A DNA stretch of 45,200 nt from Alphaproteobacteria bacterium. GTDB taxonomy: Bacteria > Pseudomonadota > Alphaproteobacteria > UBA9219 > RGZA01. The stretch spans positions 1-45,200 of the forward strand of contig JAKFVN010000038.1 in assembly GCA_021732145.1 (NCBI GenBank), written 5' to 3'. The notes below the pieces were generated by a model that ran no database searches, was not told the origin of the DNA, and saw only the letters and a list, made by a program, of their open reading frames with translations. The position numbers and the translations under genes are program-made. Positions within the stretch are counted from its first letter, which is position 1; each line of letters opens with the position of its first letter. This document shows, piece after piece, positions 1-45,200 of this stretch.

Positions 1-257
1 AAACGTGCATCGCTTGCAGCGGCGGCGGGTGTTAAATCGGTTGGAGCGGAAGCCGGGGTAATCGTTGCGCCAGATGAAGGGGGAGGTATAGGAGCTGGCG
101 CGGAAGCTGAAACGCCATCGGTCGGGCGAACGATAAGCGGGCGAAGCGCATCCTCATTCGGATCTGCTGTTTGAGCAAAAACAGGCGTTGAGACAAACGC
201 TGCGCTGGCCAAAACCAGCAGCGCAACCGATTGATAAAAATGCTTGGTCACGTTCAT
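1..257 (-). CDS. Secreted protein, N-terminal part only (runs off left edge)
   Basis: The reading frame opens with ATG at 255-257 and stays open to the window edge (85 codons). TGAGGT lies 8 bases upstream as a ribosome binding site. The first 25 or so residues are a classical Sec signal peptide: Lys/His near the N-terminus, a hydrophobic core (VALLVLASAAFV) and a signal peptidase I site after TPVFA, before QTADPNED. The mature part visible here is rich in Pro, Ala, Ser and Thr (APAPIPPPSSGATITPAS), which looks like a disordered periplasmic linker, and no domain can be recognised. It follows rnr on the same strand after a 236-base gap, so it probably has its own promoter. Function unknown. 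I am confident it is a real exported protein. Confidence 0.72.
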   Translation of the reverse strand, partial: MNVTKHFYQSVALLVLASAAFVSTPVFAQTADPNEDALRPLIVRPTDGVSASAPAPIPPPSSGATITPASAPTDLTPAAAASDAR

Positions 258-421
258 TACTGAAACCTCATCTGACTTAAATATGGCGCATTCGCAGTCT
301 CGCGACCAAAAGCTTAAAAACCTATGAAAGATTAATACGTTAGAAGCCTATTTCCTAGCTAAGTTCGGGCTTTTTGGCAATCCGTTGCTATCTACTTTGC
401 AGTTGTTGCCAGCGGGACACA

Positions 422-440
422 CAGATTCTGCACGAATCTG
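422..440. repeat. Perfect inverted repeat containing two GANTC sites
   Basis: CAGATTC and GAATCTG are separated by TGCAC. Each arm contains a GANTC site, the target of the alphaproteobacterial CcrM adenine methylase. It lies in the 236-base gap between rnr and the secreted-protein gene. No T-run follows on either strand, so it is not an obvious intrinsic terminator. The rest of this gap shows no gene. Confidence 0.5.
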
Positions 441-458
441 CAGTGTTTGTGAACAGTT

Positions 459-467
459 TGTGGATAA
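459..467 (-). promoter_or_regulatory. Perfect DnaA box
   Basis: The minus strand reads TTATCCACA, an exact match to the high-affinity DnaA box. It is intergenic, about 200 bases upstream of the secreted-protein start and 27 bases past the rnr stop. The neighbouring TGTTCACAA is a poor partial match. Binding is inferred. Confidence 0.5.
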
Positions 468-493
468 TTTTTCGAGCGCAGTAATGCCCGATA

Positions 494-2806
494 TTAGCGC
501 CTTCTGCGGCCTTTTTTGAAGCTTCGCTTGCCGCCGAACGGGTGTTTCCCGCCATGATTATTGGTGCGGTTTTTGCGGAAGTTGCCGCCATCCCGCATGG
601 TCGTGCCGGCACGGCCAATCACACCGACGATGGAGAATTTGAGGCCGCCCACAACCGGGTCGGCTTCCACCAGTTTGACCTTCAGCGTATCGGCAAGCCG
701 GAACACCTTGCCATGCTTGGAACCGACCAGGCGCTGGTTTTGTTCATCGTGATTATAATAATCATCCGGCAACTGGCTCATGGGCACAAACCCGTCTGCG
801 CCGGTTTCGGTCAGGCGCACGAAAATTCCTGCGCGCGTCACGCCGCTAATGCGGCCTTCGAATTCCGCGCCGATATTGTCGGCCAAATACAGCGACGTGT
901 AGCGGTCGCTTGCGTCACGTTCCGCATCAATTGCACGGCGTTCGGTTTTGGAAATATGTTCGCCAATATCATCAAGGCGCGACAGTTCATCATCCGTAAT
1001 GCCATCATCACCCAGTTTGAACAGGCGGATAAGCGCGCGGTGAACAATCAAATCCGCATACCGGCGAATGGGTGACGTGAAATGCGCGTAATGCGATAGG
1101 GCGAGGCCGAAATGCCCAATGTTTTCGGGGCTGTAAATGGCCTGCGCCAGGCTGCGCAGCATCACTTCATTGATGACCTGGCTATGCGCGGTATCAACGA
1201 ATTGTTCAAGGATAGCTGCTAGGTCGGCGGGGTGCAGTGTTTTGCCCGGCGATAAATTCACGCCAAAGCCTTTCAGGAAATCGCGAAGCGCGGCAATTTT
1301 TTCAACCGATGGCAAATCATGCACGCGGTACAGTGCGCCCATATTGCCATCTTGCAATGCGCGGGCTGCTGCCACATTCGCCAGTACCATGAATTCTTCA
1401 ATCAGCTTATGGCTTTCAAGCCGTGCGCGGTTGCCGATCGATGAAATTTTTCCACCTTCCGAAACTTTGATTTGCCGTTCGGCAATGTTCAATTCCAGCG
1501 TGCCGCGTTTTTTGCGCGCTTCCAGCAAAACATTGTATGCGCCATACAGCGGTTTAATTACGCTTTCCAGAATGGGCTTCGTAATCTCATTAGGGTTGCC
1601 ATCAAACGCTTCCTGCACCTGTTCATAGGTGGTGCGGGCAACCGATTTCATGAGCGCGCGGGAGAATTTGAAATGTTTCAATTCGCCATGCTTATCAATG
1701 GTCATATGCGCAACCATGCAGGCACGGTCAACAAGTGGTTTGAGGGAGCATAGTTCGTTCGATAAAGCTTCCGGCAGCATCGGCACCACGCGGTCGGGGA
1801 AATAAACCGAATTGCCGCGCTTAATGGCTTCGCGGTCGATGATGCCGTTTGATTTCACGTAATAGGAAACGTCGGCAATCGCGACGGTTAAATTCCAGCC
1901 GCCCTTGTTCGATGGGCTTTCATCCATTGCAGCATGTACGGCATCGTCAAAGTCACGCGCATCGGCGCCATCAATGGTGATGAGCGGCAGCTTGCGTAAA
2001 TCCGTGCGGCCTTTTAAATCCGCACCTTCTAATTTTTCTGATGCTTCCACAACACCGTCGGGGAATTGCCAGGGAATGCTGTGCTGTGCAATCGCAATCA
2101 GGGATACCGCACGCGGCGCGCTAAGCGGGCCAAGATTTTCAGTGATGCGCACCAGCTTCTTGCCGTATTTGCTTTGCGATAACACATCGCCCACAACAAT
2201 ATCGCCCTTCACCGATTTAATATCGTTCTTGTGGTCAAGGATATATTCATCGCGGTTCTTGCGGTCGGTGGGGCGCAGGACTAATCCTTCGCTGGTTTGT
2301 TCAATCACGCCAACCAGTTTGGAAACAGCTTTGGGAAGTTTCTTGATGGGCCGCGCCGTATATTCGCCGCGCCCTTGATGTTCCACGCGCACCAGCAAAC
2401 GATCACCTTTGGCGAGTGCTTCCAGTTTCAGTGTTTTGGCTTGGTGGTGAGAGATGTGCAGATGAATGCGCGCGCCTGGGTCTTTCTGCGGTTCTAATGG
2501 GCGCACGGTCATATCATCGCCATCGATATGCGTGATTTCAACGCCCAGAATATCGGGCAGCGCGCCGGGGCGGCTGATTTTCTTGCCCCCTCCTTTAAAA
2601 CTTATGGATTTTTCAACATTGCCGCTGACCTTCAGGTCTTGCAGCATGCGTTTCAGTTTTATGCGTTGGTCATCATGAATGCGAAAGTGCCGCGCAATCT
2701 CGCGCTTACCAACAGGGACAGGACTTTCTTTGATGAAGTTGAGGATTTCTTCCGCGCTTGGGAAGGATGTTGGTTTTTTATCTTTAGGCGGTTTGTTCTT
2801 TTTCAA
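494..2806 (-). CDS. rnr: Ribonuclease R
   Basis: This 770-residue exoribonuclease of the RNB family degrades structured RNA 3' to 5' and takes part in mRNA and rRNA turnover. Domains in order: an N-terminal winged-helix-like segment (about 15-70), cold-shock/OB regions (about 80-230), the RNB core with the acidic catalytic motif IDGADARDFDDAVHA at 278-291 and a second conserved block ALSHYAHFTSPIRRYADL, an S1 domain (about 645-725, GRISGVTRAGIFVRL), and a basic tail ending KKGRRRR. The start codon is TTG at 2804-2806; the next in-frame Met is around residue 54, inside the N-terminal domain, so the TTG is needed. No strong Shine-Dalgarno precedes it. The gene begins 19 bases after the topA stop, so it is probably expressed from the topA transcript. 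Length is normal for the family. Confidence 0.95.
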   Translation of the reverse strand: MKKNKPPKDKKPTSFPSAEEILNFIKESPVPVGKREIARHFRIHDDQRIKLKRMLQDLKVSGNVEKSISFKGGGKKISRPGALPDILGVEITHIDGDDMTVRPLEPQKDPGARIHLHISHHQAKTLKLEALAKGDRLLVRVEHQGRGEYTARPIKKLPKAVSKLVGVIEQTSEGLVLRPTDRKNRDEYILDHKNDIKSVKGDIVVGDVLSQSKYGKKLVRITENLGPLSAPRAVSLIAIAQHSIPWQFPDGVVEASEKLEGADLKGRTDLRKLPLITIDGADARDFDDAVHAAMDESPSNKGGWNLTVAIADVSYYVKSNGIIDREAIKRGNSVYFPDRVVPMLPEALSNELCSLKPLVDRACMVAHMTIDKHGELKHFKFSRALMKSVARTTYEQVQEAFDGNPNEITKPILESVIKPLYGAYNVLLEARKKRGTLELNIAERQIKVSEGGKISSIGNRARLESHKLIEEFMVLANVAAARALQDGNMGALYRVHDLPSVEKIAALRDFLKGFGVNLSPGKTLHPADLAAILEQFVDTAHSQVINEVMLRSLAQAIYSPENIGHFGLALSHYAHFTSPIRRYADLIVHRALIRLFKLGDDGITDDELSRLDDIGEHISKTERRAIDAERDASDRYTSLYLADNIGAEFEGRISGVTRAGIFVRLTETGADGFVPMSQLPDDYYNHDEQNQRLVGSKHGKVFRLADTLKVKLVEADPVVGGLKFSIVGVIGRAGTTMRDGGNFRKNRTNNHGGKHPFGGKRSFKKGRRRR

Positions 2807-2825
2807 TGTTGTCTAGTTTCTGTTA

Positions 2826-5615
2826 TTACGCCGCTTTCTTTTTCTTGGCGGCTTTCTTTTTGGGTGCTGCTTTGGCTTCGGCTTTTTCGTCAGCCTTTGC
2901 AGCTTTTGCTTTGCCTTTTGGCGCAGCTTTGGTTTCGGCGGCATCGCCGTCATCATTGGCGGCGCCTTTTTTCTTGCCTTTGGCTGGCGCGCCCTTGGCG
3001 GCCTTCTTATTGATAAGCTCAACCGCTTCTTCAAGCGTGAGCGCATCCATATTCGTGCCCTTTGGCAATGTCGCCATGACTTTTCCGTGTTTCACAAATG
3101 CGCCAAAGCGGCCTTGTTGCACGGTAATCATCTTTTGATCATCAGGGTGTGGGCCCACATCGCGGCCTTGCATGGCTTTACGCTTTTCTAAAGCTTCAGC
3201 CATCAGCACAGTGGCGCGGTTCAACCCAATCGTCAAAACGTCTTCGTCTTTTGGAATGGATTTATAAACGCTGCCCAGTTTCAGGTAGGGGCCAAAACGG
3301 CCAACGCCTGCAAGAATGAGTTCACCCGTCTCAGGGTATGGGCCAACATCGCGGGGCAATGCCAGCAGCTTCAATGCAATATCCAAATCTATTGTGGCAG
3401 GATCAAGGCCTTTAGGAAGACTGCTGCGCTTTGGCTGCGGGCCACCAGATTTTTTTGGATTCTTCTTGGTTTTTTTCTTCTTCTTGCCTTTTGCGTCAAC
3501 TTCTTCCTTGGCCGCTTCTTCTTTTGGCGCTGGTTCTTTTTCGGGTGGTGGCGCTGCGCTTTCGGGGCGGTCTAACTGCACATACATGCCATATGGGCCG
3601 TTGCGCAATGTGACAGGCATGTTGGTAATGGGGTCATTGCCCAATAATTTTGGCTCGGCGCTGCCAGCATTGGCGGCTTCACCCGCCACCAATGGCGCGG
3701 TGTATTTGCATTCCGGATAATTGGAGCAACCAACGAACGCACCGTTCTTGCCAAGTCGCAAGCCCAAGCGGCCGGTGTTGCATGATTTGCACAGGCGCGG
3801 ATCAACACCATCCCCCTTATCGGGGAAGAAGTGCGGCCCAAGGTTTTCATCGAGCGCGTCAATCACGTCGCGGATTTTCAATTCTTTGGTGCCGTCAATC
3901 GCGGCAGAAAAATCAGTCCAGAAATCGCGCAAGAGAGCCTTCCAGTTCAGCTTATCTTCGGAAACTTTATCCAGTTGTTCTTCCAGTGATGCCGTAAAGC
4001 CATATTCAACATAGCGTTCAAAGAAATGCTGCAAGAAAGTGGTCACGATGCGGCCGCGGTCTTCGGGCACAAAGCGCTTCTTATCCAGCACAACATAATC
4101 GCGGTCCTGCAACACCTGAATAATGCTGGTATAGGTGGATGGGCGACCAATGCCGAGTTCTTCCAGCTTTTTAATCAAGCTCGCTTCGGAATAGCGTGGT
4201 GGGGGTTCGGTGAAATGCTGGTTTGGCGTAACCGAATTCTTCTTTAAATTTTCGCCGGTCTTTACATTCGGTAGGCGTGATTGCTTGTCATCATCACTTG
4301 CTGCTTCGGTATCATCTTTTTCTTCTTCATAGGCTTTCAAGAAACCATCGAACAATACAACCGAACCATTGGCGCGGAATTCAAAGCCTTTATTTGAACC
4401 CATAATATCAATCGCCACTTGATCCAAAATCGCGCTTTCCATTTGGCTCGCGACCGTGCGTTGCCAGATAAGCGTATAAAGGCGCAAGGCATCCGGTTCC
4501 AGATAGCGGGCAACTTGTGATGGCAAGCGGCTTAAATCGGTGGGGCGCACGGCTTCGTGGGCTTCCTGGGCGTTTTTGACCACACTCTTATATATGCGTG
4601 GTTCGCCGGGCAGGTACTTATCGCCATATTCCTTGGTGATGATATTGCGCGCGCCGGCAATCGCTTCGTTCGACAGGTAAATACCGTCGGTACGCATATA
4701 GGTGATCAGACCGATGGTTTCGCCGCCTAAATCCATGCCTTCGTAAAGTTGCTGCGCCATGCGCATGGTGCGCGATGCGCCCATGCCCAGTTTGCGCGAT
4801 GCTTCTTGTTGCAGCGTGGAAGTGGTGAAGGGGGCGTATGGATTACGCTTGGTTTGCTTGCGTTCGATTTCACCCACGCTGTAATCGAGCGAATTCAGTT
4901 TATCGAACGCAGCCTTGGCATCCTTTTCATTTGTGAAAGAAAATTTCTCTACTTTTTTACCGTTATATTGCGACAAACGCGCTGGAATTTGTGCGCCGGT
5001 GTTGGTGGTGAATACGGCTTCAATCGTCCAGTATTCCTGCGGAACAAACTTTTCAATTTCATCTTCGCGTTGGCAGATTAAACGCAATGCAACGGATTGC
5101 ACACGGCCAGCCGAACGCGCGCCGGGCAATTTGCGCCACAATACGGGCGATAGTGAAAAGCCCACTAGATAATCCAGCGCGCGGCGCGCCATATACGCAT
5201 CAATCAGCGGTTGGTCGAGCGCGCGGGGATTTTCAATCGCATCCTTTACCGCGCTCTTGGTGATTTCATTAAACGTAATGCGGTGAACTTTTTTGCCTTT
5301 CAGCAGCTTTTTATGTTCCAATACTTCCTGAACGTGCCATGCAATGGCTTCACCTTCCCTGTCAGGGTCAGTCGCTAAATATAAGGTGTCGGCATCTTTA
5401 AGTGCCTTCGTAATTTCGCCAACGGGGCGTGCAGCGCGGTCGCCCAATTCCCATGACATGGCAAAATCTTCAGCAGGTTTTACCGAACCATCCTTGGGCG
5501 GCAAGTCGCGCACATGGCCAAAAGAGGCCAAAACGGTGTAATCCGAGCCCAGATATTTATTGATGGTCTTGGCCTTTGCGGGCGATTCAACGATGACGAG
5601 TTTGTGTCCGGACAT
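2826..5615 (-). CDS. topA: DNA topoisomerase I (type IA)
   Basis: The 929-residue protein relaxes negative supercoils through a 5'-phosphotyrosine intermediate. The Toprim domain opens the protein (LVIVESPAKAKTI, with the acidic ATDPDREGEA block at 81-90). The catalytic tyrosine is Tyr306 in GLITYMRTD. A single clear C4 zinc finger follows near residue 610 (CKSC then CSNYPEC), and later come topoisomerase C-terminal repeats of the GPYGMYVQL, GRFGPYLKLG and GRFGAFVKHG type. The last 55 or so residues are almost entirely Lys, Ala and Gly, a disordered basic tail common in alphaproteobacterial TopA. It sits between dprA and rnr in the conserved alphaproteobacterial order dprA-topA-rnr. The ATG at 5613-5615 begins exactly at the Toprim strand, which supports this start. 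Confidence 0.97.
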   Translation of the reverse strand: MSGHKLVIVESPAKAKTINKYLGSDYTVLASFGHVRDLPPKDGSVKPAEDFAMSWELGDRAARPVGEITKALKDADTLYLATDPDREGEAIAWHVQEVLEHKKLLKGKKVHRITFNEITKSAVKDAIENPRALDQPLIDAYMARRALDYLVGFSLSPVLWRKLPGARSAGRVQSVALRLICQREDEIEKFVPQEYWTIEAVFTTNTGAQIPARLSQYNGKKVEKFSFTNEKDAKAAFDKLNSLDYSVGEIERKQTKRNPYAPFTTSTLQQEASRKLGMGASRTMRMAQQLYEGMDLGGETIGLITYMRTDGIYLSNEAIAGARNIITKEYGDKYLPGEPRIYKSVVKNAQEAHEAVRPTDLSRLPSQVARYLEPDALRLYTLIWQRTVASQMESAILDQVAIDIMGSNKGFEFRANGSVVLFDGFLKAYEEEKDDTEAASDDDKQSRLPNVKTGENLKKNSVTPNQHFTEPPPRYSEASLIKKLEELGIGRPSTYTSIIQVLQDRDYVVLDKKRFVPEDRGRIVTTFLQHFFERYVEYGFTASLEEQLDKVSEDKLNWKALLRDFWTDFSAAIDGTKELKIRDVIDALDENLGPHFFPDKGDGVDPRLCKSCNTGRLGLRLGKNGAFVGCSNYPECKYTAPLVAGEAANAGSAEPKLLGNDPITNMPVTLRNGPYGMYVQLDRPESAAPPPEKEPAPKEEAAKEEVDAKGKKKKKTKKNPKKSGGPQPKRSSLPKGLDPATIDLDIALKLLALPRDVGPYPETGELILAGVGRFGPYLKLGSVYKSIPKDEDVLTIGLNRATVLMAEALEKRKAMQGRDVGPHPDDQKMITVQQGRFGAFVKHGKVMATLPKGTNMDALTLEEAVELINKKAAKGAPAKGKKKGAANDDGDAAETKAAPKGKAKAAKADEKAEAKAAPKKKAAKKKKAA

Positions 5616-5658
5616 GCTTATATATGGTCAGAAAAAGGGCAAAAAATCTCAAAACGCC

Positions 5659-5686
5659 GTTTACCTATAGGTGCTGACCCGTAAAC
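5659..5686. repeat. Nested inverted repeats upstream of topA
   Basis: GTTTAC (5659-5664) and GTAAAC (5681-5686) are inverted copies. Inside them lies the perfect 10-base palindrome ACCTATAGGT (5663-5672). The structure occupies the 91-base gap between the dprA stop and the topA start, where the topA promoter should lie. It could be an operator or a weak dprA terminator; no T-run supports the latter. Confidence 0.3.
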
Positions 5687-5706
5687 AATTTATTAGCCGC
5701 CGTCAA

Positions 5707-6828
5707 CTATGCGTCAATAAGCGCCACGAATTGCCCCGGCGAACGGGCGGCTTTTCCGGCCAGTTCCAGTTCCAAAAGTCCAGATAAAACAATGGATGCG
5801 GGCAAATTCACATCCCTGATTAAATCATCAATCCGAACGGCCACGGGGCCAAGGGTTTCGAGGATTTTCTGGCGGGCGAGGGCAATATCATCCTCGGAAA
5901 GAGATTCGTTTCGTTGCGCGAAGCTTCCGGCTGGTTCTGACAATAGGGTGTTTGGCAATTTGGAAAGTCCGCTCATAATATCCTGCACATTTTCAACCAA
6001 AACCGCGCCTTGGCGCAGCAAATTATTGTTTCCCTTGCTGCGCGGATCAAGCGGGGAGCCAGGCACCGCCATTACTTCGCGCCCTTGTTCCAATGCCATG
6101 CGCGCGGTGATGAGGGAGCCTGATTGTTCAACCGCTTCAATGATTAAGACGCCTTCGCTCACACCGGAGATGATGCGGTTGCGTTTTGGAAAATGGCGGC
6201 TGGTGGGCGGCACGCCAAACTGGCTTTCGGCCAAAATCGCGCCTTTTTCGCAGATGGCATCGTATAATCTGGCGTTTTCTTCGGGGTAAATCACATCAAT
6301 CCCGCCCGCCACAACCGCAATCGTTCCTGTTTTCAGTGCACCCTGATGCGCGGCGGTATCAATGCCGCGCGCCAAACCCGATACCACCATGATGTTTGCC
6401 TGTCCGCAATCGCGTGCGATGCGTTCGGCAAATTGCCGTCCATTCAGTGAGGCGTTGCGTGAACCCACCATCGCCACCATGCGTTTGCCGTTTAATGCGC
6501 TGCGTTGTCCCTTCACGCTTAAAATCGGCGGCGCATCTTCCACCGCGCGTAAATGCGCTGGGTAATCCGGCTCGCACGCGGCAACCATATATCCGCCAAT
6601 TTTTTCGAGTGCACTGATTTCTTTTTCAGCCGCTTCACGCGTTGCAATCACAAATGGTTTTTTTGCGCCTGCGCGTTTTGCCAATTCCGGCGCGTTGCGT
6701 ATTGCGTTTTCAGCCGTGCCAAAGCGTTCCAGCAATTTATAAAAGGTGATGGGGCCAATGTTTTCACTGCGGATAAGCCGTAACCACTCCATGCGCTCAT
6801 TATCATTAATGGCGCGAACAGCAGTCAT
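5707..6828 (-). CDS. dprA: DNA-processing protein DprA
   Basis: DprA (Smf) binds single-stranded DNA and loads RecA during natural transformation or DNA uptake. The 373-residue protein has an N-terminal SAM-like region (about 12-60), the Rossmann-fold core with VGSRNAS (121-127), SGLARGID (150-157) and VVAGGIDVIYPEEN (172-185), and a C-terminal winged-helix region (about 305-370, ILETLGPVAVRIDDLI) of the kind seen in long DprA forms. The ATG overlaps the plsY stop by one base (TAATG), so translation is probably coupled to plsY. No other competence gene is certain in the window, although a fragment related to prepilin peptidase lies at its right edge. Confidence 0.95.
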   Translation of the reverse strand: MTAVRAINDNERMEWLRLIRSENIGPITFYKLLERFGTAENAIRNAPELAKRAGAKKPFVIATREAAEKEISALEKIGGYMVAACEPDYPAHLRAVEDAPPILSVKGQRSALNGKRMVAMVGSRNASLNGRQFAERIARDCGQANIMVVSGLARGIDTAAHQGALKTGTIAVVAGGIDVIYPEENARLYDAICEKGAILAESQFGVPPTSRHFPKRNRIISGVSEGVLIIEAVEQSGSLITARMALEQGREVMAVPGSPLDPRSKGNNNLLRQGAVLVENVQDIMSGLSKLPNTLLSEPAGSFAQRNESLSEDDIALARQKILETLGPVAVRIDDLIRDVNLPASIVLSGLLELELAGKAARSPGQFVALIDA

Positions 6829-7454
6829 TATTTTCTACCAATGCTGGGTTCGGTGCCATTAAACAGGCGGTTGATATTGTCTTTATGCTTATAAATAATC
6901 AGCGCGGATAAGCCGCCAAAATAAAGAATATATTCCGGCATATCCAGGAACCACGCAAAAAATGGCGCGGAACCAATCGCGGTAATCGCCGCTGCCGATG
7001 ATTTTTTCAAAACGAATGCAACCATCAGCCAGATCACCACAATCATCAGCCCCAATTCCCATGACATCATCATGTAAAAGCCGATGGCAGTTGCAACGCC
7101 TTTGCCGCCTTTGAATTTCAGAAAGATGGGATACATGTGACCGATAACGGCGCACAGACCCATCAGCAGTGCAAAGTACATATTGTCACTGATGGCAAGG
7201 CCAAGCCAAACCGCCAGCGCGCCTTTGCCGCCATCGAGGAATAGGGTGAGGAGAGCGAGTTGCTTATTACCTGTGCGCAGCACATTGGTTGCGCCAATAT
7301 TGCCGGAACCGATATTGCGGATATCGCCGTGGCCTGCCAGCTTCGTCAGCAACAATCCAAATGGAATGGAGCCAAGCAGATACGCGCCAAAATACAGCAG
7401 GCATGTAAAAATTTGATATTCATAAAGTGAATTCAGGAACGTGGGATGAAGCAT
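6828..7454 (-). CDS. plsY: Glycerol-3-phosphate acyltransferase PlsY
   Basis: This inner-membrane enzyme transfers the acyl group of acyl-phosphate to glycerol-3-phosphate, the first step of phospholipid synthesis. The 208-residue protein is hydrophobic with about five membrane segments. It carries the family loops: GSIPFGLLLTK, the glycine-rich GDIRNIGSGNIGATNVLR, and FKGGKGVATAIG. It starts 13 bases after the pyrC' stop and its stop overlaps the dprA start by one base, so it is the central gene of a pyrB-pyrC'-plsY-dprA transcript. Length and motifs are normal. Confidence 0.96.
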   Translation of the reverse strand: MLHPTFLNSLYEYQIFTCLLYFGAYLLGSIPFGLLLTKLAGHGDIRNIGSGNIGATNVLRTGNKQLALLTLFLDGGKGALAVWLGLAISDNMYFALLMGLCAVIGHMYPIFLKFKGGKGVATAIGFYMMMSWELGLMIVVIWLMVAFVLKKSSAAAITAIGSAPFFAWFLDMPEYILYFGGLSALIIYKHKDNINRLFNGTEPSIGRK

Positions 7455-7467
7455 TATGACCTAAGGT

Positions 7468-8784
7468 TTATGCGGCGTTCGCTATCTTAGTACTATCGTA
7501 AACATGTCGTCCATCAAGGATCGTGTGTTTGACGCGTCCTTGAACCGGAAGCGTTTCGTATGGGGAATTTTTTGATTTCGAATGCAGCTTGTCATTGCTG
7601 ATGCGCCATGGCTCACCTGCATCAAAAATCACCATATCGGCCGCGCTGCCTTTGCTTAAGCGGCCAACGGGCAGGCGTAATACATCGGCGGGCTTCGATG
7701 TCAGGGCAGCCAGAACATTCAAGAGACTTACTTTGTTTTCATGGTGCAGCTTGAGGCTGAGCGCGAGCAAGGTCTCCAATCCCACGATCCCCGGTGCGGC
7801 TTGTGCAAATGGCAAGCGTTTGCTGTCCACATCTTGCGGATGGTGCTTGCTGGCAATCACATCAATCGTGCCATCTGCTACGGCATCTGCAATCGCCTTG
7901 CGGTTTGCTTCATCACGCAGTGGCGGCAGAACTTTTGCGAATGTGCGGTAATCACCCACATCGTTTTCAGTCAGAGTGAAGTAATGTGGGCAGGTGGAGC
8001 ATGTAACATTCACGCCCTTTGCCTTTGCGTCCTTAATCAACTGTACGCTTTCGGCCGTGGTGACGGGGCCAATGTGCAAACGTGCGCCGGTTGCCTGTGC
8101 CAATCGCAAATCAATCATCACCTGCAATGCTTCGGCTTCGCTTGAAATGCCGGACAGGCCAAGGCGGGTGGACATTTCGCCGCCATTCATCAACCCGCCT
8201 TCGGCAAGGCGCGGGTGAAGCGGCAATTGCAGCAACAGCAAATCAAAGCTGCGCGAATAGGACATGATGCGGCGAAGCAGCTTTGCATCGCCCAGCGTAT
8301 TCAAGCCATCGGTAAAGCCAACGGCGCCAGCTTCTGCCAGCAATCCAAGCTCGGTCATTTCCTTGCCTTGGCATTGCACGGTCATCGCGGCATAGGGGAA
8401 ATGTTTTACGCTTTTGGTTTGGCGCGCGCGGCGGTCAATATAGGCAACGCCCGCAACGTTATCGATAATGGGGTCTGTATCCGGCATGGTGGCAATCGCC
8501 GTTACGCCGCCCGCAGCCGCTGCTTCGCCAAGTGTTGTGAATGTTTCTTTGTGTTCATTGCCGGGTTCGCCCGTATGCACCAGCATATCAACGAGGCCTG
8601 GGGCAAGGCATGCGCCGCCAACATCAATGACCTTTATATCGCTAGCCAGACTTGTGCCAACATTCGCGCCAACATCGGCAATCTTGCCGTTTTCAACAAT
8701 CACGCCGCCCTTCGCATCCAGCTTTGCCGCAGGGTCGAGGAGGCGGGCGTTTATATAGGCTGTCTTTGTCCCAGTTATTGTCAT
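7468..8784 (-). CDS. pyrC: Dihydroorotase-like protein, probably non-catalytic (PyrC' / PyrX)
   Basis: The 438-residue protein has the amidohydrolase fold of type I dihydroorotases but has lost their active site. The zinc motif normally D-x-H-x-H-x-R reads DMLVHTG (66-72), so the first His is Leu68 and the substrate Arg is Gly72. The Q-H-C-E-D-P ligand block reads QLPLHP (186-191), losing the metal His. The T-D-H-A-P-H block with the catalytic Asp reads SKHHPQ (312-317). His237 (HIGPVTT) remains. Inactive PyrC' subunits of this kind are known in Pseudomonas, where they are needed structurally by aspartate carbamoyltransferase. Here the gene overlaps pyrB by four bases (ATGA), so equimolar co-translation fits that role. 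A functional dihydroorotase must then be encoded outside the window. Confidence 0.88.
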
Positions 8785-9737
8785 TGTGCGGCATCCTGCA
8801 AGCGTTGGTTGCTCATCAGTTGGCGGGTCAGCAAATCAAGGCATGCCATGCGCACCGCCACACCGAATTCAACCTGGTTCAAAATCAGACTGCGATGAAT
8901 ATCGTCTGCCACTTCGCTATCGATTTCCACGCCGCGGTTCATGGGCCCCGGGTGCATAATCAACGCATCAGGTTTCGCAAGGTTCAACTTCGCGCGGTCT
9001 AAGCCGAAGAAGTGGTAGTATTCGCGGGCGCTTGGCACAAACGAACCTTCCATGCGTTCATTTTGAATGCGCAGCATCATAATAATGTCGGCATCTTTGA
9101 CGCCCGTTTCCATGCGCGTGTGAACTTCGCAGCCCATGCGGTCGATATCTTTTGGCAGCAATGTAAGCGGTGCAACCACGCGCACCCGTGCGCCAAGTTT
9201 ATTGAGGAGGAAGATGTTCGAACGCGCCACGCGGCTATGCAGAATATCGCCGCAAATGGCGACGTTCAGGCCTTCCAGCTTTTTGGTGCGGCGGCGCATC
9301 ACCAAAGCGTCCAGCAATGCCTGGGTTGGGTGTTCATGCTGGCCATCGCCGGCGTTAATCACGGCACAGTTTACTTTATCGGCCAGCAATTTTACCGCAC
9401 CGGAAGCCGAATGGCGCACCACCAGCACATCGATATGCATGGCATTCAGCGTCATTGCGGTATCAATCAGCGTTTCGCCCTTGCGGGTCGATGTGCCATC
9501 GGCATTCATATTGATGCAATCCGCGCCAAGGCGCTTGGCGGCCAGTTCGAATGAACCACGTGTACGCGTTGAAACTTCGAAGAATAAATTGACGACGGTG
9601 CGGCCTTTCAAACGCTGGCCCTTGCGTTCCGTCTCGCGGTTTAAATCAACGTATTTGTCTGCTAAATCGAGAATGGTATTAATTTCTTGGGGGGAGAGCT
9701 CGGCAATGCCCAGTAGATGGCGGTTGTTTAGCAGCAT
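8781..9737 (-). CDS. pyrB: Aspartate carbamoyltransferase, catalytic chain
   Basis: This enzyme condenses carbamoyl phosphate with aspartate, the committed step of pyrimidine synthesis. Its 318 residues contain the carbamoyl-phosphate signature [13 protein letters not shown] (STRTR at 56-60), the mobile-loop region [10 protein letters not shown] (81-90), HPTQALLD (136-143) and the C-terminal [12 protein letters not shown]. It heads a pyrB-pyrC'-plsY-dprA run, and its stop overlaps the pyrC' start by four bases. No pyrI regulatory chain is present, which agrees with a class A type PyrB-PyrC' complex. The 91-base gap upstream must hold the promoter; I see no attenuator. Confidence 0.96.
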
Positions 9738-9828
9738 AGACGCAACCCAATGTAGCCGGGGGAAAAGAGCCCACGGCGGTTTAAATCTGATTTTCGGCTA
9801 AGGCGATGTTGTATCAGACCATATAGTT

Positions 9829-10767
9829 TCATGCAAATGGACTTTCGAGGCAGGTCAAAACAACTTGTTTATCAGTCGTTTCAAGCCGTGCCATCGTGCC
9901 CAAAGGCAAGGGAACAATGGATTTTCCATGCCCGCACGGGAAATGCACCGCAACCGGGATGGTTGGCGGGATAAGCTCGCGGATGAGGTCATGCACCGAG
10001 TATTTCCAAGGCCCGGCGCTGTCTTCGCGGAAGCCGCAGAATTCGCCGACGATTAATCCCTTAATCTTATCGAACTTGCCGCTGTTTTTTAAATGCCACA
10101 TGGCGCGATCAACTTCACACGGTTTTTCGCCGTCATCATCTTCAATATAAAAAATTGCGCCGTCGGTATTTACTTCGTCGCGCGTGCCAATCAGGTTTTG
10201 CAGCAGCGTGATGTTGCCGCCTACCAATCGTCCTTCGCCTTTGCCCTCGAAAAAGCTTTCCGCCGTGGGATAGCGAATGGGATTTGATGGTTCGCTGCCA
10301 TTAAAGAAATTCATGAAATGGTTGATATTCGCCGGGTCATTGTTTTTGAAGAAGCTGAGCAGCATCGGGCCATGAAACGTCACAAGGCCAGTGCGGGTGT
10401 GAATGGTATTAATCAGCGTTGTTAAATCGCTGAACCCGCAAAAGATTTTCGGGTTCTCGCGGATAACATCAAAATCCAGATACGGCACGGTGCGGTAGCT
10501 GCCAATGCCGCCGCGCGCGGAAATAATCGCATCAATGCTGCTATCCGCAAAACATTCCATCAGCGCCTTGGCGCGTTGCTGGTCGGTTCCGGCCAATTGG
10601 TAATCGGCGTTGCGGTTTTGCGGGTGAATAAAGACTTCATAGCCGGCCTCTTCCAAAGCGGCTTTGCCTTGGGTCAGCCAGTCCTGCGGGGCGTGACGGG
10701 CGGGGGAAACAACCCCAATACGGCTGCCTTTTTGCAAAGGTTTGGGTTTCAGAATAGTTTGTGCCAT
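9829..10767 (-). CDS. ldcA: LD-carboxypeptidase (peptidase S66 family)
   Basis: LD-carboxypeptidases cleave the terminal D-Ala from murein tetrapeptides during peptidoglycan recycling, using a Ser-Glu-His triad. The protein shows SARGGIGSYRTVPYLDFDVI followed by the nucleophile block FCGFSDLTTL, the Glu-containing IEDDDGEKPCEVDRAMWHL and the His block HFPCGHGKSIVPLPLG. The frame is open further upstream, to 10905, but those residues would overlap the divergent pseudouridine synthase gene and look unlike the family. I therefore start at ATG 10765-10767 (MAQTILKPKPLQKG, then GVVSPARHAP), giving 312 residues, the usual size. ATG 10789-10791 is the other option. No convincing Shine-Dalgarno precedes either. 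No signal peptide is seen, so it is cytoplasmic. Confidence 0.92.
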   Translation of the reverse strand: MAQTILKPKPLQKGSRIGVVSPARHAPQDWLTQGKAALEEAGYEVFIHPQNRNADYQLAGTDQQRAKALMECFADSSIDAIISARGGIGSYRTVPYLDFDVIRENPKIFCGFSDLTTLINTIHTRTGLVTFHGPMLLSFFKNNDPANINHFMNFFNGSEPSNPIRYPTAESFFEGKGEGRLVGGNITLLQNLIGTRDEVNTDGAIFYIEDDDGEKPCEVDRAMWHLKNSGKFDKIKGLIVGEFCGFREDSAGPWKYSVHDLIRELIPPTIPVAVHFPCGHGKSIVPLPLGTMARLETTDKQVVLTCLESPFA

Positions 10768-10809
10768 AAAGGCGATAATAAAGTCAGCCATTGATAGAAC
10801 AAGAACAAA

Positions 10810-11793
10810 ATGCCGACCAACGTACAAAATATTGAAGTCACAAGTGATGAAGCGGAGTTGCGCGTCGATCGCTGGTTTCGTCGCCGTTACCCTGGCCTTA
10901 CCCACGGAAAGCTAGAGAAACTGCTGCGTACAGGGCAGGTGCGTGTGGATGGCAAACGCGTGAAAGCCAATGCGCGATTAGAATCTGGGCAGATTGTGCG
11001 CGTCCCGCCCATGAGCGACGACATGCTGGTGCAATCGCAAACGCCGCGCAAGGTTCGCCCAACCGCGCGCGAAGAAAAGAATATCAAAGACAGCATTTTG
11101 TTTGAAGACAAGGACGTGCTGGTGATAAATAAGCCTGCAGGTTTGGCGGTGCAGGGCGGTACGGGTATTTCGCGCCATCTGGATGGATTTTTAACCGCGA
11201 TTTATGAAAACGCAACGCGCCCCAAATTGGTGCATCGCCTCGATAAAGAAACATCCGGCGTATTCGTGCTGGCAAAAAATGATTTTGCGGCAAGTCATCT
11301 CGCTGAAAGTTTCCGCGAACGCACCACGCGCAAATATTATTGGGCATTGGTGCACGGTGTTCCCAAGCCCAAGCAGGGCAAAATCATCATGCCCTTAAGC
11401 AAGGGCAAGGATGGCCGCATGCACCCCGATAAGGCCGAAGGCAAAAACGCCGTGACGCTTTATGAAGTGGTGCAAACAGCATTAAAGGTTTCGTTTGTTG
11501 CGCTATGGCCGCTCACGGGCCGCACACATCAGCTTCGCGCACACATGCATGAAATTGGTGCGCCCATTGTCGGCGATGAGTTGTATTACGATGATGCCAT
11601 TCCCAACATCGACGGGGGCATTGCCATTAAAAAACTGCATTTGCATGCGAGACGGCTGGTCATTCCGCATCCGCGAAAAGGCTTGATTGATATAACGGCG
11701 CCGCTGCCGGAATTGCTCAAAAAAAGCTGGTCTTACTTTGAATTCCCCGAAGACGATGGTGACCCATTTGCTTCTTTTGGCGATGAGTTGTAA
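10810..11793 (+). CDS. RluC/RluD-family 23S rRNA pseudouridine synthase
   Basis: The 327-residue protein isomerises uridine to pseudouridine in 23S rRNA. An S4 RNA-binding domain occupies about 17-75 (LRVDRWFRRRYPGLTHGKLE, then GQVRVDGKRVKAN). The catalytic domain follows, with INKPAGLAVQGG (106-117) and the signature VHRLDKETSGVFVLAK, where Asp145 is the predicted nucleophile. Further family motifs are GRTHQLRAHM and GDELYYDD. RluC (positions 955/2504/2580) is the closest type by domain layout, but the exact target sites cannot be decided from sequence alone. The start is 42 bases from the divergent ldcA start, so both promoters must overlap. asmA follows 34 bases downstream on the same strand. 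Confidence 0.93.
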   Translation: MPTNVQNIEVTSDEAELRVDRWFRRRYPGLTHGKLEKLLRTGQVRVDGKRVKANARLESGQIVRVPPMSDDMLVQSQTPRKVRPTAREEKNIKDSILFEDKDVLVINKPAGLAVQGGTGISRHLDGFLTAIYENATRPKLVHRLDKETSGVFVLAKNDFAASHLAESFRERTTRKYYWALVHGVPKPKQGKIIMPLSKGKDGRMHPDKAEGKNAVTLYEVVQTALKVSFVALWPLTGRTHQLRAHMHEIGAPIVGDELYYDDAIPNIDGGIAIKKLHLHARRLVIPHPRKGLIDITAPLPELLKKSWSYFEFPEDDGDPFASFGDEL

Positions 11794-11827
11794 GAGTATT
11801 AGCTCAAAATTTTAAGGGAGAGTTCTC

Positions 11828-13831
11828 ATGGGTAAACTGCTGCGCTTTGTCATCGGTGTTGTTGCTTTTATCGTGATTGTGCCGTTGCTGCTCGTTGGCG
11901 CATTCCTGGTTACCTTTGATTTCGATGCGTTTAAAAAAGACATCACCGCGCAGGCCAGCAAAACCCTTGGTCGCGACATTGCGCTCGATGGCCCGATTGG
12001 TGTCAGCTTCGCGCGCGGCTTTGCGCTTAGCGTAAAAGACGTCAGCATCGGCAACCCCGCCGGATTTAAAGACAAGGAATTCATCAAGGCAGGAAAAGTC
12101 GATATTGCCCTGAACTGGCAGGCGTTATCCGACAACAAGATTGATATAACCCATTTCATTGTTGAAGATGCCAATATCAATCTCGTTACCAATGTGGCGG
12201 GCGAAAGCAATTGGGATATTAAAATGCCCAAATCTGCAATGGTTCAGGCTGAATCCGTGCCCGCTAACAGGCCCGAACAGGTAACTTCCATGCAGGCAAC
12301 CGTTAACCCCAAGGCCGGTTTTGAAATCAAGCGCTTTGACCTGAATTCAATTGATATTATCAAAACCACGTTGCGCCAAAAGGATGAGCGCACGGGCAAG
12401 AGCCAGGATTTGGAAATCAAAAAAGCCACTGTGAAGGCGCCTTATAACGCCGCACTGAATGTCGGCGCTGAAGGTTCTTATAACAAGACACCGTTCACCA
12501 TTGAATTCACCGCGCCGGGCGGTGTGCAGCAGCTTAGCGACGGCAAGCCATCGCAGATTGATTTGAAGGCTGACTATGCGGGGCAAAGCTATGCGCTCAA
12601 AGGAACCTATACGCGCGGCGCAAAGGTTCATGACATTAAAAATCTGTCTGCCAAGCTCATGGGCATCGATTTCACCGGTAACCTCAAGCTTAACCAGGAT
12701 GGTGACGTGCCGATGATGACGGGCAGCCTTTCTGCACCGGAAGCAAACCTTACATCCTTAAGCGCAGCAGCGCCAAAAACCGTGCAGAAAAAATCGCCTG
12801 CGGTTATCCAATCGCTGGTGATGGTTAATCAGCAGGTTGCCAATAGGATTGTGGCATCAGCGCCTGTGCCTGATTTCAAGGCATTAAAGGCCATTAATGC
12901 GGATATTGCGCTTAACATCGGCAAGCTTATTTTCGCTGAAGGCAAATCGCTTGATAACCTCAAGACCAATGTGAACCTGTCCGGCGGACGCCTGAAGCTT
13001 GATCCCATCAGCGCAACCTTCCTGAACGTGGCGTATAAGGGCAGCCTTGATTTCAACCCGGCCAGCGGCACGCCTGTGACGCGCGTGGTCTTAAGCGGGA
13101 ATAACATTGATTTTGCCGCCCTTGCTGCGGCGTTTAACAGCAAGTCACCCTTAAACGCCAACGGCGATTTGGATATGGATGTTACGGGGCAAGGCATGAC
13201 ACCGGACAGCTTTAAAAATTCTCTTTCCGGTAAAATCCAGATGGTGGCGGGTAAAGGCGCGGTGGATATGGGCAGCAGCGGCGCTGCCGGCCTTCAGCTC
13301 ATCAAAATGCTCTATCCAAAATCAACCGCAACTGAAAAGCAGAATATCAATTGCGGTGCCATGCGCTTTATTGCCACCAATGGGGTACTGCGTTCCAATG
13401 GCCTTTTGTTCGATAGCCCGATTGCAGCCGTGGCGGGTGAAGGCACCGTTGATCTGGGCCGCAATCAGGCCAATCTGCTGCTGCGCAATGCGGTGAAAGA
13501 CCAGCAGGCTGCCAGCTTCCTCAATGTGCCGATTAAAGTCACAGGCCCGTTATCAAGCCTCAGCTTCATGCCGGAAGAAAAAGCCGTCGCCCAAAGGGTG
13601 ATGAGCGCGATTAATGGCGGCGGTTCATCGTCAAGCGGCGTTCCAAAGGTGGATGCGAATGCCAAGGGCAATGGGTGCTTGGCGGCGATTAATGATCCGA
13701 ATCCGCCAATGATTGAACAAATGAAAACGCAGGATGCCGTGAAGGCAACGGTTAACCAGGCCAAGGATGTCATCAAGAACATCGGCAAGCCATCGGAAGC
13801 GATGGATAAGCTGAAAGGCTTATTCCGCTAA
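11828..13831 (+). CDS. AsmA-family inner-membrane protein
   Basis: AsmA-like proteins are anchored in the inner membrane and cross the periplasm. The family is implicated in phospholipid transport to, and assembly of, the outer membrane. The 667-residue protein begins with a single membrane helix (about 5-30, FVIGVVAFIVIVPLLLVGAFLV) directly followed by the AsmA N-terminal block DFDAFKKDITAQASKTLGRDIALDGP. The C-terminal AsmA region contains NGDLDMDVTGQGMTPDSFKNSL and a conserved-looking INCGAMRFIATNGVL near 510-525. GGGAGA precedes the ATG at good spacing. The gene lies between the rlu gene and the ATP12 gene, spaced 5 bases from the latter. MlaA and an RND lipid exporter encoded nearby are on the opposite strand but share the theme of lipid export. 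Confidence 0.9.
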   Translation: MGKLLRFVIGVVAFIVIVPLLLVGAFLVTFDFDAFKKDITAQASKTLGRDIALDGPIGVSFARGFALSVKDVSIGNPAGFKDKEFIKAGKVDIALNWQALSDNKIDITHFIVEDANINLVTNVAGESNWDIKMPKSAMVQAESVPANRPEQVTSMQATVNPKAGFEIKRFDLNSIDIIKTTLRQKDERTGKSQDLEIKKATVKAPYNAALNVGAEGSYNKTPFTIEFTAPGGVQQLSDGKPSQIDLKADYAGQSYALKGTYTRGAKVHDIKNLSAKLMGIDFTGNLKLNQDGDVPMMTGSLSAPEANLTSLSAAAPKTVQKKSPAVIQSLVMVNQQVANRIVASAPVPDFKALKAINADIALNIGKLIFAEGKSLDNLKTNVNLSGGRLKLDPISATFLNVAYKGSLDFNPASGTPVTRVVLSGNNIDFAALAAAFNSKSPLNANGDLDMDVTGQGMTPDSFKNSLSGKIQMVAGKGAVDMGSSGAAGLQLIKMLYPKSTATEKQNINCGAMRFIATNGVLRSNGLLFDSPIAAVAGEGTVDLGRNQANLLLRNAVKDQQAASFLNVPIKVTGPLSSLSFMPEEKAVAQRVMSAINGGGSSSSGVPKVDANAKGNGCLAAINDPNPPMIEQMKTQDAVKATVNQAKDVIKNIGKPSEAMDKLKGLFR

Positions 13832-13836
13832 GCGTC

Positions 13837-14529
13837 ATGAAGCGGTTTTACAAAAACGCGGCAGTTGTCCAGGCTAATAATGCATTCACCGTTGCGCTGG
13901 ATGACAAGCCGATTAAAACGCCCGCTGGAAAACCGCTGGCGCTCCCCACTCAACAACTAGCCAAAGCGATTGCCGCGGAATGGCAGGGGCAGGGTGACAT
14001 GATTGCGGTGGGTGCCATGCCGCTGATGCAGCTTGCTGCCACCAGCATCGACCATGTTCCCGTTGAACGCGCGCAAATGGTGGAACGCATGCTGTCCTAT
14101 GTGGGCACGGATTTGCTGTGCCACTTTGTGGATGAACCCAAGCGCTTGCGCGAATTGCAGGAACGCTCTTTTACCCCTGCATTGGCATGGCTGCATCGCC
14201 GCTATGATATTGACCTGCACACCACCCATGAACTTATGGCGGTCGACCAGCCATCTTCCGCGCGCGAACGCCTCAGCCTTGCTTTGAACGCGCTGAATGA
14301 CTGGGCGCTGATGGGCGTGCAAACGGCTGCCATTGCGTCCGGCTCCATCGTGCTGGCTTTAGGCATGCAGGAAAAGGAATTCACCGCCGCAGAGGTGTTT
14401 GAAGCAGCCGAAGTCGAAAGCACCTACCAGATTGAAAAATGGGGCACTGACATTGAACTCATCGCACGCAGAAACGGCATCGAGTTTGAGCTCAATGCCG
14501 TTGAACGTTGGTTTAAATGCCTTGATTAG
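13837..14529 (+). CDS. ATP12-family F1-ATPase assembly chaperone
   Basis: ATP12 binds the free alpha subunit of F1-ATPase during assembly. The family is confined to alphaproteobacteria and mitochondria, so this gene is a useful lineage marker. The 230-residue protein shows the family start KRFYKNAAVV followed by FTVALDDKPIKTPAGKPLALP, then LAKAIAAEWQGQGD, PLMQLAATSIDHV, the acidic LLCHFVDEPKRLRELQ region and the C-terminal ALNDWALMGVQTAAIASGSIVLALG and ESTYQIEKWGTD blocks. It starts 5 bases after the asmA stop, so it is co-transcribed. Its TAG overlaps the convergent mlaA stop by four bases. Confidence 0.94.
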   Translation: MKRFYKNAAVVQANNAFTVALDDKPIKTPAGKPLALPTQQLAKAIAAEWQGQGDMIAVGAMPLMQLAATSIDHVPVERAQMVERMLSYVGTDLLCHFVDEPKRLRELQERSFTPALAWLHRRYDIDLHTTHELMAVDQPSSARERLSLALNALNDWALMGVQTAAIASGSIVLALGMQEKEFTAAEVFEAAEVESTYQIEKWGTDIELIARRNGIEFELNAVERWFKCLD

Positions 14530-15377
14530 TGCTTGGCAGGCGCTGCTGGAGCGGCTGCGGCAGGAACTGCAGCCTTGGCCTTATGCTTCTTGTGCTTCTT
14601 TTTCACAGGCGCTGGCGCATCACCGTATTCCGATTCATCATTGGACGGCATGATGCCCAATTCAGCATTGCGGTGCTGGCGGCTTACGCTGCGGAGCTGT
14701 GCGTAAAAATCCAATGATCCTTTTTCCAAAGCATCCAGCGCATCAAGGTACTTGGTGCGCTTGTCAAGCGCATAAGCGCCTGCGCTTGCGATGGTATAGC
14801 GAACAGCGGTTGCGCGTCCGCCGTAACCATCAGCAATATAACCCCATGGTTGTGCAACGCTATCAACTGCAAAGCCAACAGTGTCACGTGGGTTCGATGG
14901 GCCAAGCAGGGGCAGAACAAGGTATGGGCCTTCTGGCGCACCCCAAACGTGCAGGGTTTGACCAAAGTCCGCTGCAACTGGCTTCAGGTCGCTTTCCGAA
15001 CCCATATCAATCATACCGCCAAGACCGATGGTGGAGTTGACGAGGAAGCGGTTGAAAATTTTCCCTGCATCGGTTGCGCGGCCTTGCAGCAATGCGTTTG
15101 TCATGCGAACCGGTTCACCAGAGTTGTAAATCACGTTGCCAACAATATCACGCGCGAAATCGGGCACCACATAGCGATAAGCCTGCGCCGCTGGTTTCAG
15201 CAGGATACGATCAAGAACCTGGTTGAACTCGAAAATCGAGCGGTTCATGGGTTCCAATGGATCGTTATTGCGTTCGAATTCAGCGCGCTCAGCTGGATCT
15301 GTTGGCGCAGTCGCGCAAGCTGATAAGCCCACGAGCAAAAGCAATGCGGCAAAAGAAGCAAGAATTTTTGAAGACAT
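14526..15377 (-). CDS. mlaA: MlaA (VacJ) phospholipid-retrieval lipoprotein
   Basis: MlaA is an outer-membrane lipoprotein that removes misplaced phospholipids from the outer leaflet and passes them to the Mla pathway. I start at ATG 15375-15377, which gives an AAGG ribosome site and a proper lipoprotein signal (MSSKILASFAALLLLVGLSAC) with lipid-acceptor Cys at residue 21. The upstream in-frame Met would add an unneeded basic stretch. The family core is clear: DPLEPMNRSIFEFNQ, FLVNSTIGLGGMIDMG, FGQTLHVWGAPEGPYLVLP and GPSNPRDTVGF. The last 30 or so residues are a Lys/His/Ala/Pro tail (KKKHKKHKAKAAVPAAA) absent from enterobacterial MlaA. Other Mla genes (mlaBCDEF) are not in the window. Confidence 0.94.
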   Translation of the reverse strand: MSSKILASFAALLLLVGLSACATAPTDPAERAEFERNNDPLEPMNRSIFEFNQVLDRILLKPAAQAYRYVVPDFARDIVGNVIYNSGEPVRMTNALLQGRATDAGKIFNRFLVNSTIGLGGMIDMGSESDLKPVAADFGQTLHVWGAPEGPYLVLPLLGPSNPRDTVGFAVDSVAQPWGYIADGYGGRATAVRYTIASAGAYALDKRTKYLDALDALEKGSLDFYAQLRSVSRQHRNAELGIMPSNDESEYGDAPAPVKKKHKKHKAKAAVPAAAAPAAPAKH

Positions 15378-15487
15378 TTTGTTCAGCCTTAGCATTCGAA
15401 GTTTAAAAAACAAGAAGCGCGTACGGGATTGATAAGCAATGTGGCAGAAAGAGGTTAGCGAGCGATTACTGTTGTACGATATTTTAA

Positions 15488-18055
15488 CTATTTAGGCGAT
15501 TTACCTAGCAAGACTGGCAAAAAGAATAAAGTCGTAAACAATACGTAAAACAATGAGAGCGTTAATAACAGTCCCATTGAGGCCGTACCGGGATGATTTG
15601 AAACAGAGAGTGACCCAAAAGCCACAAGAGCTGTTGCCGCACTGAACAGTACAGCCTTGGCCATGCTGGACTGTAAAGGCTGGTCATTTCCCTGCCGCCA
15701 ATACACTACAAAGTAGATGGAGTATGACACCCCAAGCCCAAGTAATAAGGGCAAAGCGATGATATTTGCAAAATTAATAGGCAGATGGATAAGGGATGCC
15801 GTACCCAATGTCAGTACTGAAGCTACCACCAGCGGGGCAAGAACAAACAGGGTATCACGGATTTTTTGCAACACTATCCACAGAAGCAAGAAGATTATGG
15901 CAATGGAATAAACTGCCGCTTCCACAAATGCGCGCTTAATGGTGTTGGCTGATTCTTGGATGGAGATGGGCGCGCCCGTTGCTTCCGGCGCAACTTTTTT
16001 AATTGCGCCATAGAATCGTACCAGGTTGTCTTCATCGCGCACATCGCCATTCGGCTTCACTTCAATACGCGCTTGGCCATCCGTGGTCAGCCATTCGGCT
16101 TTCAAGACATCCGGCATGTCGGCAATCGTTACCGGTTTTTGTGCCATGCGGCGGCGCATATCATCCAGCATGCGTTGCATCGTGGCCTTGAATATGGCGT
16201 GGATGGTCATGATTTTTGCATCATCCAGCGTCAAAAATTGTTTTAAGTCAGCGGCAAGCTGAGTGGCTTCAGGCCCTAAATCAGGATGCGCGCTGAGCTT
16301 CACCGCGAATTCAGCCGCGACTTTTTTCAATTCAGCCGCATCGGGGTCGGGCCTCACTTCAGTGGGGTTTAATGGAATGGAAAGAAGGTTTGCCGTGTCT
16401 TGAATCAGCGCGATTTTCTCATTCTGCTGTTCAGGGAGATAGGAAGAAATCGTCATCGCGGCCATGACTTCGGGAAGCGTGCGTAATTCTGCGGCCAGCG
16501 CATCGGCGCTTGCCAAATCCTTGCTTAAAATATCAACGGTATAGGAATTGGTGTCGGGGTCTTTTAGCAGTTCCAGCGCGGTGGAAACGGATTCCGTTTT
16601 CGGGTTCTTTAGATTCAGCGGGTCAAAATCAAAGCGCAGGAACAGGCATGCTGTCACCGCAATCACAAACAGTACGGCAAAGGCCAGCAGGATTTCACGG
16701 CGGTGGCGTTCCAAGAACGCGTCGCTGGGCGCGGCCCATGCATAACCCGCGGCTTCCGCTTCCGCGCCGGGCCTGATGAAGTGGAGCAGGGCGGGAAGCA
16801 GCGTGATGTTCAATGCGAATGCAATCAGCATTCCGCTGCCTGCAATCAATCCCAATTCCGCAACGCCGCGATAGGATGTGGGGGTAAAGGATAGGAAGCC
16901 AGCGGCGGTACTTAATGCCGCCAATAGCAATGGTACGGCAACCACCCAGCCGGTGCGTTTCATCGCCGCAGCTAAATCAGGTACATGGAAACGCACATCG
17001 CGGTAACGCACGCCAAACTGAATGCCGAAATCAACGGCAATGCCGGTGAACATCACGGCAAAGGCAACGGAGATAAGGTTGAGCGAGCCAACGGTGAGTA
17101 GTGCAAAGGCGGTGGTAATCACAAGGCCGGAAACCAGCACAATGAAAATCGGCGCAATCAAACGCCAAGAACGCAGCGCCATGAACAGCAACAGGCAAAT
17201 CAACCCGAAGGATGCGACCAGCGCCCATCCCATGCCTTCGGAAATGCTGGAAAATTCTTCATCCGACAGCGCAACGGGCCCTGTGATGCGGATGTTCAAA
17301 TCATATTTTTTTTGCAGATCATGCTCGGCAATGAATGCGCGGATATAATTGGTCGCCGCCTCGCCGGGTGCTAGCGCGCCGTAATCCAGCGCAGGCTGCG
17401 TAAGGATAAAGCGCCGCAGTTCAAATTTACTGGCTTGGTCGGCAGCCAATAAATAGCGCCACGCATGGGCATCGCTTGGATCGCTTAGTGATTTCTGCAA
17501 TGAAACATGCAAGCGCCGGAATAGGGGCAGAACATCGTCCTTGGTTGCCTGCCCTGCTGCAAGGCCCATCATGGATAAATCCATCATCCCGAACAAGCCG
17601 CGCAACGACGGGTCAGCCGCCAGCGAACCCAGCAAGGGCTGCGCCTTTACCACCTGTTCCAATACGTTCGATAATGCTTCTTCGGATACGAACAGGAAAC
17701 CGTTCTTTTCGAAGAACTCATTCGCATCCAGCCCGCGCACGGTCTTGAACAATTCCGGCTTGGCGCGCATGGCGGCCGCAATTTCTTCACCGGCAATCTG
17801 CGTGCCCACGCCGTCTTTGCCATCAATCACAATCGCCAGCAAATCATCGCGCTGCGGAAACGCCTTTGAGAAAGCGATTTCGCGCTGTCGCCAATCCACC
17901 TTGCTGTCCAGCAAGCTGGTAACATCGGTGTTCATTTTGAAATGGCTGCTGACGTAAAGCCCCGCGGACAGAACCAGCAGGACATAGAATAAAACCACGG
18001 CCCACGCGCTTTTGCGTGAAACATCTACAACCGATGCGACTGAATTCTCAATCAT
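15488..18055 (-). CDS. hpnN: HpnN-like RND/MMPL lipid exporter
   Basis: The protein has two repeats, each a periplasmic domain followed by a block of membrane helices, the RND/MMPL plan with about 12 helices. The first helix is near residues 17-38. Block one carries GIAVDFGIQFGVRYRDVR and block two LLLGLGVSYSIYFVVYWRQ. Overall size (855 residues from this start) and N-terminal style match HpnN, the transporter that moves hopanoids to the outer membrane. No other hopanoid gene is nearby, so a general MMPL lipid exporter is the alternative. I start at ATG 18053-18055 (MIENSVASVV); a TTG four codons upstream is also in frame. It is followed 110 bases later by mlaA on the same strand. Confidence 0.8.
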   Translation of the reverse strand: MIENSVASVVDVSRKSAWAVVLFYVLLVLSAGLYVSSHFKMNTDVTSLLDSKVDWRQREIAFSKAFPQRDDLLAIVIDGKDGVGTQIAGEEIAAAMRAKPELFKTVRGLDANEFFEKNGFLFVSEEALSNVLEQVVKAQPLLGSLAADPSLRGLFGMMDLSMMGLAAGQATKDDVLPLFRRLHVSLQKSLSDPSDAHAWRYLLAADQASKFELRRFILTQPALDYGALAPGEAATNYIRAFIAEHDLQKKYDLNIRITGPVALSDEEFSSISEGMGWALVASFGLICLLLFMALRSWRLIAPIFIVLVSGLVITTAFALLTVGSLNLISVAFAVMFTGIAVDFGIQFGVRYRDVRFHVPDLAAAMKRTGWVVAVPLLLAALSTAAGFLSFTPTSYRGVAELGLIAGSGMLIAFALNITLLPALLHFIRPGAEAEAAGYAWAAPSDAFLERHRREILLAFAVLFVIAVTACLFLRFDFDPLNLKNPKTESVSTALELLKDPDTNSYTVDILSKDLASADALAAELRTLPEVMAAMTISSYLPEQQNEKIALIQDTANLLSIPLNPTEVRPDPDAAELKKVAAEFAVKLSAHPDLGPEATQLAADLKQFLTLDDAKIMTIHAIFKATMQRMLDDMRRRMAQKPVTIADMPDVLKAEWLTTDGQARIEVKPNGDVRDEDNLVRFYGAIKKVAPEATGAPISIQESANTIKRAFVEAAVYSIAIIFLLLWIVLQKIRDTLFVLAPLVVASVLTLGTASLIHLPINFANIIALPLLLGLGVSYSIYFVVYWRQGNDQPLQSSMAKAVLFSAATALVAFGSLSVSNHPGTASMGLLLTLSLFYVLFTTLFFLPVLLGKSPK

Positions 18056-18082
18056 AGATGTTTTCAATCATACCGTGGTTAG

Positions 18083-18505
18083 TTAGCCAACGAGTTCGGT
18101 GCCGCTGAAGAAATATGCAATTTCAATCGCTGCATTTTCTTCGCTATCGGAACCGTGAACCGAATTTGCCTCGATGGATTCCGCAAATTCCTTGCGGATG
18201 GTGCCAGGGGCAGCGTTCGCAGGGTTGGTTGCGCCCATGATGTCGCGGTTCTTGGCAACGGCATTTTCGCCTTCCAATACTTGAACCACAACCGGGCCGG
18301 AAATCATGAAGCTGCACAGGTCGTTAAAGAAAGGACGTGCCTTGTGAACGCCGTAAAATGCTTCGGCTTGGGCTTTGGTCATGTGAATGCGCTTGCTTGC
18401 GATAATGCGCAGGCCCGCTTCTTCAAACTTCGCGGCAATTTTGCCGGTCAGGTTGCGCTTGGTCGCGTCAGGTTTGATGATTGAAAATGTACGTTGAATA
18501 GCCAT
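18083..18505 (-). CDS. ndk: Nucleoside diphosphate kinase
   Basis: Ndk transfers the terminal phosphate between nucleoside di- and triphosphates through a phosphohistidine. The 140-residue protein is full length and canonical: [14 protein letters not shown] at the N-terminus, [17 protein letters not shown], and the active-site block [12 protein letters not shown] with His117. GGAG lies 8 bases before the ATG. It precedes the RND exporter gene on the same strand (27 bases between the ndk stop and the exporter ATG). It shares its strand with the SDR gene upstream, 85 bases away. Confidence 0.97.
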
Positions 18506-18557
18506 GAGTAACTCCGAAAGAACTGTCTTAATGGTGTGCTTTATAAACAGGCTTCAG

Positions 18558-18571
18558 CGCTTGCGCAAGCG
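18558..18571. repeat. 14-base perfect palindrome upstream of ndk
   Basis: CGCTTGCGCAAGCG is fully self-complementary and lies in the 85-base gap between the SDR stop and the ndk start. It could be an operator or part of an SDR transcript hairpin. No T-run follows. Confidence 0.3.
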
Positions 18572-18590
18572 TGCCATCATTCGCTGTATG

Positions 18591-19364
18591 TTATTGCTTG
18601 AATGCTGGTTTTTTTGGCAGTTTGACAAGCAGCGGGTCAATCCAACTGGGCGGCAGCGTGCCCAATAACCATGCGGCAAATGCGGTAGGCCACGGGAATG
18701 CGATGCGCGCTTCATTGCGTGCCAAGCCCTTTACGATGATGCGGGCAGCTTTTTCAGAATCCATCATGAACGGCATGGGGAAGTTGTTCACTGCAGTCAT
18801 TGGCGTTTCGATATAACCGGGGCAAATCACATTCACCTTGATGCCCCATTTGGCATATTCCCCGCGCAATGCTTCGCCATACAATCGCACCGCCGCCTTG
18901 CTGGCGCAATAGGCGGGCGCGCTGGGAAATCCGCGAAATCCGGCCAGTGATGCCATAATCGCAATCTGCCCGCTGCGGCGGTTTTGCATGTGGGGGATGA
19001 TAGGGTGGATGGTATTTAAAACGCCATCAAGGTTGGTTCCAAAAATTGCCCGCGCTTGCTGTTCGCTTTCGCCCGCGCCAAATGTGCCTGCCGAAATCCC
19101 GGCATTTGCTATCAACAAATCAATCGGCTTTTCATTATCTGCGCTAACCAGCATGGCGGCCAGTTTTTCCCGTTCGGTCACATCAATCACGCCAACCCAA
19201 GTTTGCGCGCCCGTTGCGGCCAGCGATGCGGCAATTGCATCCAGCTTTTCCTTGCGCCGGCCCAAAAGGCCGATGCGGACGCCAGCGCGTGCATAAGCGC
19301 GGGCGAGAGATTCGCCGATGCCGCTGGATGCGCCAGTAATAACGATATGTTGTTGCAATTGCAT
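18591..19364 (-). CDS. Short-chain dehydrogenase/reductase
   Basis: This classical SDR of 257 residues has the NAD(P) motif TGASSGIGESLARAYA (GASSGIG at 11-17), an Arg pair after the second strand (LLGRRKEK) suggesting NADP preference, the NAGIS motif near 88, a Ser before the active site (ASLAG), and the catalytic YCASK. The PGYIETPM block follows the sixth strand. The last 40 residues (WPTAFAAWLLGTLPPSWIDPLL) are hydrophobic and could associate with the membrane, as in SDRs acting on lipid substrates. Its substrate cannot be read from sequence. The start codon is only about 18-30 bases from the divergent gmk start, so the promoters of the two genes must lie within coding sequence or overlap. 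Confidence 0.9.
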   Translation of the reverse strand: MQLQQHIVITGASSGIGESLARAYARAGVRIGLLGRRKEKLDAIAASLAATGAQTWVGVIDVTEREKLAAMLVSADNEKPIDLLIANAGISAGTFGAGESEQQARAIFGTNLDGVLNTIHPIIPHMQNRRSGQIAIMASLAGFRGFPSAPAYCASKAAVRLYGEALRGEYAKWGIKVNVICPGYIETPMTAVNNFPMPFMMDSEKAARIIVKGLARNEARIAFPWPTAFAAWLLGTLPPSWIDPLLVKLPKKPAFKQ

Positions 19365-19394
19365 GGCCGCCTCAAACGCGTTATGAAAGATGCC

Positions 19395-20045
19395 ATGACA
19401 TCAACCTATTCCTTCGGCGAAATCAAGCGGCGCGGTTTAATGCTGGTTCTTTCATCCCCATCGGGCGCGGGAAAGACCACCATCAGCCGTGCGATTTTGC
19501 AATCTGACCCCAACGTCAACATGTCCATTTCATGCACCACGCGCAAAAAGCGCCCGGGCGAAGTGGCGGGCGTTGATTACCATTTCACATCGCAGGAAGA
19601 TTTCAACCTGATGATCAATCGCGGCCAGTTTCTGGAATACGCGCAGGTCTTTGGCAATATGTATGGCACGCCAAAGGAACCGGTTGATTTAACGCTGCAT
19701 GCGGGCGGCGATGTGCTGTTCGATATTGATTGGCAGGGCACGCAGCAGCTTAAAGAAAAAGCGCGCGAAGATTTGGTGAGTGTATTTATTCTCCCGCCAT
19801 CTTCCAAGGAATTGGAACGCCGTCTGATTGCGCGCGCGCAAGACGAGGATGCAGAGATTAAATCCCGCATGGCCAAGGCTGCCGATGAAATGAGCCATTG
19901 GGCCGAATATGATTACGTCATTGTGAACAACGACATTTCTGAATCGGTTGCCAAGGTGCGCTCGATTTTGGAAAGCGAACGCCTGAAGCGCCGTCGTCAG
20001 GAAGGCCTTTCCGATTTCGTTAAGCGTTTGCAGGATGGACTTTAG
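19395..20045 (+). CDS. gmk: Guanylate kinase
   Basis: Guanylate kinase phosphorylates GMP to GDP. The protein carries the P-loop SSPSGAGKTTISR, the GMP-binding SISCTTRKKRPGEVAGVDYHF, EYAQVFGNMYGTPKEPV, the DIDWQGTQQLKEK block and the LID region IARAQDEDAEIKSRM. I place the start at ATG 19395 (MTSTYSF), 216 residues, with a weak AAAGA upstream. ATG 19383 would add four residues. The frame stays open much further upstream, but that part overlaps the SDR gene and is not gmk-like. The last 26 bases overlap the convergent rsmA gene. Confidence 0.95.
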   Translation: MTSTYSFGEIKRRGLMLVLSSPSGAGKTTISRAILQSDPNVNMSISCTTRKKRPGEVAGVDYHFTSQEDFNLMINRGQFLEYAQVFGNMYGTPKEPVDLTLHAGGDVLFDIDWQGTQQLKEKAREDLVSVFILPPSSKELERRLIARAQDEDAEIKSRMAKAADEMSHWAEYDYVIVNNDISESVAKVRSILESERLKRRRQEGLSDFVKRLQDGL

Positions 20046-20856
20046 TCAGTCTTACAAAATCATCCACGCTTAGTTCTTCTGCCCGCGCTTCGGGTTTTAT
20101 TTTTGCTTTCGCAAAATGTTCATCCGTCAATTGGCCTTTGAAAATGCTGCGCAGCATTTTGCGGCGCTGGCCGAACGCATCCTTCGTTACTGCTTCAAAC
20201 GCTTCGATGCTGACGGGATATTTGGTTTTCTTTGGCCGTAATACCACAACCGCGCTGTCAATTTTCGGCGGCGGGGTAAATGCGCGTGCGGGGATGGTGA
20301 ATGCATATTCCGCATCGCAGCAAAACTGGCACAGCACGCTTAAGCGGCCATAGGCCTTGCTGCCGATGTTGGCGGTAATGCGTTCTGCGACTTCCTTTTG
20401 GAACATCAGCGCCATGAATTCATATTCCTGCGCGCGGTGCAGCCAATTCACCAATAACAACGTGCCGATGTTATAGGGAAGGTTTGCCAAAATGGCGCGC
20501 GGCGCCGGCGTAATTTCTACAGGGTCAATTTCCAGCGCGTCCGCGCTGATGATGCGCAGGCGGCCATCACCGTCATCCACCAATGGCTGCAATGCTTCAA
20601 TAAAACGGTCATCGCGTTCAATGGCGATGATGTGCCTGGCGGGGCTTTCAACCAATGCGCGGGTAAGGCCGCCGGGGCCGGGGCCAATTTCAATCGCGGT
20701 GATGCCGGTTAAATCGCCAGCTTCGCGCACCAAGCGGCGCGTTAAATTCAAATCGAGCAGGAAATGCTGGCCCAGGCTTTTCTTCGCCTTCAAATCATGC
20801 TTGGCGATAACCTCGCGAAGGGGCGGCTGTTCTTTCACTTTGTTTCTCTGGCTCAT
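20020..20856 (-). CDS. rsmA: 16S rRNA dimethyladenosine transferase
   Basis: RsmA (KsgA) dimethylates two adjacent adenosines near the 3' end of 16S rRNA as a late check on small-subunit assembly. The 278-residue protein shows the family start KKSLGQHFLLD, the SAM-binding IEIGPGPGGLTRAL, IAIERDDRFI, and the catalytic NLPYNIGT motif. The C-terminal region is normal (FGQRRKMLRS). It is the last gene of the lptF-lptG-surA-pdxA-rsmA run. Its ATG overlaps the pdxA stop as ATGA, a coupling overlap. Its 3' end overlaps gmk by 26 bases in the convergent sense. Confidence 0.97.
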   Translation of the reverse strand: MSQRNKVKEQPPLREVIAKHDLKAKKSLGQHFLLDLNLTRRLVREAGDLTGITAIEIGPGPGGLTRALVESPARHIIAIERDDRFIEALQPLVDDGDGRLRIISADALEIDPVEITPAPRAILANLPYNIGTLLLVNWLHRAQEYEFMALMFQKEVAERITANIGSKAYGRLSVLCQFCCDAEYAFTIPARAFTPPPKIDSAVVVLRPKKTKYPVSIEAFEAVTKDAFGQRRKMLRSIFKGQLTDEHFAKAKIKPEARAEELSVDDFVRLTKVHPANA

Positions 20857-21902
20857 GCTTTTTTATAGGCGGCTTTGGCCATCGCCAGGCTTTCTGCGCG
20901 CTTTAATGCTGCCATCATGCTGGTGGGGTCGGCAACGCCTTTGCCTGCAATATCAAACGCCGTGCCATGATCGGGCGATGTGCGTACAATAGGCAGGCCC
21001 AGCGTGATGTTCACGCCGCCATGAAAGTCCAGCGTTTTAATCGGAATAAGCCCTTGGTCATGATAGAGGCACATGGCGCAATCATATTGCGCGCGCGCGC
21101 TTTTATGGAACAGGGTGTCAGCCGGGTGAGGGCCCGTTATATCAATGCCGCGCTCACGCAATTGCTCAATCGCCGGAATGATGATTTCAATTTCTTCGAG
21201 GCCCATCGCGCCATGCTCGCCCGCATGCGGGTTAAGCGCGGCAATCGCGATGCGCGGCGTGGCAATGCCAAACATGTGGCGCAATGAACGTTCAACCGTC
21301 AGCGTCTGGTTCACAATCAGGCTGGTGGTGATTTTGCCAATCGCATCTTTCAGCGATACGTGAATGGTTGAAAGCGCCACGCGCAGCGTATCAATTTCCA
21401 GCATCATCGCTGTGGCCTTGGTGGTATTGCAAAGGCTGGTCAGGTATTCGGTGTGTCCCGCAAAGCCAAAGCCGGATTGGTACAGCGTGCTTTTATGAAT
21501 GGGCAGCGTGACGATGGCGCTGGCATCCCCATCCATCGCGAATTTGGTCGCGACTTTAATGCTGTCTAGCACCGTGCCAGCATTCGCAGGGTCGGCAACG
21601 CCCGGCTTCACATTCGTTTTCAATTCCAGCGGATAAACGGGCAGGGCGCGCTTGAAAGCATCATTCGCTTTTGACGGATGGTCAATTTTTTCAACCGGCA
21701 CAAACATGTTGAGCGCCTTGGCCTGCGCATCGGTGAATTCGGGGTCGCCGACCAGAAAGAACGATGGAATATGCGTGTTACGCCGCGCGAGCCATGCTTT
21801 AAATAATACTTCCGCGCCAATGCCTGCGGGTTCGCCCATGCTGACGCTGATGGGTTTTTGGCTGGATGGCGGCGTTATGTTTGATTTCAACCAGCCAAGC
21901 AT
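20853..21902 (-). CDS. pdxA: 4-hydroxythreonine-4-phosphate dehydrogenase
   Basis: PdxA oxidises 4-phosphohydroxy-L-threonine in the DXP-dependent pathway to pyridoxal phosphate. The 349-residue protein carries SMGEPAGIGAEVL at the N-terminus, GFAGHTEYL (metal His), ALNPHAGEHGAMGLEE (metal His) and MCLYHDQGLIPIKTLDF with the third His, followed by GLPIVRTSPDHGTAFD. The ATG overlaps the surA stop by one base (TAATG) and the stop overlaps rsmA by four. This surA-pdxA-rsmA order is widespread in proteobacteria and mixes envelope folding, cofactor synthesis and ribosome maturation in one transcript. Confidence 0.97.
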   Translation of the reverse strand: MLGWLKSNITPPSSQKPISVSMGEPAGIGAEVLFKAWLARRNTHIPSFFLVGDPEFTDAQAKALNMFVPVEKIDHPSKANDAFKRALPVYPLELKTNVKPGVADPANAGTVLDSIKVATKFAMDGDASAIVTLPIHKSTLYQSGFGFAGHTEYLTSLCNTTKATAMMLEIDTLRVALSTIHVSLKDAIGKITTSLIVNQTLTVERSLRHMFGIATPRIAIAALNPHAGEHGAMGLEEIEIIIPAIEQLRERGIDITGPHPADTLFHKSARAQYDCAMCLYHDQGLIPIKTLDFHGGVNITLGLPIVRTSPDHGTAFDIAGKGVADPTSMMAALKRAESLAMAKAAYKKA

Positions 21903-23134
21903 TATTCACGCATTTCGATGGAGGCGGAGCGTTGCAAATCGCGCAGCAAGCGGCGCGCCTGCAATTCCAGTTTTTCGTTGCCAAGCGACACAAGAATGGT
22001 ATTTCTGTCCGCGCCGCTATCATTGCGTTCGCATACATATAATAAAATCGCATAGCCGTTTTTTTCCATGACAGTGCTGGGTTGATTAACAGGCAGGCTT
22101 TGTGCAAGCTTTGCAAGCCATGCGGGCAATTCACCAATGCGTTTTTCGCCTAAATCAGCGGTTGTCCAATCCTGATATTGGCCAATGCGCGAGGTAAGCG
22201 CGCTGCATGACGCAACGCTTTGGCGGAAACGGTCGATATCACCCTGCACGCTGGCAAGGGTGCGGCCTTGCAGCGCAAAATTGGCTTGGCGCATATGCAC
22301 TTCAATCGTGCGCGGGTCAACGGCGCTGATGATGCGTTCCTGTTTCTTTGTCAGAATGTGGAAGCCATCTGCCAGGCGAATGGGGGGCGATACATTGCCA
22401 ACCGGCAAATTCTGGGCAATTTTGTCAAGCTCGCCGCTTAATTGCCCTGGTTGGATCCAGCCCAAATCACCGCCATTGAGCGCGCCCGTGCCGGCCGAGA
22501 ATTGCTGTGCCATCATGTTGAATGGTGCGCCATTGCGCATGCGTTCAATCAAGCTCATGGCCAGTTCATAAACCTTTGCTTCATCGGCGGGGTTGTCAAC
22601 GTTAAGGAAGATTTCAGCCATCAGGTATTCGGGCTTACCTTCATTGGCTTTAATGCGTTCCAGCACCGCGCTTATTTCGTCATCGCCCACTTCAACTTGC
22701 GGGCGGAGCTGGCGTTGAATAACGCGTGTCCACATCAGCGTTGCCTTAATCTGGTCAACCAGCGTTTGCTTTGGAACATTGCCGCGCTGGAGCGTGGCGG
22801 TCATGGCATCGGGTGTCATGCGGTTTTGCTTGGCGATGGACGCAATGGCGGCTTCAACTTCGGCGTTGGTCGCATCAATGCCGCTATGCTTTGCTTCCTG
22901 CATTTGCAGTTTTTCTTCAATCAGGTTTTTGATAACGCGCTCGCGCACGCTTTTGATGTTGGCCTCGTTGCGTTCAAGGCCAGAGCTCAGGAAAATAAGC
23001 GCTATGCGGTCTTCGATATCGGCGCTGGTAATGGCTTCGTCATTCACCACGGCCACGATGCGCGTATCTTCGGCATGCGCAGGCGACACGAGAAACAAGC
23101 AAAACAGCAATGCTAAAAACTTTAATATCATCAT
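21902..23134 (-). CDS. surA: Periplasmic chaperone / peptidyl-prolyl isomerase SurA
   Basis: SurA escorts unfolded outer-membrane proteins through the periplasm to the BAM complex. The protein has a signal peptide (MMILKFLALLFCLFLVSPAHA, cut before EDTR), the SurA N-terminal chaperone helix region starting VAVVNDEAITSADIEDRI, and one parvulin domain (about 170-265, YLMAEIFLNVD then GGDLGWIQPGQL). A C-terminal chaperone segment follows. E. coli SurA has two parvulin domains; the single one here is typical of alphaproteobacteria. Three consecutive start codons exist (GTG 23137, ATG 23134, ATG 23131); I choose the first ATG. The gene lies between the GT-C-like membrane protein and pdxA in the lpt operon. 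Confidence 0.93.
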   Translation of the reverse strand: MMILKFLALLFCLFLVSPAHAEDTRIVAVVNDEAITSADIEDRIALIFLSSGLERNEANIKSVRERVIKNLIEEKLQMQEAKHSGIDATNAEVEAAIASIAKQNRMTPDAMTATLQRGNVPKQTLVDQIKATLMWTRVIQRQLRPQVEVGDDEISAVLERIKANEGKPEYLMAEIFLNVDNPADEAKVYELAMSLIERMRNGAPFNMMAQQFSAGTGALNGGDLGWIQPGQLSGELDKIAQNLPVGNVSPPIRLADGFHILTKKQERIISAVDPRTIEVHMRQANFALQGRTLASVQGDIDRFRQSVASCSALTSRIGQYQDWTTADLGEKRIGELPAWLAKLAQSLPVNQPSTVMEKNGYAILLYVCERNDSGADRNTILVSLGNEKLELQARRLLRDLQRSASIEMRE

Positions 23135-23151
23135 CACGTCTTAATGGTCAT

Positions 23152-24942
23152 TTATGGCAAAAGTTTATTCCAGGCTGTACCCTTGCGTTCCAGGCTTACC
23201 CAATCATCGTTCCTGGGCATGCCAAAGGCCTGCATGGCTAATTCATCTTGGGGTGCAACCATAACCGCATCATAGCGTTCTGCAAAGCGTTTCACGGCTT
23301 CGGGCGTATTTTCGCCAGTGTAATGGGTTGCATAGCCTGTTAATTCGGGCTGCTGCCGGGGCGATGCCATGAGGCACCATTCAAAGCGTATCATGGTATT
23401 TTCAAGGCCATTGGTCTGCGTTCCAATCAGGCCGACTTTGCCCTGTGGCGGCATTCGCGCAAAAATCACCCGCGCATAATCCCGCGTCGCTTGAATGGAT
23501 GGCAGTGGTTTTTCAAATCCGTTCGATGCAACAAAAATAAGCGCAGCCGCCGGAACCACCAGTACCAGCAGCGAGCCAATGCCGCGCAGCAGCAAGTGGT
23601 ATTCTTCATAACGCGGGCGCAAATACTCCGCGATTTTCAAAACCAAAATCATTACCGCGGCGCATTGCAATTGCGACATGTAACGAAAGAAAGAAGCGGC
23701 GGTCTTAATTTCCCATTCCGAAAAACGGCTGCCGATATAGGCAAGCGTCAGGAATACCCAATGCCCCAGCGCGATAAGCGTAAAGCACATTACCAGCTGG
23801 CGCAGCGGCGTGTGTGGCTTTAATGCCGATGCCGCGCCCCAGCCCATAAGCCCGAATAAAATGGCAAAAAAACCAAACTTATCAATCACGACCAGCCCCA
23901 TCGCGTTGAGCAGATTGGGCAGGAACCACCACTGCCAGTCAGAAAATGGCTTGAAGGTGAAGGCAAGACCCGCCAGATGCTGCGCCTTGTAAAATTCCCA
24001 AAACCCGTTGACGAGCAGCGCAGGCACAATGCTGAGCAGCAGCATTTTTAAAATATGCATCTTGCGGGCTGGCGCGGTGAACCACAAACTGCCGACAGCC
24101 AGCGCCAGCATGAAAATGTTTGCTTGTTTGATTTGCACGAACACGATGGAAAGTAATGCAAAGCTGATGGCATATCCGCGTTCTTGGTTTTGGCAGAATT
24201 GCCAGCCGATATAAACAAGCACGCCCAGCAGCACGGCCGTGGCGTATTCGCCATACGCGCTGAACAATAATGTGACATCCAGCGCGGGGTTAATCAGCGT
24301 GATGGCAAGGAAGATGGCAACGAATAACCGCACTTTCTGCCATTTGTCTTTGGTATTGGGGTTGATTTGCTCACCCAAAAAACCTGCGAATAAAACCAGC
24401 AGCAACACATTCAGCAGCGGGCCTGCAACTTCCACAAATTGCCCGACAATCCACCCCACCGATGAAATGAGCAGCATCAGGCCGTAAGGGTAGGCGGGCC
24501 ATGCGGAATAGGCCACAGGCCCGCCCGCCGCAGGAAAGCGCCCGTATTGAAACAGGAAATGCGCATTGGGCAGCCAGTGCGACATATCATCCCATTCACG
24601 TACGGGGTAATTGCACAGGCCATAAAGCAGCGGGAGCAAAACAATCAGCCCGGCAAAAAATGTGATGGGCAGTGATTTTGTAATGGTGCGGTCTTTTGAA
24701 AACATGAACAGGCCCGCGGCAAACAATACCAGCAGGAATGCAATCATCCCGCCGCCTGCCATCCACGGCGCGAGTGCCAGCATCAATGCAATGCATACTC
24801 CCCAGCCATAGAACGGGTTAAGGGCGGTGTTGTTTTCCTGAATGCCCAGCCATTTCGCGGTGCGCGCGCCAACCATTCCAAAACTAAGAAAAATCAACAC
24901 GCATGCTGCGATGATTTTCAGATTTAAAAGAATGCCATCCAT
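23152..24942 (-). CDS. Polytopic membrane protein, GT-C glycosyltransferase-like
   Basis: The 596-residue protein has about twelve hydrophobic helices in its first 470 residues and a soluble C-terminal region of about 120 residues (from roughly SNGFEKPLPSIQATRDYARV). The first large loop after the early helices reads REWDDMSHWLPNAHFLF, with Asp118-Asp119. An acidic pair in the first periplasmic loop is the hallmark of GT-C glycosyltransferases, which use polyprenyl-linked sugars on the periplasmic side. I did not recognise a named family, so the call rests on topology and that motif. It lies between lptG (6 bases upstream) and surA (17 bases downstream of its stop), which points to a role in lipopolysaccharide or envelope glycan decoration, possibly of lipid A or its core. 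Confidence 0.62.
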   Translation of the reverse strand: MDGILLNLKIIAACVLIFLSFGMVGARTAKWLGIQENNTALNPFYGWGVCIALMLALAPWMAGGGMIAFLLVLFAAGLFMFSKDRTITKSLPITFFAGLIVLLPLLYGLCNYPVREWDDMSHWLPNAHFLFQYGRFPAAGGPVAYSAWPAYPYGLMLLISSVGWIVGQFVEVAGPLLNVLLLVLFAGFLGEQINPNTKDKWQKVRLFVAIFLAITLINPALDVTLLFSAYGEYATAVLLGVLVYIGWQFCQNQERGYAISFALLSIVFVQIKQANIFMLALAVGSLWFTAPARKMHILKMLLLSIVPALLVNGFWEFYKAQHLAGLAFTFKPFSDWQWWFLPNLLNAMGLVVIDKFGFFAILFGLMGWGAASALKPHTPLRQLVMCFTLIALGHWVFLTLAYIGSRFSEWEIKTAASFFRYMSQLQCAAVMILVLKIAEYLRPRYEEYHLLLRGIGSLLVLVVPAAALIFVASNGFEKPLPSIQATRDYARVIFARMPPQGKVGLIGTQTNGLENTMIRFEWCLMASPRQQPELTGYATHYTGENTPEAVKRFAERYDAVMVAPQDELAMQAFGMPRNDDWVSLERKGTAWNKLLP

Positions 24943-24948
24943 GCGCAG

Positions 24949-26031
24949 CTAGCCGTCTTCAAGATGGAGGAGGGCGGTTGCGCCCGCGCTTAAGGCAATC
25001 AGCGGCGTGGCAAACGCCGCCAGCAAGGTGGGCAGGCTTTGATTTGCGCCAAGCGTATAAACTACATCGTTAAAGCCAAAGGCGAAGCTGCCCACGCACA
25101 ATCCCCCCAGCGCGGTAATGAATGCGCCGCCTTGCCGTGCCATGCCCAATGAAAAGCAGGCGGCAAAGAATATCATGGCGCATAGGAATATGGGCTGCGC
25201 CAGCAATGAATAATACAGCATGCGGTGACGCGTGCCGGGAAAGCCCGTTGCTTCCAGCGACGTAATAAAGCTGGGCAATTCCCAGAATGAAATGGTGTTC
25301 GGGCTCGACATGCTTTCCTGGATTTTTTCAATCGTCAATTCAGTTGGCAGGTTATAGGCGGCCAATTTCTGTGGCGGCTTGTTTTTCCAGTTGATCCAGC
25401 CATCGGTAATATTCCAGTTGCCTATTTGCAGCACGGCTTGCTCGGCATCAATGCGGCCAAGATAGACATTATCCTTGTCATATATGAAGGCGATGAGCGG
25501 CTTAATGGTCAGCGGGTCAAGTGTTACAGTGCCGGCATGCAGCAGGAAGTTTCCATCCGCGTTCTTCTGGCGCAGCCACAATCCGGCGGATGATAAATCC
25601 AGCAAGGCCGAGCGGTCGATATAGCGCTCTTCCAGTTCCTGATAGGATTTTTTCATGAGCGCGCCGAGCGGGTTCACGATGCATAAATATCCCACGCTCA
25701 GGAAAAAAGTGCAAACCAGCAAGGGGAACAGAAACTGCCATACTGAAACGCCGATTGCGCGCACGATAATCAGTTCCTGGGTGCGCGTTAACCGCCACAA
25801 TGTCAGCATCGCTGCGAATAGCGCAATAAAGGGCAGGATTTTCTGGCCAATATCCGGCAAATTCAAAAAAGCCATCATGAGCACCACGCCATACGTCACA
25901 TCGGGCTTGGTGCTGGTGCGGCGGATAAGCTCAATCGCATCAAAAATAAACACAACGCTGAGCAGGCCAATCAGGATGACCATAAACCATTTCAGGTATT
26001 GCTTGCCGATGTAAATAGGAAGGATTTGCAT
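24949..26031 (-). CDS. lptG: LPS export permease LptG
   Basis: LptG and LptF form the transmembrane part of the LptB2FG ABC transporter, which extracts lipopolysaccharide from the inner membrane. The 360-residue protein has the family layout: two or three N-terminal helices (IYIGKQYLKWFMVILIGLLSVVF), the coupling-helix region LTRTQELIIVRAIGVSVWQFLFP, a central periplasmic beta-jellyroll domain (about 125-260), and three C-terminal helices. Its ATG overlaps the lptF stop by one base (TAATG). The ATPase lptB and lptAC are not in the window. Confidence 0.94.
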   Translation of the reverse strand: MQILPIYIGKQYLKWFMVILIGLLSVVFIFDAIELIRRTSTKPDVTYGVVLMMAFLNLPDIGQKILPFIALFAAMLTLWRLTRTQELIIVRAIGVSVWQFLFPLLVCTFFLSVGYLCIVNPLGALMKKSYQELEERYIDRSALLDLSSAGLWLRQKNADGNFLLHAGTVTLDPLTIKPLIAFIYDKDNVYLGRIDAEQAVLQIGNWNITDGWINWKNKPPQKLAAYNLPTELTIEKIQESMSSPNTISFWELPSFITSLEATGFPGTRHRMLYYSLLAQPIFLCAMIFFAACFSLGMARQGGAFITALGGLCVGSFAFGFNDVVYTLGANQSLPTLLAAFATPLIALSAGATALLHLEDG

Positions 26032-27149
26032 TATCCCCCCGCCGCAACGGGTTTAAGCGCGGGGCGCGGCACCTTATCTTGCGACAGGCGATGCAGCGCA
26101 ACCGGCAATGGCGCAAGCGCAATCAGGTAAAGCCCTATAACAAACCCGGTATGCTTGGCAATCATGTTCACGATGGAAAGCATCGCGGCTTCCAGAATAA
26201 TGACCGTTGCGGCCGCAAGGATGATTTTGCGCGTAATGCCGCGGCGGTCAAAGCTTCCCGTCAGAATGAACATGCAGGAAATCAGGACAAACGTGATGGC
26301 AAGAAATGGCATGGTCATGCGCATATGGAATTCTGCCAGAAACCGCCGCGTGGTTTGCGGCGTTGCATCCGCTCCTGATGGGTTTATCAATTCATCCATC
26401 ATGCGTTCGCGCGGTTCGCGCCAGCGGGAGCTGAAATTGTCGTCGAGAGCGCCTAAATCCACCATGTAGCTGTCAAAACTAAGCTGCGACAGATTGCCGG
26501 TTTTGCGGTCTACATCTTGTCTTACGCCGTTTTTCACCAATACCTGCGGGCCATGCGCGCCGTGAATAAGCTCGCCTGACTCCGACATAATGGTGACGGG
26601 TTTTTCCGGCTTGCGTGTATCGTGAATTAAGATGCCAAGCATCTGTCCTTCATGGCCGCGCTCATGCGCATAAAAGGTCAGGCCATCCTTAATGTCATTG
26701 AAACTTCCGGTGCGCAGCAGCAGCACCGAATGGTCATCACGGATTTGATATTGCAGCCGCACCAGTTCATGATTGGCGATCGGCGCAATGTATGTTGAAA
26801 GCGCATAACCGATTAAGGCAACGACGATGCCCACATAAAATGCGGGCATGGTCAGCGTCATAGGGCCCATGCCGCTGGCCTGCATCACCACCAGCTCACT
26901 TTCCATGATCATGCGATGATACACGAACAGCGCGCCAACCATGAGGCTGAGCGGGAGCACCAGCGGCAGGAAGGTCGGCAGGATAAGCAGCATCAATTTA
27001 ATAAATGACCACAACGTGCCGCCATTATTAATGACTAGGGCAAGCAGCTTAATCGACTGCGAAAACCAGATAACGATGGTCAGCGCCAGGCACGAAAACA
27101 GTACCGAGAGTAGAATTTGCCTGAAAAGATAAAAGCTAACGCGATTCAT
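26031..27149 (-). CDS. lptF: LPS export permease LptF
   Basis: LptF is the partner of LptG in the lipopolysaccharide ABC exporter. From ATG 27147-27149 the protein is 372 residues, beginning MNRVSFYLFRQILLSVLFSC, the usual N-terminal helix of the family. The upstream in-frame Met adds residues that do not resemble LptF and would extend into the divergent promoter region, so I reject it. Features include LPLVLPLSLMVGALFVYHRM, the coupling motif ESELVVMQASGMGP, a periplasmic jellyroll domain (about 130-265) and C-terminal helices. It heads the run lptF-lptG-GT-surA-pdxA-rsmA, whose genes are nearly all tightly spaced or overlapping. Confidence 0.94.
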   Translation of the reverse strand: MNRVSFYLFRQILLSVLFSCLALTIVIWFSQSIKLLALVINNGGTLWSFIKLMLLILPTFLPLVLPLSLMVGALFVYHRMIMESELVVMQASGMGPMTLTMPAFYVGIVVALIGYALSTYIAPIANHELVRLQYQIRDDHSVLLLRTGSFNDIKDGLTFYAHERGHEGQMLGILIHDTRKPEKPVTIMSESGELIHGAHGPQVLVKNGVRQDVDRKTGNLSQLSFDSYMVDLGALDDNFSSRWREPRERMMDELINPSGADATPQTTRRFLAEFHMRMTMPFLAITFVLISCMFILTGSFDRRGITRKIILAAATVIILEAAMLSIVNMIAKHTGFVIGLYLIALAPLPVALHRLSQDKVPRPALKPVAAGG

Positions 27150-27159
27150 GAAGGGTAAC

Positions 27160-27187
27160 TTGCCAGCGGTGTATGTTGCTTTATATT
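27160..27187 (+). promoter_or_regulatory. Candidate sigma70 promoter for pepA
   Basis: TTGCCA (27160-27165) and TATATT (27182-27187) are separated by 16 bases, each five of six to consensus. They lie 58 bases before the pepA ATG and share DNA with the opposing lptF candidate promoter. Predicted from sequence only. Confidence 0.38.
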
Positions 27188-27209
27188 CTGGTTTGCAGCA
27201 AATGTCCAA
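27180..27209 (-). promoter_or_regulatory. Candidate sigma70 promoter for the lptF operon
   Basis: On the minus strand TTGGAC (27204-27209) and TATAAA (27180-27185) are 18 bases apart. This is a weak -35 and a fair -10, 31 bases before the lptF ATG. The -10 overlaps that of the divergent pepA candidate, so the two directions may compete. Confidence 0.33.
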
Positions 27210-27244
27210 ACTGCTTCTATTCATCCAGCCTTAAGGTATTTTCA

Positions 27245-28741
27245 ATGAAAATCACGTTTTTGCCCGCCCGCTTGCCCGCCAATGCCTGCCTTGTCCTGGC
27301 TGTTACCCAGGGGCCTGAATGGGGCGCTGTGGGTAAATTGCTCAATAAGAAAAGCGATGGCCATCTGGCATCCTTGGCCAAGAAGCACCAGTTCAGCGCA
27401 AAGAAGGGGGAGGTTCTAACGCTGCTCTCGCCAACCGGCATGTCGCTCGACCGTTTGGTGCTCATTGGATTGGGCGCAGAAAAAGATTTGACCGAGCAAC
27501 GCATCGTCGAAGCGGGTGGCACTGCGCTTGCATCCGTCCCAGTAAGCAAATTGTCTGAAGTTTATGGCGCGATTGATGTGGGCGGAAAGGATGCTGCCAA
27601 TGCATCCGCATTATTTGCTCAAGGCTTTTTATTGCGCTCCTACCGCTTTGATAAATATTTCACCAAAACACCAAAAGATAAGCTGCCGGCATTGAAAAAG
27701 TTCACCGTATTGGCAGATAATGCAAAGAAATCGCAAGCTGCCTATGCGCGGTTTGATGCAGTGGCCAAGGGCGTATTCCTTGCCCGCAATCTGGTCAGCG
27801 AGCCAGCAAATGTGATTTATCCCGCCAGCTATGCAGCTGAAGTTTCAAAGCTCAAAACATTGGGCGTGAAGGTTGAAGTGCTGGGCGTAAAGGAACTGAC
27901 CAAGCTTGGCATGGGTTCATTATTATGTGTTGCGCAGGGCAGTGAAAAAGACGCCCGTGTTGTGGTTATGCATTATAAGGGCAACGCGAAGGCCAAAGAC
28001 AAGCGCCCCGTTGCATTTGTGGGCAAAGGCGTAACATTCGATACCGGCGGTATTTCATTGAAACCCGCAGGCGGTATGGAAGATATGAAATACGACATGG
28101 CGGGTTCCGCTGCTGTGGTGGGTACCATCACCGCGCTTGCAACCCGCAAGGCGAAGGTGAACGCGGTTGGCGTTATTGGCCTTGTTGAAAATATGCCAAG
28201 CGGTAAGGCAACACGCCCGGGCGATGTTGTGAAAAGCATGTCCGGCCAAACCATCGAAGTCATCAATACCGATGCCGAAGGCCGCCTTGTGTTATGCGAT
28301 TTGCTGACCTATACCCAGGAAAAACTGAAGCCACGCTTCATGGTCAACCTTGCAACGCTAACCGGCGCGATTGTCATGGCGCTGGGTAATGAACATGCAG
28401 GATTGTTCAGCAACAATGATGAATTATCGCAGCAATTGCTGAAGGTGGGTTTATCGGTTGAAGAAAAACTATGGCGCTTCCCGATGACCGAAGCCTATGA
28501 CCGCCAGTTGAACAGCGACATTGCGGATATGAAGAACGCATCCAATGAACGCGTGCCGGGCAGCATTTATGGCGCGCAATTCCTGGCGCGCTTTGTTGAC
28601 AAGAAAGTACCGTGGGCGCATCTGGACATTGCGGGCATGGCGTGGACGAAACGCGATTTGCCAGCCTGCCCGAAAGGCGCGACGGCCTACGGTGTTCGCT
28701 TGCTTGAACGGCTGGTCGCTGAGCATTACGAAGGCAAATAA
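27245..28741 (+). CDS. pepA: Leucyl aminopeptidase PepA (M17)
   Basis: PepA is a hexameric two-metal aminopeptidase that removes N-terminal residues in peptide turnover; in E. coli it also binds DNA. I start at ATG 27245 (MKITFLPARL), which has TTAAGG eight bases upstream, giving 498 residues, the usual length. Metal and catalytic blocks are intact: GKGVTFDTGGISLKPAGGM (Lys261 first), YDMAGSAAVVGT (Asp284), the Arg/Lys loop MPSGKATRPGD, and NTDAEGRLVL (341-350). holC follows after 6 bases, the same pair seen in many proteobacteria. Confidence 0.96.
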   Translation: MKITFLPARLPANACLVLAVTQGPEWGAVGKLLNKKSDGHLASLAKKHQFSAKKGEVLTLLSPTGMSLDRLVLIGLGAEKDLTEQRIVEAGGTALASVPVSKLSEVYGAIDVGGKDAANASALFAQGFLLRSYRFDKYFTKTPKDKLPALKKFTVLADNAKKSQAAYARFDAVAKGVFLARNLVSEPANVIYPASYAAEVSKLKTLGVKVEVLGVKELTKLGMGSLLCVAQGSEKDARVVVMHYKGNAKAKDKRPVAFVGKGVTFDTGGISLKPAGGMEDMKYDMAGSAAVVGTITALATRKAKVNAVGVIGLVENMPSGKATRPGDVVKSMSGQTIEVINTDAEGRLVLCDLLTYTQEKLKPRFMVNLATLTGAIVMALGNEHAGLFSNNDELSQQLLKVGLSVEEKLWRFPMTEAYDRQLNSDIADMKNASNERVPGSIYGAQFLARFVDKKVPWAHLDIAGMAWTKRDLPACPKGATAYGVRLLERLVAEHYEGK

Positions 28742-28747
28742 CTTCTA

Positions 28748-29194
28748 ATGACCGAAATCCGCTTTTATCATCTTAGCCAGAAAAGCCTTCATCAGGCTTT
28801 GCCTGAATTGCTGGAAAAGGTGATGGAACGCGGCTGGCGCGCGGTGGTCATGGCATCATCCCCTGAACGGGTGGAAGCGCTGACGCAAATGCTGTGGACG
28901 TATAACGACCGTGGCTTCCTGCCGCATGGCAATGCCAAGGATGGTAATGCGGAGATGCAGCCCATCTGGCTTACGCCCAAGGATGAAAACCCGAATAAAG
29001 CCAATGTGCTGATGCTCACGGAAAACACGTCATCTGAAAACCTGTCATCCTACGAATTGGTGTGCCAGTTGTTCGATGAACAGGATGACGGCGCGGTGGA
29101 AGCCGCGCGCGCCCGCTGGGCCGAATATAAAGGGCAGGGCCATGCGTTGACCTATTGGCAGCAAAGCGAAGCCGGCTGGCAAAAACGCGCCTAA
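28748..29194 (+). CDS. holC: DNA polymerase III chi subunit
   Basis: Chi (HolC) links the clamp loader to single-stranded DNA-binding protein at the replication fork. The 148-residue protein shows the family start EIRFYHLSQKSLHQALPELLEKV, then MLWTYNDRGFLPHG, PIWLT, ANVLMLTEN and the C-terminal RWAEYKGQGHALTYWQQ. It is coupled to pepA by a 6-base gap and ends 36 bases from the convergent mltG stop. Normal in length and composition. Confidence 0.94.
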   Translation: MTEIRFYHLSQKSLHQALPELLEKVMERGWRAVVMASSPERVEALTQMLWTYNDRGFLPHGNAKDGNAEMQPIWLTPKDENPNKANVLMLTENTSSENLSSYELVCQLFDEQDDGAVEAARARWAEYKGQGHALTYWQQSEAGWQKRA

Positions 29195-29200
29195 CCTTTC

Positions 29201-29226
29201 CCGCCTGTTTGCGGCAATATTTTTTT
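29201..29226 (+). terminator. Weak intrinsic terminator after holC
   Basis: CCGC (29201-29204) and GCGG (29211-29214) can pair around a 6-base loop, followed shortly by six T residues (29221-29226). The stem is only four pairs, so it is a marginal terminator, but it sits 6 bases after the holC stop in a convergent gap, where one is expected. Confidence 0.35.
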
Positions 29227-29230
29227 GGCA

Positions 29231-30196
29231 TTACTTGTTTATCTTGTGCCAGTTCGCAACATTGCGGTTATGTTCATCAAGCGTTTCGGCAAAGGCGTGG
29301 CCGCCCGTTCCATCCGCCACGAAATAGAAATACGCATTCCGTTCGGGCAAAGCCGCCGCCATGATGGCGGCTTTGCCGGGGTTGGCAATCGGGCCGGGCG
29401 GCAACGCCGGAATGGTATAGGTGTTATAGGGTGTTGGGTTGCGCAAATCATTCGAAGTGAGTTGTCTTCCCAGCGGCGCATTGCCCAGCGTAATGCCATA
29501 GGTAACCGTGGGGTCGGATTGCAGCATCATGCCCTTGCGCAAACGGTTGATGAACACGCCCGCCACGCGGCGGCGCTCCGCATCAATGCCGGTTTCCTTT
29601 TCAACAATCGATGCAAGGGTCAGCAATTGCTGCGGCCCCGTAAGCGGCGTTTCGCTATCGCGCTGCGCCCATGCCGCCATTAAGGTTTCCGTCATGGCCT
29701 TCTGCATTTCCTTGATTTTGGCGTTGCGATCATCGCCCAGCGTGAACTGGTAGGTATCGGGCAGCAGAGAACCTTCGGCGGGCAAAGGTTCAATCCGCCC
29801 GCTTAAACCTTGTTCGGCATTTAAAATCTGCACAATCTCGGCAACGGTGCGCCCTTCAGGGATAGTGAATTTGCGTTTTACAATATCGCCCGCTGCCATT
29901 TTGGAAATGGTTTCCCCAAGCGTCAGGTGCGGCGCAAACAAATACTCTCCTGCTTTTAATTCGGGCTGGTGTTGCAGGAAATAGCGAATGCGGAAAAGCA
30001 TGGCGGATTTGATAACGCCTTCCTGTTCCAGTTTCTGCGCAATGCCCGTCGCGTTCGAGCCGCGCGCGATGATGATGGTTTTCGGATCAGTTAGCGGGCT
30101 TGGTTCCTGCAATTGATAAAATACATATGCGCCGCTGCCGCCCAGCAGAATGATGAGCAGGAATAGGGTTGAAAGGCAGCCATACAAGAATCTCAT
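29231..30196 (-). CDS. mltG: Endolytic murein transglycosylase MltG
   Basis: MltG cleaves nascent glycan strands in the periplasm and sets their length. The 321-residue protein has one N-terminal membrane helix (about 5-28), a LysM-like region (about 38-105) and the YceG catalytic domain. The catalytic block is LTLASIVEKETG with Glu199 as the predicted general acid. Other family motifs are SLLPDTYQF, VFINRLRKGMMLQSDPTVTYG and NTYTIPALPPGPIANPG. It starts 7 bases after the stop of the nucleotide-sugar epimerase gene and so appears to be in the same transcript. In other proteobacteria it is usually near fabF or tmk, which are absent here. Confidence 0.95.
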   Translation of the reverse strand: MRFLYGCLSTLFLLIILLGGSGAYVFYQLQEPSPLTDPKTIIIARGSNATGIAQKLEQEGVIKSAMLFRIRYFLQHQPELKAGEYLFAPHLTLGETISKMAAGDIVKRKFTIPEGRTVAEIVQILNAEQGLSGRIEPLPAEGSLLPDTYQFTLGDDRNAKIKEMQKAMTETLMAAWAQRDSETPLTGPQQLLTLASIVEKETGIDAERRRVAGVFINRLRKGMMLQSDPTVTYGITLGNAPLGRQLTSNDLRNPTPYNTYTIPALPPGPIANPGKAAIMAAALPERNAYFYFVADGTGGHAFAETLDEHNRNVANWHKINK

Positions 30197-30203
30197 TCAA
30201 AAA

Positions 30204-31175
30204 CTATAGCTTATTATACTGTTTATACCATGCGACAAAGCGTGGGATTCCTTCATCAATCGCCGTTTTGGGGGCAAAGCCAAGAATTTGCGCGCTTTCC
30301 GTAATATCCGCACTGGTGGATGGCACATCGCCCGGCTGAATGGGCTGGAAATCATAAATGGCTTTCTTGCCCAATGCGTTTTCTAAAACACTGATGAAAT
30401 CCGTCAATTTTTCAGGATGCGAATTGCCCAGATTAAACACGCGGTGCGGCACGTTATCTGACCCAACTGCCAATGGATTATCCATCGTTGCTATAATTCC
30501 ATCCACGATGTCGTCAATATAGGTGAAATCGCGTTGCATCTTGCCATGATTGAACACGGCAATCGGCTCGCCCGCTAAAATGTTTTTGGTAAACAGGAAT
30601 GCCGCCATATCGGGGCGGCCCCACGGGCCATAGACGGTAAAGAAGCGCAAGCCTGTCGCCGGAAAGCGGAACAGATGCGCATAATTATAGGCCATGAGTT
30701 CGCCGGCGCGCTTGGTCGCGGCATACAGCGATACGGGCTTTTCAACCGCATCCTTGATAGAGAAGGGGATTTTGGTATTCCCGCCATAAACGGAAGACGA
30801 ACTGGCATAGACGAAATGCTTTAAACCCGGCGTATTGCGCGCCAATTCCAGCATCGTTAAGTGACCCGTGATATTGCTGTCAATGTACGCCTGCGGGTTT
30901 TTCAAAGAATAACGCACGCCCGCCTGCGCCGCCAGATGAATGATATGCGTGATGGTTTTTGGCAGATTGGCGATGGCGGTTTTATCCGCCACATCCGTTT
31001 TAAAAAACTGAAAGCTTTTTTGCGGCAGCAATTGGTCAAGCCGTGCCTGTTTCAGATTCACGTCATAATAATTATTGAGATTATCAATGCCGATAACATC
31101 TTCGCCGCGTTTCAACAATGCCTGAACGGTATGAAAACCGATGAACCCTGCCGCGCCCGTGACCAGAATTGCCAT
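30204..31175 (-). CDS. UDP-glucuronate 4-epimerase-like NAD-dependent epimerase
   Basis: This extended SDR of 323 residues opens with ILVTGAAGFIGFHTVQALL (GAAGFIG at 7-13), followed by GIDNLNNYYDVNLKQARL, the segment typical of UDP-glucuronate 4-epimerases (LpsL/Cap1J type). The catalytic Tyr151 and Lys155 are in YAATK, after the Ser-rich YASSSSVYGG. RFFTVYGPWGRPDMA and DFTYIDDIVDGI follow. It would interconvert the C4 configuration of an acidic UDP-sugar such as UDP-glucuronate. Its ATG directly abuts the TAG of the dehydrogenase gene upstream, so the two act as a pair: oxidise, then epimerise. The product is presumably a precursor of capsule, O-antigen or exopolysaccharide. Confidence 0.87.
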   Translation of the reverse strand: MAILVTGAAGFIGFHTVQALLKRGEDVIGIDNLNNYYDVNLKQARLDQLLPQKSFQFFKTDVADKTAIANLPKTITHIIHLAAQAGVRYSLKNPQAYIDSNITGHLTMLELARNTPGLKHFVYASSSSVYGGNTKIPFSIKDAVEKPVSLYAATKRAGELMAYNYAHLFRFPATGLRFFTVYGPWGRPDMAAFLFTKNILAGEPIAVFNHGKMQRDFTYIDDIVDGIIATMDNPLAVGSDNVPHRVFNLGNSHPEKLTDFISVLENALGKKAIYDFQPIQPGDVPSTSADITESAQILGFAPKTAIDEGIPRFVAWYKQYNKL

Positions 31176-32468
31176 CTATAAGCTCCAGTAATGAAGGCTG
31201 GATGGAATTTCGGAAGGTGTAAGCACTGATTTAACATCCATGACCAGCGCGCCCTTATTCAGCGCGGCCAGCCATTCTTTTTTATCATTCAAAAACTGGC
31301 TATGTGGCACGGCAAATATCACGGCATCCAGATTGCTTAAATCGCCTTTGCTGCAAAGCGTTATGCCGTATTCTTCATGCGCCATTTTGGCATCCACCAT
31401 TGGGTCATAGACGAAGGGTTGCAGCCCCAACAGGCGCAATTCCCCGATAATATCGGGCACGCGGCTGTTGCGCAGATCGCGCACGTTTTCCTTAAAGGTC
31501 AGACCCAGAATGCCGATGCGCGGAACCTTCACGTCGGACGTATGTTCTTTCAGCCAACCGCTCAGTTTGCGCGCAATGAATGCGCCCATGCTGTCATTAA
31601 TGCGGCGGCCCGCCAGAATAACTTCAGGGTGATAACCCAGTTTTTCGGCGCGTGTGGTCAGGTAATACGGGTCAACGCCGATGCAATGCCCGCCAACCAA
31701 GCCCGGCGTGAAGCGCAGGAAATTCCATTTGGTGCCCGCGGCATCCAGCACATCCTTGGTACGGATATTCATGCGATCGCAAATCAGCGCCAATTCATTC
31801 ATCAACGCCACGTTCAAATCGCGCTGCGTGTTTTCCAATACCTTGGCGGCTTCGGCAACCGCAATGGATTGCGCCTTATGCAGGCCAGCCTTCACAACTG
31901 CGCCATACACGGCTTCCAGACGTGCAAGCGTGGCGGCATCTTCCGCGGCAATGACTTTGGTGATGTTTTCCAGCGTATGCACAGGGTCACCGGGGTTAAT
32001 GCGTTCGGGCGAATAACCCAGTTTGAAATCAACGCCCTGTTTTAATCCGCTGATTTTTGCAATTTCGGGGCCGCAGATTTCTTCGGTCAGCCCTGGGTAC
32101 ACGGTTGATTCAAATACGATGACGGGCAGGGAAGGGCTTTTACGCTTCGCCAGAACATTGCCGATGATATTGCATGCGGAAAGCAGCGGCTTTAAATCCG
32201 GCTGCTTGCTTTCGGTAATCGGCGTTGGAACGGTGACAATAAAGAATGTCGCATCTTCCAGTTGTACAGCATCCGCCGTGACCGAAAGCTTGGCGGCTTT
32301 AATCGCTTCTGCTGAATGTTCGCCTGTCCAGTCATGGCCGTTGTGCAAGGCATCCACGCGCGCAGCCGAAATATCAAAGCCGATGGTGGATGGAAATGTT
32401 TTGGCAAGCGACAGCGCGAGCGGCAAGCCCACATACCCCAAACCGATGATGGCAATTTTTTCAGACAT
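31176..32468 (-). CDS. UDP-sugar 6-dehydrogenase (TviB/WbpO type)
   Basis: The 430-residue enzyme belongs to the UDP-glucose/GDP-mannose dehydrogenase family, which makes UDP-uronic acids by two NAD-dependent oxidations. It starts with the Rossmann motif IAIIGLGYVGLPLALSLAK, then VPTPITESKQPDL, FESTVYPG, GYSPERINPGD and the catalytic cysteine Cys262 in GGHCIGVDPYYL. The C-terminal UDP-binding domain carries LGLTFKENVRDLRNS. The PERINPGD segment and length favour the TviB/WbpO subgroup acting on UDP-N-acetylhexosamines, whereas the paired epimerase resembles the glucuronate type, so the exact substrate is open. Its start lies close to the edge of the AT-rich Fic patch, so its promoter may lie inside that patch. 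Confidence 0.9.
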   Translation of the reverse strand: MSEKIAIIGLGYVGLPLALSLAKTFPSTIGFDISAARVDALHNGHDWTGEHSAEAIKAAKLSVTADAVQLEDATFFIVTVPTPITESKQPDLKPLLSACNIIGNVLAKRKSPSLPVIVFESTVYPGLTEEICGPEIAKISGLKQGVDFKLGYSPERINPGDPVHTLENITKVIAAEDAATLARLEAVYGAVVKAGLHKAQSIAVAEAAKVLENTQRDLNVALMNELALICDRMNIRTKDVLDAAGTKWNFLRFTPGLVGGHCIGVDPYYLTTRAEKLGYHPEVILAGRRINDSMGAFIARKLSGWLKEHTSDVKVPRIGILGLTFKENVRDLRNSRVPDIIGELRLLGLQPFVYDPMVDAKMAHEEYGITLCSKGDLSNLDAVIFAVPHSQFLNDKKEWLAALNKGALVMDVKSVLTPSEIPSSLHYWSL

Positions 32469-32492
32469 GAAGCTGTTTTAAGGCGAAGAATA

Positions 32493-32505
32493 GTGGACAC
32501 ACCAG
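32493..32505. repeat. Partial copy of the tRNA-Val 3' end (possible attachment-site half)
   Basis: GTGGACACACCAG matches GTGGACACAACAG at 33877-33889, the 3' part of the tRNA-Val gene, in the same orientation at 12 of 13 positions. A looser third copy (TAGTAGACACCA) is at 33853-33864. The pair flanks the AT-rich fic patch. The match is short, so integration is inference. Confidence 0.35.
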
Positions 32506-32603
32506 CAAAGTTTTTTGAATTCCGGCAGATATATTTTTATAAATATGGCATTCTGGTTATGGTTAAAGCATTTTATAGATTCGAACATGAAATAAGCGAC
32601 AAG

Positions 32604-32631
32604 TTGATAGACAAAAAGGTTTGTCTATCAT
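32604..32631 (+). promoter_or_regulatory. fic promoter embedded in a palindromic operator
   Basis: TGATAGACAAA (32605-32615) and TTTGTCTATCA (32620-32630) are perfect 11-base inverted copies separated by AAGG. The same DNA reads as a sigma70 promoter: TTGATA (32604-32609), 16 bases, TATCAT (32626-32631), each five of six to consensus. A repressor bound to the palindrome would cover the promoter entirely. Related half-sites recur downstream: GTAGTTTATCA (32650-32660) and CGATAAACAAA (32675-32685), the latter touching the fic ATG. The winged-helix tail of Fic itself is the obvious candidate ligand (inference). Confidence 0.62.
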
Positions 32632-32684
32632 AAATGGTATGCTATCTATGTAGTTTATCAAAAAACCCGAAAAACGATAAACAA

Positions 32685-33827
32685 ATGATTGAGCAAATTC
32701 AAGGATATGACACATCGGAAGCGGTTAAATATCATTATGGCGCGTTTCCGCCACGTAATCTCAATTATGAAATTTTAGTGCCGCTTATTAGCCGCGCTGC
32801 GGCATCTCTTGCTCGATACGATGCTGTCTTACGTAACCTCCATAATCAGGAACTATTATTGGCTCCTTTGCGTCGTCAAGAAGCAGTTGTTTCTTCCCGC
32901 ATGGAAGGAACGATAGCAACCTTAGAAGAAGTTTTAAAATTTGAAGCAGAAAAAACAGATGGAAATGAAGATAACAATTCTCAATACAGGGCAGAAATCC
33001 TCGAAGTGCATTCATATGCGCGTGCTTTAACGCATGCTCAAAATTTAATGAAAAATGGCCTTTCTATATGCGGCCGCTTAATGAGAGAGACGCACGGTCG
33101 GTTTTTATTTTTAGGCCGTGGCTCAGATAAACAACCGGGTGTTTTTAAGGCAGAACAAAATTATGTTGCAGATAAAATAAAGAAAAAAATATCTTTTATT
33201 CCTGTTAGTCCCGATAAGCTTAATGAAGGGATTACGAGTCTGGAAAATTTTTTGAATGATCAAAAATACGAGCCGCTTATTCAAACTGCCTTGTCGCATG
33301 TGGAATTCGAGGCTTTGCATCCATTTAAAGATGGCAACGGACGTGTTGGAAGAATGCTGGTGACGTTGGGGTTATGGTCAAAAGAATTAATTAGTGCGCC
33401 GCATTTTTACGTCAGTAGCACTATTGAAGAAAATAAAGATGAATATATCGAAAGATTAAGGCTGGTTTCTGCTGACGGGCAGTGGACGGAATGGTGCATG
33501 TTCTTTTTAAATGTTATAGAGAAACAGGCTAAAAAGAATTTAGAAGTAGCAGGAAAAATTGGTGATTTGTACCAGGAAATGAAAACAACCTTCAGAAAAG
33601 AATTGGCATCAAAATGGATTGTGGAGGCCTTAGACTATATTTTTGGAAAACCTGTTTTTAAAAACAGTACTTTTATAGCTAAGACTGGAATACCACCGGC
33701 AACGGTGGCTAGATTTACAAAGGTATTGGCCAATAAAAAGCTTCTTGCTACATTAGAGGAGGCCTCAGGCAGAAGACCTGCACTGTATGCTTTTGAACCT
33801 CTGCTGAAAATAGTGAGGTCTCAATAG
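32685..33827 (+). CDS. Class II Fic-domain AMPylase with C-terminal winged helix
   Basis: Fic enzymes usually transfer AMP to a hydroxyl of a target protein. The 380-residue protein has a Fic_N-type N-terminal region, an N-terminal inhibitory helix motif SSRMEG (Ser70-Glu74-Gly75, the class II arrangement), and the complete active site HPFKDGNGRVGR (212-223) with catalytic His212. The C-terminal 60 or so residues (FIAKTGIPPATVARFTKVLANKKLL, then GRRPALYAFEPLL) read as a winged helix. This is the layout of Shewanella SoFic. I start at ATG 32685 because the upstream ATG 32634 would lie at or before the predicted transcription start. The gene is much more AT-rich than its neighbours (two sampled 60-base lines at 33-35% G+C against 50% in the adjacent dehydrogenase), suggesting acquisition. 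No antitoxin gene adjoins it. Confidence 0.92.
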   Translation: MIEQIQGYDTSEAVKYHYGAFPPRNLNYEILVPLISRAAASLARYDAVLRNLHNQELLLAPLRRQEAVVSSRMEGTIATLEEVLKFEAEKTDGNEDNNSQYRAEILEVHSYARALTHAQNLMKNGLSICGRLMRETHGRFLFLGRGSDKQPGVFKAEQNYVADKIKKKISFIPVSPDKLNEGITSLENFLNDQKYEPLIQTALSHVEFEALHPFKDGNGRVGRMLVTLGLWSKELISAPHFYVSSTIEENKDEYIERLRLVSADGQWTEWCMFFLNVIEKQAKKNLEVAGKIGDLYQEMKTTFRKELASKWIVEALDYIFGKPVFKNSTFIAKTGIPPATVARFTKVLANKKLLATLEEASGRRPALYAFEPLLKIVRSQ

Positions 33828-33874
33828 CTATTAAATGACATTCTTTGTTTTGTAGTAGACACCATTCAAAAAAG

Positions 33875-33949
33875 TGGTGGACACAACAGGGATTGAACCT
33901 GTGACCCCTACCATGTCAAGGTAGTGCTCTACCGCTGAGCTATGTGTCC
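33875..33949 (-). tRNA. tRNA-Val (anticodon GAC)
   Basis: The minus strand folds as a 75-base cloverleaf. The acceptor stem GGACACA pairs with TGTGTCC. The D arm is GCTC-AGCGGTA-GAGC. The anticodon arm CTACC-TTGACAT-GGTAG has anticodon GAC, reading GUC valine codons. The variable loop is GGGTC, the T arm ACAGG-TTCAATC-CCTGT, and the discriminator is A with CCA encoded in the gene. A run of six T follows one base after the CCA end. The fic gene is convergent with it, 47 bases away. Confidence 0.97.
33877..33889. repeat. tRNA-proximal copy of the 13-base direct repeat
   Basis: GTGGACACAACAG, the acceptor-stem and T-arm end of tRNA-Val, is repeated with one change at 32493-32505 on the far side of the fic gene. 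This is the position expected of the tRNA-side attachment site if the fic patch was integrated there. Confidence 0.35.
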
Positions 33950-33967
33950 TTTATTTAAGGAAAAAGC

Positions 33968-33996
33968 TGTTTACGGCTTTTGTGCTAAGGGGTCAA
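33968..33996 (-). promoter_or_regulatory. Candidate promoter for tRNA-Val
   Basis: On the minus strand TTGACC (33991-33996) and TAAACA (33968-33973) are 17 bases apart. The -35 is strong and the -10 poor. Transcription would begin about a dozen bases before the tRNA. The same DNA can form an AAAAGC/GCTTTT hairpin, so it could instead act in termination. Confidence 0.38.
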
Positions 33997-34043
33997 GTGT
34001 GCTGTGCTCATACGCCGCAGGGCTTGGCTCGCATAAGTGTGCG

Positions 34044-34061
34044 GTTTAGCAGTCGCTAAAC
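34044..34061 (-). repeat. Hairpin just past the coiled-coil gene stop
   Basis: GTTTAGC and GCTAAAC are perfect 7-base inverted arms with a 4-base loop, three bases after the stop of the large coiled-coil gene. A second hairpin (ACCAGT / ACTGGT, 34068-34082) straddles the gene end. Neither has a following T-run, so they are 3'-end structures rather than a textbook intrinsic terminator. The remaining bases up to the tRNA show no gene. Confidence 0.45.
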
Positions 34062-34064
34062 TTC

Positions 34065-37000
34065 TTAACCAGTCTTACTGGTATCGCTGCCGGTTGGCGG
34101 GGGTGACCCGCCGATTTTTTCGATGCTTTCCGCGATATGGTGCAGACGGATAATGGTGGCCATCACGGTATCAATAAATTCGCGCGACTTATCCGGTGTT
34201 AATGTTTCCACTTCGCCCATTGGGTTGATGAAGCCCGTGCCGTCGGAGGAGAAGCGGTCAAGCATCGTGGAGATGTTTTCAATCTGCTGCTGCAACTGAT
34301 CAAGATTTGCTTTTTCGGAGAAATCAGCGGCGGTTTGAACCGGCGCTGGTGGCGGCGTAATAACTTCAATCACCGTGTTACCATCCACGCGTACGGCGCT
34401 GAGTTTATCGGATGTGCCTTCAAGGCGCTGCGTAATATCGCCCAGCTTGCCAACCACAGTGTCGGAATGGCCTTGCAGCTTACGCATAAGCTGGTCAAGC
34501 GCCTGCGCTGCGGTTTCAACGCGGCTTGCATCCACTGTAACTTGAACAGGTTGGCTGTCTTGTTCTTCAATGCGTTCAAATCCGCTTTCAACCTGCGCGC
34601 CCAGATTTTGCAGGCTGGTGGTGGTTGATTGCACATCCTTCGCCATCGCCTGCAAATCAGACTTTAATTGCAGCAGGTCTTTGGAAAGAACAGCGTCAAT
34701 CGCATATCCCTTTTCCAATCCTTCATGGATGAGGCGCATGGCGGGCACCAGTTCCTCGCCAAGATTAATCGTGGGCGCTGGCGGCGGCGTGTTGGCTTGC
34801 TTTGCCACAGCGGCGGCTGCGGTAATTTGCGCGGAGGTGGCGCTTTCCACCTGTTCCTTAAGCGCATTGATTTTCTCGTCAATGCTGCTATCCACGGTGC
34901 CGATTTGTTCGGCAAGGTTCTTGTAACCGCCGGTGAGCATTTCAACCCAGCGGCTGATCTGCTGGCGCACGCCATCGAATTCTTCTTTAATGCTGCTGAC
35001 GGTATCGGAAAAGCCCGTGCTGATTTCTTCAAACTTCGCCAGCACTTCAGGATTGCTATCAGCGATTGTGCTGGAGGGGGCGGATAGACGAATGCCCTGC
35101 GCTTCACCAAGCGACGGAACAATTTGCCCCAATTGACCCGCAACCGCGCCCAATGTGCCAGTGAGCTGGCTAAGGATGGCAAGGCGCTGCGCCATATCCT
35201 GAACCGAAGCATGCACCGATTGAATCTGTTGTTTGGTGGTTTCCACTACATCCTTATTGCCGCGCAGCAGGCTGGAAGTCGCATCATCAATGCGCAGCGA
35301 CATATTGGCGATTTGCAGATCAAAGTTATTGGCGTTATCGCTGATGCGCTGCGTTTGCATGGTCAGGTTGGTCAGCAGTTTCTCGGTATCCTGCGTGACA
35401 ATCTCCGTGCGCGTATTCATCGCGCGCACATCTTGTTCCAGCGCCGCCAGCAATTGGCGTGATTGCTGCGCATATACCGACCATTCATCGCGCAGCTGGG
35501 TTTGCAGCGTATTGCTGGAATCCTTAAGCTGCTCGAAAATCGGCGCGGTTTCGGTGATGTTGGTCTTCCATTCATTGCTGAAGCTTGAATACTCATCGCG
35601 GATGGATGTCAGGATGCGTGCCAGCATTTCGGTATGGCCGCTCATGTTTTCGAGAGAGCCCTTCATCAATTCATGCGCTTCGTTCAACTGGGTGGATGCC
35701 TTGCCGATGGACTCACCGCTTTCATCAATGCGGCGGAAGGCAGACGCGCTCTTTTCTTCGAACAATGCCATGCGGCCATCAAACGTGTTCATGGTCTCGG
35801 ATGCGTGAACGGCGCTGCGCGATACATCTTCCAGTAGGCTGGTGATCCGATCGGTCTTTTCTTCCGTGTCGCCAAGGAATGCGCGGATGGCCTGGTCATG
35901 GCTCGACACGCTGTTAATCGCTTCGTTAAGGCGCGTGCGCGCGGTTTCGGTTGTTTCCTGCATAACCTTGCCGCTGGCACGCAGCAGATTGGTGGCGGAT
36001 TGCAGCTTCTCGGTCAGGTCTTTGGCTTGATTGCTGAAGGTCGTGCTGGCTTCAAGGCTTTGCTTCGCAGCTGTCTTAATGTCGCGGTCAGATGTGCTGA
36101 GCAATTGCAGGGTTTGCGCAACGCGCGCACCCGTTGCGCCGGCAATCTGGTTGAGCGATTGCATGTCTTTCGAAAACTGATCGACAATTTGCTTGGCCTG
36201 GCCTTGAATTTGATTGTTCTGGTGGAAGAGGGTAGAAAGCTTTTCGCCCCATTCATTGGTCGTCGCGTTCATCTGCGATCCGGCATCGGCAATCGTCGTG
36301 CTCAAATTCTTATTCGCATCCGCAATAGTGGTGCTGATGTTCTTGTTGGCATCGGCAACGGTTTCCTTGATGTGGGTGCGCGCATCCCTGATTTGCGCGT
36401 TCACGCTGGAAATGGCGTCTTCCAATGAACGGGTCTGGCGCGATGTCAAATCGCCCAATTCCAAAATGCTTTCCTGCCCGTCCTTGCTCACGGTTGCGAG
36501 GGTCGCGCTGTGCTGCGTCAGGTGTTCAACGGTCTTTTGCAAATCGGCAATCAACGTTGCAAAGACTGCTGCGCTGCGGCCTTCAAACCGCACATGCTGC
36601 GCGCCGGTGTCGGTTTCAACCACCATATCGGCAAGGTTCACCGTGCCCTTGCGGATATCGGCAATGCTGCGCGCCAGGCTTCCAAATGCATCGTTGCGGT
36701 CAAGGCCCCAGATGTGGCCGTTCAAATCATTTTCCAATAATTGACGGCTGCTGCGCTCTAATTTTCTCAGCGGCAATAATAATCCAAAACGGAATGCTAA
36801 AAAGGCAAGCAGTGAAAAAACCACAAGGCCGGATGCACAAATTGAAATGAGCTGATAAAGCTGACGATAGCTATCGGTAATTTGTGCAAGCTTCATGCGG
36901 TCTTGCTGCACATCGATTTCTGCCTTGTCTTGGTCGGCATAGCTGTGCGATTTGATGCGTTCATCCCACATGGTTTGCAATGTGTTCACTGCATCACGCG

Positions 37001-37136
37001 TGGTTTTTTCATTTTGAATGGCAGTAAGGCCAAGGAAGCAGGCGAATCCAACGGCAATTACCAACCCTGCAAGACCTATTAAGAGTGGCGGATTCGTCTT
37101 GGCAGGTGGCAAGCGTGTTTGTTTCGATAAAGACAT
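34065..37136 (-). CDS. Large two-TM HAMP coiled-coil protein without a chemoreceptor tip
   Basis: The 1023-residue protein has a membrane helix at about 17-40, a short periplasmic part of about 55 residues, a second helix at about 94-121 and a HAMP-like segment at about 116-165 (LPLRKLERSSRQLLENDLNG, then NDAFGSLARSIADIRK). After that come about 800 cytoplasmic residues of heptad-rich, Gln/Ser/Thr/Asp-rich sequence broken by short Pro stretches (NTPPPAPTI near 800, TPPPAPV near 945). It looks like a chemoreceptor at the N-terminus, but I cannot find the conserved methyl-accepting hairpin tip, so it probably does not drive CheA. Function unknown. A scaffold or a sensor with a long cytoplasmic rod fits what is visible. 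It follows the J-domain gene by 109 bases and has a DnaA box on its candidate promoter. Confidence 0.82.
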   Translation of the reverse strand: MSLSKQTRLPPAKTNPPLLIGLAGLVIAVGFACFLGLTAIQNEKTTRDAVNTLQTMWDERIKSHSYADQDKAEIDVQQDRMKLAQITDSYRQLYQLISICASGLVVFSLLAFLAFRFGLLLPLRKLERSSRQLLENDLNGHIWGLDRNDAFGSLARSIADIRKGTVNLADMVVETDTGAQHVRFEGRSAAVFATLIADLQKTVEHLTQHSATLATVSKDGQESILELGDLTSRQTRSLEDAISSVNAQIRDARTHIKETVADANKNISTTIADANKNLSTTIADAGSQMNATTNEWGEKLSTLFHQNNQIQGQAKQIVDQFSKDMQSLNQIAGATGARVAQTLQLLSTSDRDIKTAAKQSLEASTTFSNQAKDLTEKLQSATNLLRASGKVMQETTETARTRLNEAINSVSSHDQAIRAFLGDTEEKTDRITSLLEDVSRSAVHASETMNTFDGRMALFEEKSASAFRRIDESGESIGKASTQLNEAHELMKGSLENMSGHTEMLARILTSIRDEYSSFSNEWKTNITETAPIFEQLKDSSNTLQTQLRDEWSVYAQQSRQLLAALEQDVRAMNTRTEIVTQDTEKLLTNLTMQTQRISDNANNFDLQIANMSLRIDDATSSLLRGNKDVVETTKQQIQSVHASVQDMAQRLAILSQLTGTLGAVAGQLGQIVPSLGEAQGIRLSAPSSTIADSNPEVLAKFEEISTGFSDTVSSIKEEFDGVRQQISRWVEMLTGGYKNLAEQIGTVDSSIDEKINALKEQVESATSAQITAAAAVAKQANTPPPAPTINLGEELVPAMRLIHEGLEKGYAIDAVLSKDLLQLKSDLQAMAKDVQSTTTSLQNLGAQVESGFERIEEQDSQPVQVTVDASRVETAAQALDQLMRKLQGHSDTVVGKLGDITQRLEGTSDKLSAVRVDGNTVIEVITPPPAPVQTAADFSEKANLDQLQQQIENISTMLDRFSSDGTGFINPMGEVETLTPDKSREFIDTVMATIIRLHHIAESIEKIGGSPPPTGSDTSKTG
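36264..36362 (-). repeat. Three 33-base tandem repeats inside the coiled-coil gene
   Basis: Residues 259-291 are three 11-residue units: TVADANKNIST, TIADANKNLST and TIADAGSQMNA. The first two differ by two conservative changes and the third has decayed. An 11-residue period is a hendecad, compatible with a right-handed or straight coiled coil. The DNA copies are similarly alike, so this is a recent internal duplication. Confidence 0.8.
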
Positions 37137-37168
37137 GATATCGCGAGCAACAAAATGCAGATTGAACG

Positions 37169-37205
37169 TGTGGATAATATAGGCGAGTTCAAAGCCTTAT
37201 CGCAA
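37169..37205 (-). promoter_or_regulatory. Candidate promoter of the coiled-coil gene with a DnaA box on its -10
   Basis: On the minus strand TTGCGA (37200-37205), 18 bases, then TATATT (37176-37181) make a plausible sigma70 promoter. A perfect DnaA box TTATCCACA (37169-37177) begins within the -10 and reaches the predicted start point, so bound DnaA would block RNA polymerase. The leader to the ATG would be about 33 bases. Confidence 0.5.
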
Positions 37206-37227
37206 CTAAATCATTCACAGCTTGAAG

Positions 37228-37251
37228 GCCTGAAATGTTCTTGCTTCAGGC
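37228..37251 (-). repeat. Hairpin across the J-domain gene stop codon
   Basis: GCCTGAA (37228-37234) and TTCAGGC (37245-37251) are perfect inverted arms around a 10-base loop. The structure spans the TGA of the J-domain gene. No T-run follows on the minus strand, so termination is doubtful and read-through into the coiled-coil gene is possible. Confidence 0.42.
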
Positions 37252-38310
37252 ACGTTTCAGGATGGCATCATCCCAACGGGTCACGCCGCGCTGAATGCGC
37301 ATAAGCGGGGTTTGGCGCAGCGTTTGATGGTCGCAGCGTAACCATTGCTTATCCGGATTGTTTTCATGGCCATTGTTTTGCTGAGCCGCCAGGCGGGTGA
37401 GGTAACGATACGATTGTGTGAGACGAACCATCACATCGTTTGAACCTGTGTTATTTGTGCTGCCCCCTGAATTATCCGGGTGCAAATTCTTGACCCGCGC
37501 GCGATAGGCATTTTTGACCTCGGTCATGCGCGCAACTGCGCCAATTCCTAAATCGCGGCACGCCTGTTTTACAACCTGACGGTCAGGCAGTTTCACTTCC
37601 ACGCGCGCGAAGTTGCAGGCGGGCAACGGGCCGGTCAACCGCATATCCAGGCGGCCGCGGCATTCCTTGTCCATTTGCTGAAGGATGCTCACAACGCGTT
37701 CTTCCTGATGCGCTTCAATCAGCAGAATAGCCTGCAACACTACATCATTATCGTTGTTCTCAAGAATGATAATGTCCTGCAAATGGCGCTGCAATTGCAG
37801 CAGCATCTGGTCACGCAACGAACGGCGTTCATTTTCAATCGCATTAGCCGTTGCGCCGTTTTTCGGGAAACGCGCCATTAATTGCTGCATCGTCGCGCTG
37901 TCCCAGCGCACGACCAGCGAAAACTGGCGCGATGTGCCGTACTTGCCCAGCAAATCCACGATATCACGTTGGTGATATGCCAATGCCTGCACGATGGATG
38001 ATTGGTGTTGGAACACGCTGTCAAATGATGCGGGAATAATCTTGCCCAACGCGGTAACCGCGCCCAAAATGCGGTGATAATGCATCAGGCGTTGCAGCTT
38101 CACATGGTCGGTATCATTCCAGGGCCAGTTGTGCGGTTCCTGACCCACCAGTGCATGGAGCATGCCGTTGGAAATAACCATCACTTCCTGATCGCCGATT
38201 TTGCCGCCATTCTTTTTCAACGTCATGCAGCCTTCGTCATCGGTGAAGCCGAACACGCGCAGCGTATTTTGCAAAAGACCGCCAGTAAGATTGTCGGTAA
38301 GATTATTCAT
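37246..38310 (-). CDS. GvpL/GvpF-like protein with C-terminal J-domain
   Basis: The last third contains a recognisable J-domain: helix II TEVKNAYRARVKN, the diagnostic HPD at 277-279, a Ser/Asn-rich loop, and helix III RLTQSYRYLTRLA. J-domains recruit and stimulate Hsp70 (DnaK). The first 240 residues resemble gas-vesicle GvpL/GvpF proteins: LRVFGF near 17-22, VMVISNGMLHALVGQEP near 43-59, HYHRILGAVTALGKIIPASFD near 77-97, and RLTGPLPACNFARVEV at 224-239, which parallels the GvpF/L ending R-L-T-G-P-x-P-x-Y-N-F. No gvpA or other gas-vesicle gene is in the window. The J-domain call is firm; the GvpL/F call is from memory of family motifs. The gene is flanked upstream by an inverted DnaA-box pair and downstream by the coiled-coil gene. 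Confidence 0.78.
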   Translation of the reverse strand: MNNLTDNLTGGLLQNTLRVFGFTDDEGCMTLKKNGGKIGDQEVMVISNGMLHALVGQEPHNWPWNDTDHVKLQRLMHYHRILGAVTALGKIIPASFDSVFQHQSSIVQALAYHQRDIVDLLGKYGTSRQFSLVVRWDSATMQQLMARFPKNGATANAIENERRSLRDQMLLQLQRHLQDIIILENNDNDVVLQAILLIEAHQEERVVSILQQMDKECRGRLDMRLTGPLPACNFARVEVKLPDRQVVKQACRDLGIGAVARMTEVKNAYRARVKNLHPDNSGGSTNNTGSNDVMVRLTQSYRYLTRLAAQQNNGHENNPDKQWLRCDHQTLRQTPLMRIQRGVTRWDDAILKRA

Positions 38311-38394
38311 GGTTGATCCGAAAAAATTTCGTTAGGAATTGTTCAACCATTCATAGCCGCGTTCGCTCCAATTTGTGGAGTCCGAACTTGGCCT

Positions 38395-38402
38395 ATTTTA
38401 TA
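38395..38402 (-). promoter_or_regulatory. -10-like element of the J-domain gene
   Basis: The minus strand reads TATAAAAT, 85 bases before the ATG and 6 bases downstream of the inverted DnaA-box pair, which would therefore occupy the -35 region. No good -35 hexamer is visible at 17 bases, which suits an activated promoter. Confidence 0.3.
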
Positions 38403-38408
38403 ATCAGA

Positions 38409-38432
38409 TGTGGATAAGGCGATTTATCCACA
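38409..38432. promoter_or_regulatory. Inverted pair of perfect DnaA boxes
   Basis: TGTGGATAA (38409-38417) and TTATCCACA (38424-38432) are exact DnaA boxes in opposite orientation separated by 6 bases, forming a 9-base-arm palindrome. They lie between the histidine kinase terminator and the J-domain gene. Such a pair is unlikely by chance. DnaA binding is inferred. Confidence 0.62.
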
Positions 38433-38439
38433 GTTGGGG

Positions 38440-38459
38440 AAAACCCTGTTAAACAGGGT
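38440..38459 (-). terminator. Intrinsic terminator overlapping the histidine kinase stop codon
   Basis: On the minus strand ACCCTGT-TTA-ACAGGGT forms a 7-pair hairpin immediately followed by TTTT. The TAA stop of the kinase gene lies inside the loop and stem. It would end the kinase transcript before the DnaA boxes, making the J-domain gene a separate unit. Confidence 0.6.
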
Positions 38460-40656
38460 CGATATTAATCGATTTAAAGCGCTCATTCAGCGCGGCGATG
38501 GCGGTTTTAACCTGTGCTGGCCATGCGCTTAATGCAGCATCATCGGCTTTGTCATTTTCTTTGCACTGCGTCTCAATCTGCGCCGCAAGTTGCGATAAGC
38601 GACCCAGCCCAAAACTTAACGTGCTGCTTTTCATGGAATGCGCGTGGCGTTTTACTTCATCCCATCGTTGGGCTTTGGCGGCATCCAGCATCGCGGTGCT
38701 GGTCGCCATCAAATCCGCGTGAAAGTTTTTTGAAAACGCGCCAATCATCTCCGTGCCCAAATCTTCAACGATTTGGTTGAAGTGCTCTTCGCTGATTTCA
38801 GGGCTGACCTCATCATCCATATTATCCGGGGCAGAGGGGGATTGCTGTTTGTCGGCCATGCTGCCTTTTCCCGCCCACAGCGTTACGCGCTGCTGCAATA
38901 CCTCCTTCGATAATGGCTTGGTGATATAGTCGTTCATGCCAATCGCCAGACACTCTTCGCGGTCGCCGCGCATGGCATGCGCAGTCATGGCGACAATCGG
39001 CATGTTCTTTCTGCCCGGCAATGCGCGTATGGCTTTGGTGGCAGCAAAACCATCCATCTCCGGCATCGCGATATCCATGAACACCACGTCGTAATTTTTT
39101 GCCGCAGCCGCCGCGACGGCTTTCCTGCCGTTATCCACCACATCTACCTTATGGCCGATTTGTTTCAAGAATGCTTCGGCAATCATCTGGTTGGTGGGGT
39201 TATCTTCCACCAGCAATACATGTGCGATGATGGTTTTATCGGCAAGGGGTTGCGCGGCATCCTGATCAATCACCGCTTGTGTTGCGGATGTGAGCGGGAT
39301 GGCAAACCAGAAGGTGCTGCCCTTGCCAACTGCGCTTTCAACGCCAACGTCGCCGCGCATCATGTCGGTTAAGCGGCGGCAAATCGCAAGGCCAAGGCCC
39401 GTTCCCGCAAAACGCCGCGTATAGGAACCATCCACCTGGCTGAATTCGCGGAACAAATGGCTTTTGGACTCTTCGCTAATGCCCATGCCGGTGTCAATCA
39501 CTTCAAAGCGCAGCATCGGCATGCGCGCGCCGGAAACCATCTTGCTGTCTTCTTTCACCAGCAGCGTCACGCCGCCCTTATCGGTGAATTTGATGGCGTT
39601 GGAGAGAAAGTTCAGGAGGATTTGCCGCAGCCGCGCCGGATCGGAATAAAGATTGAGCGGAATGCTGTCTTGAATGCTGTAGTTCAACTGCAATTTCTTA
39701 TCATCCGCCAGCGGGCGGATAAGGCCGAACAGGTTATCAAGCAGCGTCTTGATATTAAAATCGGAATACTCCAGTTCCAATTTTCCTGCTTCAATCTTGG
39801 AATAATCCAATACGTCATTCACAATCACCAGCAGGCTTTCGGCAGAGCCCTGCACAATGCCCGTCAGGTTACGCTGGTTTTCTTCCAGCTTGGTGTTCCG
39901 CAATAAGGTGATTGTTCCCAATATACCATTAATCGGCGTTCTAATCTCATGGCTCATCATCGCAAAGAAGCTATTCTTCAAACGCTCCGCCTGATTGGCG
40001 CGTTCCAGCAATTCGCCGCGGCGAAACAAGTCGACCAGCAAAAAGACAATCATTGTCGTGCCAATCACCACGAAGACCACGCTGATGGCCAGCAAGTACC
40101 GTTCCTTGTCGCGCAGCTCCGCCAAAATGCCGTCGATTTTCTTGCGATGGAAATACTGGGTAATTTTATCAATGTCGTAAAAATGCGAAGCGGCATCATG
40201 CAGCAGCGCCGAAAGCTGCCTGTTGCTTGCGGAACTTTGCAGCCCGTTCTTGGCTTTTATGCCTTTCATGCCGTCAAGCGTTGTGTAAATGCTGACGAAG
40301 TTCTGCGTCAAATCATTTGAATCAACGCCGGCCAGTTGGCCCTGTTGCAGGGAGGTAAGCTTGTCCTTGAGCATCAAAAGCCTTTTGTCAAACTGTTCGC
40401 TCTTTTCCTCGGCCCTTAATCCTTCGTTGTCCAGCAGGATATCCAGATGCGTGATGATTTCCTGAATATCCGATAATTCGCGCGGCAGGTTTTCGCGGTT
40501 GATGGTTTCAATCAGCGCAATGCGTTTTCCGTTCTGGTGAAACGAATAAATGTTCAGTGCCATGAACCCGGCAAGGAATACCACCGCAAACACGATGCTG
40601 GTGCGGGGCAGGCTGTTATGCCGTGAAAAAATAATCTTGGAAATTTCCTGAAGCAT
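38449..40656 (-). CDS. Tripartite hybrid sensor histidine kinase
   Basis: The 735-residue protein has membrane helices at about 19-39 and 188-210 enclosing a helical periplasmic sensor of about 150 residues. Then come the HisKA domain with FFAMMSHEIRTPINGIL (His236), the ATPase domain (NFLSNAIKFTDKG; DTGMGIS; GTGLGLAI), a receiver domain (LLVEDNPTNQMIA; phospho-acceptor Asp528 in FMDIAMPEMDG; Lys580) and a C-terminal Hpt domain (HAHSMKSS, His673). This is the BarA/ArcB-type phosphorelay plan, needing a separate final response regulator, which is not in the window. No HAMP or PAS segment is evident. The ligand is unknown. It is upstream of, and co-oriented with, the J-domain and coiled-coil genes, but a terminator separates them. 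Confidence 0.94.
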   Translation of the reverse strand: MLQEISKIIFSRHNSLPRTSIVFAVVFLAGFMALNIYSFHQNGKRIALIETINRENLPRELSDIQEIITHLDILLDNEGLRAEEKSEQFDKRLLMLKDKLTSLQQGQLAGVDSNDLTQNFVSIYTTLDGMKGIKAKNGLQSSASNRQLSALLHDAASHFYDIDKITQYFHRKKIDGILAELRDKERYLLAISVVFVVIGTTMIVFLLVDLFRRGELLERANQAERLKNSFFAMMSHEIRTPINGILGTITLLRNTKLEENQRNLTGIVQGSAESLLVIVNDVLDYSKIEAGKLELEYSDFNIKTLLDNLFGLIRPLADDKKLQLNYSIQDSIPLNLYSDPARLRQILLNFLSNAIKFTDKGGVTLLVKEDSKMVSGARMPMLRFEVIDTGMGISEESKSHLFREFSQVDGSYTRRFAGTGLGLAICRRLTDMMRGDVGVESAVGKGSTFWFAIPLTSATQAVIDQDAAQPLADKTIIAHVLLVEDNPTNQMIAEAFLKQIGHKVDVVDNGRKAVAAAAAKNYDVVFMDIAMPEMDGFAATKAIRALPGRKNMPIVAMTAHAMRGDREECLAIGMNDYITKPLSKEVLQQRVTLWAGKGSMADKQQSPSAPDNMDDEVSPEISEEHFNQIVEDLGTEMIGAFSKNFHADLMATSTAMLDAAKAQRWDEVKRHAHSMKSSTLSFGLGRLSQLAAQIETQCKENDKADDAALSAWPAQVKTAIAALNERFKSINIDPV

Positions 40657-40697
40657 GTTGAAATTATGCGGCAGCGAAGCTTTCCGATGCGTTAATT

Positions 40698-42713
40698 TTA
40701 AACGAAGCTTTGCGGGTCGATGTCGATATGCAGGCGTATGCTTTTGGGCGGCTTTGCAGCGCTTAGCCAGTCGCGCAGAAATGCCTGTATTTTAGATGAT
40801 TTGGGGCTTTGAATCAAAAAGCGCTGCCTGTGTCGTCCGCGTAACAATGGCATGGGCGCGGGCGCGGGGCCTAATACCTTAAACCCATTTTGCACTGGAA
40901 TATGCCTTGCCAAATCATTCGCCGCATTCGTGATTGCCGCGTGATTGGTTCCCGAAAGTGTGAGTGTGGCGAGGCGCGCAAAGGGCGGCATATGAAACTT
41001 CTCGCGCTCTTTTATCAGCACATCAATTAATCCATCACGGTTGTGCTTCGTTAAATTTTGCATCACCGCATGTTGTGGCTGCGTGGTTTGCAGATAGACA
41101 TGGCCTTTGTCATCGCTGCGCCCGCTGCGGCCTGCCACTTGATACAGCAATTGGAAGGTGCGCTCGGCTGCGCGCAAATCGCCGCCCTGCAATCCCAAAT
41201 CGGCATCGATTACGCCAACGACGGTCAGCTTGGGAAAATGGTAACCCTTTGCGACAATCTGCGTGCCAATCAGAATGTCGATTTCCGAATTTGCCATCGC
41301 ATCCACAATGCGTTGCACTTCATTTAAATTATTCTGCGTGTCGCTGGCCAATATCGCATGGCGCGCATTGGGGAACAGTTTTTTGGCTTCCTCCGCCAGC
41401 CGTTCAATGCCAGGGCCACATGCGGCAAGCTTATCCTCCGCCTTGCACGAAGGGCAGGCGCGGGGATAGGTGCATGCATAATCGCAGTGGTGGCAGATTA
41501 AACGGTGCTTACCATCCTGCCGATGCTCCACGAGCCATGATGAACAGGATGGGCACTGAAATCGATAGCCACATGCGCGGCAAAGGGTAAGGGGCGCATA
41601 GCCGCGGCGGTTTAAAAACAAGAGTGCCTGTTCACCGCGCCCGATGGCGGCATGAATGGCGGTTTGCAAACTGGGGCTGATGAAATTTTTCGACGTCAGC
41701 TTTTCTTCCCGCAAATCAATCAGATGAATGCTGGGCGGTTTGGCTTCGCCATGACGCTGCGGCAGCGTCACATGCCCATACCGTCCGGCCTTCATATTCA
41801 CAATGGTTTCGAGTGATGGCGTTGCGGAGCTGAGGATGACAGGAATATTTTGCATCTTACCACGCATCACTGCCATATCACGCGCGTGGTAAATCACGCC
41901 TTCTTCTTGTTTGTATGATCCATCATGCTCTTCATCGACCACAATCAGGCCAAGATTTTGAAACGGGAGAAATAGAGCGGAGCGCGCGCCAATCACCAGC
42001 GGTGCTTTGCCATGCGCAATCGCTTGCCATGCCTTGCGGCGTTGCGCGGGCGTTAAGCCGGAATGCCATAGCACGGGCGCTTGTCCAAACCGCGCGGCCA
42101 AACGGCTGAAAATCTGGGTAGTCAGCGATATTTCCGGCAGCATCAGCAGGCTTTGCTGGCCTTGTTTCATTGCAGCAGCAATGGCTTCACAAAACGTTTC
42201 GGTTTTACCCGAACCCGTCACCCCATCCAGCAATGTCACCGAAAAAGAGCCGAGGGATTTGATGAGGGTACCTGCTGCTTTATTTTGCTCAGCACTCAAG
42301 GTCGGTTTTTGTACAGGCTGCGCTTCCGGTTCCTTTTTTGCAGCACGTTCTTTTTTGGGTGTCTTTTGCGCGCTTTCACCGCCCAGCACCATCGCCAGAA
42401 TATTTCCGGCGGGCGCCATGCAATAATCGGCGACCCATAAAATGAAATCCAGCATCGCACCTGAAAGGGGCGGCGCATCAACAACGCTGTAAATGCTTTT
42501 CAATTTATTGGCGGGGATGGTTTCATGTGATGCGCCCAGAACAACACCATAACTTTTTTTAGTGCCCAGCGGCACGTTCACCAATTGCCCGCGCAGCACT
42601 TCCAACCCCTCCGGCATAGCATAGGTAAAGGGTTTGGGTGCCGCCTGCGCGGTCAAAACCTCAACTAAACTGCCACCTTTAATCGGTGTATATGTGCTGG
42701 AATCGGATTTCAT
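40698..42713 (-). CDS. priA: Primosomal helicase PriA
   Basis: PriA recognises stalled forks and D-loops and reloads the replicative helicase. The 671-residue protein has the N-terminal DNA-binding domain (about 15-110, VEVLTAQAAPKPFTYAMP), a Lys/Glu/Pro linker (KKERAAKKEPEAQ), Walker A GVTGSGKTE, DEEH Walker B, helicase motif SSATPSLE, and the two zinc-binding clusters CRACGYRFQCPSC and CHHCDYACTYPRACPSC. Then QVAGRSGR and the C-terminal domain follow. The ATG is 51 bases from the divergent fsa start, an arrangement common in alphaproteobacteria. Full length for the family. Confidence 0.96.
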   Translation of the reverse strand: MKSDSSTYTPIKGGSLVEVLTAQAAPKPFTYAMPEGLEVLRGQLVNVPLGTKKSYGVVLGASHETIPANKLKSIYSVVDAPPLSGAMLDFILWVADYCMAPAGNILAMVLGGESAQKTPKKERAAKKEPEAQPVQKPTLSAEQNKAAGTLIKSLGSFSVTLLDGVTGSGKTETFCEAIAAAMKQGQQSLLMLPEISLTTQIFSRLAARFGQAPVLWHSGLTPAQRRKAWQAIAHGKAPLVIGARSALFLPFQNLGLIVVDEEHDGSYKQEEGVIYHARDMAVMRGKMQNIPVILSSATPSLETIVNMKAGRYGHVTLPQRHGEAKPPSIHLIDLREEKLTSKNFISPSLQTAIHAAIGRGEQALLFLNRRGYAPLTLCRACGYRFQCPSCSSWLVEHRQDGKHRLICHHCDYACTYPRACPSCKAEDKLAACGPGIERLAEEAKKLFPNARHAILASDTQNNLNEVQRIVDAMANSEIDILIGTQIVAKGYHFPKLTVVGVIDADLGLQGGDLRAAERTFQLLYQVAGRSGRSDDKGHVYLQTTQPQHAVMQNLTKHNRDGLIDVLIKEREKFHMPPFARLATLTLSGTNHAAITNAANDLARHIPVQNGFKVLGPAPAPMPLLRGRHRQRFLIQSPKSSKIQAFLRDWLSAAKPPKSIRLHIDIDPQSFV

Positions 42714-42764
42714 GTTCGATTACACTAATAGCTTCCGCCAATTTAAAAAATAAGAGAATGCGCA

Positions 42765-43427
42765 ATGAAGTTTTTTGTCGATACCGCTGAACTTAAGGAT
42801 ATTCAAGACCTCGCCGCTACCGGATTACTGGATGGCGTGACCACCAACCCGTCGCTGATTGCAAAATCAGGCAAAAACTTCATTGAACTGATTAAAGAGA
42901 TTTGCAAAGTCGTTCCGGGCCCCGTCAGCGCTGAGGTCGCATCAACCGATTATGAAAGCATGTTGAAGGAAGGCCAGTATCTGGCGACCCTTGCCAAAAA
43001 CGTAACGGTGAAAGTTCCATTGACCCCGGCGGGTTTGAAAGTGTGCAAGGAATTATCCGGCAAAGGCACGATGGTGAATGTGACGCTTTGCTTCTCGCCC
43101 GCGCAGGCATTGCTGGCCGCGAAAGCCGGAGCAACTTTCGTATCGCCATTCGTTGGCCGCCTTGATGATATCGGCCAGGACGGCATGGGCTTGATTAAGG
43201 AAATTTGCGAGATGTATCAGGCACAGCCGCATTTAAAGACGCAAGTGTTGGTGGCATCCGTTCGCCACCCGCGCCATGTGATTGACGCAGCAAAAATGGG
43301 GGCTCATGTGGCTACATGCCCGCCTGCGATTATCCATCAATTGTTCAACCATCCGCTGACCGACAAGGGTTTGGCGCAGTTTGTGGCGGATTGGGCAAAG
43401 ACAGGTCAGAAAATTTTAGCAGCATAA
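42765..43427 (+). CDS. fsa: Small transaldolase of the Fsa/TalC family
   Basis: This class I aldolase of 220 residues forms a Schiff base through Lys83 in VKVPLT. It also shows [44 protein letters not shown] and [10 protein letters not shown]. At the position where E. coli fructose-6-phosphate aldolase has Gln59, this protein has Glu57 (VSAEVAS), as transaldolases do, so transaldolase activity in the pentose phosphate pathway is more likely than F6P aldolase activity. AAGAGA gives a ribosome site about 7 bases before the ATG. DUF484 follows after 10 bases. Confidence 0.93.
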
Positions 43428-43437
43428 GAGCGCAAAC

Positions 43438-44022
43438 GTGCCAGACGAACCCGCAGATAAAACAGACGAAAAAGTAGTCGCGTTTGATTCAAGTCTGGTT
43501 CGCAAGCTGCAAAATGATTTAACGCATATCCGCCAAGACCGCAGCGAGATTATCGAAGGCAGCCGTTTGTATTGGCAGCGCGTGCAGGTCGTGCATGAAG
43601 CAGTGATTATGCTGCATGATGCCGCCACGCTTTCCGATGCCGTGCAGATTTTACAAGATGACGCCGCGCGCCTTCTTGGCTTTGATGCCATCAATTTAAT
43701 ATATGAACGTCAGGTGGATGACAAAATCGGCGCGAATTCGGCGTTTTTTCGGCCCATTCCATCCTTCATGGTCAATGCCGCCTTTGCGGCAACCGAATAC
43801 CATGTGATTGAAGATCGCGCGCAATTGGAAAGCCTGTTCCCCGAGCAATCGGCGCAAATGGCGTTTGCGATTTGCCTGCCGATTAAAACCGGCAATCGCC
43901 GCGGCGCGCTCGTCATGGCCAACCGTGATGCGCAATATCTGTCATTGGGGCAGGCGCTGGAACCATACGTATTCCTTGCGCGCTGCATTGAACGATTGGG
44001 CCGGCAATGGCTGAAAAGCTGA
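43438..44022 (+). CDS. DUF484 family protein
   Basis: The 194-residue protein matches the DUF484 layout: an N-terminal helical part (about 18-65, LVRKLQNDLTHIRQD, then GSRLYWQRVQVVHEAVIML) and a GAF-like domain (LGFDAINLIYERQ; MAFAICLPIKTGNRRGALVMANRD; AQYLSLGQALEPYVFLARCIERLGRQW). Its function is not established. It is repeatedly found immediately before xerC, as here, and overlaps xerC by 16 bases. The start codon is GTG at 43438, the only sensible start in this frame. No membrane segment. Confidence 0.88.
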   Translation: MPDEPADKTDEKVVAFDSSLVRKLQNDLTHIRQDRSEIIEGSRLYWQRVQVVHEAVIMLHDAATLSDAVQILQDDAARLLGFDAINLIYERQVDDKIGANSAFFRPIPSFMVNAAFAATEYHVIEDRAQLESLFPEQSAQMAFAICLPIKTGNRRGALVMANRDAQYLSLGQALEPYVFLARCIERLGRQWLKS

Positions 44023-44948
44023 CCGCACAAAGCGCTATTGAAGATGCCATCACGGCGTGGGTGTCTTACCTTACGCAAATCAAAGACCAATCCATCCATA
44101 CCGTCACCAATTACGCGCATGATGTGCGCGTGTTTGTCGGATTTCTAAGTAATTATCGCGGACAGGCGATTAGCGTTGGCGATTTAAACGCGCTGGATTT
44201 ATTGGAAGCCAGAGCTTGGCTCGCCGATTTAGCCAATAATGATCTGGGCGCGGCTAGCCGCGCGCGTGCCATTTCTGCCTTGCGCGGATTTTACAAATGG
44301 CTGACGAAACAAAAACTGGTGCAGAACGCGGTGCTGCAAACCTTGAGCTCACCCAAAAAACCGCAACGCGCGCCGCATCCACTCACCGCGCATCAGGTGG
44401 ATGATTTCATGGATAATGCCGAGGTTATTCGCCCCGATTGGGTTGGGGTGCGTGACCGCGCATTGCTGATGCTGCTGTATGGCTGCGGCCTTCGCATCAG
44501 CGAAGCGTTATCGCTGAACGGGGAGGATTTGCATGCGATTAAATCGGGCCAACTGACCATTACGGGTAAGGGCCGCAAGCAGCGCGTAGTGCCATTGCTG
44601 GATGAAGTGAAGCAGGAGATTGAAACCTATATCAAAGCCTGCCCGTTCGCGATGCAGGATGATGAAGCGATTTTTCGCGGTGAAAAGGGCGGGCGGCTGA
44701 ATTCCGGCGTGGCGGAGCGCGCCATGCGCAATATCCGCCAGCAATATTTACTGCCCGATTATGCAACGCCGCATGCGCTGCGCCACTCCTTTGCCAGCCA
44801 TTTGCTGAACAGCGGCGCGGATTTGCGCAGCATTCAGGAATTGCTGGGCCATGCATCGCTTTCCACAACGCAGCAATACACGAAGGTGGATGAAGAAAGC
44901 CTGTTGGCGGTGTTTGAAAAAGCGCATCCGCGCGCCAAGGCAAAATAG
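44007..44948 (+). CDS. xerC: Tyrosine recombinase XerC
   Basis: XerC and XerD resolve chromosome dimers at dif. The 313-residue protein has the SAM-like core-binding domain (about 14-115, VSYLTQIKDQSIHTVTNYAHDV) and the catalytic domain with GCGLRISEALSL (first Arg), ITGKGRKQR (Lys), HALRHSFASHLL (His and second Arg), LLGHASLSTTQQYT (His, then the nucleophilic Tyr). Gene context after DUF484 supports XerC over XerD or a phage integrase. It ends 5 bases from the convergent prepilin-peptidase-like gene. Confidence 0.94.
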   Translation: MAEKLTAQSAIEDAITAWVSYLTQIKDQSIHTVTNYAHDVRVFVGFLSNYRGQAISVGDLNALDLLEARAWLADLANNDLGAASRARAISALRGFYKWLTKQKLVQNAVLQTLSSPKKPQRAPHPLTAHQVDDFMDNAEVIRPDWVGVRDRALLMLLYGCGLRISEALSLNGEDLHAIKSGQLTITGKGRKQRVVPLLDEVKQEIETYIKACPFAMQDDEAIFRGEKGGRLNSGVAERAMRNIRQQYLLPDYATPHALRHSFASHLLNSGADLRSIQELLGHASLSTTQQYTKVDEESLLAVFEKAHPRAKAK

Positions 44949-44953
44949 CGCGG

Positions 44954-45200
44954 TTAAATAAACATGAAGCCGATGCAGATGGCGATGAACAATAATTCCA
45001 GCAATACATGCGTGAACCCGATGGGCGCATGGCAATAGCGGCATTGCTTGTTGTTAAGATAATAGGAGACAACCGGAATTAAATCGCGCGGCGCCAGCGG
45101 TTTTTTGCAGGTGTTGCAGTAAGATGGCGGCGCGATAATCGATTGCTTGCGCGGCAAGCGGTACAATACAACGCCTGCAAAACTGCCCAGGGTTCCGCCC
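44954..45200 (-). CDS. Prepilin peptidase N-terminal domain protein, partial (right edge)
   Basis: The visible 81 codons read GSFAGVVLYRLP, then two cysteine pairs (CNTC and CRYC) around PLAPRDLIPVVSYYL, then PIGFTHVLLELLFIAICIGFMFI and a stop. This is the zinc-motif cytoplasmic loop found at the N-terminus of type IV prepilin peptidases (A24). The protein stops where those enzymes would continue with the membrane domain carrying the two catalytic Asp residues, so as encoded it has neither. The 5' end lies beyond the window. No continuation is possible because xerC begins 5 bases further on. It may be a stand-alone accessory domain or a decayed gene. Confidence 0.75.
   Translation of the reverse strand, partial: GGTLGSFAGVVLYRLPRKQSIIAPPSYCNTCKKPLAPRDLIPVVSYYLNNKQCRYCHAPIGFTHVLLELLFIAICIGFMFI

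Follow-up and report, generated by a model that had tools for sequence, protein, structure and literature searches.

A GvpL/GvpF protein fused to a J-domain in alphaproteobacteria without detectable gvpA: a putative co-chaperone of gas-vesicle ancestry

Why would a bacterium in which no gas-vesicle shell gene can be detected keep a gas-vesicle accessory protein, and keep it joined to a J-domain? This question is raised by a gene on contig JAKFVN010000038.1 of an alphaproteobacterial genome (GCA_021732145.1; UBA9219, RGZA01), within a stretch of 45,200 nucleotides that we refer to as the window. An earlier note, made from the letters of the window, had described the product as a GvpL/GvpF-like region fused to a J-domain, and had proposed that such a protein could assemble or disaggregate some other protein shell or filament with the help of Hsp70. 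The open reading frame, its coordinates, its motifs and the place of the HPD triplet are all exactly as that note gave them (Table 1). In this protein, hereafter GvpL-J, the GvpL/GvpF domain comes first, followed by the C-terminal J-domain and then by a conserved tail.

Table 1. Features of the GvpL-J locus, in positions of the window.
Feature	Position	Strand	Evidence or remarks
GvpL-J protein	37246..38310	-	354 aa, ATG start, stop included; purifying selection
GvpL/GvpF domain, residues 19-235	37606..38256	-	PF06386 E 4.1e-23; fold matches to GvpF 6l5d/4qsg
J-domain, about residues 244-311, helices I, II and III	37378..37581	-	PF00226 E 1.7e-4 (below cut-off); predicted helices; J-domain fold matches
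HPD motif, residues 277-279	37474..37482	-	Conserved without change in all seven gvpA-less copies that have a J-domain; also seen in three copies from gas-vesicle clusters
C-terminal tail, about residues 318-342, motif RxDxxxLxxTxxxxxxR	37285..37359	-	Invariant residues in two families; tail dN/dS ~0.01
Downstream neighbour of 1023 aa, with a long coiled coil and two TM segments; candidate partner or client	34065..37136	-	Adjoins GvpL-J in 4/5 family genomes; two TM windows
Upstream neighbour, hybrid sensor kinase (HisKA-HATPase-REC-Hpt)	38449..40656	-	Pfam

The region that precedes the J-domain is a GvpL/GvpF domain. The PF06386 profile matches it with 83.1 bits, against a curated cut-off of 23.6 bits, and the match covers profile positions 4-244 of 245. 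Fold comparison agrees with this result, even though the full-length model has low confidence (pLDDT 41, from an alignment of only three sequences), as does the N-terminal half of the GvpL domain within it. The top three PDB matches that Foldseek returned for the GvpL part were GvpF (6l5d/4qsg, E 1.5e-7 to 3e-7), and in VIA residues 120-235 gave a Z of 13.6 with GvpF versus 8.5 with the next protein. Profile and fold matches together rule out a chance resemblance; the profile search and structure prediction for which the earlier note had called thus bore out its assignment. A profile search of the same genome found this as its single GvpL/F gene. In f1, the family of the window genome, some hallmark residues of GvpL/F are changed (Ser instead of Arg at 95, Ala-Cys instead of Pro-Tyr at 231-232), so the client-binding surface of this domain may differ. 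The protein therefore resembles the GvpL/GvpF of gas-vesicle clusters in a full-length homologous domain and in fold, and departs from them in these residues, in its fused J-domain and in the lack of gvpA in its genome.

As judged from motif and predicted structure, the J-domain is real, though weak against the Pfam profile. The window copy scores 22.0 bits with DnaJ (PF00226), under the curated cut-off of 27.8 bits; orthologues without gvpA reach 24-27 bits, and homologues from gas-vesicle clusters reach 28-34 bits and pass it. A model restricted to the J part and the tail predicts helices I, II and III around the HPD (pLDDT roughly 75-87), with the HPD between helices II and III as expected of a J-domain. 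Its best fold matches are J-domains, with a probability of up to 1.0 and E no better than 0.055. Hence, of the good J-domain that had been claimed, the HPD, the helices and the fold hold up, while the profile score does not reach that wording. In the tail, residues R325, D327, L331, T334 and R341 are invariant among seven sequences from two families.

The shell gene itself was sought genome-wide. No gvpA (PF00741) was found in the window genome (2.09 Mb, 54 contigs, 100% complete), in the other four genomes of f1, or in three of the four genomes of a second family, f118; the same search returned three matches each in G277 and G373, two cluster-bearing genomes that served as positive controls. 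On this gvpA search, which was effective in the controls, a hidden gas-vesicle cluster was rejected, and the absence of gvpA that the earlier note had read from the window extends to the whole genome. A shell gene of the gvpA type, which a GvpL/GvpF protein at work in gas-vesicle assembly would have in its own genome, was accordingly not found here. Among the window genes scanned with Pfam, which are ordinary housekeeping and envelope genes, no gvpN, gvpG, gvpK or gvpO was seen. Elsewhere in the window, a 596-aa ORF (23152-24942, minus strand) with no significant Pfam match lies between surA and an lptF/lptG-type gene, at the place expected for lptD, and a Fic/DOC-family protein (32634-33827, plus strand) adjoins a tRNA-Val gene.

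GvpL-J is present in all five f1 genomes and in none of the 28 other genomes of the order. In a class-wide sample, only 7 of 385 genomes carry any GvpL/F: G277 and G373, which have gas-vesicle clusters with gvpA; G292, with three GvpL/F genes as neighbours; G000; and three members of f118. The gene occurs in 4/4 f118 genomes, which represent the whole of that family's order in our genome set, and two of them (G250 and G338) keep the GvpL domain and lack the J-domain. Two f118 genomes have J-less GvpL proteins that neighbour Tad-pilus genes (L047:9542-10465 and L048:1355-2221).

The fusion is also a member of true gas-vesicle clusters, a fact that the earlier note had missed. GvpL-J proteins with the HPD are encoded inside the gvpA-bearing cluster of G277 (L046:9160-10404), close to further GvpL/F genes in G489 (L096:1207-2352), and on plasmid pOA238_160 of Octadecabacter arcticus (L099:8779-9861, WP_015497776.1), among gvpA, gvpN, gvpG, gvpO and gvpK. 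The fusion, whose conservation across alphaproteobacteria had been proposed earlier as a check, was seen in 5/5 f1 genomes, two f118 genomes and these three. Its presence in five family genomes and in the finished Octadecabacter sequence rules out that it is unique to the window genome or an artefact of a MAG. A phage origin was likewise rejected, no relative having been found in viral contigs. Among other plasmid records, only Octadecabacter matched across the J part in a first search; a Spartinivicinus plasmid match from a second search (92% coverage) was set aside, as it spans a GvpL/F gene plus an annotated GvpG and has no J-domain by annotation. The published description of the Octadecabacter gas-vesicle cluster does not mention DnaJ (PMC3646047), and no paper on a fusion of this kind came up in full-text searches of an open library that paired GvpL or GvpF with DnaJ or J-domain. 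Irregular frames were noted in two genomes. G373 has a similar but frame-broken GvpL-J-like gene, and several gvpL/F frames are broken within its gas-vesicle cluster (L049), through either decay or assembly error. In G007, the GvpL-J frame lacks its final residues and continues into the beginning of the coiled-coil gene (L002, ~10978-10993), through a deletion of ~150 bp relative to G008 or an assembly error.

In a tree built solely from the GvpL domain, excluding the J part, the J-bearing cluster proteins fall together with the gvpA-less copies (support 87/82), and the latter form one group that covers f1 and f118 (support 92/95). In AU tests, a topology that placed the gvpA-less copies outside the cluster sequences was not rejected (p-AU 0.25), and one that united only f1 with the cluster sequences was rejected (p-AU 0.0003). 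The J-domain tree, from a short alignment, did not join the two sets, and a single clade was not rejected (p-AU 0.31). Altogether, the grouping of the gvpA-less copies with cluster GvpL-J has moderate support. Cluster GvpL-J, the nearest group in the GvpL-domain tree, shares the order of GvpL followed by J with its HPD; those proteins sit among gvp genes, whereas the window protein is encoded by itself and extends into a further conserved tail. Since the J-less G250 and G338 fall inside the gvpA-less group, loss of the J-domain is the simplest reading for both. On the sequence comparisons, the fusion is older than the window locus. As it belongs to true gas-vesicle clusters elsewhere, it most likely served gas-vesicle assembly at first.

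GvpL-J is kept under strong purifying selection. Between the window genome and G008, the nearest species (95% identical), its dN/dS is 0.036, equal to that of PriA in the same comparison (0.036), with a value of ~0.01 for the J-domain as for the tail. The coiled-coil neighbour gene is under strong purifying selection as well.

What, then, could such a protein do? J-domains stimulate the ATPase of Hsp70. The class C co-chaperones of the DnaJ/Hsp40 family have no G/F or zinc domains, and some, such as DjlA, carry a C-terminal J-domain. GvpL-J likewise joins an HPD J-domain, at its C-terminal side, to an unrelated domain; it differs from them in that its client part is GvpL/F and its J-domain is weak against the general profile. 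On the gas-vesicle side, GvpF binds the shell protein and has been proposed as its chaperone (PMC11445434), and GvpL serves the nucleation complex as a platform to which most other Gvp proteins bind (PMC9501494). Combined with Hsp70 stimulation by the J-domain, these roles suggest a client-specific co-chaperone that would hand its client to DnaK.

We therefore favour, as the probable though by no means secure explanation, that a gas-vesicle co-chaperone outlived gas vesicles and now delivers another client to DnaK. The ancestor of GvpL-J would be the GvpL-J accessory protein found in gas-vesicle clusters of alphaproteobacteria; the gene would have been retained after the rest of the cluster vanished, or would have moved without the rest. 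Just as GvpF binds GvpA, the GvpL domain most likely binds a client that is hydrophobic and prone to aggregate. The C-terminal J-domain, with its HPD, would stimulate DnaK, DnaK would take the client over, and the client would thereby stay soluble until its arrival at the membrane or assembly site. The first candidate for this client would be the two-TM coiled-coil protein encoded next to GvpL-J. A chaperone with a GvpL/F part and a link to Hsp70, acting on a client other than GvpA as the earlier note had it, is still the best reading, and both domains, their fusion and the lack of gvpA stand. Nothing that we found indicates a particular shell or filament of the kind that it had suggested.

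The neighbourhood offers two more specific explanations. GvpL-J could be a dedicated co-chaperone or scaffold for the assembly of the coiled-coil membrane protein, an explanation that we consider unlikely. The two genes lie on the same strand with a gap of 109 bp, adjoin each other in 4/5 f1 genomes and are both under strong purifying selection. However, homologues of the coiled-coil protein are found in 29/33 genomes of the order, and GvpL-J is lacking from nearly all of these; in G006 the pair is split between two contigs, GvpL-J being in the middle of its own, and the f118 neighbourhood is altogether different. The coiled-coil protein itself has no Pfam match over cut-off, weak SMC- and ZorA-like similarity, and no sequence match in the PDB. 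The hybrid sensor kinase also adjoins GvpL-J in G008 and G006, and not in G007.

In f118, Tad-pilus genes stand beside the GvpL gene in 3/4 genomes: the gene adjoins TadE-like pseudopilin genes in G413, and a pilus-formation N-terminal protein plus a Tad cluster in G250 and G338. Together with the presence of the Tad gene RcpC in 4/5 f1 genomes, this arrangement would fit an accessory of Tad/Flp pilus assembly that chaperones hydrophobic pilins. We regard such a role as rather improbable, because RcpC lies on another contig in the window genome, no RcpC match was found in G008, which is the closest relative and has GvpL-J, most tested members of the order have RcpC without GvpL-J, and the f118 genome G147 has no Tad gene on its 12-kb contig. 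RcpC showed no correlation with GvpL-J in the order of the window genome, which leaves Tad dependence unsupported as a general rule. Linkage to either the coiled-coil gene or the f118 pilus genes is suggestive only. That GvpL-J is a functionless, fading relic of a lost gas-vesicle cluster, as its ancestry and the lack of gvpA might imply, is hardly credible and already disfavoured by the selection data, given the low dN/dS, the intact ORFs and the presence of the gene in all sampled members of two families.

Returning to the co-chaperone that outlived gas vesicles, it is conceivable, and we propose it tentatively, that alphaproteobacteria recruited an Hsp70-coupled gas-vesicle assembly chaperone once, for building or maintaining an unrelated envelope structure. 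Its descendants would then form a distinct, client-specific family of J-proteins with a C-terminal tail of their own. Our results also suggest that Hsp70 participates in the assembly of gas vesicles in alphaproteobacteria, since a gas-vesicle protein encoded in known clusters has the J-domain as an integral part. The two J-less members of f118 separate the roles of the GvpL and J halves. The gvpA-less lineage, in turn, would be a natural example in which an assembly chaperone has survived the structure that it served, and could be used to ask what the GvpL/F domain recognises without GvpA.
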